A stretch of 64,000 nt of DNA from Rhodocyclales bacterium (GTDB lineage Bacteria > Pseudomonadota > Gammaproteobacteria > Burkholderiales > Rhodocyclaceae). This document shows positions 1-64,000 of this stretch, one piece after another. The position numbers and the translations under genes were made by a program. Numbering within the stretch: the first letter of the stretch is position 1; each line of letters begins with the position of its first letter. Location of the stretch: positions 62,001 through 126,000 of the forward strand of contig JAPLQX010000031.1 in NCBI GenBank assembly GCA_026399435.1, read 5' to 3'. A model generated the notes under the pieces. The model did no database searches and had not been told where the DNA came from. It saw only the letters and a program-made list of their open reading frames with translations.

Positions 1-1296
1 GGGCACGATTTCCGGCTTCGAAGTGCGGTAGAGATACATCACCAGCGACAGGAACACGCCGAGGAAGATTCCCGCTTCGAGGTTGAACAGCGTACCGATC
101 AGGGTCGCGGCAAGGATTGCCGACTCAGCCTTGCTGGTGTGCCAGATGTGGCCGATGTGATGGAAATCGATCAGGCCCCAGGCGACCAGGAAGAGAATGC
201 CGGCCATCGCCGCGTTCGGCAGATAGGCGGCTAGCGGCGCCACAGCGAGCAGGATCAGCACCAGTGCGATTGAGGCAAATACCGATGCGAGCGGTGTCCT
301 GGCACCGGCCTCGTAATTCACTCCGCTGCGGTTGAAGGAGCCGGAGGATGCGTAGGCCGAAAAGAAGGCGCCGACGATGTTCGACAGGCCCTGGCCGATG
401 AATTCCTGGTTGCCGTCGACGCGCTGCTCGGAGCGCACTGCGATGGCGCGGGCGATCGAGACCGCCTCGGTGAGGGCCAGCATGGTGATGACCAGAGCCG
501 GGCCAACGGTGTGGCGCAGGGAATCCAGCGAGAAGTCCGGGGTCGATAGCGGCGGCAGGCCGGCCGGCAGCGCGCCGACCGTCCTGATTCCGGTGACGGC
601 CTGGCCCAGCCAGAGATTGAGCGCCTCGGCGAACAGGCTGCCGACGATCATGGCTGCGATCATGTAGGGAATCTTCCGGACGTAGCGCTTGGTCAGGATA
701 CCGGTGGCCAGCGTGGCCGCACTGACAGCGAGCACCCACGGGTTGATGTCGGCGAACTGAACGACCAGCTGCCGCATGATCTCGTAGAAGGGCGTGCCGC
801 GCGGGATGTCGATGCCAAAGAAGTTCCGCACCTGGCTGGCTGCGATGAGGATCGCCGCACCGGCGGTGAAGCCGATAACCACGGTGTGCGAAATGAAATT
901 GACCAGGGCGCCCATGCGCGCGAGGCCAAGGGTTAGCTGGAAGACCCCAACGAGGAAGGTCAGTGTCAGCACCATCTGGATGTATTGCGCCGATCCCGGC
1001 TCGGCCGAGTGGGAGAGTGCGGCGAAGACCGCGATGGAGATCGCAGTGGTCGGCCCGGACACGAGGTGCCAGCTTGATCCCCACAGGGCGCCGATCACCG
1101 CCGGCATCATGGCGGCGTACAGGCCAAATTGCGGGGGCAGGCCGGCGATGGTGGCGAAAGCCACGCCTTGCGGAAGAACGATCAGGGCGCCGGTCACGCC
1201 GGCGACGAGATCGTCTCTGGCGGTGCCGCGGGTGACCATCGGCCACCAGAGAAGAAAAGGGAAAAATCGGCGCAACAGATTTGTGGATGGCTTCAC
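1..1296 (-). CDS. SulP-family anion permease (partial, C-terminus outside window)
   Basis: Inner-membrane SulP/SLC26-type permease for sulfate, bicarbonate or a related anion; the substrate cannot be read from the sequence. The minus-strand translation shows the family N-terminus FPFLLWW, then GVTGALIVLPQGVAFA and LPPQFGLYAAMMPA, the Pro/Gln-rich first membrane segments of SulP proteins, followed by continuous hydrophobic segments to the left edge. The cytoplasmic STAS domain, if present, lies outside. The chosen start is GTG at 1296, because the conserved FPFLLWW lies upstream of the first ATG (1239); the ribosome site is weak, so the start is uncertain. It lies downstream of the TauE-stress-protein gene on the same strand, separated by a strong hairpin. 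Confidence 0.85.
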   Translation of the reverse strand, partial: MKPSTNLLRRFFPFLLWWPMVTRGTARDDLVAGVTGALIVLPQGVAFATIAGLPPQFGLYAAMMPAVIGALWGSSWHLVSGPTTAISIAVFAALSHSAEPGSAQYIQMVLTLTFLVGVFQLTLGLARMGALVNFISHTVVIGFTAGAAILIAASQVRNFFGIDIPRGTPFYEIMRQLVVQFADINPWVLAVSAATLATGILTKRYVRKIPYMIAAMIVGSLFAEALNLWLGQAVTGIRTVGALPAGLPPLSTPDFSLDSLRHTVGPALVITMLALTEAVSIARAIAVRSEQRVDGNQEFIGQGLSNIVGAFFSAYASSGSFNRSGVNYEAGARTPLASVFASIALVLILLAVAPLAAYLPNAAMAGILFLVAWGLIDFHHIGHIWHTSKAESAILAATLIGTLFNLEAGIFLGVFLSLVMYLYRTSKPEIVP

Positions 1297-1345
1297 GAAG
1301 AATTCAACAAGACGAGACGATAAACGCGAAAGGGACAATTGTAAC

Positions 1346-1373
1346 GCGCCGGCGGAGCCCCTCCGCTCGGCGC
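1346..1373 (-). terminator. 12-bp GC-rich hairpin between TauE-USP gene and sulP
   Basis: GCGCCG-GCGGAG, a CCC loop, then CTCCGC-T-CGGCGC forms a near-perfect 12-bp stem. No long T-run follows on the minus strand, so this may be a weak or Rho-assisted terminator, or a processing/stability hairpin separating the two same-strand genes. Confidence 0.45.
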
Positions 1374-1388
1374 GTCGCCAAAGGCATA

Positions 1389-3311
1389 TCAGGAACGGAC
1401 GGTGAGTACCGCGCGGTCGGCGAAGCCGATAACGCGCTCGGCGATGCTGCCCATCAGCAGGCGGTCGATGCCGGTGCGGCCGTGAGTACCGACGACGATC
1501 ATGTCTGCGTCGGCCTTGCGCGCTTCTTCGACGATGACCTGGTCCGGACGGCCTTCAGCAACGATGCCGACGACCGTGATGCCGCGATCCAGGAATGCGG
1601 CCTTGATTCGTTCGACGGCGAGCACGCCCTCGTGTCGTCGCTGCTCGTTGTGATGAGGCGAGATGACGGAAAGCGCTATCAGCGGCACCTTGAAGCGCTG
1701 CGCAAGTTGCCCGGCGGCCCAGGCGGCGGCGTCGCCATGGCGCGAGCCGTCGGTGGCGACCAGGATGCCATTGCCCTTGAGCGTAACGCCGCGCGGCACC
1801 ACCAGCACGTTGCAGGGCGCATGGCCGATGACCAGCGACGTGGCATCGCCCACCAGTCCGCGCGCCAGCCCGCGCCGCCCGCGCCGGCCCATGACGATAA
1901 GGTCGGCACGGTATTCCTCCGCCGCCTCGACGATGCCGCGGTAGGGGTCGTCGGCTTCGGTGACCACGATTTCGTGCTCAAGCCCCGCCGCCGCCGCGTC
2001 GGCGCTGACGGCATCGCGGTTGGCCTTGTCAAGCGCGGCATTTTCGATCTCGGGGACGGTCGATGCGTATTCCGGATTGAACACGGCGACCGAGGTGATG
2101 TAGAGCCTGGCCTTGGTCCGGCGGGCCAGATCCACAGCGGCCTGGATCGGGCTGGCGCTGAATTCGGAACCGTCGGTGGCGATCATGATGCGATCGAGCC
2201 GCGCGGCGGGATCGAGTGCTCCGGTAGTCGGTGCCAGCGCGGCCATGCGCGCGGCGAGTTCGTGCGCCATTTCGGTCCGACGGTGTTCCGCGATGCCCTT
2301 GGTCAGGGAAGTCAGCACCGTGACGGCGCCGAGGATGAGCGCCACGGCGAGCACGGAATCACCCAGGGTCCCCAGCGTCGACACGGTACCGTGGTCGAGC
2401 TTCGCGATCAGATCCAGATCGGAAAGGTAGCCGGGGATGTAGAAGAAACGCGAGAAGAGCACGGTGAGCATGATCACCGCCATCACCAGCTTGATCTGGT
2501 AATCCTTGACGTAGGTGGTGCCGATGGCGCCGAGCTGGATGCCGAACAACGAGCCAAGCAGGATCAGCATCGCCAGGCGGATGTCCACCGCGCCTTCGAG
2601 GCCATAGAGGAGCGTGCCGCCCATGCCCATGACGAAGGCGATCACGAGTTCGGTGGCCGAGGCCATGATGGCCGGCACGCCCATGAGATAGATCATCGCC
2701 GGCACGCCGATGAAGCCGCCGACCGCGATGGTTGCCGCCAGCATGCCGGTGGCGATGCCCATCGGCGCGATGAAAATCAGCGAGATCCGCGCGTCGATGG
2801 CCTTGAAATACATCATGGTGCCGGGAATTTCGATCGACCGGAGCCAGAGCGCAGCCTTCGGGACGTCGGCGGGCGCGTCATGTCCGGCCTTCCTGAGGCG
2901 GCGGTAGTCACGCAGGACGAAGCCGCCGACGATGGCCAGCACGACGATGAAGATAGCGGACACGTACAGGTCGGTGCCGGCGCGGCCGAACTGGTCCTTG
3001 ATGCCGGTCATGACCGTCTTGCCGTAGAGCATGCCGCCTTCGGCGAAGAGGCCGAGGATGAGTCCGAGCTTGACGTCGACCTGGCCATACTTGTGGCGCT
3101 TGGCGGCGCCGACCAGCGCCTTGGGGAACTTGTGGCAGATGTTGGAGGCGACGGCAACCATCGCCGGCGCCCCCAGCGACATCATCGCCGGCGTGAGGAC
3201 GAAGGCGCCGCCGGAGCCGATGAAGCCGGACACCATGCCCGAGATGAAGCCGATGAGCACCAGCAGGAAGACGGTGGCCGCGTTGAGCTCGATGAACTGG
3301 AGGGCTTCCAT
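1389..3311 (-). CDS. TauE/SafE-family permease fused to two universal stress protein domains
   Basis: A 640-residue fusion. Residues about 1-345 are a TauE/SafE (DUF81) permease: repeated hydrophobic segments with the glycine-rich signatures GFISGMVSGFIGSGGAF and VGGFIGVPAMIYLMGVP. This family exports or imports sulfite, sulfonates and other small anions. Residues about 370-505 and 510-640 are two UspA domains; the second has the full ATP-binding pattern G-x2-G-x9-G-S (VGTHGRTGIDRLLMGS) and the first has GRRGRRGLARGLVGD. The natural inference is nucleotide- or stress-dependent gating of anion flux. ATG at 3311 directly abuts the stop of the upstream small membrane protein, so the two are co-transcribed. 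The start of the permease domain matches ordinary TauE proteins. Confidence 0.88.
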   Translation of the reverse strand: MEALQFIELNAATVFLLVLIGFISGMVSGFIGSGGAFVLTPAMMSLGAPAMVAVASNICHKFPKALVGAAKRHKYGQVDVKLGLILGLFAEGGMLYGKTVMTGIKDQFGRAGTDLYVSAIFIVVLAIVGGFVLRDYRRLRKAGHDAPADVPKAALWLRSIEIPGTMMYFKAIDARISLIFIAPMGIATGMLAATIAVGGFIGVPAMIYLMGVPAIMASATELVIAFVMGMGGTLLYGLEGAVDIRLAMLILLGSLFGIQLGAIGTTYVKDYQIKLVMAVIMLTVLFSRFFYIPGYLSDLDLIAKLDHGTVSTLGTLGDSVLAVALILGAVTVLTSLTKGIAEHRRTEMAHELAARMAALAPTTGALDPAARLDRIMIATDGSEFSASPIQAAVDLARRTKARLYITSVAVFNPEYASTVPEIENAALDKANRDAVSADAAAAGLEHEIVVTEADDPYRGIVEAAEEYRADLIVMGRRGRRGLARGLVGDATSLVIGHAPCNVLVVPRGVTLKGNGILVATDGSRHGDAAAWAAGQLAQRFKVPLIALSVISPHHNEQRRHEGVLAVERIKAAFLDRGITVVGIVAEGRPDQVIVEEARKADADMIVVGTHGRTGIDRLLMGSIAERVIGFADRAVLTVRS

Positions 3312-3656
3312 CTATTTCATACCCTTGTGCGTGGCTGCCCTCAGTCCCATTGCTTCCCAGAAGAGACCTGTGAAGGCGCCATGCACAAAGGAGATGGCCA
3401 GGGCGATGAGAAGCGGCAGTGCGACATGCCAAGGGTGGCCAGGCTCCGCGGTTCCTCCCTTGGCGGCGCAGGAGGCGGCATCGATCTTGTGCAGGTAGGC
3501 AGGCACGTCCCTGCCGGCGTCCACGATGCAGGATGGCAGCGTCGTATGCGCCATGTGCAGGATCAGCTCGGTGTTCGAGAACATGACCGCGTAGCAAATT
3601 GCCGTCACGATTCCCCAGAAGATCGTCTTGCCCCAGATTTTCGGGTCTGTATTCAT
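3312..3656 (-). CDS. small membrane protein (114 aa) upstream of the TauE-USP fusion
   Basis: Not recognised as a named family. Translation from ATG 3656 starts MNTDPKIWGKTIFWG and has two hydrophobic stretches (about residues 12-30 and 80-100) flanking a loop with two cysteines (SCIVDAG, ASCAAKG), which would lie outside the cytoplasm if the N-terminus is inside. A longer frame reaches 3704, but GGAGG about 11 bases before 3656 supports the shorter start. The stop is contiguous with the ATG of the permease-stress fusion, so it is probably a partner or accessory subunit of that permease. The two loop cysteines could form a disulfide; function unknown. Confidence 0.7.
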   Translation of the reverse strand: MNTDPKIWGKTIFWGIVTAICYAVMFSNTELILHMAHTTLPSCIVDAGRDVPAYLHKIDAASCAAKGGTAEPGHPWHVALPLLIALAISFVHGAFTGLFWEAMGLRAATHKGMK

Positions 3657-3873
3657 TTTGGTGGTGTCCTCCCTATGGACATGGCGGATTGTCCGCCCGG
3701 CCATTGCGATGCGGACTAAAAAATACTTATTCGTACAGAAGGGGTTTCAAGCCAGAATCCGTATCCGACGAATGCGCCGGGCCGAGTCGCGGCGCATTGA
3801 TCCGTCGGCCGCCACGCGCTGACCTCGCCGACGGTAATGCCGGAACCCTCGAAGGCCAGGGCGCAGCGGCTGT

Positions 3874-3879
3874 TAGAAT
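3874..3879 (+). promoter_or_regulatory. candidate -10 box of the hyf-like operon
   Basis: TAGAAT lies 24 bases before the ATG of the hyfB-type gene in the intergenic gap facing the divergent TauE operon. No convincing -35 is visible at 16-18 bases, so this is tentative. Confidence 0.3.
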
Positions 3880-3903
3880 TGCTGCAGGTGCCTCGTTTCT
3901 GAC

Positions 3904-5913
3904 ATGACTTCTCTGCTGCCCATCGATACTTTGCTGATTGCCGCCTGCGCTTGGCTGGCAATTGGGCTGCTCGGGCTGGTGGCGCCGCGCAATACGCGCT
4001 TCATCAGCAAGACCCTGTTCCCGCTCGGCGCCATGATCGGCGCGCTGGTGGGCTCTGTGGCATTGGGTTCGCTCGGTGGCCCGGCGCAAACCGCCGTGCT
4101 GGCCATCGGCCTGCCCGATCTGCCCTTCCATCTGCGGCTGGACAACCTTTCCGCCGTCTTCGCGATGTTGTTGGGTTTCGTCTCGGTCGGCATTTCCGTC
4201 TTTGCCGCCGGCTATTTCAGAAAGGGCGAAGGCACCGCGCCCGGGCTGCTCTGCCTCGAATACCACGTCTTTCTCGCCAGCATGCTGATGGTGCTGCTGG
4301 CCGACGACGCCTACGCCTTCATGGTGGCGTGGGAGACCATGGCGCTGTCGTCCTTCTTCCTCGTCACCACCGATCATCGTCACGAGGAGATTCGTCGCGC
4401 CGGATTTCTGTATCTGCTGATCGCCCACGTCGGCGCCATCGCCATCCTGCTGTGTTTCGGCGTCATGACCGGAGGGGCGGGCGACTACAGCTTCGCCGGC
4501 ATGCGCGCCCAGCAACTGTCGCCATTCTGGGCTTCGGCCGCCTACCTGCTGGCGCTGGCCGGCTTCGGCGCCAAGGCCGGCCTGGTGCCGCTGCATGTCT
4601 GGCTGCCCGAGGCACATCCGGCCGCGCCCTCGCCGGTGTCGGCGATGATGAGCGGCGTGATGCTCAAGACCGCCATCTACGGTCTGTTGCGGGTGAGCTT
4701 CGACCTGTTGCACACGACGCTGTGGTGGTGGGGCGTCGTGGCGCTGGTGGTGGGCCTCGTCACGGCGCTGTTCGGCGTGCTCTACAGCACGGTGCAAAAC
4801 GACATGAAGCGGCTGCTGGCCTATTCCTCGATCGAGAACATCGGCCTCATCGCGGTCGGCATCGGCCTCACGCTGATTTTCCATGCCTATCGCATGGAGG
4901 CACTGGCGGCGCTGGCGATGACGGCGGTGCTCTACCACTGCCTGGCGCACTCCGCCTTCAAGAGCCTGCTGTTCCTGTGCACCGGATCGGTGTTGCACGC
5001 GACCAGGGAACGCAGTCTGGGCAAGCTCGGCGGTCTGATCCATCGCATGCCCTGGGTGGCCTGGCTGGCGCTGGCCGGGGTGATCGCCAGCGCGGGCTTG
5101 CCGCCGCTCTCGGGCTTCGTGTCGGAGTGGCTGCTGCTGCAAAGCTTCCTCTTCTCGCCCGGCCTGCCGCATCCCTGGCTCAACATGGTGGTGCCGGTGG
5201 CGGCGGCGCTGGTGGTTTTCGTCGCTGCCCTGGCCGGCTTCGCCATGGTCAAGTTCTACGGCATCATCTTTCTCGGCCAGATGCGCGAGCCGGGGCTCAA
5301 GGACGCCCATGATGCCGGCCCGTGGGAAAAGTTCGGCCTCGTCTGGCTGACGTTGATCACGCTGTTGCTGGGCATCCTGCCGTCGACGGTGATTTTGCGC
5401 ATCGATGCCGCCACGCGTCAGTTGCTCGGCACCGGCCTCGCCGACAAGTTGCACGAGCACGGCTGGTGGATGCTGGCGCCGATCTCGCCCGAGCGGGCCA
5501 GCTACGAGCCGGTGATCTTCCTCGTCACCATCGCCGCCACGCTGCTGCTCGGCCGCTGGCTGGTGCGCCGCCTCTACCACGGCCGCGTGCGCCGCACCTC
5601 GGCCTGGGACTGCGGCTACTACTTTCAGGGGCCGCGCGCGCAGGACACGGCCGAGGGTTTCAGCCAGCCGATCCGTCGCATCTTCGAGCCGATGTTCCGC
5701 ATGGAGCGGCATTTCCCCACCGCGCGCGACGCGGCGCCCTATTACAGCGTCAAGGTCGAGGATCATTTCTGGTACTGGCTTTACCTGCCGGTGGCAAGAG
5801 CGGCCGGCTGGGTGTCGACGCTGGTCGTCACGCTGCAGGGTGGGCGCATCGCCGTCTATCTGATGTACAGCTTCATCACACTGTTGGTGTTGTTGCTGGT
5901 GGCCAGACCATGA
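3904..5913 (+). CDS. hyfB: hydrogenase-4 component B-like proton-pumping subunit
   Basis: A 669-residue polytopic membrane protein of the NuoL/M/N (Mrp antiporter) superfamily, closest in layout to HyfB/HycC. It shows the conserved antiporter core: AWETMALSSFFLV, GFGAKAGLVPLHVWLPEAHP with the lysine and histidine expected for proton conduction, and LAYSSIENIGLI. The C-terminal part (about 560-669) carries the HyfB-type motif TSAWDCGYYFQGPRAQDT. It is the first gene of a six-gene operon; its TGA overlaps the ATG of hyfC by four bases. It should translocate ions, driven by electron transfer through the hyfG/hyfI arm. Confidence 0.9.
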   Translation: MTSLLPIDTLLIAACAWLAIGLLGLVAPRNTRFISKTLFPLGAMIGALVGSVALGSLGGPAQTAVLAIGLPDLPFHLRLDNLSAVFAMLLGFVSVGISVFAAGYFRKGEGTAPGLLCLEYHVFLASMLMVLLADDAYAFMVAWETMALSSFFLVTTDHRHEEIRRAGFLYLLIAHVGAIAILLCFGVMTGGAGDYSFAGMRAQQLSPFWASAAYLLALAGFGAKAGLVPLHVWLPEAHPAAPSPVSAMMSGVMLKTAIYGLLRVSFDLLHTTLWWWGVVALVVGLVTALFGVLYSTVQNDMKRLLAYSSIENIGLIAVGIGLTLIFHAYRMEALAALAMTAVLYHCLAHSAFKSLLFLCTGSVLHATRERSLGKLGGLIHRMPWVAWLALAGVIASAGLPPLSGFVSEWLLLQSFLFSPGLPHPWLNMVVPVAAALVVFVAALAGFAMVKFYGIIFLGQMREPGLKDAHDAGPWEKFGLVWLTLITLLLGILPSTVILRIDAATRQLLGTGLADKLHEHGWWMLAPISPERASYEPVIFLVTIAATLLLGRWLVRRLYHGRVRRTSAWDCGYYFQGPRAQDTAEGFSQPIRRIFEPMFRMERHFPTARDAAPYYSVKVEDHFWYWLYLPVARAAGWVSTLVVTLQGGRIAVYLMYSFITLLVLLLVARP

Positions 5914-6866
5914 TCAGCATTTCTGGATTGTTGGGTCAGGCATTTGCGATTCTGCTGGCGCTGGTGCTGGCGCCGTTGCTGTCGGGCTGGGTGGGCCAGT
6001 GCCGTGCCTGGTTGCAGAACCGCACCGCGCCGCCCCTGCTGTTGCCGTACTACCAGTTGCAGAAGCTGTTCCACAAGGACGTGGTGCTGGCGCATGGCGC
6101 CTCGTCGCTGTTCCGCGCCGCGCCCTTTGTCGTTTTCGGCTGCATGGTGCTGGCCTGCGCCATCATCCCCAGCCTGTCGACCGACCTGCCGCTGGCGCCC
6201 GCCGCGGATGCCATCGCGCTGGTCGGCGTGTTCGGCCTGGCGCGTGTGTTCATTTCGCTGGCGGCGATGGATGTCGGCACGTCCTTCGGCAGCCTCGGCG
6301 GTCGCCGCGAAATGCTGATCGGTTTTCTGGCCGAGCCGGCGCTGCTGATGGTGATTTTCACTCTCGCCATGATTGCCCAGTCGACCTCGGTCGCCACCAT
6401 CGTCGAGACGCTGGCCCATCGCGAGCTGGTGATTTATCCGAGCCTGGCTTTCGCCGGCGTCGCCTTCACCTTTGTCTCCTTCGCCGAGAACGCCCGGGTG
6501 CCGGTGGACAATCCGGCGACTCATCTTGAACTGACCATGATCCACGAAGCGATGATTCTCGAATACTCGGGGCGCTATCTGGCATTGCTCGAATGGGCGG
6601 CGAGCCTCAAGCTCTACGCATACTCCTGCCTCGGCCTTGCGCTGTTTTTTCCATGGGGCATCGCGCCGGGAGACGATCTCCTGGCCCTGGTGGCGGCGAT
6701 ACCGCTGCTCGTTCTCAAACTCGCCATCGGCGGCGCGTTACTCGCCGGCATCGAGACCATCAACGCCAAGGTGCGCATCTTCCGCGCGCCGGAGTTTCTC
6801 GGCACCGCCTTCATGCTGGCGGTGCTCGGCCTGCTGGTGCGCCTGCTGCTGGAAAGCAAGGTATGA
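5910..6866 (+). CDS. hyfC: hydrogenase-4 component C / NuoH-like membrane subunit
   Basis: A 318-residue NuoH/HyfC family protein that anchors the peripheral arm to the membrane pumps. Family hallmarks are PYYQLQKLFHKD, the acidic PVDNPATHLELTMIHEAM loop, corresponding to the quinone-side loop of NuoH, and INAKVRIFRAPEFLG near the C-terminus. ATG at 5910 overlaps the hyfB stop, and its own TGA overlaps the hyfE start, giving tight translational coupling. Length is normal for HyfC/HycD. No frame disruption is seen. Confidence 0.9.
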   Translation: MISISGLLGQAFAILLALVLAPLLSGWVGQCRAWLQNRTAPPLLLPYYQLQKLFHKDVVLAHGASSLFRAAPFVVFGCMVLACAIIPSLSTDLPLAPAADAIALVGVFGLARVFISLAAMDVGTSFGSLGGRREMLIGFLAEPALLMVIFTLAMIAQSTSVATIVETLAHRELVIYPSLAFAGVAFTFVSFAENARVPVDNPATHLELTMIHEAMILEYSGRYLALLEWAASLKLYAYSCLGLALFFPWGIAPGDDLLALVAAIPLLVLKLAIGGALLAGIETINAKVRIFRAPEFLGTAFMLAVLGLLVRLLLESKV

Positions 6867-7531
6867 GTTCGGCAATTCCATTTTCGGCGCAGCTGATCAA
6901 TCTTTTCGCCGCGGTGATCCTGTTGCTGGCGTTCGCCATGCTGGCGCAGCGCCGCGTGGTGGCGCTGATCAACCTGTTCGCCATGCAGGGGCTGACCTTG
7001 TGCCTGTCGACGCTGGTGGTCGCGGTCAGCACCGGCCAGTCGCACCTGTATTACTCGGCCGGCCTGACGCTGCTGCTCAAGGTGCTCCTGCTGCCCTGGA
7101 TCCTGCACCGGCTGGTGCGCAAGCTCAACGTCAAGAGCGAGGTCGAGGCGCTGATCAACATTCCGACCACGATGCTGGTCGGCCTCGTTCTGGTCATGAT
7201 CGCCTTCAATGTCGCGCTGCCCATCTCCGAGTTGTCCCATACCATCACGCGCGGCACGCTCGGCATCGCCCTCGCCGTGGTGATGCTGGCCTTCCTGATG
7301 ATGATCACGCGGCAGAAGGCCATTACCCAGGTGGTCGGCTTCCTGTCGATGGAAAATGGCCTGTTTCTCGCCGCCACCAGCGCCACCTACGGCATGCCGA
7401 TGGTGGTGGAACTCGGCATCGCGCTCGACGTGCTGGTCGGCGTCATCATCCTCGGCGTGTTCTTCTTCCAGATTCGCGACCAGTTCGACAGTCTCGACAT
7501 CCATCACATGGAACGCCTGAAAGACAACTGA
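6863..7531 (+). CDS. hyfE: hydrogenase-4 component E-like membrane subunit
   Basis: A 222-residue integral membrane protein with about six hydrophobic segments, matching HyfE, in which the C-terminal part resembles NuoK. The motif VGFLSMENGLFLAA is the HyfE/NuoK-type segment with a buried glutamate, used in proton translocation. It lies between hyfC and hyfF with four-base overlap at the start and one-base overlap at the end. The usual order B-C-E-F without hyfD matches energy-converting hydrogenase-related clusters. Confidence 0.88.
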   Translation: MSSAIPFSAQLINLFAAVILLLAFAMLAQRRVVALINLFAMQGLTLCLSTLVVAVSTGQSHLYYSAGLTLLLKVLLLPWILHRLVRKLNVKSEVEALINIPTTMLVGLVLVMIAFNVALPISELSHTITRGTLGIALAVVMLAFLMMITRQKAITQVVGFLSMENGLFLAATSATYGMPMVVELGIALDVLVGVIILGVFFFQIRDQFDSLDIHHMERLKDN

Positions 7532-8982
7532 TGGATTTCTTCGTCTTGATGCTAGCCATTCCCCTCGTCAGCGGTGCGCTGCTGACGGTATTCGGCGAGT
7601 GCGATTGGGCGCCCAACCTCAACATCATCGCCAGTCTCGGCACCTTCCTCGCCGCCGCCGGCCTGACGGCCGAGATCGTCGCCAACGGCCCGCGCTTCGC
7701 TTTTGGCGAGCAGTTCTTTATCGATTCTCTCAATGTTTTCTTCGTTGCGCTGACGGCTTTCGTCGGCCTCACCACCAGCATCTTCTCCGGCCCCTACATG
7801 AGGAACGAGGCCGAGCATGGCCGGCTCACCAAGCCGCGCCTGCGGCTCTACAAGAGCATGTACCAGCTCTTCATGTTCGCCATGCTGGCGGCGCTGACCA
7901 CCAACAACCTCGGCATTCTCTGGGTCGCCATGGAAGCGGCGACGCTGACCACCGTGCTGCTGGTGTCGCTCTACCGCACGCCGGCGAGCCTCGAAGCGGC
8001 GTGGAAATACTTCATCCTCTGCGGCGTCGGCATCGCCCAAGCCCTGTTCGGCACCATCCTGCTCTACTTTGCCGCCGAGCGCGTGCTGGGCGAGAGCGGC
8101 AACGCGCTGCTGTGGACGCACCTGATCGACGTCAAGGGCCAGCTCGAACCGAACATCATGGCGCTGTCCTTCATCTTCCTGCTGGTCGGCTACGGCACCA
8201 AGGTGGGCCTGGCGCCGCTGCACAACTGGCTGCCGGACGCCCACGCCGAAGGCCCGACGCCGGTTTCCGCCGTGCTCTCGGGACTGCTGCTCAACGTTGC
8301 GCTCTACGCCATCCTGCGCTGCAAGGTGCTGGCCGACGGCGCCATTCCTGGCGACTTTGCCGGCAAGCTGATGATCGGCTTCGGCCTGTTCACCCTGCTG
8401 GTCGCGGCTTTCTTCCTGTCGCGACAGAAGGACGTCAAGCGCATGTTCGCCTACTCGTCGATCGAGCACATGGGGCTCATCACCTTCGCGTTCGGCATGG
8501 GCGGTCCGGTGGCCAACTTCGCCGGCCTGCTGCACATGACCATGCACTCGCTGACCAAGTCGGCGATCTTTTTCGCCGTCGGCCACGCCACGCAGAAGAC
8601 CGGCACGCAACTGATGGAGAACATCCGCGGCCTGATCCGGATCAATCCGCTGATCGGCTGGGGGTTGATGCTCGGTACGCTGGCCATCCTCGGCATGCCG
8701 CCCTTCGGCGTCTTCGCCAGCGAGTTTATGATCCTGACGCACGCCATGAAGCATTACCCGTGGGCGACGCCGGTGCTGCTGCTGGGCCTCGGCGTGGCTT
8801 TCGCCGCCATCTTCGGCAAGGTGCAGCCGATGGTGTTCGGCGAGACCGAGGCCAAGCGCCTGCCGCATGCGCCGGCCATTACGCCGGTATTCCTCCATCT
8901 GGGCATCGTGCTGATGCTGGGCCTCTACATTCCACCCTATCTCACGCGCTGGTTCCACGAAGCGGCGCGGATGCTCGGCTAA
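7531..8982 (+). CDS. hyfF: hydrogenase-4 component F-like proton-pumping subunit
   Basis: A 483-residue NuoN/L-type antiporter subunit. Conserved core elements are AMEAATLTTVLLVSLYRT, YGTKVGLAPLHNWLPDAHAEGPTPVSA and FAYSSIEHMGLITFAFG, which is the HyfF version of the Mrp/Nuo signature with key lysine and histidine. ATG begins at the last base of the hyfE stop. Together with HyfB it would give the complex two pumping subunits. After its stop the operon is interrupted by a palindromic repeat (8991-9105) before the catalytic-arm genes. Confidence 0.9.
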   Translation: MDFFVLMLAIPLVSGALLTVFGECDWAPNLNIIASLGTFLAAAGLTAEIVANGPRFAFGEQFFIDSLNVFFVALTAFVGLTTSIFSGPYMRNEAEHGRLTKPRLRLYKSMYQLFMFAMLAALTTNNLGILWVAMEAATLTTVLLVSLYRTPASLEAAWKYFILCGVGIAQALFGTILLYFAAERVLGESGNALLWTHLIDVKGQLEPNIMALSFIFLLVGYGTKVGLAPLHNWLPDAHAEGPTPVSAVLSGLLLNVALYAILRCKVLADGAIPGDFAGKLMIGFGLFTLLVAAFFLSRQKDVKRMFAYSSIEHMGLITFAFGMGGPVANFAGLLHMTMHSLTKSAIFFAVGHATQKTGTQLMENIRGLIRINPLIGWGLMLGTLAILGMPPFGVFASEFMILTHAMKHYPWATPVLLLGLGVAFAAIFGKVQPMVFGETEAKRLPHAPAITPVFLHLGIVLMLGLYIPPYLTRWFHEAARMLG

Positions 8983-8990
8983 CACTATGA

Positions 8991-9105
8991 CGCCCTTTCC
9001 CCCATCCCCTTTCCCGAGGAAAGGGGTGACTTTGGTTCAGCCGCTATGCGGCTTCCATGTTCGTGGCTTCAGGCCCCCTTGGGGCGGCCCGGCGAAGGCC
9101 TGACA
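8991..9105 (-). repeat. family B palindromic repeat, copy B1 (reverse orientation), forming the hyfG leader
   Basis: Reverse complement of the element also found at 21793 and 52824. Three hairpins are visible: CCCCTTTCC/GGAAAGGGG (9006-9026, loop CGA), AGCCGC/GCGGCT (9039-9053, loop TAT) and GCCCC/GGGGC (about 9073-9085). The block shares with the other copies the GCCGGGCCG-CCCAAGG part and the central AACA-TGGA-GCCGC part. It ends exactly before the hyfG ATG and contains the GGCGAAGG ribosome-binding segment. Confidence 0.75.
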
Positions 9106-10680
9106 ATGTTCCTCTGCGACGACACCGCCATCGAATTTACGCCACAGCCCGGAGCCGGCGCGCCGGTCTGGCGTGGCCATGCTCCGAGCGGCGATGAGTT
9201 GAAGGACTTCGCCGCCGCCGCGCATCTGGCCGGCGGGCGCCTGGCAGCCATCTGGGGCAGCGACGAGCGTCAGCGAGGTAGCGGTTTCCGTCTGCATTGC
9301 GTCTTTGGCCTGGACCGTGGTCACGCCTGGGTAAGCTTTGACCTGCCGGCTGACGAGCCCTCCTATCCTGATCTGTCCGGCATTTTTTCGGCGGCCAACC
9401 GCATGCAGCGCGCCACCCGCGACATGGTCGGCATCGCCGCCGACGGCGACGACCAGCGGCCCTGGTTGCGCCACGGCGCCTGGCCGGCGGATTGGTATCC
9501 GTTGCGCCACGACGCCGTGCACGCGGCGGGGATGGGCGCCGGCTTCGACAATTTGCCCAGCGACTACGACTTCGTCCAGGTTGGCGGCGAGGGCGCCCAT
9601 GAAATTCCGGTCGGCCCCATTCATGCCGGCATCATCGAGCCGGGTCACTTCCGTTTTTCCGTGATCGGCGAGCGCGTGCTGCGCCTGGAGCAGCGCCTCG
9701 GTTATCAGCACAAGGGCGTCGAAAAGCTGTTCATCGGCGCGGACATGGCGCATGGCGCGCGGCTGGTTGGCCGCGTCTCCGGTGATTCCACCTGTGCTTA
9801 CGCCTGGGCTTACGCCGACGCGGTCGAGGCGGCATGCGGGGTCGCGGCCCCGCCGCGGGCATTGATGCTGCGCGCGCTGATGCTGGAACGCGAGCGTGTC
9901 GCCAATCATCTGGGCGATCTCGGTGCGCTGGGCAACGATGCCGCCTTCGCCTTCGGCCTGACCCAGTTCATGCGCCTGAAGGAAGACTGGCTGCGCCTGA
10001 ACCACAAGTTGTTCGGCCACCGCTTCATGATGGATCGCATCACGCCGGGAGGCGTCGCGGCGGATGTCGACGCGCCGGCGCTTGCTGCCATGGTCGAGCA
10101 GTGTGGCGTCATTGGTGGCGAGGTGAAAAAGCTGCGCACGCTCTACGATGAGCACGCCGGCCTGCAGGATCGTTTCGTCACTACCGGCGTCATCGATGCC
10201 GCGCTCGCGCGTGAACTCTCCTTGACCGGCATGGCCGCCCGCGCTTCCGGCCTTCTGCTCGATGGCCGGACGCACCGGCAGGGCTACACGCCGCCACCGC
10301 CCTATGCCACTCTCGGCGTGCGCCCCGTCACCGACGAGCGCGGCGACGTGGCGGCGCGCGTGGCCGTGCGCTTCGACGAAATCTCCGAATCGCTGCGCCT
10401 GCTGCGCGAAATCGCCGTCGGCATGCCGTCGGGCGATACGCGCGTCGCCGTCGCGCCGGTCGCCGGCGCCAGCGGGCTCGGCGTCATCGAAGGCTGGCGT
10501 GGCGAGGTGCTGGTCGGCGTCCAGTTCGACAAGGACGGCAAGCTGGCCCGCGCGCACCCGCACGATCCCTCGTGGCAGATCTGGCCGGCGCTGGAGCACG
10601 CGGTGATGAAAGACATCGTCCCCGACTTCCCGCTGATCAACAAATCCTTCAACCTGTCCTACAGCGGAGCCGACCTGTGA
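9106..10680 (+). CDS. hyfG: hydrogenase large-subunit-like (NuoCD-type) protein lacking the [NiFe] site
   Basis: A 524-residue fusion of a NuoC-like domain (about 1-165) and a NuoD/hydrogenase-large-subunit-like domain (about 170-524). Recognisable blocks are IPVGPIHAGIIEPGHFRFSV, EQRLGYQHKGVEKLF and ERERVANHLGDLGALGNDA. In true group 4 [NiFe] hydrogenases the next blocks carry RVCGICG and a C-terminal DPCxxC; here they read GRVSGDSTCAYAWAY and PDFPLINKSFNLSYSG, so the nickel ligands are missing. The protein is therefore an Ehr-type large subunit. An in-frame ATG at 9046 exists, but it lies inside the repeat and the residues after it do not look like the family, so 9106 was chosen. Confidence 0.87.
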   Translation: MFLCDDTAIEFTPQPGAGAPVWRGHAPSGDELKDFAAAAHLAGGRLAAIWGSDERQRGSGFRLHCVFGLDRGHAWVSFDLPADEPSYPDLSGIFSAANRMQRATRDMVGIAADGDDQRPWLRHGAWPADWYPLRHDAVHAAGMGAGFDNLPSDYDFVQVGGEGAHEIPVGPIHAGIIEPGHFRFSVIGERVLRLEQRLGYQHKGVEKLFIGADMAHGARLVGRVSGDSTCAYAWAYADAVEAACGVAAPPRALMLRALMLERERVANHLGDLGALGNDAAFAFGLTQFMRLKEDWLRLNHKLFGHRFMMDRITPGGVAADVDAPALAAMVEQCGVIGGEVKKLRTLYDEHAGLQDRFVTTGVIDAALARELSLTGMAARASGLLLDGRTHRQGYTPPPPYATLGVRPVTDERGDVAARVAVRFDEISESLRLLREIAVGMPSGDTRVAVAPVAGASGLGVIEGWRGEVLVGVQFDKDGKLARAHPHDPSWQIWPALEHAVMKDIVPDFPLINKSFNLSYSGADL

Positions 10681-11189
10681 TCCCGTTGCTCAGACACATC
10701 TTCCGCACCGGCATCCTCACCGAGCCGGTGCCCGACGCGGACGATGGCCCGCGGCGCGAGATCGACCGCCTGCACGACGAAATCCTGCATGTTCTCGGCC
10801 GCGCGCTGACCATCCGCGAGGTGGATGCCGGTTCCTGCAACGGCTGCGAGCTGGAAATCCACGCGCTGAACAATCCCTACTACAACCTCGAAGGGCGCGG
10901 CATCAAGTTCGTCGCCAGCCCGCGCCACGCCGACATGCTGCTGGTCACCGGCCCGGTGACGAAGAACATGGAGAACGCGCTGCGCATCGCCTACGACTGC
11001 ACGCCCGACCCCAAGCTGGTGGTAGCGGTCGGCGACTGCGGCTGCAACGGCGGCGTGTTCGGCGAGAGTTACGCGAGCTGCGGCGCCGTCGAGAATGTGG
11101 TCGGCGTCGATCTGCGCATTCCGGGCTGTCCGCCGACGCCGCTGGCCTTGATGCAGGGGATTCTGGCGGCGGTGCGCAAGAGCAAGTAG
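10677..11189 (+). CDS. hyfI: hydrogenase small-subunit / NuoB-like [4Fe-4S] protein
   Basis: A 170-residue NuoB/HyfI family protein. It keeps the cysteines for the membrane-proximal N2-type [4Fe-4S] cluster: SCNGCELE near residues 46-52, then GDCGCNGG and GCPPTP. GTG at 10677 overlaps the hyfG TGA by four bases. It would pass electrons between a partner and the quinone or ion-pumping module. Last gene of the operon; no ferredoxin-like hyfA or hyfH gene follows, so the electron donor is not encoded here. Confidence 0.9.
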   Translation: MIPLLRHIFRTGILTEPVPDADDGPRREIDRLHDEILHVLGRALTIREVDAGSCNGCELEIHALNNPYYNLEGRGIKFVASPRHADMLLVTGPVTKNMENALRIAYDCTPDPKLVVAVGDCGCNGGVFGESYASCGAVENVVGVDLRIPGCPPTPLALMQGILAAVRKSK

Positions 11190-11234
11190 CGCACTGTTCG
11201 TTTCGGCAGAACCGCGTTGATGCGGCGTCGACCA

Positions 11235-11264
11235 AAGTCGGCGCTGGTGATACGGTGATTCAGG
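11235..11264 (-). repeat. family D short repeat, copy D1
   Basis: Read on the minus strand it starts CCTGAATCACCGTATCACC and continues AGCGCCGACTT. It is nearly identical to the copy at 49071 on the plus strand and partly to 44986. It sits between the convergent ends of hyfI and the lactate-type dehydrogenase gene. Confidence 0.55.
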
Positions 11265-11276
11265 AGCCGAAGCCGG

Positions 11277-12479
11277 TCAGATCGAGGTTTCTGTGTTCGG
11301 CCCGTGTCCGGCATCGAGCAGCGTTTCACGATCCAGCGCGGCAACATCGGTCACGCCTGTCAGCGCCATGGCCACGGCCATTTCGTTGCGCATCACCGAC
11401 AGCATGTGGGCGACGCCGGCCTCGCCGCGGGCGGCCACCGCGTAGCCCCAGGCGCGGCCGAGCATGCAGGCTTTGGCACCGAGCGCGAGCGCCTTGACCA
11501 CATCGAGTCCGCTGAGCACGCCGCCGTCCATCAATACCTCGAGTTTGTCGCCGACGGCGTCGACAATCCGCGGCAGGGCGTCGGCGCCGGCCGCGACGCC
11601 GTCCAGCTGGCGTCCGCCGTGATTGGAGACGACGATGCCATCGACGCCGACCGACGCCGCCTGGCGGGCATCGTCCACGTCGAGAATGCCCTTGAGCACG
11701 ATCTTGCCCGGCCAGTTTTCCCGCACCCAGGCCAGGTCCTTCCAGGTGATGCGCGGATCGAACTGGCTATCGACCCAGGCCTTGAACTCGGGCAGGCTGC
11801 GCGCATCGGGCACGGCAGTGGTCAAATTGCCGAAGGTCAGGGGTTGGCCCCTGATTGCCACATCCAGCAACCAGCCTGGATGCGAGAGCAAATCCCACGC
11901 CTTGGTCAGCTTTCCGCCCAGCGACAGGCCGCCCGCCATGCCGTTGCGCACGTCGCGATAGCGGGCACCCATCACCGCGAGATCGACCGTCAACACCAGC
12001 ACCGGGCAACCGGCCGCCTGCGCCCGTGCCAGCAGCGACCGGGTGTAGCCGCGGTCGCGCATCACGTAGAGCTGATACCAGAAGGGCGCCGCGGTTGCGG
12101 CGCGAACTTCCTCGATCGAGCAGATGGACACCGTGGATTCGCAGAAGGCCACCCCGGCCCGTTCGGCCGCGCGTGCCGCCTGCACCTCCGCCCGGCGCGC
12201 CATTGCGCCGGCGAGTCCGAGCGGGGCGAGGATCAAGGGCAAGGCAAGCTCCTGCCCAAGGACGCGGGTGGACAAGTTCAGCTGCGAGACATCGCGCATG
12301 ATGCGCTGGCGCAGATGCAGGCGGCGGAACGCCAGCTGATTCTCGCCTGCCGTCAGTTCTTCGTAGGCTGCGCCGTCGAGATAATCGAACAGGTGTCGCG
12401 GCAGGCGCTTGCGCGCCAGTTCCCGATAATCGCCCGCCGTGGCGGGCGCCAAGCCGAGTCCGCAGGTTTCATCGTTCAT
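11277..12479 (-). CDS. lldD: FMN-dependent alpha-hydroxy-acid dehydrogenase (L-lactate dehydrogenase type)
   Basis: A 400-residue TIM-barrel flavoenzyme of the LldD / glycolate oxidase / mandelate dehydrogenase family; it oxidises an L-2-hydroxy acid and passes electrons to the respiratory chain. The active-site signature SNHGGRQLDG, with the catalytic base histidine, is intact, as are LPLILAPLGLAGAM and PFWYQLYV near the FMN site and the phosphate-binding VLMDGGVLSG. The start at 12479 is preferred over 12488, because AGGAA lies nine bases before it but directly abuts the earlier ATG. Substrate (lactate or another hydroxy acid) is not certain. The gene is single and divergent from the redox operon at 12588. 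Confidence 0.85.
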   Translation of the reverse strand: MNDETCGLGLAPATAGDYRELARKRLPRHLFDYLDGAAYEELTAGENQLAFRRLHLRQRIMRDVSQLNLSTRVLGQELALPLILAPLGLAGAMARRAEVQAARAAERAGVAFCESTVSICSIEEVRAATAAPFWYQLYVMRDRGYTRSLLARAQAAGCPVLVLTVDLAVMGARYRDVRNGMAGGLSLGGKLTKAWDLLSHPGWLLDVAIRGQPLTFGNLTTAVPDARSLPEFKAWVDSQFDPRITWKDLAWVRENWPGKIVLKGILDVDDARQAASVGVDGIVVSNHGGRQLDGVAAGADALPRIVDAVGDKLEVLMDGGVLSGLDVVKALALGAKACMLGRAWGYAVAARGEAGVAHMLSVMRNEMAVAMALTGVTDVAALDRETLLDAGHGPNTETSI

Positions 12480-12587
12480 GGCAGCCATTTCCTGAAAATG
12501 GTTTTGCGTATCTTAGACGTGCTGCCGTTAGGCCGCCATAAGGAAATTGAAATCGCGGGACGGCCGAGCTTGGTTATGCTTGCTTCC

Positions 12588-14051
12588 ATGTCGCAATGGC
12601 TGACCCTTTCCCGTGCCGCACACCTGCTCGGCATTTCACGCGTCGCGCTGCAAAAGCGCATTCGTGAAGGAGAGTTGCGTTCGTTTGACGGCATGGTCGC
12701 GGCGGATGATTTGCAGCGGGCCTGGCCGCAACTGGACCTGGAAGAGTCGGGCAGCTTCGAAAAGACCCGCGCGATTCGCGAGGATGCCTTTGCCAAGCGC
12801 CTGCGCGAACGGGTCTTGCCGTCGCAGGAGGCACTGGCCCAGCGCCTGTTTGCACAGGGGCAGGATCTCGCCGAATTGCAGCGGACGCTGACCCGCTATC
12901 ACGCGCTGTTCGAGACCCTGCACGCGCGTCTTGCCGCCGTGCCGGCACCGACGGCGGACGAACTGGCGCGCTTGCTCGACGAAGGACTGGCGCAGGCGCT
13001 TGCCGCTCCGGCGCCCGCGGCCGACATGGCGGCGCTCGATGCTATGCTGCGCGTCATGTCGGCGCACGTTACGGTCAAACCATCGGGTCGCGAATTCTTT
13101 GTCGAAGGTTCGGAGACGCTGCTGAAGGCGGCGCTGCGCGCCGGGCTGGCGCCCAACTATGGCTGTGGCAACGGTGTGTGCGGCTTGTGCAAGGCGCGCG
13201 TGGTGAGCGGCGAGGCGCGCGCGGTGTCACCCTCCGAGTACCGCTTTTCGGCTGCCGAGAAGGCCCAGAACCACGTGCTGATGTGCGCTTGCACGGCGCT
13301 TGGTTCCGACCTCGTACTGGAGCTGCTGGAAGCCGGCGCCCCGGAGGACATTCCCGAACAGCGCGTCGTCGCCAAGGTGCGCAAGGTCGAGGCGTTGAAC
13401 GGCGAGGTGACGCGCCTGCACCTGCAAACGCCCCGCAGCAACCGCCTGCGCTTTCTCGCCGGGCAACGGGTCACCCTGGGCATCGGCGCGGGGCTGGCGG
13501 GAGGCAGCGACCTGCATGCCGAATACCCGGTGGCGAGCTGTCCCTGCGACGACCGCAACCTGATTTTCCATCTCTGCCGCACCGATCGCCGTGCTGCCAG
13601 CGCCGACTTTCGGCAATGCGTTTTCGATGGCCGGATCAAGGCGGGCGACGATGTCTCGGTATGGGGGCCGTGGGGCAGTTTCGTGCTGGAGAAGGACTCC
13701 GCCCGACCCTTGGTGTTCATCGCCATCGACGAGGGGTTTGCGCCGGTCAACAGCTTGATCGAACATGCGATCGCGGTGGATGCCGCCGAGTCGATTTCGC
13801 TCTACTGGGCGAGCTCGCAGCCGGGCGGCCAGTACCTGCCCAACCAGTGCCGCGCCTGGGACGAGGCGCTCGACGAGTTCAGCTACCTGCCGCTGGCGAC
13901 CGATGACCTGGCGGCAAGCCTGGCGGCGAATGCCGCCTTGCCGGCGAGCGACGTCTACCTTGCCGGCGCCGCGGAGCGGGTGGAACCGCTGGCAGCCGTG
14001 CTGCTCGCGGCCGGCGTGCCGCCGCAACAATTGCATATCGAGGCATTTTGA
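12588..14051 (+). CDS. HTH / [2Fe-2S] ferredoxin / flavin reductase fusion protein
   Basis: A 487-residue multidomain protein. Residues 1-50 look like a helix-turn-helix of the excisionase/MerR kind (TLSRAAHLLGISRVALQKRI). Residues 50-155 are helical and charged. Residues about 157-245 form a plant-type [2Fe-2S] ferredoxin domain: C193-x4-C198-x2-C201 and a fourth ligand at C233 or C235 (MCACTA). Residues about 250-487 resemble the FAD/NAD(P) module of ferredoxin reductases, but the usual RxYS flavin motif reads EYPVAS and the nucleotide-binding end is divergent. It leads a five-gene operon. An alternative start exists at 12576. No characterised protein with this exact order is recognised. 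Confidence 0.75.
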   Translation: MSQWLTLSRAAHLLGISRVALQKRIREGELRSFDGMVAADDLQRAWPQLDLEESGSFEKTRAIREDAFAKRLRERVLPSQEALAQRLFAQGQDLAELQRTLTRYHALFETLHARLAAVPAPTADELARLLDEGLAQALAAPAPAADMAALDAMLRVMSAHVTVKPSGREFFVEGSETLLKAALRAGLAPNYGCGNGVCGLCKARVVSGEARAVSPSEYRFSAAEKAQNHVLMCACTALGSDLVLELLEAGAPEDIPEQRVVAKVRKVEALNGEVTRLHLQTPRSNRLRFLAGQRVTLGIGAGLAGGSDLHAEYPVASCPCDDRNLIFHLCRTDRRAASADFRQCVFDGRIKAGDDVSVWGPWGSFVLEKDSARPLVFIAIDEGFAPVNSLIEHAIAVDAAESISLYWASSQPGGQYLPNQCRAWDEALDEFSYLPLATDDLAASLAANAALPASDVYLAGAAERVEPLAAVLLAAGVPPQQLHIEAF

Positions 14052-14069
14052 CATCATGAGCCAATCACC

Positions 14070-14438
14070 ATGACCCAGGCGCAACGCATCATCCCCATAC
14101 AGCCGCAGGGTGTCGATCCCGAGCTCGATGCCTGTTCCTCCGCCGAGCCATTCGCCCTGATGGTGCTCGGCGACAGCATGGAGCCGGAGTTCGTCGAGGG
14201 CGAGATCATCCTGATCGAGCCCGAAGGACTGGCCACCGACGGCTCTTTCGTCCTCGCCCGGCTCGATGGCGAGTGGATTTTCCGCCAATTGGCGAAGCAT
14301 GGCGCCGGCTGGAGATTGCAGGCCCTGAATTCGACCTACCCCGCTGCGGATATTCCCGACCTCGACGCAGTCAAAGGGGTCATCATCCAGAAATCCAAAC
14401 CCGGTCGTCGCAAGGCGACCAAGCGTTACGTGGAGTAA
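14070..14438 (+). CDS. stand-alone S24 (LexA/UmuD-like) peptidase domain protein
   Basis: A 122-residue protein that is only the S24 fold. The serine motif is present (LMVLGDSMEPEFVEGEIILIEP), like GDSM in LexA and UmuD. The strand that in LexA carries the catalytic lysine (VARIDDEVTVKRL) aligns with VLARLDGEWIFRQL, so the lysine appears to be arginine. There is no N-terminal DNA-binding domain and no obvious Ala-Gly or Cys-Gly cleavage site. It lies 18 bases after the HTH-ferredoxin gene and is probably translated from the same message. It may be a non-proteolytic binding domain; the alignment was made by eye. Confidence 0.75.
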   Translation: MTQAQRIIPIQPQGVDPELDACSSAEPFALMVLGDSMEPEFVEGEIILIEPEGLATDGSFVLARLDGEWIFRQLAKHGAGWRLQALNSTYPAADIPDLDAVKGVIIQKSKPGRRKATKRYVE

Positions 14439-14443
14439 GCCAG

Positions 14444-14677
14444 ATGCCGTATTACATTTATCGTGTCACCTCGCTCGGCCCGGTTCCCCGGCTCGAAAAA
14501 ATCACCCAGTTCGATGCCTTCAAGGAGGCCTCGCAGGAAGTCAAGCGCCTGCGTCGCGAAGCCGATCTCGGCGCCGGGCAGACGATCAAGACCATCTTTG
14601 CCGAAACGGAATTGCAGGCGGAAGATCTGCTGAGTCAGCCGCGCGTTGAAGAGCCGATGACGGGAGAGGACTACTAG
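14444..14677 (+). CDS. 77-aa protein of the redox operon
   Basis: Unrecognised small soluble protein starting MPYYIYRVTSLGPV. It has a short beta-like N-terminus and a charged helix (about residues 23-40, EASQEVKRLRREADL), and ends in an acidic tail. There are no cysteines and no signal peptide. The start is five bases after the stop of the S24 gene and the next gene begins four bases after its stop, so it is an integral member of the operon. It could be an assembly or adaptor factor; nothing in it gives a catalytic function. Confidence 0.65.
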   Translation: MPYYIYRVTSLGPVPRLEKITQFDAFKEASQEVKRLRREADLGAGQTIKTIFAETELQAEDLLSQPRVEEPMTGEDY

Positions 14678-14681
14678 CCCC

Positions 14682-15134
14682 GTGGTCGACGAAGCCGCCT
14701 TCCGTCAAACGCGAGGCGCGATCAATCGCCTGCCCTGCGTCTTCGAGCGCGCGCTGCTGGCGCGCCATGCGACCTGCGAACTGGCGGTGCGGCACCAGAT
14801 CGCCGAGCGTGAAACGGTGGCCTGCGCACAAGCGACGGCCCATGCGACCTGCACGGAAATGTCGACGCTGCTGCGCGAAAAATCGGCATTTGCACTGGGC
14901 CTGACCGGCACCCAGGGCATTCTGCCGCATGCGATGGTGATGAAGATCCAGTGCGGCGGGCTCGACGGGCTGAAGGCTCTGCTCGATGCCGATGCGGCGG
15001 CGCCGGACGTGCGACGTCTGGTGGGCCAGGCGCAGGAGCGCTATGGCGATCTGGCGGCACTGCCCTTTTCCGAGATCGTGCAGGGCATGGCGGCGTGGAA
15101 GCCCCGCCGCCGTCATTCGGGAGCGCCGCGATGA
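14682..15134 (+). CDS. 150-aa cysteine-rich helical protein of the redox operon
   Basis: Unrecognised protein starting at GTG 14682. The N-terminal half has regularly spaced cysteines C19-x12-C32-x15-C48-x8-C57 in predicted helices (LPCVFERALL, HATCELAVRH, ETVACAQATA, HATCTEMSTL), and a fifth cysteine at 91. The pattern suggests binding of a metal or iron-sulfur cluster, or a thiol relay, next to the ferredoxin-reductase gene; this is inference. The C-terminus is basic. Its stop overlaps the next ATG by four bases. Upstream in-frame alternatives were not found. Confidence 0.65.
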   Translation: MVDEAAFRQTRGAINRLPCVFERALLARHATCELAVRHQIAERETVACAQATAHATCTEMSTLLREKSAFALGLTGTQGILPHAMVMKIQCGGLDGLKALLDADAAAPDVRRLVGQAQERYGDLAALPFSEIVQGMAAWKPRRRHSGAPR

Positions 15135-16198
15135 TCGCCGGTATGGGCGCACTGGTGAGTGCGGTGCAGACCAACTGCGACATCGCCGATGCGCGCCATG
15201 CGCGCGACGTCAGCTTGTGCACCTATCTGCTCGGCATGCGCGAGTTCTATCGCTGGGAACATGAACTGCCCTATGGCGTTTCGCCGCCGCGCAGCGAGGT
15301 GGGGCGCTGGATCGCCGAACGCGAGGCGCGCTGGGAACAGATTGCCGACGAGGAGTTCGTCGCGTTGCCGGTTGCCGGCCACGAGTTCGACCCCTTCGCG
15401 GCGCCGCAGGTCAACGCGGCACTGGCAGGCAGCGGGCTGGTGTACGGCGCTGGCCTGGGACGTTTCCACAAGCCGCATTTCTTCCTCGGGCAACTCGCCC
15501 GCGAAGAGCAGCGCGGCGAGGCCCGGCTGCTGATCTGCGGCTGCGAGTATGCACGCGATGTTTCGGCCATCCCGGCGGCTTCGCAGGGCACCACGGTAAT
15601 CGTGCGCCGCGAGGCGCTGCGCCAGTGGCTGTGGGAGAAGGCCGAGGGCTGGAACGTCAAGCAGCAGGACGGTGCGCTGAAGTCGGCCTTGCTCGCCTAC
15701 CGCTTCGACGTCGATCCGCAGGCCGCCATCGAGCGCATGACCGACGGCGAAATCGAAACCCTCGTGCTGCACGAGGAAGGCGAGATTGCCGCTGGCCGGC
15801 TGCTGGGCGGCGACTGGTCGGCGAAACTTCAGGGTTTCAGCGGCAAGCGAGCAGAACTGCTGGCCCGCGCGGTGCGCGACAACCTTGCGGATTGCCTGGT
15901 GACCTTGCCCGGCCTGCTGCAACGGGACGCGGACGACTCGCTGCATTTCTGGTTCTCGACCTTCGACGGCCTGCGTCGCGAACTGTTCCCGCGTCTGGTC
16001 GATGCTTACGGCTCAAGAGTCGGCGCTGGCTCGCTCTGCGTGCCTGGGATTCCGCTTCGCGGGCAGGCAACGGCGATTCTTGCAGATGCCGCAAAAGCCG
16101 GCGTCATCCATTTCGCCGCACTCGGCCAGCGCCTGCTTGAAATGGACGAAGCCGGCATCGCAGGTCTGTCCCACGAGCCGGCCTCGATTTCCCTGTAG
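15131..16198 (+). CDS. 355-aa protein of the redox operon (SFUM_1244-like family, tentative)
   Basis: Last gene of the five-gene operon. The N-terminal block NCDIADARHARDVSLCTYLL followed by GMREFYRWE resembles a conserved uncharacterised family that I recall as SFUM_1244; the name is from memory. No signal peptide or membrane segment is visible. A second conserved-looking region is GAGLGRFHKPHFFLGQL, followed by CGCEYARDVSA with a Cys-Gly-Cys pair. ATG 15131 overlaps the preceding stop. The DISLCxY and CGC cysteines suggest redox or metal chemistry, but no reaction can be assigned. Confidence 0.65.
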   Translation: MIAGMGALVSAVQTNCDIADARHARDVSLCTYLLGMREFYRWEHELPYGVSPPRSEVGRWIAEREARWEQIADEEFVALPVAGHEFDPFAAPQVNAALAGSGLVYGAGLGRFHKPHFFLGQLAREEQRGEARLLICGCEYARDVSAIPAASQGTTVIVRREALRQWLWEKAEGWNVKQQDGALKSALLAYRFDVDPQAAIERMTDGEIETLVLHEEGEIAAGRLLGGDWSAKLQGFSGKRAELLARAVRDNLADCLVTLPGLLQRDADDSLHFWFSTFDGLRRELFPRLVDAYGSRVGAGSLCVPGIPLRGQATAILADAAKAGVIHFAALGQRLLEMDEAGIAGLSHEPASISL

Positions 16199-16222
16199 CC
16201 GCTGGCCGCGGCTGGCTGATGC

Positions 16223-16798
16223 TTACTCCTTGATGGCTTCGACGGCGATGGTCAGGGTGACCTCATCGCCGACATAAGGCACGTTCTTGCCCATGTTGAA
16301 TTCCGAACGCTTGAGTTTGGCTGACGCATTGGCGCCGATCGCATCTTTCTTCAGCATCGGGTGCGGCATCGACTGAAACGACGTCACGGTCAGGGTCACC
16401 GGCTTGGTCACGCCCTTGATGGTCAGATTGCCGTCGACGGCCACCGGCTTGTCGCCATCGAACTTGACCGCGGTCGACTTGAAGGTAATGGTCGGGTATT
16501 TCTCGGTGCTGAAGAAGTCCTCGCCCTGGATGTGGCCGTTGAACAGCGCGTAGCCGGTGTTGACCGACTTGGCATCGATCGTTACATCCACCGATCCGGT
16601 ATGGGCCGCACGGTCGAGGACGATCTTGCCGCTGGTCTTGTCGAAACGGTGCATCTGGTTGGAATAGCCCAGATGGGTGTATTCGAAGCGCGGCGCGGTG
16701 TGCGTCGGGTCGATGTTGAAGGTTTCTGGAGCGGCGATGGCCGCGGCGGTGAAGGCGCTTAGGGTAGATACGGCGATAACGAGAGCGATTTTTTTCAT
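16223..16798 (-). CDS. YceI-family periplasmic lipid-binding-like protein
   Basis: A 191-residue YceI protein with a Sec signal peptide (MKKIALVIAVSTLSAFTAAA, cleavage near AIAA-PETF). The mature part shows the lipocalin-like YceI pattern: NIDPTHTAPRFEYTHLGYS, GHIQGEDFFSTEKYPTITF and ITIKGVTKPVTLTV-type repeats. YceI proteins bind polyisoprenoids such as ubiquinone-8 in the periplasm. A clear AGGAG precedes ATG 16798; longer in-frame extensions are rejected for that reason. It is the third gene of a cytochrome b561-yceI-yceI operon, so a role in periplasmic quinone or redox stress handling is likely. Confidence 0.9.
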   Translation of the reverse strand: MKKIALVIAVSTLSAFTAAAIAAPETFNIDPTHTAPRFEYTHLGYSNQMHRFDKTSGKIVLDRAAHTGSVDVTIDAKSVNTGYALFNGHIQGEDFFSTEKYPTITFKSTAVKFDGDKPVAVDGNLTIKGVTKPVTLTVTSFQSMPHPMLKKDAIGANASAKLKRSEFNMGKNVPYVGDEVTLTIAVEAIKE

Positions 16799-16824
16799 GG
16801 GTTTTCTCCTGAGGGGAAGGGGAC

Positions 16825-17415
16825 TTACTTTTTGGCGGCTGCGGCGGCCGTAGCTGCCGTGGCCACCAGACGGAACTTGACTTGTACTTCGTTGGCGACG
16901 GTGCCGAAGTCGGCCCACATGCCCTCGCCCAGGGCGTAGTCGGCGCGTTTCAGCACCAGGCTGCCTTCGAAGGTGGCGCTGTTGCCTTCCTGGCGCAGCG
17001 TGACGGGCGTGGTCAGGTCCTGGGTCCGGCCCTTGATGGTCATCTTCCCGGCGAGCTCGAAGCGGTTGCCGCCCAAGGGCTTGACCGAGGTGGCGACGAA
17101 CTTCGCGACGGGGAATTCCTTCGTATTGAACCAGGCCTTGCCTGCCACCTCGTCGTTGGCATCCTTCGAACCCGCATCGATGCTGGCCAGGTCGATTTCC
17201 AGCTCGGCCCTGGCGGCAGCCGGTTTCGCCGGGTCGAACGCGATCTTGCTGCGAAAGCTCTTGAACTGGCCTTCGACCGGAACGTTCATCTGTTTCGACA
17301 CGAAGGAGAGCGCGCTCTTGCCGGCCTGGAACTGATTGAACTCGATGGCATGCGCCGCCGGCGCAATGATCAGGAAGGCGCCGGCGAGGGTCGGGCCGAA
17401 CAGTCTGCAATTCAT
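16825..17415 (-). CDS. second YceI-family periplasmic protein
   Basis: A 196-residue YceI paralogue with a Sec signal (GAFLIIAPAAHA before IEFNQF). YceI elements seen are KQMNVPVEGQFKSFRS, AWFNTKEFPVAKF and MTIKGRTQDLTTPVTL. It is only distantly similar to its neighbour at 16223, so the pair is not a recent duplication. The start at 17415 overlaps the end of the cytochrome b561 gene. An alanine- and lysine-rich tail follows the fold. Probably also a periplasmic isoprenoid binder. Confidence 0.88.
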   Translation of the reverse strand: MNCRLFGPTLAGAFLIIAPAAHAIEFNQFQAGKSALSFVSKQMNVPVEGQFKSFRSKIAFDPAKPAAARAELEIDLASIDAGSKDANDEVAGKAWFNTKEFPVAKFVATSVKPLGGNRFELAGKMTIKGRTQDLTTPVTLRQEGNSATFEGSLVLKRADYALGEGMWADFGTVANEVQVKFRLVATAATAAAAAKK

Positions 17416-17996
17416 TTGATGTCTCCGGTGGTCCTGGCGAGAAAGGGCAGCATGCGGGCGAGCACGTCGTCGCGGTCGATGAAATGATGCTTGAGTGCGG
17501 CGCCGAGATGGGCTATGACCAAGGCCGCCATGCCGAAGTTCAGCAGTTCATGAACCTCCTGCAGCAGATCGCCCAGTTCCTTGTTCTTGTCCAGCAGGTC
17601 GGGCAGCGGCAACACGCCGAACCAGACCGTCTGAAAGCCCTTGGCCGAACTCATCAGCCAGCCGGACAGCGGCACGGCGAACATCAGCAGGTAGAGCAGC
17701 ACATGCGTCGCCTCGGCCGCCTTGCGCTGCCAGACCGGCATGCCGGCGGGCAACTCGGGCGGGCGGTGCAGCAGGCGCCAGACGAGGCGCAGCGCCACGA
17801 ACATGAAGATCGTGACACCGGCCCACTTGTGCCAAGAGTAGATCCTGAGCTTCTGCGGCGACAGCGGCAGCTCGTGCATGTACAGGCCGACCGAAAAGGT
17901 GCCGATGATGGCGATCGCGATCAGCCAGTGCAGGCCGATGGCGACACCGGTAAAGCGCGTGCCGGAATTCGGCGTAGTAGTTGGGAGGGAACTCAT
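17412..17996 (-). CDS. cytochrome b561-family membrane haem protein
   Basis: A 194-residue bacterial cytochrome b561 (CybB type) with four membrane segments. Haem-ligand histidines appear in GVAIGLHWLIA, IYSWHKWAGV, AEATHVLLYLLM and VHELLNFGMAALVIAHLGAALKHH. These proteins oxidise quinol and reduce superoxide or periplasmic partners. ATG 17996 is used; an in-frame TTG at 18020 would add eight residues and cannot be excluded. It leads the operon with two yceI genes and has a plausible sigma-70 promoter at 18039-18066. Confidence 0.88.
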   Translation of the reverse strand: MSSLPTTTPNSGTRFTGVAIGLHWLIAIAIIGTFSVGLYMHELPLSPQKLRIYSWHKWAGVTIFMFVALRLVWRLLHRPPELPAGMPVWQRKAAEATHVLLYLLMFAVPLSGWLMSSAKGFQTVWFGVLPLPDLLDKNKELGDLLQEVHELLNFGMAALVIAHLGAALKHHFIDRDDVLARMLPFLARTTGDIK

Positions 17997-18038
17997 GGTG
18001 ACTGGGTTGGTGTGAGGCAATCCTTGGAAGAAGTCGTT

Positions 18039-18066
18039 ACTTTACGCATCAATCAAAGGATAACAA
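18039..18066 (-). promoter_or_regulatory. promoter of the cytochrome b561-yceI-yceI operon
   Basis: On the minus strand TTGTTA (18066-18061), a 16-base spacer and TAAAGT (18044-18039) form a plausible sigma-70 promoter, 40 bases before ATG 17996. Confidence 0.45.
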
Positions 18067-18130
18067 AGATCGGGAGCCACAAATGATTGGTGCATGCCAG
18101 GCAACAATGCGTCCCGGCCCGCCATCCCCC

Positions 18131-18220
18131 TATCCCGCCGGGGGATACCGTCCCCGGCGCAAGCGCACGGGGACATATCCCACCAGGGGATACCGTCCCC
18201 GGCGCAAGCGCACGGGGACA
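18131..18220 (+). repeat. family A hairpin repeat, copy A1: two tandem 45-base units
   Basis: Units 18131-18175 and 18176-18220 differ at only two positions (GCCG versus ACCA in a loop). Each unit has a first hairpin TATCCC-(4)-GGGGATA and a second hairpin GTCCCC...GGGGAC with inner stem GCGC-AA-GCGC. It lies immediately upstream of the hyi -10 box, between divergent operons. The same architecture recurs at 30249 and 39826. Confidence 0.85.
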
Positions 18221-18226
18221 TATAAT
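18221..18226 (+). promoter_or_regulatory. -10 box of hyi, formed at the repeat junction
   Basis: A consensus TATAAT begins exactly where a third repeat unit would begin (TAT...). It ends six bases before the hyi ATG at 18233, so transcription would start at or beside the ATG and the message may be leaderless. No good -35 is visible in the repeat. Confidence 0.5.
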
Positions 18227-18232
18227 CGACTC

Positions 18233-19009
18233 ATGCCACGCTTTGCCGCGAACCTTTCCTTTCTATTCACCGAGCGTCCCTTTTTCGAACGCTTCGCAGC
18301 GGCGCGGGCGGCCGGCTTCGCCGCCGTCGAGTTTCATTTTCCGTATGAATTCGACCGCGCGGCGCTGGCCGAGGTGGTCATGACCTCGGGCCTCGATATC
18401 GTCCTCTTCAATCTGCCACCAGGCGATTGGGGTGCCGGGGAGCGGGGCATTGCCTGCCATCCGCGGCGCGTCGCCGAGTTTCAGGATGGTGTCGGGCAGG
18501 CCATTGAATACGCCAGGCTGCTCGGCTGCAGCCGGCTCAATTGCCTCGCCGGCATCGCGCCCGGCGACGTCAGCCACGACAAGGCGCGTGAGACCCTGAT
18601 CGAGAACCTGCGCTTTGCCGCGGCCGTCACTGCGCGCGCGGGCATCGAACTGGTGCTGGAACCGCTCAACACGCGCGACACGCCGGGGTTTTTTGTCGCC
18701 ACGACGCGCAGCGCACTGGCGCTGATCAAGGACGTCGGCAGCGACAATCTGCGCGTCCAGTACGACATCTACCACGCCCAGGTGATGGAGGGCGACCTGG
18801 CCCGCACATTGCAGGAGCATCTGCCGCAAATCGGCCACATCCAGCTGGCGGACAATCCGGGACGGCACGAGCCGGGCACGGGCGAGATCAACTTTCCCTT
18901 TCTGTTGCAGCATCTCGATCGAATCGGCTATGCCGGCTGGGTCGGCTGCGAGTACAAGCCGAGCGGGCGCACGGAAGACAGTCTGGATTGGCTGAAGCCG
19001 TGGCGGTGA
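18233..19009 (+). CDS. hyi: hydroxypyruvate isomerase
   Basis: A 258-residue TIM-barrel isomerase of the Hyi family, interconverting hydroxypyruvate and tartronate semialdehyde in glyoxylate and glycerate metabolism. Family blocks: MPRFAANLSFLFTERPFFERF at the N-terminus, NLPPGDWGAGERGIACHP, LVLEPLNTRDTPGFF with the metal-site glutamate, VQYDIYHAQVMEGDL, and HIQLADNPGRHEPGTGEINFP. Length is normal. First gene of the glycolate/glycerate operon; its TGA overlaps the GTG start of glycerate kinase. An upstream in-frame extension into the repeat is rejected. Confidence 0.93.
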   Translation: MPRFAANLSFLFTERPFFERFAAARAAGFAAVEFHFPYEFDRAALAEVVMTSGLDIVLFNLPPGDWGAGERGIACHPRRVAEFQDGVGQAIEYARLLGCSRLNCLAGIAPGDVSHDKARETLIENLRFAAAVTARAGIELVLEPLNTRDTPGFFVATTRSALALIKDVGSDNLRVQYDIYHAQVMEGDLARTLQEHLPQIGHIQLADNPGRHEPGTGEINFPFLLQHLDRIGYAGWVGCEYKPSGRTEDSLDWLKPWR

Positions 19010-20328
19010 TTCACGCGAGGCAGCGGGCCGTGCTGCGCGGCCTGTTCGACGCCGCCGTGGCCGCTGCCGATCCGGCGCGTTGCCTGCCTGCCTGGCTGCC
19101 GGAGCCGCCCGAGTCACCCGATTCACCAATGGGCCGCACGGTCGTGGTCGGCGCCGGCAAGGCGGCCGCGGCGATGGCGCGCAGTGTCGAGGACCACTGG
19201 CGCGGCGATTTGCAGCGACTCTCGGGGCTGGTCGTTACGCGCTACGGACACGGCGCCCCGACGCGGCGCATCGAAGTCGTCGAAGCCGCGCATCCGACGC
19301 CCGATGCAGCCGGGCAACGGGCGGCCGCGCGCATCCTCGATGCGGTAACGGGGCTGACCGCCGACGATCTGGTGCTGGTGTTGCTTTCCGGAGGAGGCTC
19401 GGCGCTGCTCGCGGCGCCCATGGCGGGCATCACGTTGGAGCAGAAACGTGCCGCGACCAAAGCGTTGCTCGCCAGCGGCGCGAGCATCGGCGAGATCAAC
19501 TGCGTCAGGAAGCACCTCTCGGCGATCAAAGGTGGCCGTTTGGCGCTGGCTGCCGCGCCGGCCCGCGTGGTGACCTTGGCGATTTCAGACGTACCCGGGG
19601 ACGACTTGTCCACCATCGCCTCCGGCCCCACCGTGCCCGATCCGACCAGCTGCGCCGATGCGCTGGAGATCGTCGAACGTTACGGCATCGAATTGCCTTC
19701 CGTCGCGCGTCAGGCGCTGCTGACGCGCACTGCCGAAACGCCCAAGGCCACCGACCCAGGTTTCGCGCGCTGCGAGGCGCACGTTATCGCCACGGCCCAG
19801 AGTTCCCTTGCGGCCGCGGCCGCGGCGGCGCGCGCGCAGGGCATCGCGCCGCTGGTGCTGGGGGACGCGATCGAGGGCGAGGCGCGCGAGGCGGCGCGCG
19901 TGCTCGGCGGCATCGCGCTGTCCTGCGCCGCACACGGCGTGCCGCTGGCGGCGCCCTGCGTGCTGCTCTCGGGCGGCGAGACCACGGTCACGGTGCGCGG
20001 CAGCGGGCGCGGCGGACGTAATGCCGAATTCCTGCTCGGCCTGGCGCTGGCACTGGGCGGGCATGCGCGGATTCACGCCATCGCCTGCGATACCGATGGC
20101 ATCGATGGTTCGGAAGACAATGCCGGCGCGCTGCTTCTGCCGGATACTCCCCTGCGCGCCATGCAAGCAGGAATTGATTTGCGCCAGCGGCTGGCCGAAA
20201 ATGATGCCTACAGCGTGTTCGCGGCTTTGGGCGACCTGGTCGTCACCGGACCGACACGCACCAACGTGAATGATTTCAGGGCGATCCTGATCGAGGCCGC
20301 AGGAAGTCCTGCGGCAGTGGAGAAATGA
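19006..20328 (+). CDS. glycerate 2-kinase (MOFRL family)
   Basis: A 440-residue GckA/TtuD-type kinase that phosphorylates D-glycerate to 2-phosphoglycerate. Diagnostic blocks are VVVGAGKAAAAMA, LVLLSGGGSALL, INCVRKHLSAIKGGRLA, ISDVPGDDLSTIASGPTVPD, LLSGGETTVTVRGSGRGGRN and the MOFRL-type C-terminus with ACDTDGIDGSEDNAGA. GTG at 19006 overlaps the hyi stop by four bases and was chosen over earlier in-frame TTG/GTG codons inside hyi. Its stop overlaps glcD. It drains glyoxylate-derived glycerate into central metabolism. Confidence 0.93.
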   Translation: MIHARQRAVLRGLFDAAVAAADPARCLPAWLPEPPESPDSPMGRTVVVGAGKAAAAMARSVEDHWRGDLQRLSGLVVTRYGHGAPTRRIEVVEAAHPTPDAAGQRAAARILDAVTGLTADDLVLVLLSGGGSALLAAPMAGITLEQKRAATKALLASGASIGEINCVRKHLSAIKGGRLALAAAPARVVTLAISDVPGDDLSTIASGPTVPDPTSCADALEIVERYGIELPSVARQALLTRTAETPKATDPGFARCEAHVIATAQSSLAAAAAAARAQGIAPLVLGDAIEGEAREAARVLGGIALSCAAHGVPLAAPCVLLSGGETTVTVRGSGRGGRNAEFLLGLALALGGHARIHAIACDTDGIDGSEDNAGALLLPDTPLRAMQAGIDLRQRLAENDAYSVFAALGDLVVTGPTRTNVNDFRAILIEAAGSPAAVEK

Positions 20329-21797
20329 TGAGTCAGCCCGAAGATTCTGCCGCGACGGTAACGGATGCCGCCAACCCCGACCGCGAAGCCTTATTGGCCG
20401 ACTTGGCGCGTGTGCTGCCGGCGGCGGCGCTGCTGTCTGCGGCCGAGGATCTGAAACCCTACGAATGCGATGGACTCACCGCCTATCGCGCGCTGCCCTG
20501 GGCGGTGGCATTACCGCAGAATGACGAACAGGTCGTCGCGGTGCTGAAGGCCTGTCACGCGCGAAAGGTGCCGGTGGTCGCGCGCGGTGCCGGCACCGGC
20601 CTTTCCGGCGGCGCCACGCCGGTCGTGCAGGGCGTGGTGCTGTCGCTGGCGAAATTCATGCGCATCCTGGAAATCGATCCGCTGGCCCGCCTGGCGCGGG
20701 TGCAGCCCGGCGTGCGCAACCAGGCCATTTCCGAGGCCGTGGCGCCCTTCGGTCTCTATTACGCGCCGGATCCGAGTTCACAGATAGCCTGCACCATCGG
20801 CGGCAACGTCGCGGAAAATTCCGGGGGCGTGCATTGCCTGAAGTACGGCCTCACCCTGCACAACGTGCTGAAGCTGCGCGTGGCGCTGATGAACGGCGAG
20901 GTCATCGAGATCGGCTCGCATGCCCTGGATGATGCCGGCTACGACCTGCTGGCCCTGATGATCGGCTCCGAAGGCATGCTCGGCATCGTGCTGGAGGCCA
21001 CCGTCAAGCTGACGCCGAAGCCGCGCACGGCGCAGGTGGTGATGGCCAGCTTCGACAGCGTGATCGATGCGGGCAACGCGGTGGCGGCCATCATCGCCGC
21101 CGGCATCATCCCGGCCGGGCTGGAAATGATGGACAAGCTCGCCACGGCCGCCGTCGAGGATTTCGTCCACGCCGGCTACGACCTTGCGGCGGCGGCAATC
21201 CTGCTTGCCGAATCCGACGGCACGACGGAAGAAGTCGCCGAGGAAATCGCCACCATGTCCACCCTGCTGGAGCAGAACGGCGCCCGCCAGCTGCGCATTT
21301 CGCAAAGCGAGGCGGAACGCCTCAAGTACTGGGCCGGGCGCAAGGCCGCGTTTCCTGCCGTGGGCCGCATCACGCCCGATTACCTGTGCATGGACGGCAC
21401 GATTCCGCGCAAGCATCTGTCGCACGTGCTGACCCGCATCGCCGAGTTGTCTGCGGAATTCCACCTGCGCTGCGCCAACGTATTCCATGCCGGAGACGGC
21501 AACCTGCATCCGCTGATCATGTTCGATGCGCGCAATCCGGGCGAAACGGAGCGGGCGATTGCCTTCGGCGCCAAAATCCTCGAGCTGTCGGTCGATGTCG
21601 GCGGCACCATCACCGGCGAGCATGGCGTCGGCATCGAAAAGGTAAAGCAGATGTGCGTGCAGTTTTCGCGCGAGGAACTCGACGCCTTCCACGCCGTCAA
21701 GGCCGCCTTCGATCCGCTGACGCTGCTCAACCCCGGCAAGGCTGTGCCTTACCCGAGGCACTGTTCCGAGTATCGTCTGACCGGGAGCGCGCGATGA
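20325..21797 (+). CDS. glcD: glycolate oxidase FAD subunit GlcD
   Basis: A 490-residue FAD-linked oxidase; with GlcE and GlcF it oxidises glycolate (or D-lactate) to glyoxylate (or pyruvate). The PCMH-type FAD fold shows VPVVARGAGTGLSGGATPV, PDPSSQIACTIGGNVAENSGG and LMIGSEGMLGIVLEATVKL. The C-terminal domain has CANVFHAGDGNLHPL and TGEHGVGIEKV. Start ATG 20325 overlaps the kinase stop. The stop codon lies inside the first bases of repeat copy B2. Confidence 0.95.
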   Translation: MMSQPEDSAATVTDAANPDREALLADLARVLPAAALLSAAEDLKPYECDGLTAYRALPWAVALPQNDEQVVAVLKACHARKVPVVARGAGTGLSGGATPVVQGVVLSLAKFMRILEIDPLARLARVQPGVRNQAISEAVAPFGLYYAPDPSSQIACTIGGNVAENSGGVHCLKYGLTLHNVLKLRVALMNGEVIEIGSHALDDAGYDLLALMIGSEGMLGIVLEATVKLTPKPRTAQVVMASFDSVIDAGNAVAAIIAAGIIPAGLEMMDKLATAAVEDFVHAGYDLAAAAILLAESDGTTEEVAEEIATMSTLLEQNGARQLRISQSEAERLKYWAGRKAAFPAVGRITPDYLCMDGTIPRKHLSHVLTRIAELSAEFHLRCANVFHAGDGNLHPLIMFDARNPGETERAIAFGAKILELSVDVGGTITGEHGVGIEKVKQMCVQFSREELDAFHAVKAAFDPLTLLNPGKAVPYPRHCSEYRLTGSAR

Positions 21798-21904
21798 GCG
21801 CCCCGCACGGCCGCCCGAAGGGGCGCTACTCAACATACGGAGCCGCGCAGCGGCGAATCGCCGGCACCCCCTGCCTTGGGCAGGGGGCTGGGGGGAGGGT
21901 ACTC
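21793..21904 (+). repeat. family B palindromic repeat, copy B2, between glcD and glcE
   Basis: Starts GATGAGCGCCCCG, as copy B3 does. Hairpins: GCGCCCC/GGGGCGC, GCCGC/GCGGC (loop GCA) and CCCCCTGCC/GGCAGGGGG. It fills almost the whole 109-base gap. Its first bases contain the glcD stop codon, and its G-rich tail (GGGGGGAGGG) is the only ribosome-binding-like sequence before the glcE start. Confidence 0.8.
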
Positions 21905-21906
21905 CA

Positions 21907-22986
21907 GTGAGCGATTCCATCGAGGAGTTCCGTTCGCGTATTCTCGAACGCAAGCCCCTGCGCCTGAAGGGCGGCGGCAGCAAGGATTTCTACGGCGGGC
22001 CGCTGGCCGGCGAAGTGCTCGATACGCGCGGCTACAGCGGCATCGTCGGCTATGAGCCGACGGAACTGGTGATCACCGCGCGCGCCGGCACGCCGTTGGC
22101 CGAGATAGAGTCGGCGCTGGCGACACGGCGACAAGTGCTTGCCTGCGAGCCGCCGCACTTCGGCAATGCCACCATCGGCGGCGAAATTGCTGGAGGCGCC
22201 ACCATAGGCGGCGCCGTCGCCGCCGGATTGTCCGGACCGCGCCGGGCGGTGGCCGGCAGCGTGCGCGACTACGTGCTCGGCGTGAAGCTGATGGATGGCG
22301 AAGGCCGCGAACTCAATTTCGGCGGACAGGTGATGAAGAATGTCGCCGGCTTCGATGTCTCGCGCCTGGTCACCGGCAGCCTCGGCACGCTGGGCCTGAT
22401 TCTCGAAGTGTCGCTCAAGGTGATGCCGCAGCCGGTGGCGCAGGCCACATTGCGTTTCGAGATGCCGCAGGACAAGGCGCTCGACGCGCTGAACGGATGG
22501 GGCGGCCAGCCCGTGCCGCTGGCGGCGAGCTGCTGGCAGGACGGTGTGCTGACGCTGCGCCTGTCCGGCGCAAGGGCTGCCATCACGGCCGCCTGCGAAA
22601 AACTGGGCGGCGAGCGCGTTGCCGAGCCGGAGGCGGCGAGCTTCTGGGATTCGCTGCGCGAGCAGACCGCGGCGTTCTTCGCCGGTGATGCTCCGCTGTG
22701 GCGGCTCTCGCTGCCGTCGGTGGCGCCGCCGCTGGATCTGCCTGGCCCGCAACTGATCGAATGGGGCGGGGCGCAGCGCTGGCTGCGCGGCGCCGTCGAT
22801 GCCGCCCATCTGCGTGAAACTGCCGCGAGGGCGGGCGGACACGCAACGCTGTTCCGCGGTGGCGACAAGACCGGCGGCGTGTTCGCACCGCTGTCGCCGG
22901 CGCTGATGGAAGTGCACCGCCGGCTCAAGCAGAGCTTCGATCCCTATGGTGTTTTCAACCCCGGCCGTCTCTACCCTGAATTCTGA
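21907..22986 (+). CDS. glcE: glycolate oxidase FAD-binding subunit GlcE
   Basis: A 359-residue GlcE with the PCMH FAD-binding domain (LRLKGGGSKDFYG, ELVITARAGTPLAEIE, VRDYVLGVKLMDGEGRELNFGG, VAGFDVSRLVTGSLGTLGLI) and the C-terminal FDPYGVFNPGRLYPEF. The start is GTG at 21907, with a G-rich Shine-Dalgarno supplied by repeat B2. The stop overlaps the ATG of glcF. Normal length for the family. Forms the membrane-associated glycolate dehydrogenase with GlcD and GlcF. Confidence 0.93.
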   Translation: MSDSIEEFRSRILERKPLRLKGGGSKDFYGGPLAGEVLDTRGYSGIVGYEPTELVITARAGTPLAEIESALATRRQVLACEPPHFGNATIGGEIAGGATIGGAVAAGLSGPRRAVAGSVRDYVLGVKLMDGEGRELNFGGQVMKNVAGFDVSRLVTGSLGTLGLILEVSLKVMPQPVAQATLRFEMPQDKALDALNGWGGQPVPLAASCWQDGVLTLRLSGARAAITAACEKLGGERVAEPEAASFWDSLREQTAAFFAGDAPLWRLSLPSVAPPLDLPGPQLIEWGGAQRWLRGAVDAAHLRETAARAGGHATLFRGGDKTGGVFAPLSPALMEVHRRLKQSFDPYGVFNPGRLYPEF

Positions 22987-24227
22987 TGGAAACCCATCTC
23001 GCCGATTTCATTCGCCATACGACCGCCGGCCGCGAGGCCGAGGAGATCCTGCGGCGCTGCGTGCATTGAGGTTTCTGCACCGCGACTTGCCCGACCTATC
23101 AGCTGCTGGGTGACGAACTCGACGGACCGCGCGGCCGCATCTACCTGATCAAGCAGGTGCTCGAAGGCGTCGAGCCGACGGAGAAGACCCGCCTGCATCT
23201 GGATCGCTGCCTGAGTTGCCGTTCCTGCGAGACCACCTGTCCCTCGGGCGTGCAGTACACGCGACTGCTCGACATCGGCCGCGAAGTGGTCGAGAGCAAG
23301 GTGCCGCGCACCGGGAGCGACGCGTTCATGCGTGGCGCGCTGAAGAACCTGTTGCCGCGTTCGACACTGTTCGGTGCGGCGATGAAGCTGGGGCAGTCGG
23401 TGCGGCTCGTACTGCCGGGAGCGTTGCGGTCCAAGGTGCCGCCGCTTTCCTCGGCCGGGCCGGCGCCGCAGCGCAGCCACGCGCGAAAACTGATCGCGCT
23501 GGCCGGCTGCGTCCAGCCCTCGATGTACCCGAACGTCAACGGCGCGACGCGGCGAGTTCTCGATCGCCTCGGCATCGAGATGGTCGAAGCGGCCGGGGCA
23601 GGCTGCTGCGGTGCGGTGCGCGCGCACCTCAACGCTGCGGAAGGCGCGCGAGAGGATGCCCGGCGCAACATCGACACCTGGTGGCCGCTGCTCGAATCCG
23701 GAGCGGAAGGCCTGGTGATGACGGCTTCCGGCTGCGGCTCGCACGTGCTCGAATATGCCCATCTGTTGCAGGACGATCCAGACTACGCCGTGAAGGCCGC
23801 GCGGGTGGTGCTGGCGACGCGCGACATCAGCGAGGTCATCACGGCCGAAGCGGCTGGCCTCGCGCCTCTGCTTCAGGCCTGCCATCCCTTGCCCGAGAGC
23901 GAGCGCCTGCTGGCGTTTCAAAGCCCCTGCAGCCTGCAGCACGGACTCAAGATTCGCGGCACCGTGGAATCCCTGCTGACTGCAGCCGGATACACGCTGA
24001 CCGCAGTTTCCGACTCGCACCTGTGCTGCGGATCGGCCGGCACCTACTCGGTGCTGCAGCCGGAGATATCGAAGCGGCTGCAGGCAAACAAGATTGCCGC
24101 GTTGACGGCCGGAGGCCCTGCCGTTATCGCCAGCGCGAACGTGGGTTGCATGGCGCATCTGCAGGGCGCCACCACCCTGCCCGTGAGGCACTGGATTGAA
24201 CTGCTCGACGCGCGTTTGTCCTCATGA
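22986..24227 (+). CDS. glcF: glycolate oxidase iron-sulfur subunit GlcF with in-frame TGA at a cluster cysteine
   Basis: Full family frame of 413 codons with two [4Fe-4S] motifs and CCG-type domains (AGCCGAVRAH, LCCGSAGTYS). Codon 28 (23067-23069) is TGA. The surrounding translation is RRCVH-stop-GFCTATCPTYQLLGDE, whereas GlcF proteins have CVHCGFCTATCP, so the TGA replaces the second ligand of the first CxxCxxCxxxCP cluster. The second cluster (CLSCRSCETTCP) is intact and the frame continues normally. Options: selenocysteine, recent nonsense mutation, or sequence error. Restart inside the gene would lose the first cluster. The stop overlaps the acyl-CoA synthetase ATG. Confidence 0.88.
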
Positions 24228-25888
24228 GCGGAATCGGACTCGACGCCAAGGCACGCGACTGGCAGACCCTGCGGGCGTCGTTCCGTTGGCAGGTGCCGGC
24301 CCGCTACAACATCGCCCGCGCCTGCTGCGGACGCTGGGCCGATGATCGATCGCGCTTCGCCCTCTACTACGAAGACGAAGCCGGCCACACCGAAGCCTGG
24401 AGCTTCTGGGATGTGCAGCAGGCCGCCAACCGCCTGTCCAATGTGCTGGGCGCCATGGGCGTCATGGCCGGCGATCGCGTCGCCATCATCCTGCCGCAGC
24501 GGCCCGAAACCGGCATCGCGCACATGGCCTGCTACCAGATGGGCGCGATCGCCGTGCCGGTCTCGCACCTGTTCGGCGCCGATGCGCTCGAGTTCCGCCT
24601 GTCGCACGCCGGGGCGCGGGTGGCCATCGTCGATGAGGGCGGCATCGAAAAGCTCGCCGCCGCGCGTGCGGCCTTGCCGCAACTCAAACACGTGATCGGT
24701 GTCGGCGCCGCGCGCGAATCCTGGGTCCGCGAATGGGCTACCCTGCTGCCGCTCGCCTCGTCGCACTACACCCCGACGGACACCGCGGCCGACGACCCGG
24801 CGATGATTATCTACACCAGCGGCACCACCGGCAACCCCAAGGGAGCGCTGATCGCGCAGCGCAGCCTGATCGGCAACCTGTCGGGCTTCGTCTGTTCCCA
24901 CGATTTCTACCCGCAGCGCGGCGACATGTTCTGGTCGCCGGCCGACTGGGCGTGGACCGGCGGCCTGTTCGATGCGCTGCTGCCGAGCTGGAATTTCGGC
25001 CAGCCCATCCTCGGCTATCGCGGACGCTTCGATCCGGAGAAGGCCTTCTGGTTGATGGAGAAGTACGGGGTGAGGAACAGCTTCCTGTTCCCCACTGCGC
25101 TGAAGATGATGATGAAGGCGGTGCCGCAGCCGAAAGAGAAGTACGACCTCGCCCTGCGCAGCATCATGAGCGCCGGCGAGACCGTCGGCGAGGCGGTGTG
25201 CGGCTGGGCGCAAGAGGCACTGGGCGTGACGGTGAACGAGATGTACGGCCAGACCGAGATCAACTACATCGTCGGCAATTGCGCCGCCGTGACGCCGCCC
25301 AAGCCCGGGGCCATGGGGCGCGGCTACCCGGGCCACCAGTTGGCCGTGCTGGACGATGAAGGCAATCCGGTGGCGCCGGGCGAACTCGGCGAAGTATGTG
25401 TCCAGCGCAGTTGCAACGGCGAGATGGATCCGGTGTTCATGCTCGGCTACTGGAACAATCCGGAGGCCACGGCGGAAAAGTTCTTCGGCGGCGGCATAGC
25501 CGATCCGCAGGCCTGGGGCCGCACCGGCGACCTGGCGAAGGTGGACGAAGACGGTGTGCTCTGGTATCAGGGGCGCAGCGACGACATGTTCAAGAGCGCG
25601 GGCTATCGCATCGGCCCGGGCGAAATAGAGAATTGCCTGGTCAAGCATGCGGCGGTGGCCAACGCCGCCGTGATCGGCGAACCGGACCCGGTGCGCGGCA
25701 CGGTGGTCAAGGCCTTCATCGTGCTGCAGGCCGGCGAGTCGCCATCGCCTGAACTGGAGGCTTCGCTGCAGCAGCATGTGCGCCAATTCCTGGCGCCCTA
25801 CGAATATCCCAGGATCATCGAGTTCATCGATGCCCTGCCGATGACCACCACCGGCAAGGTGCAGCGTCGGCTGCTGCGCGGCAGATAG
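24224..25888 (+). CDS. acyl-CoA synthetase (AMP-forming, acetyl/medium-chain type)
   Basis: A 554-residue ANL-superfamily enzyme that activates a carboxylic acid to its CoA thioester via an acyl-AMP. Motifs: P-loop-like YTSGTTGNPKGALI, the A5-type block NEMYGQTEINYIVGN, WGRTGDLAKVDEDG, GRSDDMFKSAGYRIGPGEIE (hinge) and the C-terminal catalytic lysine context MTTTGKVQRRLL. It is closest in pattern to AcsM/AcsA-like synthetases. ATG 24224 overlaps the glcF stop, so it belongs to the glycolate operon; the substrate may be acetate, propionate or glycolate-related, not decidable here. Confidence 0.9.
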   Translation: MSGIGLDAKARDWQTLRASFRWQVPARYNIARACCGRWADDRSRFALYYEDEAGHTEAWSFWDVQQAANRLSNVLGAMGVMAGDRVAIILPQRPETGIAHMACYQMGAIAVPVSHLFGADALEFRLSHAGARVAIVDEGGIEKLAAARAALPQLKHVIGVGAARESWVREWATLLPLASSHYTPTDTAADDPAMIIYTSGTTGNPKGALIAQRSLIGNLSGFVCSHDFYPQRGDMFWSPADWAWTGGLFDALLPSWNFGQPILGYRGRFDPEKAFWLMEKYGVRNSFLFPTALKMMMKAVPQPKEKYDLALRSIMSAGETVGEAVCGWAQEALGVTVNEMYGQTEINYIVGNCAAVTPPKPGAMGRGYPGHQLAVLDDEGNPVAPGELGEVCVQRSCNGEMDPVFMLGYWNNPEATAEKFFGGGIADPQAWGRTGDLAKVDEDGVLWYQGRSDDMFKSAGYRIGPGEIENCLVKHAAVANAAVIGEPDPVRGTVVKAFIVLQAGESPSPELEASLQQHVRQFLAPYEYPRIIEFIDALPMTTTGKVQRRLLRGR

Positions 25889-25912
25889 CGCGCCTTCCGG
25901 CAGCGCGGTGGG

Positions 25913-27013
25913 CTATTCCAGCCAGCGCCGCCGCCAGAAGATGACGCTCAGCGTAGTGGCCACCGCCACCATCATGCCGATGGCGATCAGGAATCCGTTG
26001 GGCCAATCAAGCGGCGGCATGACCTTGAAGTTCATGCCGAAAATGCCGGAGATCAGCGTCGCCGGCATGAAGATGATGGCGACCACGGTCAGCGCCCTGA
26101 CCTCCTGATTGACGCGGTTGCTGACCGCGGACAGGTAGATGTCCAGCATGCCCCCGATCACGTCGCGGTTGGCTTCCAGCGATTCGATGGCGTGTACCGT
26201 GTGGTCATACACGTCGCGCAGGTAGGGGCGGGTTTCCGGGCGGAAGAAGCGATCGTCGGCGCGGGTAAGACTGTTGATCACTTCGCGCAGGGGCCAGATC
26301 GAGCGTCGCATGGTCAGCGTTTCGCGCTTCAACTGGTGCACGGCCTGCAGCGAACCCGGCTTTGGCCGTTCCAGCATCATGTCCTCGAGCTCTTCGGTGC
26401 GCTCGCCGATGCTTTCCAGGATCGTGAAATAGCGGTCGACGATGGCGTCGAGCAGCGAATAGGCAAGGTAGTCGGCACCCAGTTTGCGAATCTGGCCGCG
26501 ATCCTGGCGCAGCCGCTCGCGCACCGGGTCGAAGCGGCCGCTGGGCCGCTCCTGGAAGGTCAGGACGAAGTCGCGGCCAAGGATCACGCTGACCTGGTCG
26601 GAATTGATCTGGTTGCTCTCGCTGTCGATCTCGAAGAAGCGGGCGACCATGAAGAGGTAGTCGCCATAGTCGTCGATCTTCGGCCGCTGGTTGGTGTTGA
26701 GGATGTCTTCCAGCACCAGCGGGTGCAGTTTGAAGCGGCGACCGATTTCGGCCAGGACCGTGGGTTCGTGCAGGCCATGCACGTTGAGCCAGAGCACCGG
26801 CAGCCTGGGCTGGTAGGCCTTGGCTTCCTCGATCGACGTGAAGCAGTATTCGGCCAGTTCGGCGTCGCCGTACTCGATCAGGGTGATCGTCGGCTGTTCG
26901 GTCTTGCGCTCGCCCAGATGGATCAGCGCGCCGGGAGCGAGGCCGACCTTGGCGGCCTGCGACAGCCGTTTGGCGGCGCGCGCGCGGGAGCGATTCGGTT
27001 TTGAGGTCGTCAT
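25913..27013 (-). CDS. corA: CorA-family magnesium/cobalt transporter
   Basis: A 366-residue CorA-type divalent cation channel. A large N-terminal cytoplasmic domain with the alpha-helical stalk (LEDMMLERPKPGSLQAVHQL) is followed by two C-terminal membrane helices and the defining periplasmic loop motif GMN in LISGIFGMNFKVMP. The C-terminus WRRRWLE is basic and cytoplasmic. The N-terminus is extended and basic. Convergent with the acyl-CoA synthetase gene, single gene unit. Confidence 0.92.
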   Translation of the reverse strand: MTTSKPNRSRARAAKRLSQAAKVGLAPGALIHLGERKTEQPTITLIEYGDAELAEYCFTSIEEAKAYQPRLPVLWLNVHGLHEPTVLAEIGRRFKLHPLVLEDILNTNQRPKIDDYGDYLFMVARFFEIDSESNQINSDQVSVILGRDFVLTFQERPSGRFDPVRERLRQDRGQIRKLGADYLAYSLLDAIVDRYFTILESIGERTEELEDMMLERPKPGSLQAVHQLKRETLTMRRSIWPLREVINSLTRADDRFFRPETRPYLRDVYDHTVHAIESLEANRDVIGGMLDIYLSAVSNRVNQEVRALTVVAIIFMPATLISGIFGMNFKVMPPLDWPNGFLIAIGMMVAVATTLSVIFWRRRWLE

Positions 27014-27181
27014 GTCGAGGCTATTGAAGAAGGCTTGATAACGATCAAATGGATTGATGTGGAAGGCGTATCATACCGGCGGCGCGCCCTCTGCGTTGGC
27101 AAAGGCGCATAAGTTACGGGCGACAAAGAACAACAGGCGCTCGTCGATCGGGCGGTAAATGAACATGCGAATGGGAGAATC

Positions 27182-28772
27182 ATGGCGCTGACAATTGGAG
27201 TTCCCCGGGAAACACTGGCAGGTGAAAAACGCGTTGCCACGGTACCCGAAGTCGTTGAAAAACTGATCAAGCTGGGTTTTGCGGTGGCCGTCGAATCCGG
27301 CGCCGGCGATGCGGCGAATTGCAGTGACGACACCTATCGCGCCGCGGGCGCCCAGATCATCGAAGGCGCCGCCAAACTGTGGGCGGCGTCCGACATCGTT
27401 TTCAAGGTATGCGTGCCGACGACGACGGAGGTCGGCCTCCTGCGCGAAGGCGGCACCCTGATCGGCTTCATCTGGCCGGCGCAAAACCCGGAATTGATGC
27501 AGCAACTGGCGGCAAAAAAGGCCACCGTGCTGGCCATCGACTCGCTGCCGCGCCAGCTTTCCCGCGCCCAGAAGATGGATGCCCTGACCTCCCAGGCCGG
27601 CGTCGCCGGCTATCGCGCCGTCATCGAGGCCGCCAACGCCTTCGGCCGCTTCTTCAACGGCCAGATCACCGCCGCGGGCAAGGTGCCGCCGGCCAAGGTC
27701 TTCATCGCCGGCGCCGGCGTCGCCGGGCTCGCGGCGATCGGCACCGCGGCCGGTCTGGGCGCCATCGTGCGCGCCAACGACACCCGCGCCGAAGTGGCCG
27801 ACCAGGTCGTGTCGCTCGGCGGTGAATTCGTCAAGGTCGATTACGAGGAAGAAGGTTCCGGCGGCGGCGGCTATGCCAAGGTGATGAGCGAGGGCTTCCA
27901 GCAGGCCCAGCGCGAGATGTACGCCAAGCAGGCTGGACATCATCATCACCACCGCGCTGATCCCCGGCAAGCCTGCGCCCAGGCTGATTACCGCCGAGAT
28001 GGTGCAGAGCATGAAGCCGGGTAGTGTCATCGTCGACATGGCGGCCGAGCGGGGCGGCAACTGCGAGCTGACCGAGCCCGGCCAGGCAGTGGTGAAGCAC
28101 GGCGTGACCATCGTCGGCTACACCGACCTGAATTCGCGCCTGGCCAAGCAGTCGTCGACGCTGTACGCCACCAACCTGTTCCGCCTCACCGAGGAACTGT
28201 GCAAGACGCAAGCTGTAAAAGGCGACGGCACCATCGACGTCAATATGGAAGACGAAGCGATCCGCGGCCTGACTGTCATCAAGGAAGGCAACATCACCTG
28301 GCCGCCCCCGCCGCTCAAGCAGTCGGCCGCTCCGCCAGCCAAGCCCGCTGCAGCACCGGTGCCGCAGGCGAAGAAGGGCCACGGCCATGGCGCCGCGAGC
28401 GAACCGATGGCGGGCAACAAGCTGGCCATCATGTTCGGCGTTGCCGCCGCGCTGTTCTGGTTTGTCGGCGCCAACGCGCCGGGGGCCTTCCTCGCCCACT
28501 TCACGGTCTTCGTGCTGGCCTGCTTCGTCGGCTACATGGTGGTGTGGAACGTGACGCCGGCCCTGCACACGCCGCTGATGAGCGTGACCAACGCGATTTC
28601 CAGCATCATCGCCATCGGCGCCCTGGTGCAGATCGCGCCGCCGCTGGCCGGCGGCCTGCCGCCCGACCAGTGGATACGCTGGCTGGCGGTGGTGGGGATC
28701 GTGCTCACCTCGGTCAACATGTTCGGCGGCTTCTCCGTGACCCAGCGCATGCTGGCCATGTTCCGCAAATAA
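27182..28772 (+). pseudogene. pntA: NAD(P) transhydrogenase alpha subunit, frameshifted
   Basis: The gene encodes a PntA that would couple hydride transfer from NADH to NADP+ with proton influx. The first part (27182 to about 27931) reads MALTIGVPRETLAGEKRVATVP through REMYAKQA in the NAD-binding domain. It then shifts frame at 27932-27936 and reads a chance poly-histidine stretch to a stop at 28024. In the other frame the homologous text continues [19 protein letters not shown] and runs to [16 protein letters not shown] at 28772. Four bases stand where family members have nine or twelve, so five or eight bases are missing. The break is inside the NAD domain, not at the natural PntAA/PntAB boundary. 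Real mutation or assembly error cannot be separated here. Confidence 0.85.
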
Positions 28773-28787
28773 CCCAGGAGACACGAC

Positions 28788-30200
28788 ATGTCTGGAAATC
28801 TGGCAACCGTCTCCTACATCGGAGCAACCATTCTTTTCATCCTCAGCCTCGGCGGACTTTCGAATCCGGAGAGCTCGCGCCGCGGCAATCTCTTCGGCAT
28901 GATCGGCATGGCGATCGCCGTGCTGGCCACCGTGTTCGGACCGCGCGTGACGTCGGCCGGCATTCCGTGGATCATCGGCGCCATGGTGGTCGGCGGCGCC
29001 GTCGGCCTGTATGCGGCCAAGGTCGTCAAGATGACGCAGATGCCCGAGCTGGTGGCGCTGATGCACAGCCTGGTCGGCCTCGCCGCCTGCCTGGTCGGCT
29101 ACGCCAGCTACATCGACACCTCGACCCCGTTGGCCGGCGCCGAAAAATCCATCCACGAGATGGAAATATACGTTGGCATCCTGATCGGTGCGGTGACCTT
29201 CTCCGGTTCGCTGATCGCCTTCGGCAAGCTGTCGGGCAAGATCGGCGGCTCGCCAATGTTGCTGCCGGCACGCCACTGGATGAACCTGACCGGCCTGCTG
29301 GTGGTGATCTGGTTCGGCCGCGAGTTCATCAACGCCCACACCATCGTCGACGGCATGACGCCGCTGATCGTGATGACCGTGATCGCGCTGCTGTTCGGCA
29401 TCCACATGGTGATGGCGATCGGCGGTGCCGACATGCCGGTGGTGGTGTCGATGCTTAACAGCTACTCGGGCTGGGCGGCGGCCGCAACCGGCTTCATGCT
29501 TTCCAACGACCTGCTGATCGTGGTCGGCGCGCTGGTCGGATCAAGCGGTGCGATCCTCTCCTACATCATGTGCCGCGCCATGAACCGCAACTTCATCAGC
29601 GTGATCGCCGGCGGTTTCGGTACAGGCGGCGGCACGCCGGCGCCCAAGGGCGATGCGGCGCAGCCGGCCGGCGAAGTGGTGCCGATCAGCGCCGTCGAAA
29701 CGGCGGAACTGCTAAAGGACGCCAAGAGCGTGATCATCGTTCCCGGCTACGGCATGGCGGTGGCCCAGGCGCAGCACACGGTGTACGAAATCACCAAGTA
29801 TCTGCGCGAGAAGGGCGTCAATATCCGCTTCGGCATCCACCCGGTGGCGGGGCGCATGCCTGGCCACATGAACGTGCTGCTGGCCGAAGCCAGGGTGCCC
29901 TACGACATCGTTATGGAAATGGACGAGCTCAACGACGACTTCCCGACCACCGACGTTGCCATGGTGATCGGCGCCAACGACATCGTCAATCCGGCAGCTC
30001 AGGATGACCCGAGCAGCCCGATCGCCGGCATGCCGGTGCTGGAAGTCTGGAAGGCCAAGACCTCGATCGTCATGAAACGTTCGATGGCATCCGGCTACGC
30101 CGGCGTAGACAATCCGCTCTTCTACAAGGAAAACAATCGCATGCTGTTCGGCGATGCGAAGAAGATGCTGGACGAAGTGCTGGTGGCGCTGAAGAGCTGA
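28788..30200 (+). CDS. pntB: NAD(P) transhydrogenase beta subunit
   Basis: A 470-residue PntB: membrane domain with about nine helices ([42 protein letters not shown]) and the C-terminal NADP(H)-binding domain ([64 protein letters not shown]). Intact and full length. It follows pntA by 15 bases, with AGGAG in the gap. It ends just before a strong terminator. If pntA is truly broken, PntB would be non-functional alone. Confidence 0.95.
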
Positions 30201-30220
30201 TTCCTCGCTTAGCGTCGGTA

Positions 30221-30247
30221 AAACGCCACGGCATGCCGTGGCGTTTT
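30221..30247 (+). terminator. Rho-independent terminator after pntB
   Basis: AACGCCACGGC-AT-GCCGTGGCGTT forms an 11-bp stem, followed by a T-run (GTTTTTAT). It is immediately followed by repeat A2. Confidence 0.85.
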
Positions 30248-30248
30248 T

Positions 30249-30290
30249 ATGTCCCCGCGGGACGTGGGGACGGTATCCCCCGGTGGGATT
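30249..30290 (-). repeat. family A hairpin repeat, copy A2 (one unit, reverse orientation)
   Basis: On the minus strand it reads TCCCACCGGGGGATACC, then GTCCCC, a nine-base loop and GGGGACAT. Inner stem pairs are only GC with a wobble. It directly follows the pntB terminator and precedes the end of the Crp/Fnr gene. Confidence 0.75.
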
Positions 30291-30305
30291 TTTGCGCGGA
30301 ACCGA

Positions 30306-31007
30306 TCAGGTCGGATTCGTCATCCCGTCAAGCAACTCCATGCTCTCAATCCGGATGCGCCGGTTTTCAAGTCGCATCAGGCCCTGACGCTGCAACTGGC
30401 TGAGAACGCTGGTCACCGTCTGGCGCGTGGTACCTACCATGTCGGCGATTTCCTGGTGGGTAAGCTGAACATTGAGGTGGATGTCCTGATCGACCCTGAC
30501 GCCATATCGGGTGGCAAGCCTCAGGATCAGTTTGATGATGCGCGTCTGCGCGTCGTCATTGATCAGATTGACGACGACATCACCGAGCGCGCGCAAGCGG
30601 TCGGCCAGAATTTGCATGATGAGCAACGCGGCTGCCGAGTGGGTCTTCAGGTAATCGGTCAACTCGGTCTGGGAAAGGACCAGCACTTCGGACGCTTCGC
30701 AAGCCTGGGCATGGACAACGCGTCCGCCGCCCCGGGCGACCTCCGCCATGCCGAACATGTCGCCGGCGAAGCAGAACCAGAGAATGACGTCCTTGCCCTC
30801 CTGCGCCGGCTGGCAAATCTTGACTCGGCCCTGCTGCAGGAAATAGACGTGCCGGCCGGGGTCGCCCGCCTTGAAGATGAACTCGTTTTTGGCGAAGAGC
30901 TTGCGCTGGCTGGCCGCGACCAGATCCCGCGCGTCGGCACTGCTCAAGCGGGCCAAAAAATCCGTCGGCCCCGATTGGCGGGAAAGGTGCCCCTGGTTCG
31001 CTTCCAC
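30306..31007 (-). CDS. Crp/Fnr-family transcriptional regulator
   Basis: A 233-residue regulator with an N-terminal cyclic-nucleotide-binding-like beta-roll (about 20-130: IFKAGDPGRHVYFLQQGRVKI, FAGDMFGMAEVARGG) and a C-terminal winged HTH (LTHQEIADMVGTTRQTVTSVLSQL). The N-terminal cysteine cluster of FNR is absent, so it is not an oxygen-sensing FNR; the effector is unknown. It is divergent from the operon starting at 31204, separated by 196 bases that include an imperfect direct repeat, so it is the likely regulator of that operon. Confidence 0.9.
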   Translation of the reverse strand: MEANQGHLSRQSGPTDFLARLSSADARDLVAASQRKLFAKNEFIFKAGDPGRHVYFLQQGRVKICQPAQEGKDVILWFCFAGDMFGMAEVARGGGRVVHAQACEASEVLVLSQTELTDYLKTHSAAALLIMQILADRLRALGDVVVNLINDDAQTRIIKLILRLATRYGVRVDQDIHLNVQLTHQEIADMVGTTRQTVTSVLSQLQRQGLMRLENRRIRIESMELLDGMTNPT

Positions 31008-31075
31008 ACCGCCTCCTTCAAGTATCCGGCAAACGCGCCGCTCGCTTCCGAATGTCGGCTGGCCGACAGACAGAG

Positions 31076-31135
31076 GGTGCGCAAGGGCGAATACTAGTCA
31101 CGTGGTTCAAGGTGCGCAAGCTAGAGTACCTGGTG
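31076..31135 (+). repeat. imperfect 35-base direct repeat in the divergent control region
   Basis: GGTGCGCAAG occurs at 31076 and 31111, each followed by a partly similar sequence containing TAC...GT.AC. It lies between the Crp/Fnr gene and the operon it faces and could be a pair of regulator sites. Similarity beyond the first ten bases is weak. Confidence 0.35.
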
Positions 31136-31203
31136 ACAAGGCGGCGGGGTCGGGGCAATCCTTCCTGCCGGACAATGGAATCGGACATACGGAGGAGGAC
31201 GCC

Positions 31204-31788
31204 ATGACATACGGTGGATTGGGTCAGTGGATTCGGCGGTCAGCAATACCGGCAATGGTTTGCTGTTTCATGCTGGCGGGGGCAGGTGCGGCCCTGGCTG
31301 CCGATGTTACGGCGAAAATGCAGCCCGGGATCGACGCCTACAAGAAGCAGGTGCTTGCCTGGGCGGCCGATCCATCGATCGTGAAGGCAGTGAAGGATTC
31401 CAATGCCGCCGGGCCGATTCCCATGATGGGCAATGCCAAGTGGCGCGACCTGAAGGAGAGCGATCCCATCGCCAAGGGCCTGGTCGACAATGCGGCCGGG
31501 CAACTCATGACCAAGTGGATGAATGCCGATGCGAAGGGCATCAACAAGATCGTGCTTTCCGGCGACAAGAGCCATCGCGTGGCCTTCACTTCCATGCCGG
31601 CGATCTACATCGGCAAGGGCAAACCGAACTTCGACGAGGCTTTCGGCGGCAAGCCCTGGCAGCAAGGGGAATCGAAGCCCGATCCCAGCACCAACATCGA
31701 CACCGTGCAGATTGCGGCACCGGTGAAGGACGGTAACGCAGTGATCGGCGTACTGCTTGTTTCTCTCACCGCAGCCAATCTCAAATAG
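31204..31788 (+). CDS. periplasmic Cache/PDC-like sensor-domain protein
   Basis: A 194-residue protein with an N-terminal hydrophobic signal (about residues 14-33, ending GAALAAD), then a domain resembling stand-alone single Cache (PDC) domains: GIDAYKKQVLAWAADPSIVKA, MTKWMNADAKGINKIVLSGD, and TVQIAAPVKDGNAVIGVLLV at the C-terminus. No kinase or methyl-accepting part follows, so it is a soluble or anchored ligand binder. ATG 31204 has GGAGGAGG upstream; longer in-frame extensions are rejected. First gene of an operon with an SLC13 permease, so it may bind the same solute. Confidence 0.7.
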   Translation: MTYGGLGQWIRRSAIPAMVCCFMLAGAGAALAADVTAKMQPGIDAYKKQVLAWAADPSIVKAVKDSNAAGPIPMMGNAKWRDLKESDPIAKGLVDNAAGQLMTKWMNADAKGINKIVLSGDKSHRVAFTSMPAIYIGKGKPNFDEAFGGKPWQQGESKPDPSTNIDTVQIAAPVKDGNAVIGVLLVSLTAANLK

Positions 31789-31797
31789 GGGCCTGCC

Positions 31798-33312
31798 ATG
31801 AGCCGAGCGACGCCAAACACCGATGCGGGATTCCTCGCGAACTGGGGGACCAACATTCGGGAGTCCGGCCGTGCCCCGGGCAAATGCGCCTGCGGATTCG
31901 TCGTGGGCTGGGCCGCCTTCTTCGCCATTCTCTGGCTGATGCCGACTCCCGACGGCCTCACCCCGGCCGGGAAGGCGACGCTGGCGGTAGTGGTGTGGGC
32001 CTGCATCATGTGGATTACCGAGGCGATCCCCGTTGGCATCTCCGGCATGTTGATCCCGATGCTGCTGGTAATGAGCGGTGCGATCAAGGGCTTTCCCAAG
32101 GCGGCGAGCGGCTTCACGACGCCCGTGGTGTTTCTCTGCCTGGCCGCGTTCATTTTCGCTGCGGTGATGCAGGCCGCGGGGCTGGACCGGCGGATCGCCC
32201 TGAGCCTGCTGCACAGGATGAAGGTGAAAACCGTCAACGGCGTCATCTGGGCCATGTTCGCGGCAAACATGGTGCTGTCACTCATCATTCCGGCGGCCAA
32301 TGCCCGTGCGGCGACTCTGCTGCCCGTGGTGAATGGCATCACGGAGATGTTCGGCGACACGCCCGAGGAGCGCGCGGGCAAAAAGGCCATTGTCATCCAG
32401 ACGCTGGTCTACGGCTCGATGATCAGCGGCATGTGCATCATGACGGCCCACCTGCCCAACCTGGTGCTGGTGGGGCTGTTCGAGACCGAACTAGCCCTGA
32501 ATCTGTCGTATATCGACTGGTTCAAGTTGCAGTGGCCCTATCTCGGAATGTTCGTCCTCACGCAGTGGTGGGTGCAGCGCTACTTCAAGACGCGCAGCGT
32601 CGGCATACACGGCGGATTCGCCTCCGTCGAAAGGCAGCATGCGGAACTGCCGAAGACCGGTCAGGCGGAATGGCTGATTCTTGCGGTGTTCGGACTGATC
32701 GCCGCGGCGTGGGTGACCGAGGCATGGCACGGCGTGAAGTCGCACAATGCGGCCCTGATCGGTCTTGCGATCCTGTTTGCGCCGGGTCTGTTCGGATTCA
32801 AGTGGAAGGATCTGCAGGATCGCACCATCTGGGGCACCTTCCTGCTGCTGGCCGGGGCCTTGTCCATGTCGGCGGCCATGGGCAGCAGCGGCCTCGCGCA
32901 ATGGTTGTCCGACATCATCCATCCGCTGGCCCACGGTCATGCCTGGTGGATGATTCTGCTGATCCTGATGTTGGGAACCCACATCATTCGACTGGGCATG
33001 CTCTCCAATGTGGCGGCGATCACCATGCTGGCGCCGATCCTGGTGGCGCTGGCGCCCAAGCTGGGCCTTCATCCGGTGGCCTTCACCATGCTGGTGTCCG
33101 ACACCGATACCTTCGCCTACATCCTGCCCACCCAGATCACCGCCGCGGTGATCGCCTACAGCAGCGGAACTTTCAGCATGGCCGACTACGCCAAGGTGGG
33201 CTGGGTATCGGTGTTGATCGCCATTGCCTATGGCATCTGCATCATGGCGCCATGGTATGCCTTCATGGGCATTCCGGTGTGGGATCCGGCAGCACCCTGG
33301 CCGTTCAAGTAG
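31798..33312 (+). CDS. SLC13/DASS-family anion permease
   Basis: A 504-residue membrane protein of the divalent-anion:Na+ symporter family, which moves dicarboxylates, sulfate or similar anions. Features: VVWACIMWITEAIPVGISGMLIPML near the first helices (typical of DASS), a first SNT-like region ANMVLSLIIPAANARAAT and a second near ISDTDTFAYILPTQITAAV. A cytoplasmic N-terminal extension of about 35 residues contains a CAC motif. It starts nine bases after the Cache-type gene. Substrate unknown; the neighbourhood (ChrA-like permease) suggests an oxyanion. Confidence 0.85.
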   Translation: MSRATPNTDAGFLANWGTNIRESGRAPGKCACGFVVGWAAFFAILWLMPTPDGLTPAGKATLAVVVWACIMWITEAIPVGISGMLIPMLLVMSGAIKGFPKAASGFTTPVVFLCLAAFIFAAVMQAAGLDRRIALSLLHRMKVKTVNGVIWAMFAANMVLSLIIPAANARAATLLPVVNGITEMFGDTPEERAGKKAIVIQTLVYGSMISGMCIMTAHLPNLVLVGLFETELALNLSYIDWFKLQWPYLGMFVLTQWWVQRYFKTRSVGIHGGFASVERQHAELPKTGQAEWLILAVFGLIAAAWVTEAWHGVKSHNAALIGLAILFAPGLFGFKWKDLQDRTIWGTFLLLAGALSMSAAMGSSGLAQWLSDIIHPLAHGHAWWMILLILMLGTHIIRLGMLSNVAAITMLAPILVALAPKLGLHPVAFTMLVSDTDTFAYILPTQITAAVIAYSSGTFSMADYAKVGWVSVLIAIAYGICIMAPWYAFMGIPVWDPAAPWPFK

Positions 33313-33321
33313 GAGATCAAC

Positions 33322-34491
33322 ATGTCCGTGTCGAACTGGAAAGAGATCGCGTCGAGCTTTCTCAAGATTGGTTGCATGGCCTATGGCGGTCCCGCGATCA
33401 TGGGCATCATGCAGAATGAATTCCAGGAAAAGCGCCGCTGGGTCGACAAGGAGCGTTTTCTGGAGGGGCTGTCGCTGGTCAATCTGCTGCCCGGCGCCGG
33501 CGCCACCCAGCTCGGGATTTTTCTGGGCTACGCGCGCGGCGGCTGGTGGGGCGGGTTGCTGGCCGGTCTGTGCTTTGTCCTGCCCGCCTTGTGCATCATG
33601 CTGGCGCTGACCGCAGCCTACGCCGCGCTCGGCGCCACGCCGTTGATGCGCGGGGCGCTGTATGGCCTGGGTCCGGTGGTCCTGGCGATCTTCACGGTCG
33701 CCGTCTATCGCCTCGGCAAGAACGCCATCACCGGTTCTGCGCAAATTGCGATCGCGGCAGCGGCAGCGCTGGCAACCGTCGCCAGTCCGCTGGGAATCGC
33801 CACGGTGCTGGCTCTGGCGGGCGGAGTCGGCATTCTGCTGTTTGCCTCGCGCCGGCAGGGGCTTGCCGTGCTGGCCGCAATTGCGCTTGCGGCGGCGCTG
33901 ATGCATTGGCTGGGCGGAACGCAAATGCTTGCGTTCGGGCCAAATGCAGGCGCCGGTGAGAGGCCTGCCGGGCTCTTCGACATCGGCGCCTTTTTCTTCA
34001 AGGTAGGCGCTTTTACCTTCGGCGGCGGCCTGACCATGATCGCCTTCGTGCAGGAGCAGGTAGTCAATCAGCTTCACTGGCTCACGCCGCGCGAATTCGT
34101 GGACGGTCTGGCACTCGGCCAATTCACCCCCGGCCCCATTCTGATGGTGGCGGCCTATGTCGGCTTCAAGCTTGCTGGCGTCGCCGGCGCGCTGGTCGGC
34201 GCAGCCGCGATTTTCCTGCCTTCCTTCATTTTGATGCTGTCGCTGCTGCCGATGTTCGAGCACATGCGCAAGCTCGCCTGGATGAAGGCGGCGATGCGCG
34301 GCATCAGTCCGGCGGTGACCGGTGTGCTGATCGTTTCGCTGATACAGATGGCGCCGCACGCCGCGCCGGACATGTTCGCCGCAAGTGTATTTGTCGCGAC
34401 CGCGCTGATATTGCTGATCTGGCGCGTCGGCGCAATCAAACTCATGCTGGGCGGCGCGCTGCTGGGAACGCTGCGTGACCGGCTTGCTTGA
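33322..34491 (+). CDS. chromate transporter (ChrA) family permease
   Basis: A 389-residue two-domain CHR-family protein. Each half starts with a CHR signature: FLKIGCMAYGGPAIMGIMQNEF with SLVNLLPGAGATQLGIFLGY in the first, and FFKVGAFTFGGGLTMIAFVQEQ with LALGQFTPGPILMVAAYVGF in the second. Family members export chromate, but many genomic copies have unknown anion substrates. It is placed between an SLC13 permease and a DUF3604 protein in one operon, so a different physiological substrate is plausible. I do not assign a gene name for this reason. Confidence 0.85.
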   Translation: MSVSNWKEIASSFLKIGCMAYGGPAIMGIMQNEFQEKRRWVDKERFLEGLSLVNLLPGAGATQLGIFLGYARGGWWGGLLAGLCFVLPALCIMLALTAAYAALGATPLMRGALYGLGPVVLAIFTVAVYRLGKNAITGSAQIAIAAAAALATVASPLGIATVLALAGGVGILLFASRRQGLAVLAAIALAAALMHWLGGTQMLAFGPNAGAGERPAGLFDIGAFFFKVGAFTFGGGLTMIAFVQEQVVNQLHWLTPREFVDGLALGQFTPGPILMVAAYVGFKLAGVAGALVGAAAIFLPSFILMLSLLPMFEHMRKLAWMKAAMRGISPAVTGVLIVSLIQMAPHAAPDMFAASVFVATALILLIWRVGAIKLMLGGALLGTLRDRLA

Positions 34492-34522
34492 ATATTTTTC
34501 TGTTTAGGAGGCTGTTCGTACC

Positions 34523-36907
34523 ATGAAAAAGAAGACCGCTGCCGAGTTGAAGGAAATACTCGGGGATTACACCGCGCCCCCAGGGCTGTACCAGATCACC
34601 AAGGACATGCCTTTTCTCGGCAAGGTTTCCTGCAACATCGAGCGCATGGAAGCCGGCTCCTGGCAGGAGATCATCATCGATTACGAGCTGGGCGCTTCAG
34701 GCATGGCCGACGGCTCCTGGTTCAAGGCGACCTTTCGTTTCTATTCGGACTGGGCGTTGTTCCAGAACACGGATCCGGCCGGTGCGAACTACATCTCGGC
34801 CGAATATCACGCCGCGCCGACCATTCCCGGCCAGAGCCCGGCGACCGTACAGAAGCTCAGCGTGCGCTTCGACCAGAAAGGTCATGAGCGGCCCTTCCAG
34901 AAAGCGGTGATCGTCGATACCTACGACGGCTATCTGAAAGCCGGCGACCACATCATCATTCGTCTGGGCGATCGCCGCTTCGGCGGCGCCGGTACGCGGG
35001 TACAGACGTTTGTCGAAGAATTCTTCCGCATCCGCTGCTATGTCGATCCGCTCGGCACCTCGCGCTTCGCCGCGATCGGCGAGGACCTGGTGATCGACAT
35101 CAAGGCCGGTGCTCCGGCGCAGTTGATGTGGGCCGGGTCGCGCATTGTGCGCGCCGGGGAAAAATTCCCGCTGCGGCTGCGCTCCGAGGATCAGTGGGGC
35201 AACACCTGCTGGAACCGCGGCGACAAGGTGCTGGTCAAGGCAGCGCTGAACGGTCGGGCGGTCTACAGCAAGGAGCTGCACCTCGCCAAGAAAGGCTGGG
35301 CGGCGCTCCTGCTCGAAGACTTGCCGACCGGGGATGCCGGCGAACTGGTCATCACGGCCAGCCTGCCGGAGCATCCGTGGGTCAAGCCGCAGAACTTCTA
35401 CGTGACCGTAGACCCGGCGCTGGCCATGCCGCGCATTTATTACTGCGACCTGCACGTGCATTCCGAAGACACCATCGGCACCAATTCGACGTCCTACAAC
35501 CTGACTTACGGTCGCGACGTGACGGGCATGGACATTCTCGCCTTCGCCCACAACGACTTCAACATCACCACCGAAAAGTGGAAGAAGACGGTCGAGCTGA
35601 TACGCGAAATTACCAGGGACGGCAGCTTCGTCGCCTACCCGGGTACCGAGTGGTGCGGATCGAGCTGCGCCGGCGGCGACCACAACGTGGTGTTCCTCCA
35701 CGACGAGGAACCGGAGTTCCCGTATCTCAAGACCGGCGAACATGTGCGTTCGGTGGAATGGAACGAGGAGATGAAAGGCGGCGGCGTCGAACCGGGAGCC
35801 TGGCCGCTGGAAGAACTCTGGGCCGCGTACGCCAAGGACCCGGAAGGACACCTGCTGATTCCGCATGTCGGCGGGCGGCGCTGCATTCTCGACTGGCATT
35901 ACCCGAAGCTCGAGCGTTTGATCGAGATCGGATCGAGCTGGGGACACTTCGGCTGGCTCTACCAGGAGGCGATGACGCGCGGCTACAAGATCGGCGCCTC
36001 GATGGCCGGCGACGAGCATCGCGGCCGTTGCGGCGGCGGCGTACCGGGTACGGCCGTGTTCGGCACCAAGGGCGGCATGTCCGGGGTGGTCGCGCCGGAG
36101 TTGTCGCGCAAGGCCATTGCCAAGGCCCTGCGCGCGCGGCACACATTCGCTTCCACCGGCGAACGCAGTTACGGCCTGATCCGTTGCGGCGAGCACATCA
36201 TGGGTGACGAGTTCACTTACAAGGGGCCGGCCACCGTCGAGTACCGCTTTCTTGGCGATGCCGGCTGGGACGAGATCGTCGCCTTCGACCATACCGGGGA
36301 AATCTGGCGCCGCGATCTGCAGCAGGAACTCGGCCACTCAGACCGCAAGATCCGTTTCCGCTGGGGCGGTGCCCGCGTCAAGGACCGCTACCGCTGGGCG
36401 GCGTGGAAGGGCAAGATCACCATCACCAACGCCGTGATCAACGACTTCACGGGACGCGGCTTCGAACACATCGAGGAAACCTGCTGGCGCGACTCGGCCA
36501 CCACGGTAGGCTTCAAGAGCGACACCTACGGCGACGTCGATGCCATAGAGCTGGATGTCTCCCATCTCGCCACGGCCAGAATCCGCGTCGAAGGCACCAT
36601 CGACGGCTACGTCAAGGTCGGCGATCCGCTCAAGGGCAATCCCTTCGTGCACTGTCCGACCTTCGCCTGGGAAATCACCGGGGCCGAACTGATCGAGGCG
36701 GCTCGAATGAAGCGTGACCTTCCGGGCGTGGAAATGTTCCTCGCCTTCGAGCGCATGAGCGACGCTCCGGCGCCGCGCGAAGTCAGCGGCACGCTGAACA
36801 TCGATCCGCACAATGGCCCGCACGGCCATCGCCCGGTTTACTTCTTCGGCCGGCAGATCGATGATGCGAAGGTATGGACTTCGGCATTGTTCCCCACGTT
36901 TACCTGA
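34523..36907 (+). CDS. PHP-like DUF3604-family metal-dependent protein
   Basis: A 794-residue soluble protein without a signal peptide. The first 290 residues are beta-rich. The central part has a PHP-type metal motif, YYCDLHVHSEDT (D309, H311, H313), then AFAHNDFN, AYPGTEWCG, HVGGRR and ASMAGDEHRG, which supply further histidine and aspartate ligands. The family is annotated DUF3604; some relatives act as phosphoesterases or amidohydrolases, but no reaction is established. A good AGGAGG-like site precedes ATG 34523. Cotranscribed with chrA-like and binding-protein genes. Confidence 0.75.
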   Translation: MKKKTAAELKEILGDYTAPPGLYQITKDMPFLGKVSCNIERMEAGSWQEIIIDYELGASGMADGSWFKATFRFYSDWALFQNTDPAGANYISAEYHAAPTIPGQSPATVQKLSVRFDQKGHERPFQKAVIVDTYDGYLKAGDHIIIRLGDRRFGGAGTRVQTFVEEFFRIRCYVDPLGTSRFAAIGEDLVIDIKAGAPAQLMWAGSRIVRAGEKFPLRLRSEDQWGNTCWNRGDKVLVKAALNGRAVYSKELHLAKKGWAALLLEDLPTGDAGELVITASLPEHPWVKPQNFYVTVDPALAMPRIYYCDLHVHSEDTIGTNSTSYNLTYGRDVTGMDILAFAHNDFNITTEKWKKTVELIREITRDGSFVAYPGTEWCGSSCAGGDHNVVFLHDEEPEFPYLKTGEHVRSVEWNEEMKGGGVEPGAWPLEELWAAYAKDPEGHLLIPHVGGRRCILDWHYPKLERLIEIGSSWGHFGWLYQEAMTRGYKIGASMAGDEHRGRCGGGVPGTAVFGTKGGMSGVVAPELSRKAIAKALRARHTFASTGERSYGLIRCGEHIMGDEFTYKGPATVEYRFLGDAGWDEIVAFDHTGEIWRRDLQQELGHSDRKIRFRWGGARVKDRYRWAAWKGKITITNAVINDFTGRGFEHIEETCWRDSATTVGFKSDTYGDVDAIELDVSHLATARIRVEGTIDGYVKVGDPLKGNPFVHCPTFAWEITGAELIEAARMKRDLPGVEMFLAFERMSDAPAPREVSGTLNIDPHNGPHGHRPVYFFGRQIDDAKVWTSALFPTFT

Positions 36908-36928
36908 CCGCGCGGGCGGTCGGCGGCC

Positions 36929-37831
36929 TTGGCTAGCCTGAACTGGCCGGAGGAGGCCGTTGGCCCGGCCGGTTCAGGGGACTCAAGCTTCGTCCAGCCG
37001 GGGTCCAATGTTTGCCTGGATTTTCACGGCGATCCGCTCCGTGCGCGGTTGGTGGTGCTGTCCGACGGCAATCACCACATGGCGCTGCGCGAAGCGCTGG
37101 CGGCGTTTCTCGCGCAGCATCCTGCCGTCGATGACATCTTTTATTCGACCACGCCGCCGCGCGTGGCGATGCAGTGGCTGTCCGCCGGGCATGTGGACAT
37201 CGGAAATCTCCGTCTTTCCGTCAAGCCGCATGTCATGATCGGGCCGCCGCCGGTGCTCGATCAGGCGGTGGCGGATGGATACATGGTGGCTTACCGGTCG
37301 TTCATGCGCAGCCGGGGTGTTGCGTTGCTGGTGCGGAAGGGAAACCCGAAGCGCATCGTCGGTGCAGCGAACCTGTTGCGCGATGGCGTGAAGCTGTTTC
37401 TGTCCAACCCGCTGACCGAAAAGCAAAGTTACGCGATCTATCGCAAGGCCTTGCAGCACCTCGCTGTTGCGGAAGGGGTGTCGCTCGGGTTTCTGGACCA
37501 TGCGCCCGGGTCGCCCGACCACGCGAAACTGCTTTACGGCGAGGCGATCCATCACCGCGAGGCACCGCAGGCGCTGGCGGATGACAGGGCCGATGTCGCT
37601 GCCGTGTTCTATCACCTCGCGCTGCGCTACCAGCGCATCTTTCCCGAGCTGTTCGAGTTCGTGCAGCCGGCGGCGTGGGCTCAGGACGATCAGGGTGAGA
37701 TTGGCCGCGCGGACTGCGGGCTGGTGGGCGATGGCGGGGCCTGGGGCGGCGAACTCCTGGATTTCTTCGATACTGACGTCGTCACGCAGATCTATCGGGC
37801 CCATGGCCTGGAGCGAGCAGGGCAGCCGTAG
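36929..37831 (+). CDS. periplasmic-binding-protein-like substrate-binding domain, no signal peptide
   Basis: A 300-residue protein resembling the ModA/PBP-II fold: ARLVVLSDGNHHMALREALAAF, then IGPPPVLDQAVADGYMV and VALLVRKGNPKRIVG with NPLTEKQSYAIYRKAL. It lacks a signal sequence, so it would act in the cytoplasm, perhaps as a ligand sensor. The start is TTG at 36929 because the conserved-looking NWPEEAVGPAGSG precedes any other start codon; no clear ribosome site, so the start is uncertain. Last gene of the 31204 operon, 21 bases after the DUF3604 gene. Confidence 0.6.
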   Translation: MASLNWPEEAVGPAGSGDSSFVQPGSNVCLDFHGDPLRARLVVLSDGNHHMALREALAAFLAQHPAVDDIFYSTTPPRVAMQWLSAGHVDIGNLRLSVKPHVMIGPPPVLDQAVADGYMVAYRSFMRSRGVALLVRKGNPKRIVGAANLLRDGVKLFLSNPLTEKQSYAIYRKALQHLAVAEGVSLGFLDHAPGSPDHAKLLYGEAIHHREAPQALADDRADVAAVFYHLALRYQRIFPELFEFVQPAAWAQDDQGEIGRADCGLVGDGGAWGGELLDFFDTDVVTQIYRAHGLERAGQP

Positions 37832-37886
37832 CGGGCATTGCCGGGTGGCCGCGCAATCTGTCCCAAGTCCGCGTAGCATTCCATAC

Positions 37887-38522
37887 ATGAAACTCGAACC
37901 GGAAGCGCTGCGCCAAGTCGTCGACCGCACGCTCGATCATTACCACACGCGTGCCGAGGCTTTTTGGGAAGGCACGCGCCACCACGACGTCGAGCAGAAC
38001 ATCGATGCCTTGCTGCGCCATGTTCAGGCGGTGCTGCCATTCACCATCCTCGACTTCGGCTGCGGCCCGGGGCGCGACCTGCCGGCGTTCGTCCGGCGCG
38101 GACATCGCGCCATCGGGCTCGAAGGCGCGCCGGCCCTGGCGGCGATGGCGCGTGCCAACAGCGCCTGCGAAGTCTTGCAACAGGATTTCCTGCGGCTGGA
38201 TTTGCCCGAATCCTGTTTCGATGGTGTGTTTGCCAACGCCTCGCTGTTCCATGTGCCGAGACAGGAACTGCCGCGCGTGCTGCGGCAACTGCACGCGGCG
38301 CTGAAACCCCATGGCGTCTTGTTCAGTTCGAATCCGCGCGGCGACAATCAGGAGAGCATCAACGGCGAGCGCTATGGCGCCTATTACGACCTCGCCGCGT
38401 GGCGCGGCTATCTGACGGCGGCCGGTTTCGTCGAAATCGAACACTACTACCGGCCGGCCGGTTTGCCCTTCGAACAGCAGCCCTGGCTCGCCAGCGTTTG
38501 GCGCAGGGAGGAGCGGGCATGA
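37887..38522 (+). CDS. SAM-dependent methyltransferase
   Basis: A 211-residue class I methyltransferase. Motif I is ILDFGCGPGRDLPAF, the acidic end of strand 2 is AIGLEGAP, and motif IV is FDGVFANASLFHVP followed by LRQLHAALKPHGVLFSSNPRG. The substrate is unknown. ATG 37887 is chosen; the upstream part of the open frame overlaps the previous gene out of frame. The stop overlaps the next ATG, so it is cotranscribed with an NAD(P)-binding protein and a PAP2 phosphatase. Confidence 0.85.
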   Translation: MKLEPEALRQVVDRTLDHYHTRAEAFWEGTRHHDVEQNIDALLRHVQAVLPFTILDFGCGPGRDLPAFVRRGHRAIGLEGAPALAAMARANSACEVLQQDFLRLDLPESCFDGVFANASLFHVPRQELPRVLRQLHAALKPHGVLFSSNPRGDNQESINGERYGAYYDLAAWRGYLTAAGFVEIEHYYRPAGLPFEQQPWLASVWRREERA

Positions 38523-39172
38523 CGTCGCGCCTGCTGCTGGTCGGAGCCACCGGTGCCGTCGGTCATGCAGTGCTTACGCTGGCGCTGGCCGATCCGCGCG
38601 TGGCGCAAGTCGTGGCCTTGACACGCCGCCCCCTGGCCGCGGCGAAGAAACTCACCAATGTCGTGGTCGACTTCGACAACTTGCCGGCGGACGCCCTTTG
38701 GTGGAAGGTCGATGCCGTGGTCTGCACCCTGGGCACGACACGACGCGCGGCCGGCTCGAACGACAAGTTCGCCGCCGTGGATAGGGATCTGCCGCTGCGC
38801 ATCGCTCGACTCGCCCGGGCCGCCGGCGCCACGCGCTTTGCGTTGAACTCCTCGCTCGGCGCGGATGCCGAGTCGGGCAACTTCTACTTGCGCACCAAAG
38901 GCGAAGCCGAAGACGCAATCCGGCAGCTCGGCTATCCCGGCTATACGATCGTGCGCCCTTCCCTGATCGATGCCGATCGCGCCGAGAGCCGGCCGGGTGA
39001 AGGCCTGGCCCTGATAGTTGCACGCGCGTTGAATCCCTTGATTCCCCGTCGCTGGAAGGCGGTGAAGCCCGCCGCGATTGCCCATGCCCTGCTCGACGCT
39101 GCGCTGGCTCCCGTGCCAGTCAGTCGGATGATCGAGTCCGAGGAACTGCACGCCACGTCTTCCACGGGGTGA
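38519..39172 (+). CDS. NAD(P)-binding SDR-like protein (HTATIP2/YwnB type)
   Basis: A 217-residue atypical short-chain dehydrogenase. The dinucleotide motif is RLLLVGATGAVGHAVL, and later blocks are VVCTLGTTRRAAGS, FALNSSLGADAESGNFYLRTKGEAE (a Ser/Tyr/Lys-like region) and YTIVRPSLIDADRAE. Such proteins act as oxidoreductases or redox sensors, often with unclear substrates. ATG 38519 overlaps the methyltransferase stop, and its own stop overlaps the PAP2 gene. Confidence 0.83.
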   Translation: MTSRLLLVGATGAVGHAVLTLALADPRVAQVVALTRRPLAAAKKLTNVVVDFDNLPADALWWKVDAVVCTLGTTRRAAGSNDKFAAVDRDLPLRIARLARAAGATRFALNSSLGADAESGNFYLRTKGEAEDAIRQLGYPGYTIVRPSLIDADRAESRPGEGLALIVARALNPLIPRRWKAVKPAAIAHALLDAALAPVPVSRMIESEELHATSSTG

Positions 39173-39813
39173 TCGTGCGACTCGGCACGATTCAGGCGAC
39201 TCTTTGGTGGAGTGCGGCGCTGGGTATGCTGGTGGCGGGCGCTGCTTCGATTCTGGCCAGTGGATCAGGTCACCTCTTCTTCGATCGTGGGGGGCTGATT
39301 CTGGCAAACGCATGGCGCAGCCCATGGCTGGACGGAGTATTTCTCGGCCTGACCCGGCTGGGGTCCATGCTGGTGCTGCTGCCTCTGGTAGTAGCAGTCG
39401 GCATGCTCTTATGGCGCCGGGAGCATCGGGGCGAGGCCCGTTTTATCGTCGCGGCCCTGGCCGGCGCGGCGCTGCTCGCCCAGTTGGCGAAGCATCTGAC
39501 GCTGCGCCCGCGGCCCGATCTGTTTGCAGCGCTGACGCCGGTTGCCTCGCCGTTTTCGTTTCCCAGCGCCCACGCGGTACAGGTGACTGCCGTCGCTGCG
39601 GCCTTGTGGCTGGTAGCGGCGCGCTTGGCACCGCGTTACCGGCAGTGGCTCATGCCGGTGCTGCTGTCGATCGTGGTTCTGGTGGATTTTTCGCGCCTCT
39701 ACCTGCAGGTGCATTATCCCAGCGACGTTCTGGCAGGCACCATCGCCGCGGCATGCTGGGTAGTCGGACTGCGTGCCCTGATGTTGCCGAAGGCTGGCGC
39801 CCCGGCCACTTGA
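39169..39813 (+). CDS. PAP2-family membrane phosphatase
   Basis: A 214-residue membrane phosphatase of the PAP2 / undecaprenyl-diphosphatase type. The three catalytic motifs are present: KHLTLRPRPD, SFPSAHAVQV and SRLYLQVHYPSDVLAG. Five to six hydrophobic segments are visible. It dephosphorylates a lipid phosphate or diphosphate at the outer face of the membrane. GTG 39169 overlaps the previous stop. Followed by repeat A3. Confidence 0.87.
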   Translation: MIVRLGTIQATLWWSAALGMLVAGAASILASGSGHLFFDRGGLILANAWRSPWLDGVFLGLTRLGSMLVLLPLVVAVGMLLWRREHRGEARFIVAALAGAALLAQLAKHLTLRPRPDLFAALTPVASPFSFPSAHAVQVTAVAAALWLVAARLAPRYRQWLMPVLLSIVVLVDFSRLYLQVHYPSDVLAGTIAAACWVVGLRALMLPKAGAPAT

Positions 39814-39825
39814 GAGGAGCATCGG

Positions 39826-39907
39826 CGGGGGGATACCGTCCTCGACATGGATGTCGGGGACATATCCCACCAGGGGATACCGTCCCCAGCGCAGGGCGCT
39901 GGGGACA
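39826..39907 (+). repeat. family A hairpin repeat, copy A3: degenerate unit plus full 45-base unit
   Basis: Unit one (39826-39862) has the 11-bp stem GTCCTCGACAT-GG-ATGTCGGGGAC. Unit two (39863-39907) has TATCCC/GGGGATA and then an 11-bp stem GTCCCCAGCGC-AGG-GCGCTGGGGAC. Inner stem bases differ from those at 18131 but pairing is kept. It lies between the convergent PAP2 and Lys/Glu-rich protein genes. Confidence 0.85.
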
Positions 39908-39908
39908 T

Positions 39909-39934
39909 AAAAAAGCGGGCCGCAGCCCGCTTTT
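39909..39934 (-). terminator. Rho-independent terminator of the Lys/Glu-rich protein gene
   Basis: GCGGGC, a CGCA loop and GCCCGC form a 6-bp GC stem, with six A (plus strand) on the left and four T on the right. On the minus strand this gives a stem followed by TTTTTTA, and it may also act in the plus direction for PAP2. Confidence 0.7.
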
Positions 39935-39954
39935 GGTATTTCAGGAAGCGAGAA

Positions 39955-40197
39955 TTACTTCTTCTCAGCCTTCTTTTCTTCCTTCTTTTCTTCCTTCTTC
40001 TCTTCCTTCTTCTCGGCCTTCTTCTCGGCCTTCTTCTCGGCCTTCTTCTCAGCCTTCTTGTCAGCCTTCTTCTCTTCCTTCTTCTCTTCCTTCTTCTCAA
40101 CCTTTGCTTCCTCTTTCTTCGGTGCGTCGGCAGCGAAGGAACCAACGGAAACAGCGGCGAAGGCAGCGGCGATCAGGATGGAAAGTAGCTTGCTCAT
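39955..40197 (-). CDS. secreted Lys/Glu/Ala-repeat protein (80 aa)
   Basis: A Sec signal peptide (MSKLLSILIAAAFAAVSVGS, cleaved near FAA-DAPKK) is followed by a mature chain of only lysine, glutamate, alanine and a few aspartates in KKEEKKAEKK-type repeats. The DNA shows matching tandem CTTCTTCTCGGC-like units. No cysteine, no aromatic residue. Likely a periplasmic, highly charged helix; function unknown (possible osmotic, polyanion or metal interactions). It has its own promoter, AAGGGG ribosome site and terminator, which supports a real, probably well-expressed gene. Confidence 0.8.
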   Translation of the reverse strand: MSKLLSILIAAAFAAVSVGSFAADAPKKEEAKVEKKEEKKEEKKADKKAEKKAEKKAEKKAEKKEEKKEEKKEEKKAEKK

Positions 40198-40251
40198 GTA
40201 GAACCCCTTGTATGTTATAAAAAAGTCACGGCCGATTTGGCGCGGAGGAAC

Positions 40252-40279
40252 TATATATAAAGTTGGTGGCTCTTGGCAA
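40252..40279 (-). promoter_or_regulatory. sigma-70 promoter of the Lys/Glu-rich protein gene
   Basis: On the minus strand TTGCCA (40279-40274), a 16-base spacer and TATATA (40257-40252), in an AT-rich patch. The leader to ATG 40197 is about 48 bases and contains AAGGGG. Confidence 0.65.
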
Positions 40280-40335
40280 GCCCCCCGCGAATTGGACTTT
40301 CCCGGTCTGAGCCGGAACGTTCGACCTGAAATCGA

Positions 40336-41178
40336 TCAGCGCCTGAACAGGCGCTCGGCGTTGCGGAAGGCGATCTTCTCGGCGACGTCCCTCGGCAGTT
40401 GTGCCAGCCACGAGCGGTAGTCGCTCATGGTGCTGCCGTAGCTGTCCCAGCGCTCATTGATCCAGGTGTCGGAGCCGAGCAGGAAGCGCTCGGGATAGCG
40501 CTCGAACAAGGCTTTCCATTCCGCCGTCAGCTTGCCGCCGGACGTGATGCCGTAGCGGTAGGAGAGCTCGCACCACAGCGCCGGATAGCGTTCGAGATAG
40601 GCGGCGACCTTTTCCGGCGCGGTGGAAAAGCCGGTGTGGGCCCATACGATCCTCGCCTTCGGGTTGTGGGCGAACAGGATTTCCAGCGCTTCGTCGTCGG
40701 CGTGGGCATGCAGGTAGAGATTTTTTTCAACGGCGAAATCCACGGTGCGCTTGACCCATTTCGTCGCGGCGCCCTTGCCCGAGAGATGGAACTCGCCAAT
40801 GCCGACGTAGTAGCCGCGCTTGTATTCGGTTTCGATCAGATCCTGAATCGAGGGGTCATCCATCCAGGTCTGAATGTCCGCGCGCACGCGGTAGGGACGG
40901 ATGAAGGGCACCACCCAGAGGCCCTTGGGCTTCGCTTCGTAGAGGGCACGGGTGCCGTCGTTGGGACGGCTGGTGGCGAGAATGCCGGTGACGTTCTGCT
41001 GCCGAAACAGGTTCAGTACCTTTTCCAGCGGGTAGTAGGGCGCGGGCTCCCAGTTGTAGTGCAGATGGGCATCGAAGATCGGCAGCGGAGCCGGGTCGGC
41101 GGCGCGTGCCACCGGGGCCGTGGCAAGCACCAGCAGCGCGGCCAGCAATCGGGCATGCCGCCGCAGCGGCCCGGTCAT
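40336..41178 (-). CDS. secreted amidohydrolase-family protein
   Basis: A 280-residue TIM-barrel hydrolase (amidohydrolase 2 type) with a Sec signal (LLAALLVLATAPVARA before ADPAP). The metal motif is FDAHLHYNWE, further ligand-like residues are in VGIGEFHLSG, NLYLHAHADDEAL and IVWAHTGF, and the C-terminal LLGSDTW has the expected aspartate. The substrate is unknown. ATG 41178 follows the stop of the 118-aa gene by four bases; an ORF start at 41211 would overlap that gene and disturb the signal peptide. Confidence 0.8.
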   Translation of the reverse strand: MTGPLRRHARLLAALLVLATAPVARAADPAPLPIFDAHLHYNWEPAPYYPLEKVLNLFRQQNVTGILATSRPNDGTRALYEAKPKGLWVVPFIRPYRVRADIQTWMDDPSIQDLIETEYKRGYYVGIGEFHLSGKGAATKWVKRTVDFAVEKNLYLHAHADDEALEILFAHNPKARIVWAHTGFSTAPEKVAAYLERYPALWCELSYRYGITSGGKLTAEWKALFERYPERFLLGSDTWINERWDSYGSTMSDYRSWLAQLPRDVAEKIAFRNAERLFRR

Positions 41179-41182
41179 GGCG

Positions 41183-41539
41183 CTACTTGAGCTTCTTGCA
41201 CGGCTGCGCATAGATCATGTCGCTGAGCGCCGAGCCCGCCGTCGTATGGCGCTTGTTCTCGATCGCGCAAGTGCCGTCCTTGATGGTGATTCCGGTCACC
41301 ATGAAGCTGTCCGCAACCGAGTTGCCTTTGCCTTCGTACTGGATCGAAATGATCTCCCCCTTCTTCACTGTGGTGGGAAGGCGGATCGAAATGCTCTGGC
41401 TGACCTGCGCAATCATGGCCTCGGAGGCCCTCTTGAGTTCCGCGGTCCCGCTGGTCTGGACCATGTCTGCCGATTCCTGCGCGTTCACGGACGCGCTCAA
41501 GGCAACGCAGAGTGTGAAAATGCCAAGTGATCTATTCAT
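41183..41539 (-). CDS. secreted 118-aa protein of unknown function
   Basis: A Sec signal (MNRSLGIFTLCVALSASVNA, cut before QESAD) precedes a small domain with EGKGNSVADSFMVTGITIKDGTC and a C-terminal CKKLK. Two cysteines (in GTCAIEN and AQPCKKL) could form a disulfide. It is translated with the downstream amidohydrolase (four-base gap), so the pair may act together in the periplasm. No family recognised. Confidence 0.65.
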   Translation of the reverse strand: MNRSLGIFTLCVALSASVNAQESADMVQTSGTAELKRASEAMIAQVSQSISIRLPTTVKKGEIISIQYEGKGNSVADSFMVTGITIKDGTCAIENKRHTTAGSALSDMIYAQPCKKLK

Positions 41540-41673
41540 GGGAGGTGCTCGCTTTCCTGATTAAGCATGCAGTCGATAAGGGCGGGTTGGTGCCGGTGCT
41601 ATTTGAGCACGGCGCGCTTTGAGACGGCAAGTCTAGCCCATGCCTGAACTTGCGCCAGCGCCGGCGGGAATGA

Positions 41674-42002
41674 TCAGGGTTTTCCTTGGCGAAGATCGTG
41701 CTCGGCCCACAAGGCGCGGGCAAAAGACTTCCACGCCGCGCCGCCATGGGTATGAATGTCCGCGTTCGCGCTTTCCTTCATCACGGTCAGCATCAGTTGC
41801 GCCAGACCGAAAAGTTCGATACGAGCGCGATCCAGAGGATCGTCCGGTTCGCAGTTGTCCTTGCCAAGTTTGCAGTCCAGGGCCTCGCGGGCCAGTTCGC
41901 GCACCTGCGCGGCATCGTTCCAGTCGATGCCCAGAACCACGCCCTTGCGTTCGATCTCGTGCTCGATTTGCCGGGCTTCACGGGAATAGTTTTCGAAGCC
42001 GC

Positions 42003-42006
<4 letters not shown>
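41674..42006 (-). CDS. conserved-looking 110-aa protein after uvrA
   Basis: A soluble protein starting [22 protein letters not shown], mostly helical, with no membrane segment. It contains VLGIDWND and [15 protein letters not shown] with two cysteines. ATG 42006 overlaps the uvrA stop by four bases, which implies coexpression with the excision-repair subunit. I do not recognise a named family; a link to DNA repair is only positional. Confidence 0.65.
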
Positions 42007-44897
<2,891 letters not shown>

Positions 44898-44926
44898 GAT
44901 GCGGGATGGAGGTTGGGGAACCGGAA

Positions 44927-44932
44927 ACTATA
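44927..44932 (-). promoter_or_regulatory. candidate -10 box of uvrA
   Basis: TATAGT on the minus strand, 29 bases before the uvrA ATG; the expected -35 is poor. No CTGT-N8-ACAG operator is visible in the 131-base gap. Confidence 0.35.
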
Positions 44933-44985
44933 CCCCGGCAGAGTTGCGATAGCCACCGCGCGCAAGTCCCTGTCGCAGCAGGGGC

Positions 44986-45012
44986 CGCCGTAGCGTCAGC
45001 GCCGACTCCTGG
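44986..45012 (+). repeat. family D short repeat, copy D2 (diverged)
   Basis: Contains GCCGTAGCGTCAGCGCCGACT, matching the core CCGTA-N3-CAGCGCCGACT of the copies at 11235 and 49071. Located between uvrA and the TauE gene. The similarity is limited to the core. Confidence 0.4.
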
Positions 45013-45028
45013 CTGTCGCGCCTGTGCT

Positions 45029-45772
45029 TCAGAGGGCGCGAATGCCGTGGAACAGGATGCTGAGTCCCCCGGCGGCGATCAGGGTTTCGATGATGGCGAT
45101 GTGCAGCCTGTGGCCCAGGCGCCTTACCAGCAGGGAGGCGACCCAGGATCCGGGCAGCGACGCCAGTCCGATGATTCCGCCGAGCACCATGTCCGGCATG
45201 GGCAGCAGGTCGAACTTGCTGAACAGCACGGAGCGCGTGATGTCGACGGCGATCGTCACCAGGGCATCGGTGGCCAGCACCGCTGTTCCGCTCAGGCCGG
45301 AGCCCAGCAGCAGGGAAATCAGCACTACGCCCATGCCCGAGGCAATGCCGTTGAGGAAGCCGAAAATTCCGCCGCCCACCGCGAGCCCGCGTGCGCCCAG
45401 GTGCAGGTTGTGGGCTTTCAGGTAGCGGCGCGCCGGCAAGGCGGCGAGCACCACCAGCCCGATGACGATGGCAAGGCGTGCCGCATCGAGATGCCGGTAG
45501 AGCAGCGTGCCGCCGAGCAGGCAGACAAGCGCCGGCGGCAAAACCAGCCTGACCGCGCGCGCATCGAAGTCGCGGCGGTAAAACCAGAAGCGGCCGATAT
45601 TGATGATGATGCCGGCGAGCGCCAGCACGGGCACCACGGCCTTGATGCCGAGGATGGGCGTCAGCGTCGCGGTGAGGATGATGCCGGTACCAAAGCCGCC
45701 CATGCCGCCAATGATGGCGGAGCCGAAGGAAACGGCGACGACCAGCATGAGCAGGTTGGGCGAGAGATCCAT
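45029..45772 (-). CDS. TauE/SafE-family anion permease
   Basis: A 247-residue DUF81 permease with about eight hydrophobic segments. The internal duplication typical of the family is visible as IGGMGGFGTGIILTATLTPI in the first half and GGGIFGFLNGIASGMGVVLI in the second. Such proteins move sulfite, sulfonates or other organic anions. ATG 45772 (MDLSPNLLM) is chosen; a longer in-frame arginine-rich extension is unlikely for a membrane protein N-terminus. It is upstream of and codirectional with uvrA. Confidence 0.83.
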   Translation of the reverse strand: MDLSPNLLMLVVAVSFGSAIIGGMGGFGTGIILTATLTPILGIKAVVPVLALAGIIINIGRFWFYRRDFDARAVRLVLPPALVCLLGGTLLYRHLDAARLAIVIGLVVLAALPARRYLKAHNLHLGARGLAVGGGIFGFLNGIASGMGVVLISLLLGSGLSGTAVLATDALVTIAVDITRSVLFSKFDLLPMPDMVLGGIIGLASLPGSWVASLLVRRLGHRLHIAIIETLIAAGGLSILFHGIRAL

Positions 45773-45988
45773 TGCCGCATGATAGCCGGCCGCGGGAGGG
45801 CTGCGACCGTGCCCGCGTCTTCGGCGTCGCCGCGGGATGCCGCTGCGCACGGCTTCCCGGCCACTTTCATCTGTTGCGGGTTTCCAGGGCGCCCCGATGG
45901 GATTCGCATGTTTGTGCTTTAAAATGCGCCCATGCGCAGTACGACCGGGTCTCCGGTGATCTGATATCCCGGAAATCCCCTGAACCCC

Positions 45989-47224
45989 ATGCTATCCCCC
46001 ACTCCAGACGCCATGAGCCGCGACGAAAAGCGTGCCGGCGCCGCCTTGGCTTCGATCTTCGGCCTGCGCATGCTCGGGCTGTTCCTGATCCTGCCGGTAT
46101 TCGCGATCCATGCGCAGAACATTCCCGGCGGCGACGACATGACCCTGGTCGGCATCGCGCTCGGGGCTTACGGCCTGACCCAGGCGATGTTCCAGATCCC
46201 TTTCGGCATGGCCTCCGATGCCTTCGGCCGCAAGCGGGTCATCATTTTCGGCCTGCTGCTGTTCGCCGCGGGATCGGCGCTCGCGGCCCTGGCGACGGAC
46301 ATCTGGTGGACCATCGGCGGCCGCGTGCTGCAGGGCGCCGGGGCGATTTCGGCCGCCGTCACCGCACTGGCCGCGGATCTGACGCGCGAGCAGCATCGCA
46401 CCAAGGTCATGGCGCTGATCGGTTCCTCCATCGGACTGGTGTTCGCCCTGTCGCTGGTCGCCGCGCCGGTGCTCTACGCCGCGATCGGTATGAGCGGAAT
46501 TTTCTGGATGACGGCGTTCCTGGCGGTCGCTGCCATCGGCCTCGTGACGCACGTCGTGCCGCCGGCTCCGCCGCTGCCGGCCGGACCCAAGCCGCCCTTT
46601 CGCGACGTATTGTTCGATACGCAGTTGCTGCGTCTCAACTTCGGCATCTTCACCCTGCACTTGGTGCAGATGGCGATGTTCGTCGTCGTCCCCGGCCTGC
46701 TGATCCGTTACGGCGGCCTGCCGCTGGCCGCGCACTGGAAAATCTACCTGCCCGCGGTGCTCGCCTCCTTCGTCCTGATGGTGCCGGCGATCATCCTCGC
46801 CGAGAAGCGCCAAAAGGTACGGCCGGTGTTCGTCTTTGCCATCGGCCTGCTGCTCGTCACCTTGCTGGTGATGTGGCTTGGCAGCGCGAATTTTGTCGTG
46901 ATCGCTGGCGGCCTGCTGAGTTTCTTCGTCGCCTTCAATATCCTCGAGGCCATGCTGCCTTCGCTGATCTCCCGGATTGCGCCGCCGCGTGCAAAGGGTG
47001 CGGCGCTGGGCGTCTACAACACCACCCAGGCGCTCGGCCTGTTCGTTGGTGGGGCTCTGGGCGGTTGGCTGGTGAAGAATTTCGATGCAGGCGCCGTGTT
47101 CATCTTCGATGCGGCGATGGTCGCCTTGTGGCTGTTTGCCGCGGCGACCATGACGGCTTTGCCCGTGCGGCGGGCGACGGCGACAGCAGCGCCTGCGCAT
47201 GGCATACTTGAAACAAAATCCTGA
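45989..47224 (+). CDS. MFS transporter (uvrA-ssb neighbourhood)
   Basis: A 411-residue major facilitator with 12 hydrophobic segments. Loop 2-3 signature GMASDAFGRKRVII and helix-4/5 region GRVLQGAGAISAAVTALAADL are typical of drug-efflux-type MFS (YajR-like). The C-terminus is alanine- and threonine-rich. It lies between uvrA (divergent) and ssb (codirectional), a combination I associate with Betaproteobacteria. Start ATG 45989; ATG 46013 is an alternative. Substrate unknown. Confidence 0.87.
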   Translation: MLSPTPDAMSRDEKRAGAALASIFGLRMLGLFLILPVFAIHAQNIPGGDDMTLVGIALGAYGLTQAMFQIPFGMASDAFGRKRVIIFGLLLFAAGSALAALATDIWWTIGGRVLQGAGAISAAVTALAADLTREQHRTKVMALIGSSIGLVFALSLVAAPVLYAAIGMSGIFWMTAFLAVAAIGLVTHVVPPAPPLPAGPKPPFRDVLFDTQLLRLNFGIFTLHLVQMAMFVVVPGLLIRYGGLPLAAHWKIYLPAVLASFVLMVPAIILAEKRQKVRPVFVFAIGLLLVTLLVMWLGSANFVVIAGGLLSFFVAFNILEAMLPSLISRIAPPRAKGAALGVYNTTQALGLFVGGALGGWLVKNFDAGAVFIFDAAMVALWLFAAATMTALPVRRATATAAPAHGILETKS

Positions 47225-47236
47225 GGAGGAATTCAC

Positions 47237-47707
47237 ATGGCGTCAGTCAACAAGGTCATCATCGTCGGCAACCTGGGCCGCGATCCGGAAGTACGCTACA
47301 CGCCCAACGGCGACTCGATCACCAATGTCACCATCGCCACCACCGACACCTGGAAAGACAAGGCGACCGGTGAGAAGAAGGAAGCCACGGAATGGCATCG
47401 CGTGGTGTTCTTCGGCAAGCTGGCCGAGATCGCCGGGCAGTACCTGAAGAAGGGCCGCCAGGTGTACGTCGAAGGCGCCTTGCGCACCCGCAAATGGACC
47501 GACAAGGAAGGCCAGGAGCGCTACACCACGGAGATCGTCGCCAATGAAATGAAAATGCTCGGCTCCCGCGAGGGCATGAGCGACGCGCCGCCGCGCGAAA
47601 ATGCCGGCGGCGCGGCTGCCGGCGGTGGCGCCGGCAATCGCCCGGCAACGGCGCCCCAGCCTGCCGGCGGCAACTTCAACGACTTCGAGGACGACATTCC
47701 GTTCTGA
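47237..47707 (+). CDS. ssb: single-stranded DNA-binding protein
   Basis: A 156-residue SSB. The OB fold begins [21 protein letters not shown] and includes [20 protein letters not shown] and [17 protein letters not shown] glycine/proline/alanine linker follows, and the protein ends with the partner-binding tip DFEDDIPF. Excellent ribosome site (GAGGAGG) before ATG 47237. Normal length. Confidence 0.97.
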
Positions 47708-47759
47708 CGGCTTTGCCGGCCCGGGCTGATGTTCGCCAAATGCGCCATGTCCGCTGAAC

Positions 47760-49073
47760 ATGCCTGAAAAACTCAAACTTCTTTCCTGGCGCGACATCGT
47801 GTTTGTCGCGCTGCCTTCCTTGCTGGTCGCGATCGGCGCGTTCTGGCTGGCGGCGCAGTTCATCGAGCCGGCGCCGCCCGATCAATTGATCGTCAGCACC
47901 GGCGGCGAGGGCGGCGCCTACCAGCGCTTCGCCGCGCGCTACAAGGATGTGCTGGCGCGCTACGGCATCACGCTGGTGGAGAAGCCCTCGGCCGGTTCGA
48001 TAGAAAACCTGCAGCGGTTGCGTGATCCGGAGTTCGCGGTCGATGCCGCCTTCATTCAGGGTGGCACGGCGCGCCTGGAAGAAGCGGACGAACTGGTTTC
48101 CCTGGGTGATTTCTATTACGAACCGCTGTGGATTTTCACGCGCGAGGCGAGCTTGCGCGGCGGCGACAAGATTCTCGATCTCAAGGGCAAGCGCGTGGCG
48201 GTCGGTGGCGCTGGCAGCGGTACGCAGCATCTCGCCATGGAACTGCTGGCGGCCAACGGCATCGATGCGACCAACACCAAGCTGATCGAAGCGGGGGGCC
48301 TGGGTGTGGTCGAGCGCCTGCAGAAGAACGAAGTCGATGCCGTGTTCGCCGTCGGGCCAACCCAGTCCGCGCTGGTATGGACCCTGCTCTATACGCCGGG
48401 AGTACGCCTCATGAGCCTGGTGCATGCCGAGGCCTACACGCGGCGCTTTCCCCATCTGGCGCGGCTGGTGCTGCCGCGCGGGGCCATCGACCTGACGCAG
48501 GACATTCCGCCGCACGACACCCAGCTCGTTGCGCCGATGACGACCATACTGGTGCGCGAGGACACGCATCCGGCCCTGATCGATTTGCTGATGCAGGCGG
48601 CGGCCGAGGTTCATGGCGCGCCGGGCGTGTTCCAGAAACCCGGCGAGTTTCCGCGCGCCGGGCACGGCGAGTTTCCGTTGTCGAAGGAGGCCGAGCGCTA
48701 CTACAAGTCCGGCAAGCCCTTCCTGCAGCGCTACCTGCCGTTCTGGGCGGCCACCCTGATCGACCGCATGGTGGTGATGCTGGTGCCGCTGCTCGCCGTG
48801 CTGATCCCGCTGATCAAGTTCGCCCCGCAGATCTACGGCTGGCGGGTGCGCTCACGCATCTACCGGCGCTACGGTGAATTGAAGTTTCTCGAGAATGAGG
48901 TCAATGAAAATCCGGGCCGGTACAGCCGCGCCGAGTGGATCGAGAAGCTGGATCGCATCGAGGCAGACGCCAGTCGCATTCGCACCCCGCTGACATTTTC
49001 CGACATTCTTTATACCCTGCGCGGGCACATCGATCTTGTGCGGGACATGATTCTCAGGCGAACCACGGCCTGA
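47760..49073 (+). CDS. membrane-anchored TAXI-family solute-binding protein
   Basis: A 437-residue TRAP-associated extracytoplasmic immunogenic (TAXI) protein. An N-terminal membrane segment (about 13-33) is followed by the binding fold: LIVSTGGEGGAYQRFAARY, EKPSAGSIENLQRL, VAVGGAGSGTQHLAMELL and AAFIQGGTARLEE-type motifs. After residue 320 there is a second membrane segment (about 340-362, FWAATLIDRMVVMLVPLLAVL) and a cytoplasmic helical tail. No TRAP permease gene is adjacent, so it may be a sensor or serve a distant permease. The stop codon is within repeat D3. Confidence 0.85.
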   Translation: MPEKLKLLSWRDIVFVALPSLLVAIGAFWLAAQFIEPAPPDQLIVSTGGEGGAYQRFAARYKDVLARYGITLVEKPSAGSIENLQRLRDPEFAVDAAFIQGGTARLEEADELVSLGDFYYEPLWIFTREASLRGGDKILDLKGKRVAVGGAGSGTQHLAMELLAANGIDATNTKLIEAGGLGVVERLQKNEVDAVFAVGPTQSALVWTLLYTPGVRLMSLVHAEAYTRRFPHLARLVLPRGAIDLTQDIPPHDTQLVAPMTTILVREDTHPALIDLLMQAAAEVHGAPGVFQKPGEFPRAGHGEFPLSKEAERYYKSGKPFLQRYLPFWAATLIDRMVVMLVPLLAVLIPLIKFAPQIYGWRVRSRIYRRYGELKFLENEVNENPGRYSRAEWIEKLDRIEADASRIRTPLTFSDILYTLRGHIDLVRDMILRRTTA

Positions 49074-49100
49074 ATTGCCGTACCGCCAGCGCCGACTTCC
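49071..49100 (+). repeat. family D short repeat, copy D3
   Basis: TGAATTGCCGTACCGCC followed by AGCGCCGACTT; with the two bases before it (CC) it matches D1 at 11235 over about 24 of 30 positions. It begins at the TAXI gene stop codon. Confidence 0.55.
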
Positions 49101-49112
49101 GATTCGGAGTTT

Positions 49113-49163
49113 TAGGGCCGGCTTCAGCCGGCCGGGGTGGATGGCGGACTGAAGTCCGCCCTA
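49113..49163. repeat. REP/BIME-like hairpin pair between convergent genes
   Basis: Hairpin 1: GGCCGGC-TTCA-GCCGGCC (49116-49133). Hairpin 2: GGCGGACT-GA-AGTCCGCC (49143-49160). The pair is bordered by TAGGG on the left and CCCTA on the right. It sits between the convergent TAXI and rfaE2 genes and may also stop transcription in both directions. The GGCGGACTGAAGTCCGCC form is like widespread REP sequences mobilised by REP-type transposases. Confidence 0.7.
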
Positions 49164-49172
49164 CGTCTGCGC

Positions 49173-49661
49173 TCAGAGTTTGCGAATCTTCTCCATCAGT
49201 GCCGTGGTCGAGCGCTCGTGAATGAAGGGGATCGAGTGCACTGTGCCGCCCCAGGCGCTCACTTCCCGGTAGCCGACGATTTTTTCCACGGGCCAGTCGC
49301 CGCCCTTGACCAGCACGTCGGGCCGGCAATCGAGGATGCGCTGCAGTGGCGTGTCCTCGTCGAACCAGGTCACCAGCGAGACGCTTTCGAGCGAGGCCAG
49401 CAGCGCCATGCGGTCGGCCAGCGGATTGACGGGCCGGTCGTCGCCCTTGCCCAGGCGCTTGACCGAGGCATCCGAATTGGCGGCGACGATCAGGGATGCC
49501 CCGAGGCTGCGGGCCTGCGCCAGGTAGGTGACATGGCCGCGGTGCAGGATGTCGAAGCAGCCGTTGGTAAACACCAGCGGTCGCAGCAGCAGCGCGATGC
49601 GTGCGGCCAGGTCGGCGGGGGCGGTGATCTTGGCCTCGAAGGCCGGTGGCAAATACGCCAT
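49173..49661 (-). CDS. rfaE2: D-glycero-beta-D-manno-heptose 1-phosphate adenylyltransferase
   Basis: A 162-residue nucleotidyltransferase equal to the C-terminal half of HldE, making ADP-heptose for lipopolysaccharide core. The nucleotidyltransferase signature TNGCFDILHRGHVTYLAQAR is intact, followed by VAANSDASVKRLGKGDDRPV and LVKGGDWPVEKIVGYREV, and ends in IHERSTTALMEKIRK. Only the transferase half is present, so the kinase half (RfaE1) must be elsewhere. First in a minus-strand chain with BON and SIS genes. Confidence 0.93.
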   Translation of the reverse strand: MAYLPPAFEAKITAPADLAARIALLLRPLVFTNGCFDILHRGHVTYLAQARSLGASLIVAANSDASVKRLGKGDDRPVNPLADRMALLASLESVSLVTWFDEDTPLQRILDCRPDVLVKGGDWPVEKIVGYREVSAWGGTVHSIPFIHERSTTALMEKIRKL

Positions 49662-49673
49662 GCGGCGCCGGCT

Positions 49674-50345
49674 CTACTTCTTGACGGCGGCCGGCTTGGC
49701 GTCCTGTGCCGGCGCCGCCGGTGGCGGCGTGTGGTCCAGCGCCTTGGCTTGTTCCGTGCTGATGATTTCGAGCACGCGCACCACTTTCTGCACGCCGCCC
49801 GTGGTGCGGGCGATCTCCACCGCCGCATCGGCTTCGGCCTGGGTCACCAGTCCAAGAAGAAACACGACGCCGGCCTCGGTCACCACCTTGACGTGGTTGG
49901 GGGCGAACTTGCCGGCATCGACGAAGCGCGCCTTGACCTTCGAGGTGATGTAGGAATCATTGCTGCGCCCGCCGTAGCTCGACGGCCCGGCGATGGCCAG
50001 TTCGTTGCTGATCGATTTGACGTTGGGCACGCCGGCAGCGATCTTTTCGACGTCGGCCTTGATCGCGTCGGTCGGCACTTCGCCGGTCAGCAGCACCATG
50101 CGGTTGTAGCTGATCACATTGACATGCACCTTGTCGCCGTACTTCTCGCCGATGCGGTTGAGGGCGCGAATTTCCATGCCTTCGTCGGAGACAAATGTCT
50201 CCGGATTGCGGCGGTCCGCCAGCATCAATGCACCGGTACCGACGCCGACGGCGGCAGCGCCGAAGCAGCCGGCGAGAATGGGGGCACAGAGCGCAAGCGC
50301 AGCGAGGTTGCGCAGTTTTGCGCCAATGTCGGTTCGGACGTTCAT
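49674..50345 (-). CDS. BON-domain outer-membrane lipoprotein (DolP/YraP-like)
   Basis: A 223-residue lipoprotein. The signal peptide ends in a lipobox (PILAGC), and two BON domains follow (about 55-125 around [18 protein letters not shown], and 130-195 around [21 protein letters not shown]). A proline/alanine/lysine tail ends the protein. This matches DolP (YraP), which supports outer-membrane integrity. ATG 50345 overlaps the stop of the SIS gene; the yraN-diaA-dolP order is conserved in proteobacteria. Confidence 0.88.
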
Positions 50346-50935
50346 TGAGTTTCTCCCAGTATCAAGGCATCGATGCCGTCGCACAGGCAATGGAGGGTGA
50401 GCAAGTGTACTTCCTGAATTCGGGCGGTGCGTTCGGCCGGCACGCAGAGGTGGATGTCGTCGGGGCCGAGCAGTGTGGCGATCTTGCCGCCTTTCTTGCC
50501 GGTCAGTGCCACAACCGTTACGCCGCGGGCGTGTGCCGTGTGGATGGCCTCGATCACATTGGGCGAATTGCCCGAGGTCGATATGGCCAGCAGCACGTCG
50601 CCGGCGCGCCCCAGCGCCTGTACCTGCTTGGCGAAGACATCCTCGTAGCGGTAGTCGTTGGCGATCGAGGTCAAGGTCGAGGTATCGGTGGTCAGCGCAA
50701 TCGCCGCCAGCGGCGGGCGTTCCTTCTCGAAGCGGTTGAGCAGTTCGGCGGCGAAGTGCTGCGAATCGGCGGCCGAGCCGCCGTTGCCGCAGGCCATCAC
50801 CTTGCCGCCGGCCTTGAGGCTGGTGACCATGCGGCGTGTGGCCGCTTCGATCGGTGCGGCCATGGCGGCCATCGCCGCGAGCTTGGTTGCGGCGCTGTCC
50901 TTGAATTGTTGCTGAATGCGGTCGGCGAGTGACAT
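50342..50935 (-). CDS. SIS-domain protein, DiaA / phosphoheptose isomerase family
   Basis: A 197-residue SIS-fold protein with [21 protein letters not shown], typical of GmhA and DiaA, and [21 protein letters not shown] in the sugar-phosphate site. GmhA makes heptose 7-phosphate; DiaA binds DnaA. Synteny with yraN and the BON gene favours DiaA, while the nearby rfaE2 favours GmhA; the sequence alone does not decide. ATG 50935 with a short gap to the HIRAN gene. Confidence 0.87.
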
Positions 50936-51018
50936 GGAGCGGGTCTTTGTGTCCTGGATGAATGGAATTGGCTGAGGATAGCTGGCCCCGGAACCGGACC
51001 GAGGCCGGAATAGGGCGC

Positions 51019-51402
51019 CTAGAGTACGACAAATACTTCGATCAGCACCCGCTGCCAGGGGTTTCGGTGCTGGCGCAATTTGGCGATGCGGGCATCCACG
51101 GCATCGCCGTTGTCGATGGCGGTGGCGACGGCGCGGTTTTCGGCGCGCGGCAGATAGCCCAGCTTCTGCCCGCGCCACTCGATGCGTATGGCGTTGGCGT
51201 CATGCGGGTTGTCGGCTTCGCGCACCAGCGTCAGGCGGTCGCCCTCGCGCATCTCCTGCCACAGGGCCTCGCCTGCATAGTAGCGAAAGCCCGCCAGGGG
51301 CGAGCTTTGCACCACGATGCGGACATCGCCGGCCAGCGCCGTCAGGCTGAGGGCAAGGCCGAGGCTCAGGCCGAGCAAGAATTTAGTCAGCGGCAAAGGC
51401 AT
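51019..51402 (-). CDS. HIRAN-domain protein with signal peptide
   Basis: A 127-residue protein with an N-terminal hydrophobic signal ([19 protein letters not shown], cleaved before DVRIV). The remaining 95 residues are a HIRAN-type beta domain: [62 protein letters not shown] normally binds DNA or RNA ends in helicases; the predicted export is unusual. ATG 51402 lies inside the yraN coding end (20-base overlap); 51417 would add five residues. Supported by position in the operon. Confidence 0.75.
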
Positions 51403-51736
51403 CGCGCAGCCATTCAATGTTTTCGGCTTCGACGCCGTCGAGCAGCATGCAGTCGAAGCGGCAGGGCGTTTCGCCGTGGCGCAGCAGCCAGTGACGCGCG
51501 GCGAGAATCAGGCGGGCCTGCTTGGCGGCCGTGATGCTGGCAGCCGCGCCGCCGAAGTCGCTGCGGCTGCGCAGACGCACTTCGACAAACACCGTGGTCC
51601 CGCCCTCGCGGCAGACCAGGTCGATCTCGCCGCCCTTCACCCGGAAGTTGCGTTCGATGACGGAGAGCCCCTTGCGCCGGAGATAATCCGCCGCCAATTG
51701 CTCGGCCGCCGCACCTTTGGCCTGCCTCGTGCTCAT
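51383..51736 (-). CDS. YraN / UPF0102 family protein
   Basis: A 117-residue UPF0102 protein, a nuclease-like fold conserved next to rsmI. Blocks: AEQLAADYLRRKGLSVIERNFRVKGGEIDLVCREG, with the acidic E-I-D pattern, and TVFVEVRLRSRSDFGGA, which contains the ExK-like E-V-R. The start ATG 51736 lies 21 bases from the divergent rsmI start, as in many proteobacteria. Role unknown; proposed DNA-related. Confidence 0.9.
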   Translation of the reverse strand: MSTRQAKGAAAEQLAADYLRRKGLSVIERNFRVKGGEIDLVCREGGTTVFVEVRLRSRSDFGGAAASITAAKQARLILAARHWLLRHGETPCRFDCMLLDGVEAENIEWLRDAFAAD

Positions 51737-51757
51737 CGGACTGCTGGGGGCTCTAGA

Positions 51758-52600
51758 ATGACGGACATGGAAATTGCATTGTATGTCGTCGCCACGCCGA
51801 TCGGAAATCTCGGCGACATCACGCTGCGCGCCCTTGAAACCCTGCGCGGCGTCGATCTGGTCGCCTGCGAGGACACCCGTCACGTGCGCCATTTGCTCGA
51901 TCATCACGGCATCAAGGTGCCGACCCTGGCGCTGCACCAGCACAACGAAAACGAAGCGGCCGCCAAGCTGATCCGGCTGCTGGGCGAGGGCCGGCGAGTG
52001 GCGCTGGTCTCGGATGCCGGCACGCCGGGCGTCTCCGATCCCGGGGCGCGCACGGTCGCGGCGGTGCGCGCGGCCGGCTTCCGGGTGATCCCGCTGCCGG
52101 GGCCGAGCGCTGCGATCGCGGCGATGTCGGCGGCGGGCCTCGCCGATCCACGTTTTCTGTTCGTCGGCTTCCTGCCAGCGAAAGTCGGCGCCCGCAGGAC
52201 GGCGATTGCGGAACTTGCCGGCGTCGATGCGGCGCTGGTGTTCTACGAAGCGCCGCACCGGGTGATGGAAACCGTGGCCGAGCTTGCCGCATTGTTGGAG
52301 CCGCAACGCGAAATCGTCATCGCCCGCGAGTTGACCAAGATGTTCGAGCAGATCGAACGCATGCCGCTCGCCACCGCGCCGGCCTGGCTGGCGGCGGACG
52401 CCAATCATCAGCGCGGCGAGTTCGTGCTGGTGGTTTCCGCGCCGCCGCCGCGCGAAGGCATGGATGCCGAGACCGAGCGCGTGCTGGCCGCGCTGCTGGC
52501 CGAACTGCCGGTCAAGCAGGCCGCCAAGCTGGCGGCGGAAATCACGGGCCAGCCGAAGAACGCCTTGTATGCGCGTGCGCTGCAGCTCAAGGACGCCTGA
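51758..52600 (+). CDS. rsmI: 16S rRNA (cytidine-2'-O)-methyltransferase
   Basis: A 280-residue RsmI of the tetrapyrrole-methylase fold; it methylates C1402 of 16S rRNA. Blocks: [68 protein letters not shown] and GFLPAK. ATG 51758 is used. An alternative in-frame ATG at 51767 lies seven bases after TAGAAT (51754-51759), which could make a leaderless message. Followed by pyrC. Confidence 0.94.
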
Positions 52601-52612
52601 AGAACGCCCCCG

Positions 52613-52618
52613 TATAAT
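52613..52618 (+). promoter_or_regulatory. -10 box of pyrC
   Basis: Consensus TATAAT ends eight bases before the pyrC ATG (52626), so transcription would start at or just before the ATG, leaving almost no leader. No good -35 is visible. Confidence 0.45.
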
Positions 52619-52625
52619 TCGTTCC

Positions 52626-53768
52626 ATGCAGACTTTAACGATTACCCGCCCCGACGACTGGCATTTGCACCTGCGCGATGGCGAGGCGCTCGCCGCCGTT
52701 CTGCCCGACACCGCGCGGCGCTTTGCGCGCGCGATCGTCATGCCGAATCTGCGGCCGCCGGTGACCACCGTGGCGCTGGCCGCGGCCTATCGCGACCGCA
52801 TCCTGGCCGCACTGCCGGCGGGGATGAGCGCCCCGGCGCCGGGCCGACCCAAGGCGGGGCAAGCCAACAGTATGGAGCCGCGCAGCGGCGAACAATCGTC
52901 ACTCCTCCGCGAGGGGGGGGCGGGAGGGGCGGGCCATTTTGAGCCGCTGATGACGCTGTATCTGACCGACAACATGCCTGCCGCCGAGATCGATGCGGTC
53001 AAGGCCAGCGGCTTCGTGCACGCAATCAAGCTCTATCCGGCGGGGGCGACCACCAATTCCGACGCCGGCGTCAGCGACTTGAAGAAATGCGCGGCGACGC
53101 TGGCGCGCATGGAAAAGCTTGGCGTGCCGCTGCTGGTGCATGGCGAAGTTACCGATCCGGCCGTGGATATTTTCGATCGCGAAGCGGTATTCATCGACAG
53201 CGTGCTGGTACCGCTGCTGCGGGATTTTCCGGCACTGAAAGTGGTGCTCGAACACGTCACCACGAGCAACGGAATCGACTTCGTGAAGGACAGCGGCGCG
53301 AATGTGGCGGGCACGCTGACGGCCCATCACTTGCTGCTCAACCGCAATGCGCTCCTTGCCGGCGGCATTCGTCCGCACAACTACTGCCTGCCGGTACTGA
53401 AGCGCGAGACTCACCGTCAGGCGCTGCTCGCTGCGGCGATTTCGGGCAGTCCGAAATTTTTCCTCGGCACCGATTCGGCGCCGCATGCGCAAAGCGCCAA
53501 GGAGACGGCCTGCGGCTGCGCCGGTTGCTACACCGCGCATGCCGGCATCGAGTTGTACGCCGAGGCCTTCGAGGCTGTCGGCGCGCTGGACAAGCTGGAA
53601 GCCTTTGCCAGTTTCCATGGCGCCGACTACTACGGTTTGCCGCGCAATACGGAAAAGATCACTCTGCGGCGAGACGCGGTGACCGTTCCCGCGAGCCTCG
53701 ACTATCTCGCCGGGGAAAGGCTGGTACCGCTGCGTGCCGGCGAGTCCGTCGCCTGGCGCCTGGCCTGA
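52626..53768 (+). CDS. pyrC: dihydroorotase with an in-frame repeat insertion
   Basis: A 380-residue class II dihydroorotase of pyrimidine synthesis; the usual length is about 345-350. Metal and substrate motifs are present: [25 protein letters not shown] (carboxylated lysine), [23 protein letters not shown], and [14 protein letters not shown]. Between LPAG and [13 protein letters not shown], residues about 67-103 ([32 protein letters not shown]) come from repeat copy B3; Escherichia coli PyrC has only a few residues there. The frame is intact. The extra loop is predicted surface-exposed. Confidence 0.93.
52824..52934 (+). repeat. family B palindromic repeat, copy B3, inside pyrC
   Basis: Starts ATGAGCGCCCCGGCGCCGG like copy B2 and includes the same GGAGCCGCGCAGCGGCGAA segment, with GCCGC/GCGGC (loop GCA) and a final CCTC-CGC-GAGG hairpin plus a G-run. 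It has no stop codon in the pyrC frame and is translated. Confidence 0.82.
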
Positions 53769-53784
53769 TTCGCTCCACCCGGTC

Positions 53785-54585
53785 GTGATCCCGGCCGTCG
53801 AGGAACTCCATCCGCTGTCGGCCTTCCTGCGGCCCTGGTTTCCCGCGGGGCCGCCCGAAATATCCCGACTGAATTTCATTGCCCGCGAGCGCGGGCTGGT
53901 CACGGGCAGCGGTGCGGCCCTGCGCTTTGTTGCGCCCTCTGCCGGTGCCGAGGGCTACGAAGAGCGGGCTTTCCTCGCCGGTGAAATCGCGACGCGGCCC
54001 GGCAACCGGCATGACTTGTTCAATGCGCTGATCTGGCTGGCCTTTCCGCTGACCAAGGCGGTGCTCAACCGGCGCCATGTGGCTGCACTGCGCGAGGCCC
54101 GAGCGCATGCAAGCGCAGTACGCGGTCCCTTGCGCGACGCCTTGACCCAGTTCGACGAGTGCGGCGTGGTGGTGGCGGGATCCCGTCCCGAGCTATGGTC
54201 GGCCCTGTGCGCGCATCGCTGGCGCGAGGTTTTTGTGGACCGGCGCGAAGAACTGCTGCGCACCACGCGCTTCCTGGTCTTCGGCCATGCCAGCCATGAC
54301 GCCCTCGCCGCACCCTTCGTCGGATTGTGCGGCAAGGCCCTGTTCGTGGAGGTCGATGACCCATGGCTGCATCTTGCCGATGAAGCGGCGCCGGCCGCGC
54401 TCGATGCGCGTCTGGCTGCGCTGTTCGACACGGGCAGCTTTTCGCCGCGCGACTGGCGGCCCTTGCCCTTGCTCGGCATCCCCGGTGCAACGGCCGATAA
54501 CGAAGGGCCTGACTACTACGACGACAGGCGCCAGTTCCGTCCGGCGCGTACAATGCGCTCGGGAAGTTCGCCAGGCAGCCGCTGA
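53785..54585 (+). CDS. DUF3025-like protein upstream of rnpB
   Basis: A 266-residue soluble protein that resembles the DUF3025 family. Recognisable stretches: RPGNRHDLFNALIWLAFPLTKAVLN, FDECGVVVAGSRPELWSAL and FLVFGHASHDALAAPFVGLCGKALF, followed by LPLLGIPGA and a C-terminus DNEGPDYYDDRRQFRP. No catalytic motif is assigned. The start is probably GTG 53785, 17 bases after pyrC; upstream starts lie inside pyrC. The last 23 bases overlap the start of the RNase P RNA gene. Confidence 0.75.
   Translation: MIPAVEELHPLSAFLRPWFPAGPPEISRLNFIARERGLVTGSGAALRFVAPSAGAEGYEERAFLAGEIATRPGNRHDLFNALIWLAFPLTKAVLNRRHVAALREARAHASAVRGPLRDALTQFDECGVVVAGSRPELWSALCAHRWREVFVDRREELLRTTRFLVFGHASHDALAAPFVGLCGKALFVEVDDPWLHLADEAAPAALDARLAALFDTGSFSPRDWRPLPLLGIPGATADNEGPDYYDDRRQFRPARTMRSGSSPGSR
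54549..54554 (+). promoter_or_regulatory. -10 box of rnpB
   Basis: TACAAT inside the end of the upstream gene, eight bases before the conserved GAAG start of the RNase P RNA. A weak -35 only. Confidence 0.5.
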
Positions 54586-55003
54586 TCACGAAAGTGGTTG
54601 GAGGAAAGTCCGGGCCCCATAGAGCGGGATGCCGGCTAACGGCCGGGCGCCGTGAGGCGACAGACAGTGCAACAGAAAGATACCGCCGATGGCTTCGCCT
54701 GACTTTGACGCCGCAAGGCGGCAAAGTCCCTCTTAAGTGAGCAGGGTGGAGATCAGGTAAGGGTGAAATGGTGACGCGCCGCAAGGTGCGTCAAGGCTGC
54801 GCAAGCGGCCTTGGAGTAAGAGCCCACCGCGGACGTGGTAACACGGACGGCATGGCAAACCTCATCCGGGGCAAGGCCAAATAGGGGAGCATTGGCGTGG
54901 CTCGCGTCGCTCCCGGGTAGGCTGCTAGAGGCCGCTGGCAACAGCGGTCCCAGAGGAATGGCTGCTCACGACAGAACCCGGCTTATCGGCGGACTTCCCA
55001 CCC
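54563..55003 (+). ncRNA. rnpB: RNase P RNA, bacterial type A
   Basis: The catalytic RNA that trims tRNA precursors. Diagnostic conserved blocks in order: GAAGTTCGCCAGGCAG (5' end), GGAGGAAAGTCCGGGC, CAGTGCAACAGAAAG, ACCGCCGATGGC, GGATCAGGTAAGGGTGAAA-like GAGATCAGGTAAGGGTGAA, GGGGCAAGGCCAAATAGG, and ACGACAGAACCCGGCTTAT near the 3' end. These match the Escherichia coli type A molecule. Ends were placed by comparison with that RNA. Confidence 0.95.
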
Positions 55004-55055
55004 GTCTTGCGGAGTAAGCTGCGCGCTTCCGGCTAGCGGACCGAAGAGGTAAGCC

Positions 55056-55898
55056 TTGTCACTGGACGTCATGACAATCGTGTTGTTTGCCGCCGCGCTT
55101 CACGCCGCCTGGAATGCCCTTGTCCGCGCGTCGTCTCATAAATTCCACGATACCGTCCTGATCGTTCTGGGTGCGGGAATCTGGACAGCGCTGCTGTTGC
55201 CGCTGCTTCCCGTTCCGGCCGTTGAAAGCTGGCCGTACCTGGCAGCATCCGTGGTGATACACGTCGTCTATTTCGTCCTCGTCGCGGTGTCCTACCGCAG
55301 CGGAGAACTGAGTTTCGTGTATCCGCTGATGCGAGGCTCCGCGCCTGCGCTGACCGCGGTTTTCGGGGTGCTGCTGATCAATGAATCACCTTCGCTGGGT
55401 GGCTGGGCCGGCGTCCTCCTGATTTCCTGTGGCGTGCTGGTGCTCGCCGGCGATTCCTTGCGTACCGGGACATTTCGCGCCGCGCCCGCCATGTTCGCCC
55501 TGACCAACGCCGGCGTCATAGTTATCTACACGCTGGTAGATGGGCAGGGGGCGCGGCTTTCCGGCCATGCATTCAGCTACACGGGCTGGATGTTCCTGTT
55601 GACGGCCCCGCTGTTGCTGGCCATTGCGCTGGCAGGCCAGGGCAGGGCGGTGCTTCAGCGTATCCGGCTGGGTTGGCGCATGGGCCTGCTCGGGGGCGCC
55701 TGCACCCTGGCATCGTACGGACTGGCGCTCTGGGCAATGACGCGAGCGCCGATCGCACTTGTCGCAGCGCTGCGGGAAACGTCGGTGGTGTTTGCGGCGA
55801 TCATTGCGGCCACCTTGCTCAAGGAGCCGATTACCCGGACCAGATACATATCGATTGTCACCGTCTGCGCGGGGGCTATCGCAATAAAACTCTTCTAA
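55056..55898 (+). CDS. EamA/DMT-family transporter
   Basis: A 280-residue drug/metabolite transporter with ten hydrophobic segments in two EamA halves (ALHAAWNALVRASS in the first; GLLGGACTLASYGLALWAM in the second). Other typical pieces are YPLMRGSAPALTAVFGVLL and ALRETSVVFAAIIAATLLKEP. The start is TTG 55056, which has GAGG six bases upstream; ATG 55071 would lack a site. Substrate unknown. Its end overlaps the convergent FadR-type gene by four bases. Confidence 0.85.
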   Translation: MSLDVMTIVLFAAALHAAWNALVRASSHKFHDTVLIVLGAGIWTALLLPLLPVPAVESWPYLAASVVIHVVYFVLVAVSYRSGELSFVYPLMRGSAPALTAVFGVLLINESPSLGGWAGVLLISCGVLVLAGDSLRTGTFRAAPAMFALTNAGVIVIYTLVDGQGARLSGHAFSYTGWMFLLTAPLLLAIALAGQGRAVLQRIRLGWRMGLLGGACTLASYGLALWAMTRAPIALVAALRETSVVFAAIIAATLLKEPITRTRYISIVTVCAGAIAIKLF

Positions 55899-56668
55899 TT
55901 GGCTGCGCTGTCCCGGTCGAGATCGAGCGCCAGCTTGATGCCGAAGCGGCCGGCGGTGCCGCGCAGATGGTCGAGCGCGCAGCGGCGCGCGGCTTCTGCG
56001 TTGCCCAGCGAGATGGCGTCGAACAGGGCGCGATGCTCGCGCTGGGCTTCCTGCGGGTGGGCAAGTTCGCGGCGGGTCCCGTGCCACGACAGCTTGCGCG
56101 AATCGGAAAAATGCCGGCCGAGAAATTCGACCAGCCGGCTGACGTAGGAATTGTGTGTTGCCTTGGCCATGGCGATATGGAAGTTGTCGTCCGCCTCCGT
56201 ACCGTCGTGACCGCCGGCCATCGCGTCATCCATTTCCTTCAGGTGGCGGGCCATTGCCTTGAGATCTTTCTTGTCGCGGCGTTGGGCCGCGAGTTCGGCC
56301 ACCGCGCCCTCGACCATGGCGCGCAGCTCAAAGATATCGCGCAACTCGTCCATTTCCGAACCGACGCCCTTCCAGAAGCGCAGGTTGATGGTTTTCGGCG
56401 CCTCGACGACGAAGGCGCCCGAACCTTGGCGGGTTTCGATCAGACCATCGGCCTTGAGGCGGGCGACGGCTTCACGTACCACCGCGCGGCTGACCCCGAA
56501 GGCCTCACCCAGCGCTTTTTCCGTTGGCAGGCGATCACCGGCTTTCAGTTCGCCGCGCGCGATGCGACGCTGCAAATCCCCCCACACCTCCTCCGAAAGG
56601 CGCAACGGCCGAGCGATGCGGCTCAGTTCCGAGCCAAGTTCGGCAGCTTTGGGATGGGTCGCTGACAT
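55895..56668 (-). CDS. FadR/FCD-subfamily GntR transcriptional regulator
   Basis: A 257-residue GntR regulator: winged HTH (about 30-98, GDRLPTEKALGEAFGVSRAVVREAVARLKADGLI) and an FCD ligand-binding domain (ELRAMVEGAVAELAAQ, DDNFHIAMAKATHNSY with the metal-site D..H, EHRALFDAISLGNAEAA). Such regulators respond to organic acids. Divergent from the TRAP operon at 56828, with a typical operator at 56693, so it very likely represses that operon and itself. Confidence 0.9.
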   Translation of the reverse strand: MSATHPKAAELGSELSRIARPLRLSEEVWGDLQRRIARGELKAGDRLPTEKALGEAFGVSRAVVREAVARLKADGLIETRQGSGAFVVEAPKTINLRFWKGVGSEMDELRDIFELRAMVEGAVAELAAQRRDKKDLKAMARHLKEMDDAMAGGHDGTEADDNFHIAMAKATHNSYVSRLVEFLGRHFSDSRKLSWHGTRRELAHPQEAQREHRALFDAISLGNAEAARRCALDHLRGTAGRFGIKLALDLDRDSAAN

Positions 56669-56692
56669 GGATGCCTTTTAGTTGTTGTCCTA

Positions 56693-56722
56693 TTGTCAGA
56701 CAAATTCTCTTTCTGGTAAAGT
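56693..56722 (+). promoter_or_regulatory. FadR-type operator overlapping the TRAP operon promoter
   Basis: TTGTCAGACAA (56693-56703) is a palindrome (arms TTGTC/GACAA) fitting the FadR-family consensus TnGTnnnACnA. Its TTGTCA also serves as a -35, with TAAAGT (56717-56722) as -10 at 18-base spacing. Confidence 0.65.
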
Positions 56723-56827
56723 GGTCCCGTCTTTTGCAGTGCCCGATACATCCGCAACAAGAACTGCAGGCCGTCATGGCAACTGCTAAAGCGGCCGCAA
56801 ACTCACATTTGTTCTCAGGAGGAGACT

Positions 56828-57985
56828 ATGTCCGATACCAAGCAACCCGAGCAAAAGCCGTCCCGCCGCAAGTTCCTCGCTGCCGCCGTCACCGGCACGG
56901 CGGGTGCAGTCGCCGCAGGCTTCCCGATGATCGCCAAGGCGCAGGCCGGACCGATCAGCATGCGCTGGCAATCCACCTGGCCGGCGAAAGACATCTTCCA
57001 CGAATACGCCCTCGACTTCGCCAAGAAGGTCAACGACATGACCGGCGGCGATCTCAAGATCGAAGTGCTGCCCGCAGGCGCGGTGGTGCCGGCTTTCGGC
57101 CTGCTCGAGGCGGTGCAGAAGGGCACGCTCGATGGCGGCCATGGCGTGCTGGGCTATCACTATGGCAAGCAGAACGCCTTGGCCCTGTGGAATTCCGGCC
57201 CGGCCTTCGGCATGGACGCCAACATGCTCCTGTCGTGGCACAAGTATGGCGGCGGCGCCGATCTGCTGGCCAAGCTCTACGCCTCCATCGGCATGACCAA
57301 CGTGCAGTCCTTCCTCTACGGCCCGATGGCGACCCAGCCGCTGGGCTGGTTCAAGAAGCCGGTGACCAAGCCGGAGGACTTCAAGGGCCTCAAGTACCGC
57401 ACCAATGGCCTCGCCATCGATTTGTTCACCGCCATGGGCGCTGCGGTGAATGCACTCCCCGGCGGCGAGATCGTGCCCGCCATGGACCGCGGCCTGCTCG
57501 ACGCGGCCGAGTTCAACAACGCCACGTCCGATCGCCTGCTCGGCTTCCCCGACGTGTCCAAGGTCTGCATGCTGCAAAGCTACCATCAGAGCGCCGAGAC
57601 CTTCGAGATCATGTTCAACAAGACCAAGTACGACGGCCTGCCGGGGAAGATGAAGGCGATCATCGCCGGTTGCGTCGAAGCGGCGTCGGCCGACATGTCC
57701 TGGAAGGCCATTGATCGTTATTCCAAGGACTACATCGAACTGCAGACCAAGGACAAGGTCAAGTTCTACAAGACCCCGGACTCGGTGCTGCAGATTCAGC
57801 TCAAGTTGTGGGACGAGATCCTGACCAAGAAATCGGCGGAAAATCCCATGTTCAAGGAAATCGTCGCTTCGCAAAGAGCCTTCGCCGAGCGCGCCGTGAA
57901 ATGGGACCAGGACACCATCATCAGCCGGCGCATGGCCATGAACCATTTCTTCGGAGCCAAGGCGGCTGCTCCCAAGAAGGCTTGA
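56828..57985 (+). CDS. TRAP transporter solute-binding protein DctP
   Basis: A 385-residue TRAP binding protein with a twin-arginine signal (SRRKFLAAAVTG, cut after AKA). The DctP fold is visible: RWQSTWPAKDIFHEYALDF, GDLKIEVLPAGAVVPAFGLLEAVQKGTLD, GLKYRTNGLAIDLFTAMGA, and the conserved arginine in KGLKYR for carboxylate binding. It resembles TakP/keto-acid binders. AGGAGG precedes ATG 56828. Followed by a strong internal terminator before the membrane subunits. Substrate not determinable. Confidence 0.92.
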   Translation: MSDTKQPEQKPSRRKFLAAAVTGTAGAVAAGFPMIAKAQAGPISMRWQSTWPAKDIFHEYALDFAKKVNDMTGGDLKIEVLPAGAVVPAFGLLEAVQKGTLDGGHGVLGYHYGKQNALALWNSGPAFGMDANMLLSWHKYGGGADLLAKLYASIGMTNVQSFLYGPMATQPLGWFKKPVTKPEDFKGLKYRTNGLAIDLFTAMGAAVNALPGGEIVPAMDRGLLDAAEFNNATSDRLLGFPDVSKVCMLQSYHQSAETFEIMFNKTKYDGLPGKMKAIIAGCVEAASADMSWKAIDRYSKDYIELQTKDKVKFYKTPDSVLQIQLKLWDEILTKKSAENPMFKEIVASQRAFAERAVKWDQDTIISRRMAMNHFFGAKAAAPKKA

Positions 57986-58002
57986 GGGATTTTGTGCCAT
58001 TC

Positions 58003-58041
58003 ATCGACCATCCGGGCATAGTCCGGATGGTTGATTTTTTT
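58003..58041 (+). terminator. strong hairpin terminator between dctP and dctQ
   Basis: ATCGACCATCCGG (58003-58015), a seven-base loop, and CCGGATGGTTGAT (58023-58035) form a 13-bp stem, followed by seven T (58035-58041). Probably partial termination that keeps the binding protein in excess over the membrane subunits. Confidence 0.8.
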
Positions 58042-58055
58042 GGGCAGGACAGAAT

Positions 58056-58682
58056 ATGCAAAAACTATTTCTATTCGTAGACAAGGTGAGCACCAAGGTC
58101 GGTCACGCCTTTTCCTGGCTGATCCTGGTGCTGACCATCATGATCACCTGGGAAGTGTTCTCGAGGTACTTTCTCGACCATCCGCATCCCTGGGCTTTCG
58201 ATGCCATGATCATGATGTACGGTTCCATGTTCATGATGGCGGGCGCCTATACCCTGTCGAAGAACGGCCACGTCCGCGGCGACGTCCTCTACGGTTTTTT
58301 CCCGCCGCGGCTGCAGGCCGGGCTGGATCTTGCGCTCTACATCCTGTTCTTCATCCCCGGCGTCGTTGCACTGGCCTGGGCCGGTTACACCTACGCCGCG
58401 GAGTCCTGGGCCATCAAGGAGATTTCGAACATCACCTCCGACGGCCCGCCGGTCTATCCCTTCAAGACCATCATCCCGCTGGCGGGCGCCATGCTCCTGG
58501 TGCAGGGTGTGGTTGAAATACTCCGCTGCATTGTCTGCCTGCAAAAAGGCGAGTGGCCCTCCCGCGAGGAGGATGTCGAGGAAGTCGATGTCGACAAGCT
58601 GAAGGACATGGTGCACGTCAAGGACGCAGACATCGCCGGGCTCGATGCAATCGTGATTGCCCAGGAAGAGGCCGACAAATGA
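58056..58682 (+). CDS. TRAP transporter small permease subunit DctQ
   Basis: A 208-residue four-helix DctQ subunit. Typical: HAFSWLILVLTIMITWEVFSRYFLDHPHPW, MMYGSMFMMAGAYTLSKNGHVRGDVLYGFFPP and YPFKTIIPLAGAMLLVQGVVEILR. A charged cytoplasmic tail of about 50 residues (SREEDVEEVDVDKLKDMVH) is longer than usual. ATG 58056 follows the internal terminator; its stop overlaps the dctM start. Confidence 0.9.
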   Translation: MQKLFLFVDKVSTKVGHAFSWLILVLTIMITWEVFSRYFLDHPHPWAFDAMIMMYGSMFMMAGAYTLSKNGHVRGDVLYGFFPPRLQAGLDLALYILFFIPGVVALAWAGYTYAAESWAIKEISNITSDGPPVYPFKTIIPLAGAMLLVQGVVEILRCIVCLQKGEWPSREEDVEEVDVDKLKDMVHVKDADIAGLDAIVIAQEEADK

Positions 58683-60616
58683 AGAAGGAAATCTGGTTCG
58701 GCCTTGCCATCCTGGCCGCCGTGGTCATCGGCGTGTTCGTCCTGATGCCGGCCCCCTCACAGATGACCAACGGCCATCTGGGACTGCTGATGCTGGCCTT
58801 GATCGTCGTCGCCATCATGCTCGGCTTTCCCACGGCATTCACCCTGATGGGCATGGGCATGATGTTCGCGTGGTTTGCCTTTCGCAGCCGGGCTCCCGAC
58901 CTGGCGGTGCAGCAGACACTGGACCTGATGGTGCAGCGGGCCTATTCGGTGATGTCCAACGACGTGCTGATCTCGATCCCGCTGTTCGTTTTCATGGGCT
59001 ATCTGGTCGAGCGCGCCAACCTGATCGAAAAGCTGTTCAAGAGTCTGCATCTGGCCATGGCCAGGGTGCCGGGATCGCTGGCTGTGGCGACGGTGGTGAC
59101 CTGCGCGATATTCGCCACCGCGACCGGCATCGTCGGCGCAGTGGTGACGTTGATGGGCCTGCTGGCGCTGCCGGCCATGCTCAAGGCCGGCTACCACGTC
59201 CGGCTGGCCGCCGGCGCCATTACCGCAGGCGGTTGCCTGGGCATACTGATTCCGCCCTCGGTATTGCTGATCGTGTACGGCGCCACTGCGGGTGTCTCGG
59301 TAGTGAAACTCTACGCGGGCGCTTTCTTCCCCGGCATCATGCTGGCGGCACTGTATGTCGGCTACATCATCGTCGTGGCAAAACTCAAGCCCAGCCTCGC
59401 GCCGCCGCTGTCCGAGGAGGACCGGAAGGTGGTGCTGCCAAAATTTGCCGAATCCGTCTCCACGACTTTCAGCAACAATGTCATACGCGGTCTGATCGCT
59501 GCACTCAAAGGCAACCTGAATCCCGACGCGCCGCGCCGGATTCTGGCGAAGCAACTCTTCATCGCCTTGCTGCCGGCGCTGTTCTTCACCGCCGCCATGG
59601 GCCTGACCTACCGCATGGTAACGACGCCTCCGGAGGCTATTTCATCCGACGTGGTTGAAATGGGCACCGGGTTTGGCAATGAGGACGAAAAATCGGACAG
59701 TGGCGGCCTGCAGGAGCCAAAGGACGAAGGCGGGCTCAAGGAACCTCCGGCCGAAGGGCTCAAAGAACCGCCGCTGCCTGCCGCAACAAAGGCGCCGGAA
59801 CCCGTGGCGGCTCCGGTCGCGGCGGCAAAGCCAATGGCGGAAACGGCACCCGCCGAGCGCTTGCCGGCTCCGCTGGGCTACTGGATCGCCTTCGGCATCG
59901 GGGTGGCCGGCCTGGCGGTTTTCTATGCCATCTTCACCTTCGCCCGCCTCGAAATCTTCAAGATGCTGCTGGGATCGTTTTTCCCGCTGGCGATGCTGAT
60001 CATCGCGGTGCTGGGTACCATCGTTTTCGGCTTGGCGACGCCGACCGAAGCGGCGGCGATGGGCTCGATGGGCGGCCTGCTGCTGGCAGCGGCTTACGGG
60101 CGCCTGAACATCGGGGTGGTCAAGGAGTCGGTGTTCCTGACGGCCAAGACCAGCGCCATGGTGTGCTGGCTGTTTGTCGGCTCGTCGATCTTTTCGGCGG
60201 CCTTCGCCCTGCTCGGCGGACAGGAGATCATCAACCAGTGGGTGCTGTCGCTGGACATGACCCCGACGCAGTTCATGATCCTGGCTCAGGTCATCATTTT
60301 CATTCTGGGATGGCCATTGGAGTGGACCGAGATCATCGTCATCTTCATGCCGATTTTCATCCCCCTGCTGCCGCATTTCAACATTGACCCATTGTTCTTC
60401 GGCCTGCTGGTCGCGCTCAACCTGCAGACGGCTTTCTTGTCGCCGCCGGTGGCGATGGCGGCGTTTTACCTGAAAGGCGTTTCACCGCCGCATGTGACGC
60501 TGAATCAGATCTTCCTCGGCATGATGCCGTTCATGGGCATCCAGTGTGTGGCGCTGGTCTTGCTCTACGTTTTCCCGGGCATCGGCTTGTGGCTGCCGAG
60601 CATCCTTTACAAGTGA
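58679..60616 (+). CDS. TRAP transporter large permease subunit DctM with a long Pro/Glu/Ala linker
   Basis: A 645-residue DctM. Typical DctM is about 430 residues. Standard blocks are SIPLFVFMGYLVERANLIEKLF, TAGGCLGILIPPSVLLIVYG, LATPTEAAAMGSMGGLLLAA and LQTAFLSPPVAMAAFYLKGV. The extra length is a central segment: after helix 6 a charged region (about 238-300), a membrane helix (LFIALLPALFFTAAMGLTY), a low-complexity stretch (about 323-400, EPPAEGLKEPPLPAATKAPEP-like) and another helix. ATG 58679 overlaps the dctQ stop. Confidence 0.9.
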   Translation: MKKEIWFGLAILAAVVIGVFVLMPAPSQMTNGHLGLLMLALIVVAIMLGFPTAFTLMGMGMMFAWFAFRSRAPDLAVQQTLDLMVQRAYSVMSNDVLISIPLFVFMGYLVERANLIEKLFKSLHLAMARVPGSLAVATVVTCAIFATATGIVGAVVTLMGLLALPAMLKAGYHVRLAAGAITAGGCLGILIPPSVLLIVYGATAGVSVVKLYAGAFFPGIMLAALYVGYIIVVAKLKPSLAPPLSEEDRKVVLPKFAESVSTTFSNNVIRGLIAALKGNLNPDAPRRILAKQLFIALLPALFFTAAMGLTYRMVTTPPEAISSDVVEMGTGFGNEDEKSDSGGLQEPKDEGGLKEPPAEGLKEPPLPAATKAPEPVAAPVAAAKPMAETAPAERLPAPLGYWIAFGIGVAGLAVFYAIFTFARLEIFKMLLGSFFPLAMLIIAVLGTIVFGLATPTEAAAMGSMGGLLLAAAYGRLNIGVVKESVFLTAKTSAMVCWLFVGSSIFSAAFALLGGQEIINQWVLSLDMTPTQFMILAQVIIFILGWPLEWTEIIVIFMPIFIPLLPHFNIDPLFFGLLVALNLQTAFLSPPVAMAAFYLKGVSPPHVTLNQIFLGMMPFMGIQCVALVLLYVFPGIGLWLPSILYK

Positions 60617-60640
60617 GGCAACACGCGAGGAAAATGCAGC

Positions 60641-61813
60641 GTGATTGAGTTCGGAACGCCAGCCTTCTGGCTGGCGCTGCTGCAGATCATCGGCGTCAAC
60701 ATCGTGCTGTCGGGCGATAACGCCGTGGTCATAGCATTGGCCGCGCGCTCGCTGCCGCCGCAGCAGCAGAAGAAGGCGATCTTCTGGGGCAGCAGTGCGG
60801 CGGTGGTGATGCGCATCATCCTCACCATCGTCGCCGTCGAACTGCTCAAGCTGCCGGTGCTCAAGCTGATCGGTGCGCTGCTGCTTTTGTGGATCGCCGT
60901 GCAGTTGCTGCTGCCGGAGGAGGATGGCGAGGGCGGCGCGGAAACATCCTCGACCATGGTGGCCGCCATCCGCACCATACTGATCGCCGACCTGGTGATG
61001 AGTCTGGATAATGTGATCGGCGTGGCGGCCGTGGCCAAGGGCAGTCTCCTGCTGCTCATCATTGGCCTCGCGATCAGCATCCCGCTGGTGATTTTCGCCA
61101 GCACCCTGCTACTCAAGATCATGGAGCGCTATCCGGTCATCATCACGCTCGGCGCGGCGCTGCTCGGCTACGTAGCGGGGGATATGGCGGCGACCGATCC
61201 GCTGGTGGTGGCCTGGATCGAAGCCAATGCCGCTTGGCTGCATACGGCATTGCCGGTGGCGGGGGTGGTCATCGTGATCGGGCTCGGCAAACTGCTCGCG
61301 GCTCGCGCCGAGGCCGAGGAAGAAGAGCGGCCGCTGGTCGAAATCGAAGGCGCTGCCGAAGCATCCGGAATGGGGGGTACAACCGTGCACAAGCTGCTGC
61401 TGCCAGTCGATGGCTCCGATGCCTCGCTGCGCGCTGTCGATCGATTGCTGACCATGCGTGATTGGTACAGGGAAGCACCGGAGATCCATCTGCTGAATGT
61501 CCAGCATGTCCTGCACAAGGACGTGTCGCAGTTCGTCTCGCCCGAGGACATCAAAGGCTACTATCACGATGAGGGACTCAAGGATCTGGCGGCGGCGCGC
61601 GCGCGGCTCGACAGCGCCGGCGTACCCTGCCAGCATCATGTCGTGATCGGTGAGCTCGCGGCCGAAACCATCGCGCATTTCGCCCGTGAGCATGGCATCG
61701 GGCAGATCCTGATGTGCACCCACGGCCGGTCGGCGGTGGCCGATCTCGTCCTCGGTTCGGTCGCCAGGGGAGTGCTGCAGCACTCTGATGTGCCGGTGAC
61801 GCTGGTAAGGTAG
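60641..61813 (+). CDS. TerC-family membrane protein fused to a universal stress domain
   Basis: A 390-residue fusion. Residues 1-225 are a TerC/YjbE membrane domain with the metal-site motifs VNIVLSGDNAVVIALAAR and ADLVMSLDNVIGVAAVA; TerC proteins export manganese or load metal into exoenzymes. Residues about 245-390 are a UspA domain (KLLLPVDGSDASLRAVDRLL; CTHGRSAVADLVLGSVARG), in which the second glycine of the G-x2-G nucleotide motif reads alanine. Start GTG 60641 with GAGG upstream. No manganese riboswitch was seen upstream. Confidence 0.88.
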   Translation: MIEFGTPAFWLALLQIIGVNIVLSGDNAVVIALAARSLPPQQQKKAIFWGSSAAVVMRIILTIVAVELLKLPVLKLIGALLLLWIAVQLLLPEEDGEGGAETSSTMVAAIRTILIADLVMSLDNVIGVAAVAKGSLLLLIIGLAISIPLVIFASTLLLKIMERYPVIITLGAALLGYVAGDMAATDPLVVAWIEANAAWLHTALPVAGVVIVIGLGKLLAARAEAEEEERPLVEIEGAAEASGMGGTTVHKLLLPVDGSDASLRAVDRLLTMRDWYREAPEIHLLNVQHVLHKDVSQFVSPEDIKGYYHDEGLKDLAAARARLDSAGVPCQHHVVIGELAAETIAHFAREHGIGQILMCTHGRSAVADLVLGSVARGVLQHSDVPVTLVR

Positions 61814-61857
61814 CATTGCGACGGCGGCACTGGCTGCCCGAACAGCAAAGTGAAAAT

Positions 61858-62835
61858 ATGATGAAACCCAGGGTATTGGTTAGCCGTGAGGTATTTCCGG
61901 AGGTGCTCGCGCGTTTGGCCGAGCATTTCGAGGTCGATGACAATCAGGCCGATGCCATTCTTGGCGTCGAGGGACTGAAGGCGCGACTGGCAGGCAAGGC
62001 AGGCGCGCTGACGGCGGCCACCGATCCGCTGACGGCGGAAGTAATCGCCGCCGCACCAGCGTTGAAGGCGCTGTGCAACTTTGCTGTCGGCTACAACAAC
62101 ATCGATCTCGCCGCCTGCACGCGCGCCGGAGTCATGGCGACCAATACGCCCGGTGTGCTCGACGACACGACGGCCGATCTGGCCTGGGCGCTGCTGATGG
62201 CGACGGCGCGGCGCCTGCCTGCCGCCGAACGCTGGCTGCGCAACGGCGAGTGGCAGGGGTGGCAGTTCATCCAGTGGCTCGGCACGGATGTGCATCACGC
62301 TACGCTCGGCATCCTCGGCATGGGCCGCATCGGGCAGACGGTGGCGCGGCGTGCGCTGGGCTTCGACATGAAAGTGATCTATCATAAGCGTACCCGGTTG
62401 CCGGCCGACAAGGAGGCCGCCTGCCGTGCGAGTTGGGTGGACAAGGAAACGCTGTTGCGCGAGTCGGATTTTCTGGTGCTGCTCTTGCCCTATTCGGCTG
62501 AAAGCCATCACACCATAGGCGCTGCCGAACTGGCACTGATGAAGCCGACGGCGCACCTGATCAATGTCGCCCGCGGCGGCATTGTCGATGACGAAGCGCT
62601 GATATCGGCGTTGCGCCAAGGCCGACTCGCGGGTGCCGGTCTCGACGTGTTCGAGGGCGAGCCGAAGTTAAATCCCGGATTCCTCGAACTCGACAACGTC
62701 GCACTGACGCCGCACATTGGATCTTCGTCGCGCGCCACGCGCATGGCGATGGCCATGCGCGCTGCCGACAACCTGATAGCAGCCTTGTCGGGTCAGCGGC
62801 CACCGAATCTGCTCAATCCAGAAGTTCTCGGATGA
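61858..62835 (+). CDS. ghrB: D-2-hydroxyacid dehydrogenase (glyoxylate/hydroxypyruvate reductase type)
   Basis: A 325-residue enzyme that reduces glyoxylate and hydroxypyruvate or oxidises D-glycerate with NAD(P)H. Rossmann motif LGILGMGRIGQTVARRAL, active-site blocks NFAVGYNNIDLAACTRAGV, INVARGGIVDDEALISAL with arginine, GLDVFEGEP and NVALTPHIGSSS with the catalytic histidine. ATG 61858 or the adjacent 61861 may start. Functionally it complements the glycerate pathway at 18233. Its stop overlaps the next ATG. Confidence 0.9.
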   Translation: MMKPRVLVSREVFPEVLARLAEHFEVDDNQADAILGVEGLKARLAGKAGALTAATDPLTAEVIAAAPALKALCNFAVGYNNIDLAACTRAGVMATNTPGVLDDTTADLAWALLMATARRLPAAERWLRNGEWQGWQFIQWLGTDVHHATLGILGMGRIGQTVARRALGFDMKVIYHKRTRLPADKEAACRASWVDKETLLRESDFLVLLLPYSAESHHTIGAAELALMKPTAHLINVARGGIVDDEALISALRQGRLAGAGLDVFEGEPKLNPGFLELDNVALTPHIGSSSRATRMAMAMRAADNLIAALSGQRPPNLLNPEVLG

Positions 62836-64000
62836 ATTCGGTTCCCACCCGGCCGGCCGTGTTGCTCGGCCTCGGCGTGGCGATAGCCGCCTATCTGCTG
62901 TCCTTCTTTCACCGTGTCGCGCCGGCGGCGATCTCCGGCGACCTGCAAGTCAGCTTCGCCATCGGCGGCGCGCAGCTCGGCACCCTGGCGGCGACCTACT
63001 TCTACGTCTATACGCTGATGCAGATTCCCACCGGGGTTCTCGCCGATACCCTGGGGCCGCGCCGCATCCTGTTCTGGGGCGGGCTGGTGGCCGGCGCCGG
63101 GGCGATCCTGTTCGGCCTCGCACCAAGTTTCGAACTGGCCTTTGCCGGCCGCACGCTGGTGGGTCTCGGCGTGTCCGTGACCTTCATCGCCATGCTCAAG
63201 CTGCTGGCGCTGGGTTTCGACGAGCGCCGCTTCGCCACCCTGACCGGTTTGTGCATGCTGATCGGAAATCTTGGTTCGATACTGGCCGGCGCGCCGCTGG
63301 CCTGGGCGACTCAGGCCGCCGGCTGGCGCCAGGTGTTCGTCGTGGTCGGGCTGTTGTCCTTCGCCCTTGCTTTTGCCAGTCGCGCCTGGGTCATCGAAAC
63401 GCCGGCGGGGAAGGTCGATCGCGCGGCCTGGCTCAGCGGTCTGGTTTCGGTGCTGAAGAACCGCGCCACCTGGCCCGGCTTTTTTGCCAATGCCGGACTA
63501 TCCGGCGCCTTCTTCACCTTCGCCGGACTCTGGGCCGTGCCCTACCTGACCCAGATGCATGCCATGTCGCGCGGCGTCGCCTCCAACCATGTGAGCATTT
63601 ACTTCCTCGGCTTTGCCATCGGCTCGGCCCTGTGGGGCCGCGTCTCCGATGCATTGGGGCGGCGCAAGTCGGTCGCGCTGGCGGTCTCCGGTCTGCACGT
63701 ACTCGGCTGGTTCGTCTGGTTGTGGGCGACCTGGCGGGCTGACGGCGCTTTGCCGCTGGGGGCGACCTATGCGCTGTGCATCGTGATGGGTCTGGCCACG
63801 GCGGGCTTCACGCTATCCTGGGCCAGCGCCAAGGAAGTCAATCCGCCGCAGCTTTCGGGCATGGCCACCAGCGTCGTGAATGTCGGCATCTTTCTCGGCC
63901 CTGCGATCCTGCAGCCGACGGTCGGCTGGCTCATGGAGCGCACCTGGGATGGCAGAATGGACGCCGGGGTGCGGATCTATTCCGCCGGCGACTGGCGCAA
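62832..64000 (+). CDS. MFS transporter (partial, C-terminus outside window)
   Basis: The first 389 residues of a major facilitator: RVAPAAISGDLQVSFAIGGAQLGTL, YFYVYTLMQIPTGVLADTLGPRRI (helix 2-3 signature) and GRTLVGLGVSVTFIAMLKLLA. At least 11 hydrophobic segments are seen before the right edge, so little is missing. Subgroup resembles the NarK/ACS-like or general MFS of YcaD type; no substrate can be assigned. Overlaps the ghrB stop, so cotranscribed with it. Confidence 0.85.
   Translation, partial: MNSVPTRPAVLLGLGVAIAAYLLSFFHRVAPAAISGDLQVSFAIGGAQLGTLAATYFYVYTLMQIPTGVLADTLGPRRILFWGGLVAGAGAILFGLAPSFELAFAGRTLVGLGVSVTFIAMLKLLALGFDERRFATLTGLCMLIGNLGSILAGAPLAWATQAAGWRQVFVVVGLLSFALAFASRAWVIETPAGKVDRAAWLSGLVSVLKNRATWPGFFANAGLSGAFFTFAGLWAVPYLTQMHAMSRGVASNHVSIYFLGFAIGSALWGRVSDALGRRKSVALAVSGLHVLGWFVWLWATWRADGALPLGATYALCIVMGLATAGFTLSWASAKEVNPPQLSGMATSVVNVGIFLGPAILQPTVGWLMERTWDGRMDAGVRIYSAGDWR

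Follow-up and report, generated by a model that had tools for sequence, protein, structure and literature searches.

The pyrC gene of this Rhodocyclales bacterium carries, within its coding sequence and in frame, a copy of a dispersed, G+C-rich repeat. Very probably this repeat is small, non-autonomous and of mobile type, and has spread through a betaproteobacterial genus, landing only rarely in genes and being tolerated where it does so. The account starts from what is observed directly: a repeat family, an insert that keeps the frame, empty sites in related genomes, duplication of an RTGA motif at one gene junction, and in-frame copies in four genes. Positions refer to the window, the whole 64,000-nucleotide stretch of DNA that was analysed.

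The pyrC gene (52626-53768, + strand), which encodes a class II-type dihydroorotase of 380 amino acids with the insert, lies inside a longer ORF and is identified by PDB matches and by the Pfam domain Amidohydro_1. The best PDB dihydroorotase match (1e-151) falls into two stretches, query residues 3-68 and 105-380, with a gap at the insert. The invariant columns H13, H15, K135, H172, H210 and D283, which we take to be the catalytic residues (metal and lysine ligands), are present in the window protein. The insert itself, delimited by empty sites and by the repeat family, occupies 52828-52935 (+ strand): 108 nt, adding 36 residues at about 68-103 of the protein. The closest empty pyrC is that of a congener, G005, with the sequence GGGATGAATTTCACA (the junction of locus L013 is identical), and GGG ATG AAT TTC in G005 corresponds to GGG ATG A-(108 nt)-AT TTT in the window. 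The left end abuts an internal ATGA (52824-52827, + strand) that is also present in the empty site of this closest congener, like the left end of several intergenic copies, in which ATGA is followed directly by GCGCC; there is no second ATGA on the right. The sequence-only reading of the window had proposed that a repeat copy sits in pyrC without disrupting its frame and adds about 33 residues; the intact frame is borne out by the empty sites of congeners, and the addition stands, but its size, from the comparison with G005, is 36 residues. Alignment with related PyrC proteins, which that reading had suggested, shows the congener sites to be empty: in the PyrC of 27 congeners matched at both ends, the match splits at about 68/105 of the query with its pieces abutting within a few bases, and the insert is absent at all 26 of the congener junctions read (L126-L151), as it is at the pyrC junctions of three loci from outside the genus. 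Because it is absent at every other junction read, the insertion is particular to the window's species among the readable genomes; it is found in one genome, known from one assembly.

The predicted consequence for the protein is slight. An AlphaFold2 run on 34 aligned PyrC sequences gives a model (pTM 0.84) in which residues 72-101, lying between helix 49-62 and strand 105-112, have a pLDDT below 50; the structure modelling that had been proposed for the loop thus returns the insert as a predicted disordered helix-to-strand loop. In a TIM barrel the active site lies opposite the helix-to-strand end. Since the modelled loop is thus remote from it, and since the ligand columns are kept, it is most likely tolerated; PyrC with its insert would then be made and active, and the insert would be borne without serving a function. 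Distant PyrCs also have longer loops here that lack this repeat (L039, L408, L409). In the PyrC of a MAG titled Methylopumilus (L024), the same loop holds a different inverted-repeat insert, RPELVEGQ...LRQAQGER (L024:3172-3280). This insert is of the CTTCGACAAGCTCAGG type, an inverted repeat that we presume to be widespread, and, when it is compared with its genome, it pairs with its own reverse complement and hits a single further place (75%, E 0.0016); with that single other match at this level, its being a dispersed repeat there is weakly supported. The presence of two different inverted-repeat inserts in one PyrC loop would suggest that structure can predict which sites tolerate an insertion.

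The repeat to which the insert belongs is numerous. In a blastn comparison of 52810-52950 with its own genome, 12 places are found, including the query itself; nine of the 11 others cover the body of the element (top match 83%, E 7.7e-16), and the other two are confined to 35 nt of its right end. A model (R1) built from an alignment of 20 own-genome copies, that of pyrC among them, matches the window in three places: 8988-9112 (- strand), 21788-21905 (+ strand) and 52819-52940 (+ strand). The first lies between a hyfF-like ORF that ends at 8982 and a hyfG-like ORF with its ATG at 9106, the second between a glcD-like gene that ends at 21797 and a glcE-like gene with its GTG at 21907, with RTGA on both sides of the element (all four names are presumed from the ORF sequences); both are intergenic, as had been read from the sequence, and, covered by the same model R1, both are related to the pyrC insert. 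At least 38 places in the genome match R1, and matches are found in all 31 genomes of the genus, at least 11 to at least 97 per genome, counts that are lower bounds based on up to 115 scored candidates each. In the family, at E 0.001 and with up to 35 candidates scored per genome, R1 matches at least 62 of 101 genomes drawn from the larger number available for the family, the best E value being 1e-10 or lower in 30.

Copies are about 110 nt long and G+C-rich. In the 20-copy alignment the left side forms a hairpin whose loop, GCCGGGCCGCCCCAAG, is almost invariant and whose arms are variable yet mostly complementary; the middle holds a short palindrome of GCCGC/GCGGC type followed by GAAC; and on the right side a hairpin, CCCCCTTCC/GGAAGGGGG, precedes a second G run. 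RNAalifold returns the two outer hairpins, and for 13 of their 19 pairs there is at least one sequence in which both partners have changed. In the pyrC copy (all + strand) the hairpin 1 region lies at 52830-52860, its arms GCCCC/GGGGC flanking a conserved GCCGGGCCGNCCCAAG; the short palindrome GCCGC-GCA-GCGGC and then GAAC, recognised by eye and absent from the RNAalifold consensus, are at 52877-52889; and the hairpin 3 region with the G-rich right end, at 52900-52935, is degenerate in comparison with the CCCCCTTCC/GGAAGGGGG of other copies. The description of the repeat as palindromic is therefore apt for its short hairpins and palindromes, as found by RNAalifold and by eye, but not in the sense of one long palindrome. 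That the pyrC copy is strongly structured as RNA is rejected (z -0.46; 68 of 200 shuffles fold as well). Its own fold has an outer pairing of 6 bp, but the family alignment has internal hairpins only. Some of the copies between genes, among them L094, L097, L103 and L118, have in the left arm of their first hairpin a ribosome-binding-like GGAGG or GGAG near an ATG of the opposite strand, so that the hairpin could mask such a site.

Searches for known relatives returned nothing. No Rfam family passes its gathering score on 52500-53200 (the DUF3577 RNA reaches 18.4 bits against a gathering score of 42.6); distant blastn of a plasmid collection at an E limit of 1e-5 gives no match; and three pattern matches in viral contigs with PyrC include no relative. 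String searches of the literature, which most descriptions would escape, found none with the core gggccgccccaag or ttcgacaagctcagg, and none linking Sulfuritalea with a repeat element. Another family of dispersed inverted repeats, GGGGACGGTATCCCC...GGGGACATA, occurs at three places in the window (18123-18225, 30265-30298, 39855-39912), and at 39934-40144 there is a 12-nt tandem repeat, CTTCTTCTCGGC, whose other strand reads as a Lys/Ala/Glu-rich repeat.

That further copies might be coding had been anticipated, and three more genes of this genome and its congeners contain the element in frame: those for an epimerase that is presumably NDUFA9-like, for a DUF255 protein that is presumably YyaL, and for MurE. 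Coding copies were sought across the genus with the insert peptide, in one frame only, and the fetched candidates were then read; the other frames and the other orientation were scanned in the window's own genome, where 29 loci (against at least 38 R1 places) were read by eye and yielded two clear full-length coding copies, at least one locus (L100) being a chance match. Most of the 30 loci fetched by the peptide search were set aside as N-terminal read-through before a start codon, other-frame reading, C-terminal read-through or short frames; the one internal coding copy kept from them is that in the MurE of G005.

The epimerase (Pfam NAD_binding_10 and Epimerase) has its insert, in the opposite orientation, only in the window's own genome (G000); all 23 congener sites read are empty, one of the 24 loci having no readable junction pattern. 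The thioredoxin-domain YyaL (Pfam Thioredox_DsbH) has it in G001, G011 and G016, with 12 sites read as empty; 14 of the 30 loci failed the text pattern, most being classed as empty from abutting matches only, and G009 is ambiguous. The yyaL of G028 (L231) retains 24 nt beyond the empty site, as if an in-frame deletion had removed most of the element. MurE (Pfam Mur_ligase_M and C) is filled in G005, G014 and G018; 25 of 28 loci were read as empty in a first pass, and G011, one of two of the 30 loci that failed the text pattern, proved empty on later reading. The net gain is 108 nt in pyrC, the epimerase gene and murE, and 105 nt in yyaL. In the yyaL of G016 (L230) and the murE of G018 (L280) a second G+C-rich segment inside the right hairpin adds 72 nt, also in frame; certain copies between genes, such as L096 and L106, have a similar segment. 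Outside the window, a glycosyltransferase-like PMT_2 protein (L114, G000:C46:56278) seemingly carries a shorter in-frame variant of the element, and has further short repeats near VGPASAGQGV.

The distribution of the MurE and YyaL inserts is patchy. On a tree of four proteins the former appear in two distant branches (G005; G014 and G018) and the latter also in two (G011; G001, G016 and G028). The tree of the copies themselves was built from 109 distinct copies found by text patterns, which are part of each genome's complement and include some orthologues or chance matches (as does a further text-pattern set of 71 distinct copies); in it the MurE inserts form one clade, apart from the other sampled copies (support 0.993), and a second clade unites the three full inserts of YyaL (support 0.80). 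The pyrC copy belongs to a nine-copy group that includes YyaL copies (support 1.0; closer placement, 0.19). The identities of the DNA that flanks the murE and yyaL inserts follow the species tree and not the inserts; transfer of these genes between species was accordingly rejected as the cause of the patchiness, since any transferred tract would have to be almost the insert alone. With the tree rooted at its midpoint, a single gain entails 10 losses for MurE and four for YyaL, as compared with two changes each if gains are free. For MurE, one gain thus needs ten clean losses, and two gains need re-insertion at the exact site. Shared sublineages of the element may have inserted twice at the MurE and YyaL sites, which the partial sampling of the copies of each genome leaves room for. 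The combination of one MurE clade, two distant host branches and flanks without exchange also admits a reading in which coding copies are more than tolerated accidents, lineages of the element returning to, or leaving, the same codon junction exactly; this we consider unlikely, though not negligibly so. If true, a 108-nt element in an essential-type gene would either excise cleanly or home to a specific site, and to our knowledge either would be new.

Against a tolerated insertion must be set the notion of co-option, with the added loop or an mRNA hairpin serving PyrC through an oligomer contact or in regulation, and being kept for that function. An intact pyrC frame in which the residues that we take to be catalytic persist would fit it, as would the occurrence of YyaL and MurE inserts in three species each and the preservation of the left stem of the MurE insert through a paired change between G005 and G014/G018; that compensation, however, amounts to one pair, and the PyrC loop is predicted to be disordered, its RNA folds no better than shuffles, the insert is missing from every one of the 26 congener pyrC sites read, and the G028 copy in yyaL has been mostly deleted. 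Co-option is on this balance quite improbable. Less probable still, and a poor explanation of the data, is an artefact of assembly or binning in which the repeat drove the joining of pyrC halves around an element: the assembly does consist of 57 contigs at 81% completeness, and the pyrC insert is confined to it among the genus genomes searched, but the join is exact and in frame, with the two halves in order and 108 nt between them, and the same kind of insert is present in the MurE and YyaL of separately assembled genomes. That the loop is a length polymorphism, its G+C-rich sequence with a degenerate third hairpin resembling the repeat by chance (loop length does vary in distant PyrCs that lack the repeat), has next to nothing in its favour, being contradicted by the blastn match to another copy in the same genome and by membership in the nine-copy group.

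Empty and filled forms of gene junctions bear on how the element inserts. At glcD/glcE, ten comparable congeners have a plain stop/start overlap, RTGA (nine further loci, with diverged junctions, are outside the ten), and in G000, G011 and G024 the element is present with RTGA on both sides, the motif having been duplicated. The same motif stands on both sides (RTGA/RTGA or TCAY/TCAY) of 56 of 130 copies, compared with a permutation mean of 33 and a maximum of 46 in 2000, and opposite motifs stand on the two sides in 13 and 7 copies; the 130 are drawn from 160 distinct text-pattern copies, those with no clear G run having been dropped, and include some orthologues or chance matches. No clear target duplication is seen at the four coding sites. 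Nor does murF/mraY, which holds the element in five of the 20 loci read (G000, G005, G007, G011, G018), show a simple duplication of RTGA, so that RTGA is not the sole target. It is a preference, and no rule for all copies. Transposition would be the route of entry. Two Y1_Tnp (RAYT-type) transposase genes lie about 1.7 kb apart in the genome (G000:C30:10726-12780); RAYT as the mover was rejected, the 3.3-kb loci of these genes (L123, L124) having no R1 match at E 0.1.

The following scheme would account for these facts. The repeat, which sits mostly at gene junctions, would enter a stop/start overlap and duplicate the RTGA, as it has done at one junction at least, so that both neighbours keep their stop and start; the downstream gene would gain from the element a G-rich end resembling a ribosome site. 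The rare landings inside genes would survive where the gain is a multiple of three, free of stops, and in a tolerant loop. In pyrC, entry would have been at the ATGA within the gene, in a part of the barrel that leads from helix to strand, the element being read as a disordered loop of 36 residues. At one gene junction the repeat seems to behave like the mycobacterial interspersed repetitive units (MIRUs), which insert where stop and start codons overlap (DTGA) and double that motif. The likeness would lie in the doubled RTGA of glcD/glcE (three filled and ten empty sites); it does not extend to murF/mraY, and some copies of the element, in contrast, lie inside genes.

The sequence-only reading had likened the insert to Rickettsia palindromic elements (RPEs), and the in-frame copies in pyrC and three further genes, alongside intergenic ones, support the resemblance, which is one of behaviour. 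In the passages available from their literature, RPEs are dispersed repeats of ~100-150 bp that occur between genes and, in a stop-free frame, inside conserved enzyme genes (PMC2229807, PMC10969869); a table there gives them a long stem-loop with terminal inverted repeats of 12 bp (PMC2229807). The present element would differ in having a number of short hairpins where RPEs have a single long stem-loop, in being very G+C-rich, in its RTGA target at one gene overlap, and in its host, a betaproteobacterium and so of another class. The share of copies inside coding sequence would also be small (two clear full-length cases in 29 own-genome loci), as against the nearly half of R. conorii RPEs given in the same passages (PMC2229807/PMC10969869). 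The Neisseria Correia element (107-bp form), ERIC and YPAL are described in the part of that source consulted as small structured repeats whose open frames fuse to genes (PMC2229807), and the element, small, structured and open in frame inside genes, is like them to that extent; the terminal inverted repeats with TA at the ends that its table lists for Correia and ERIC (PMC2229807) are not constant in the 20 aligned copies. As to the target site duplication typical of MITEs, RTGA is doubled at glcD/glcE and same-motif flanks are enriched among the 130 copies, but no such duplication is seen at the four coding sites or at murF/mraY. With REP/BIME sequences, which are moved by RAYT, the element shares short hairpins, many copies and a genome with two Y1_Tnp genes, but R1 has no match in the 3.3-kb loci around those genes, which element copies would flank in a REP/RAYT arrangement.

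Small repeats that spread in frame through enzyme genes are most familiar from Rickettsia and, as we see it, are often regarded as peculiar to reduced intracellular genomes rich in A+T. The same behaviour is now found in betaproteobacteria of high G+C content, with murE and pyrC among the genes affected. Because empty and filled alleles exist side by side in about 30 sister species, the insertion of such elements, their decay and their effect on the enzymes become directly comparable.
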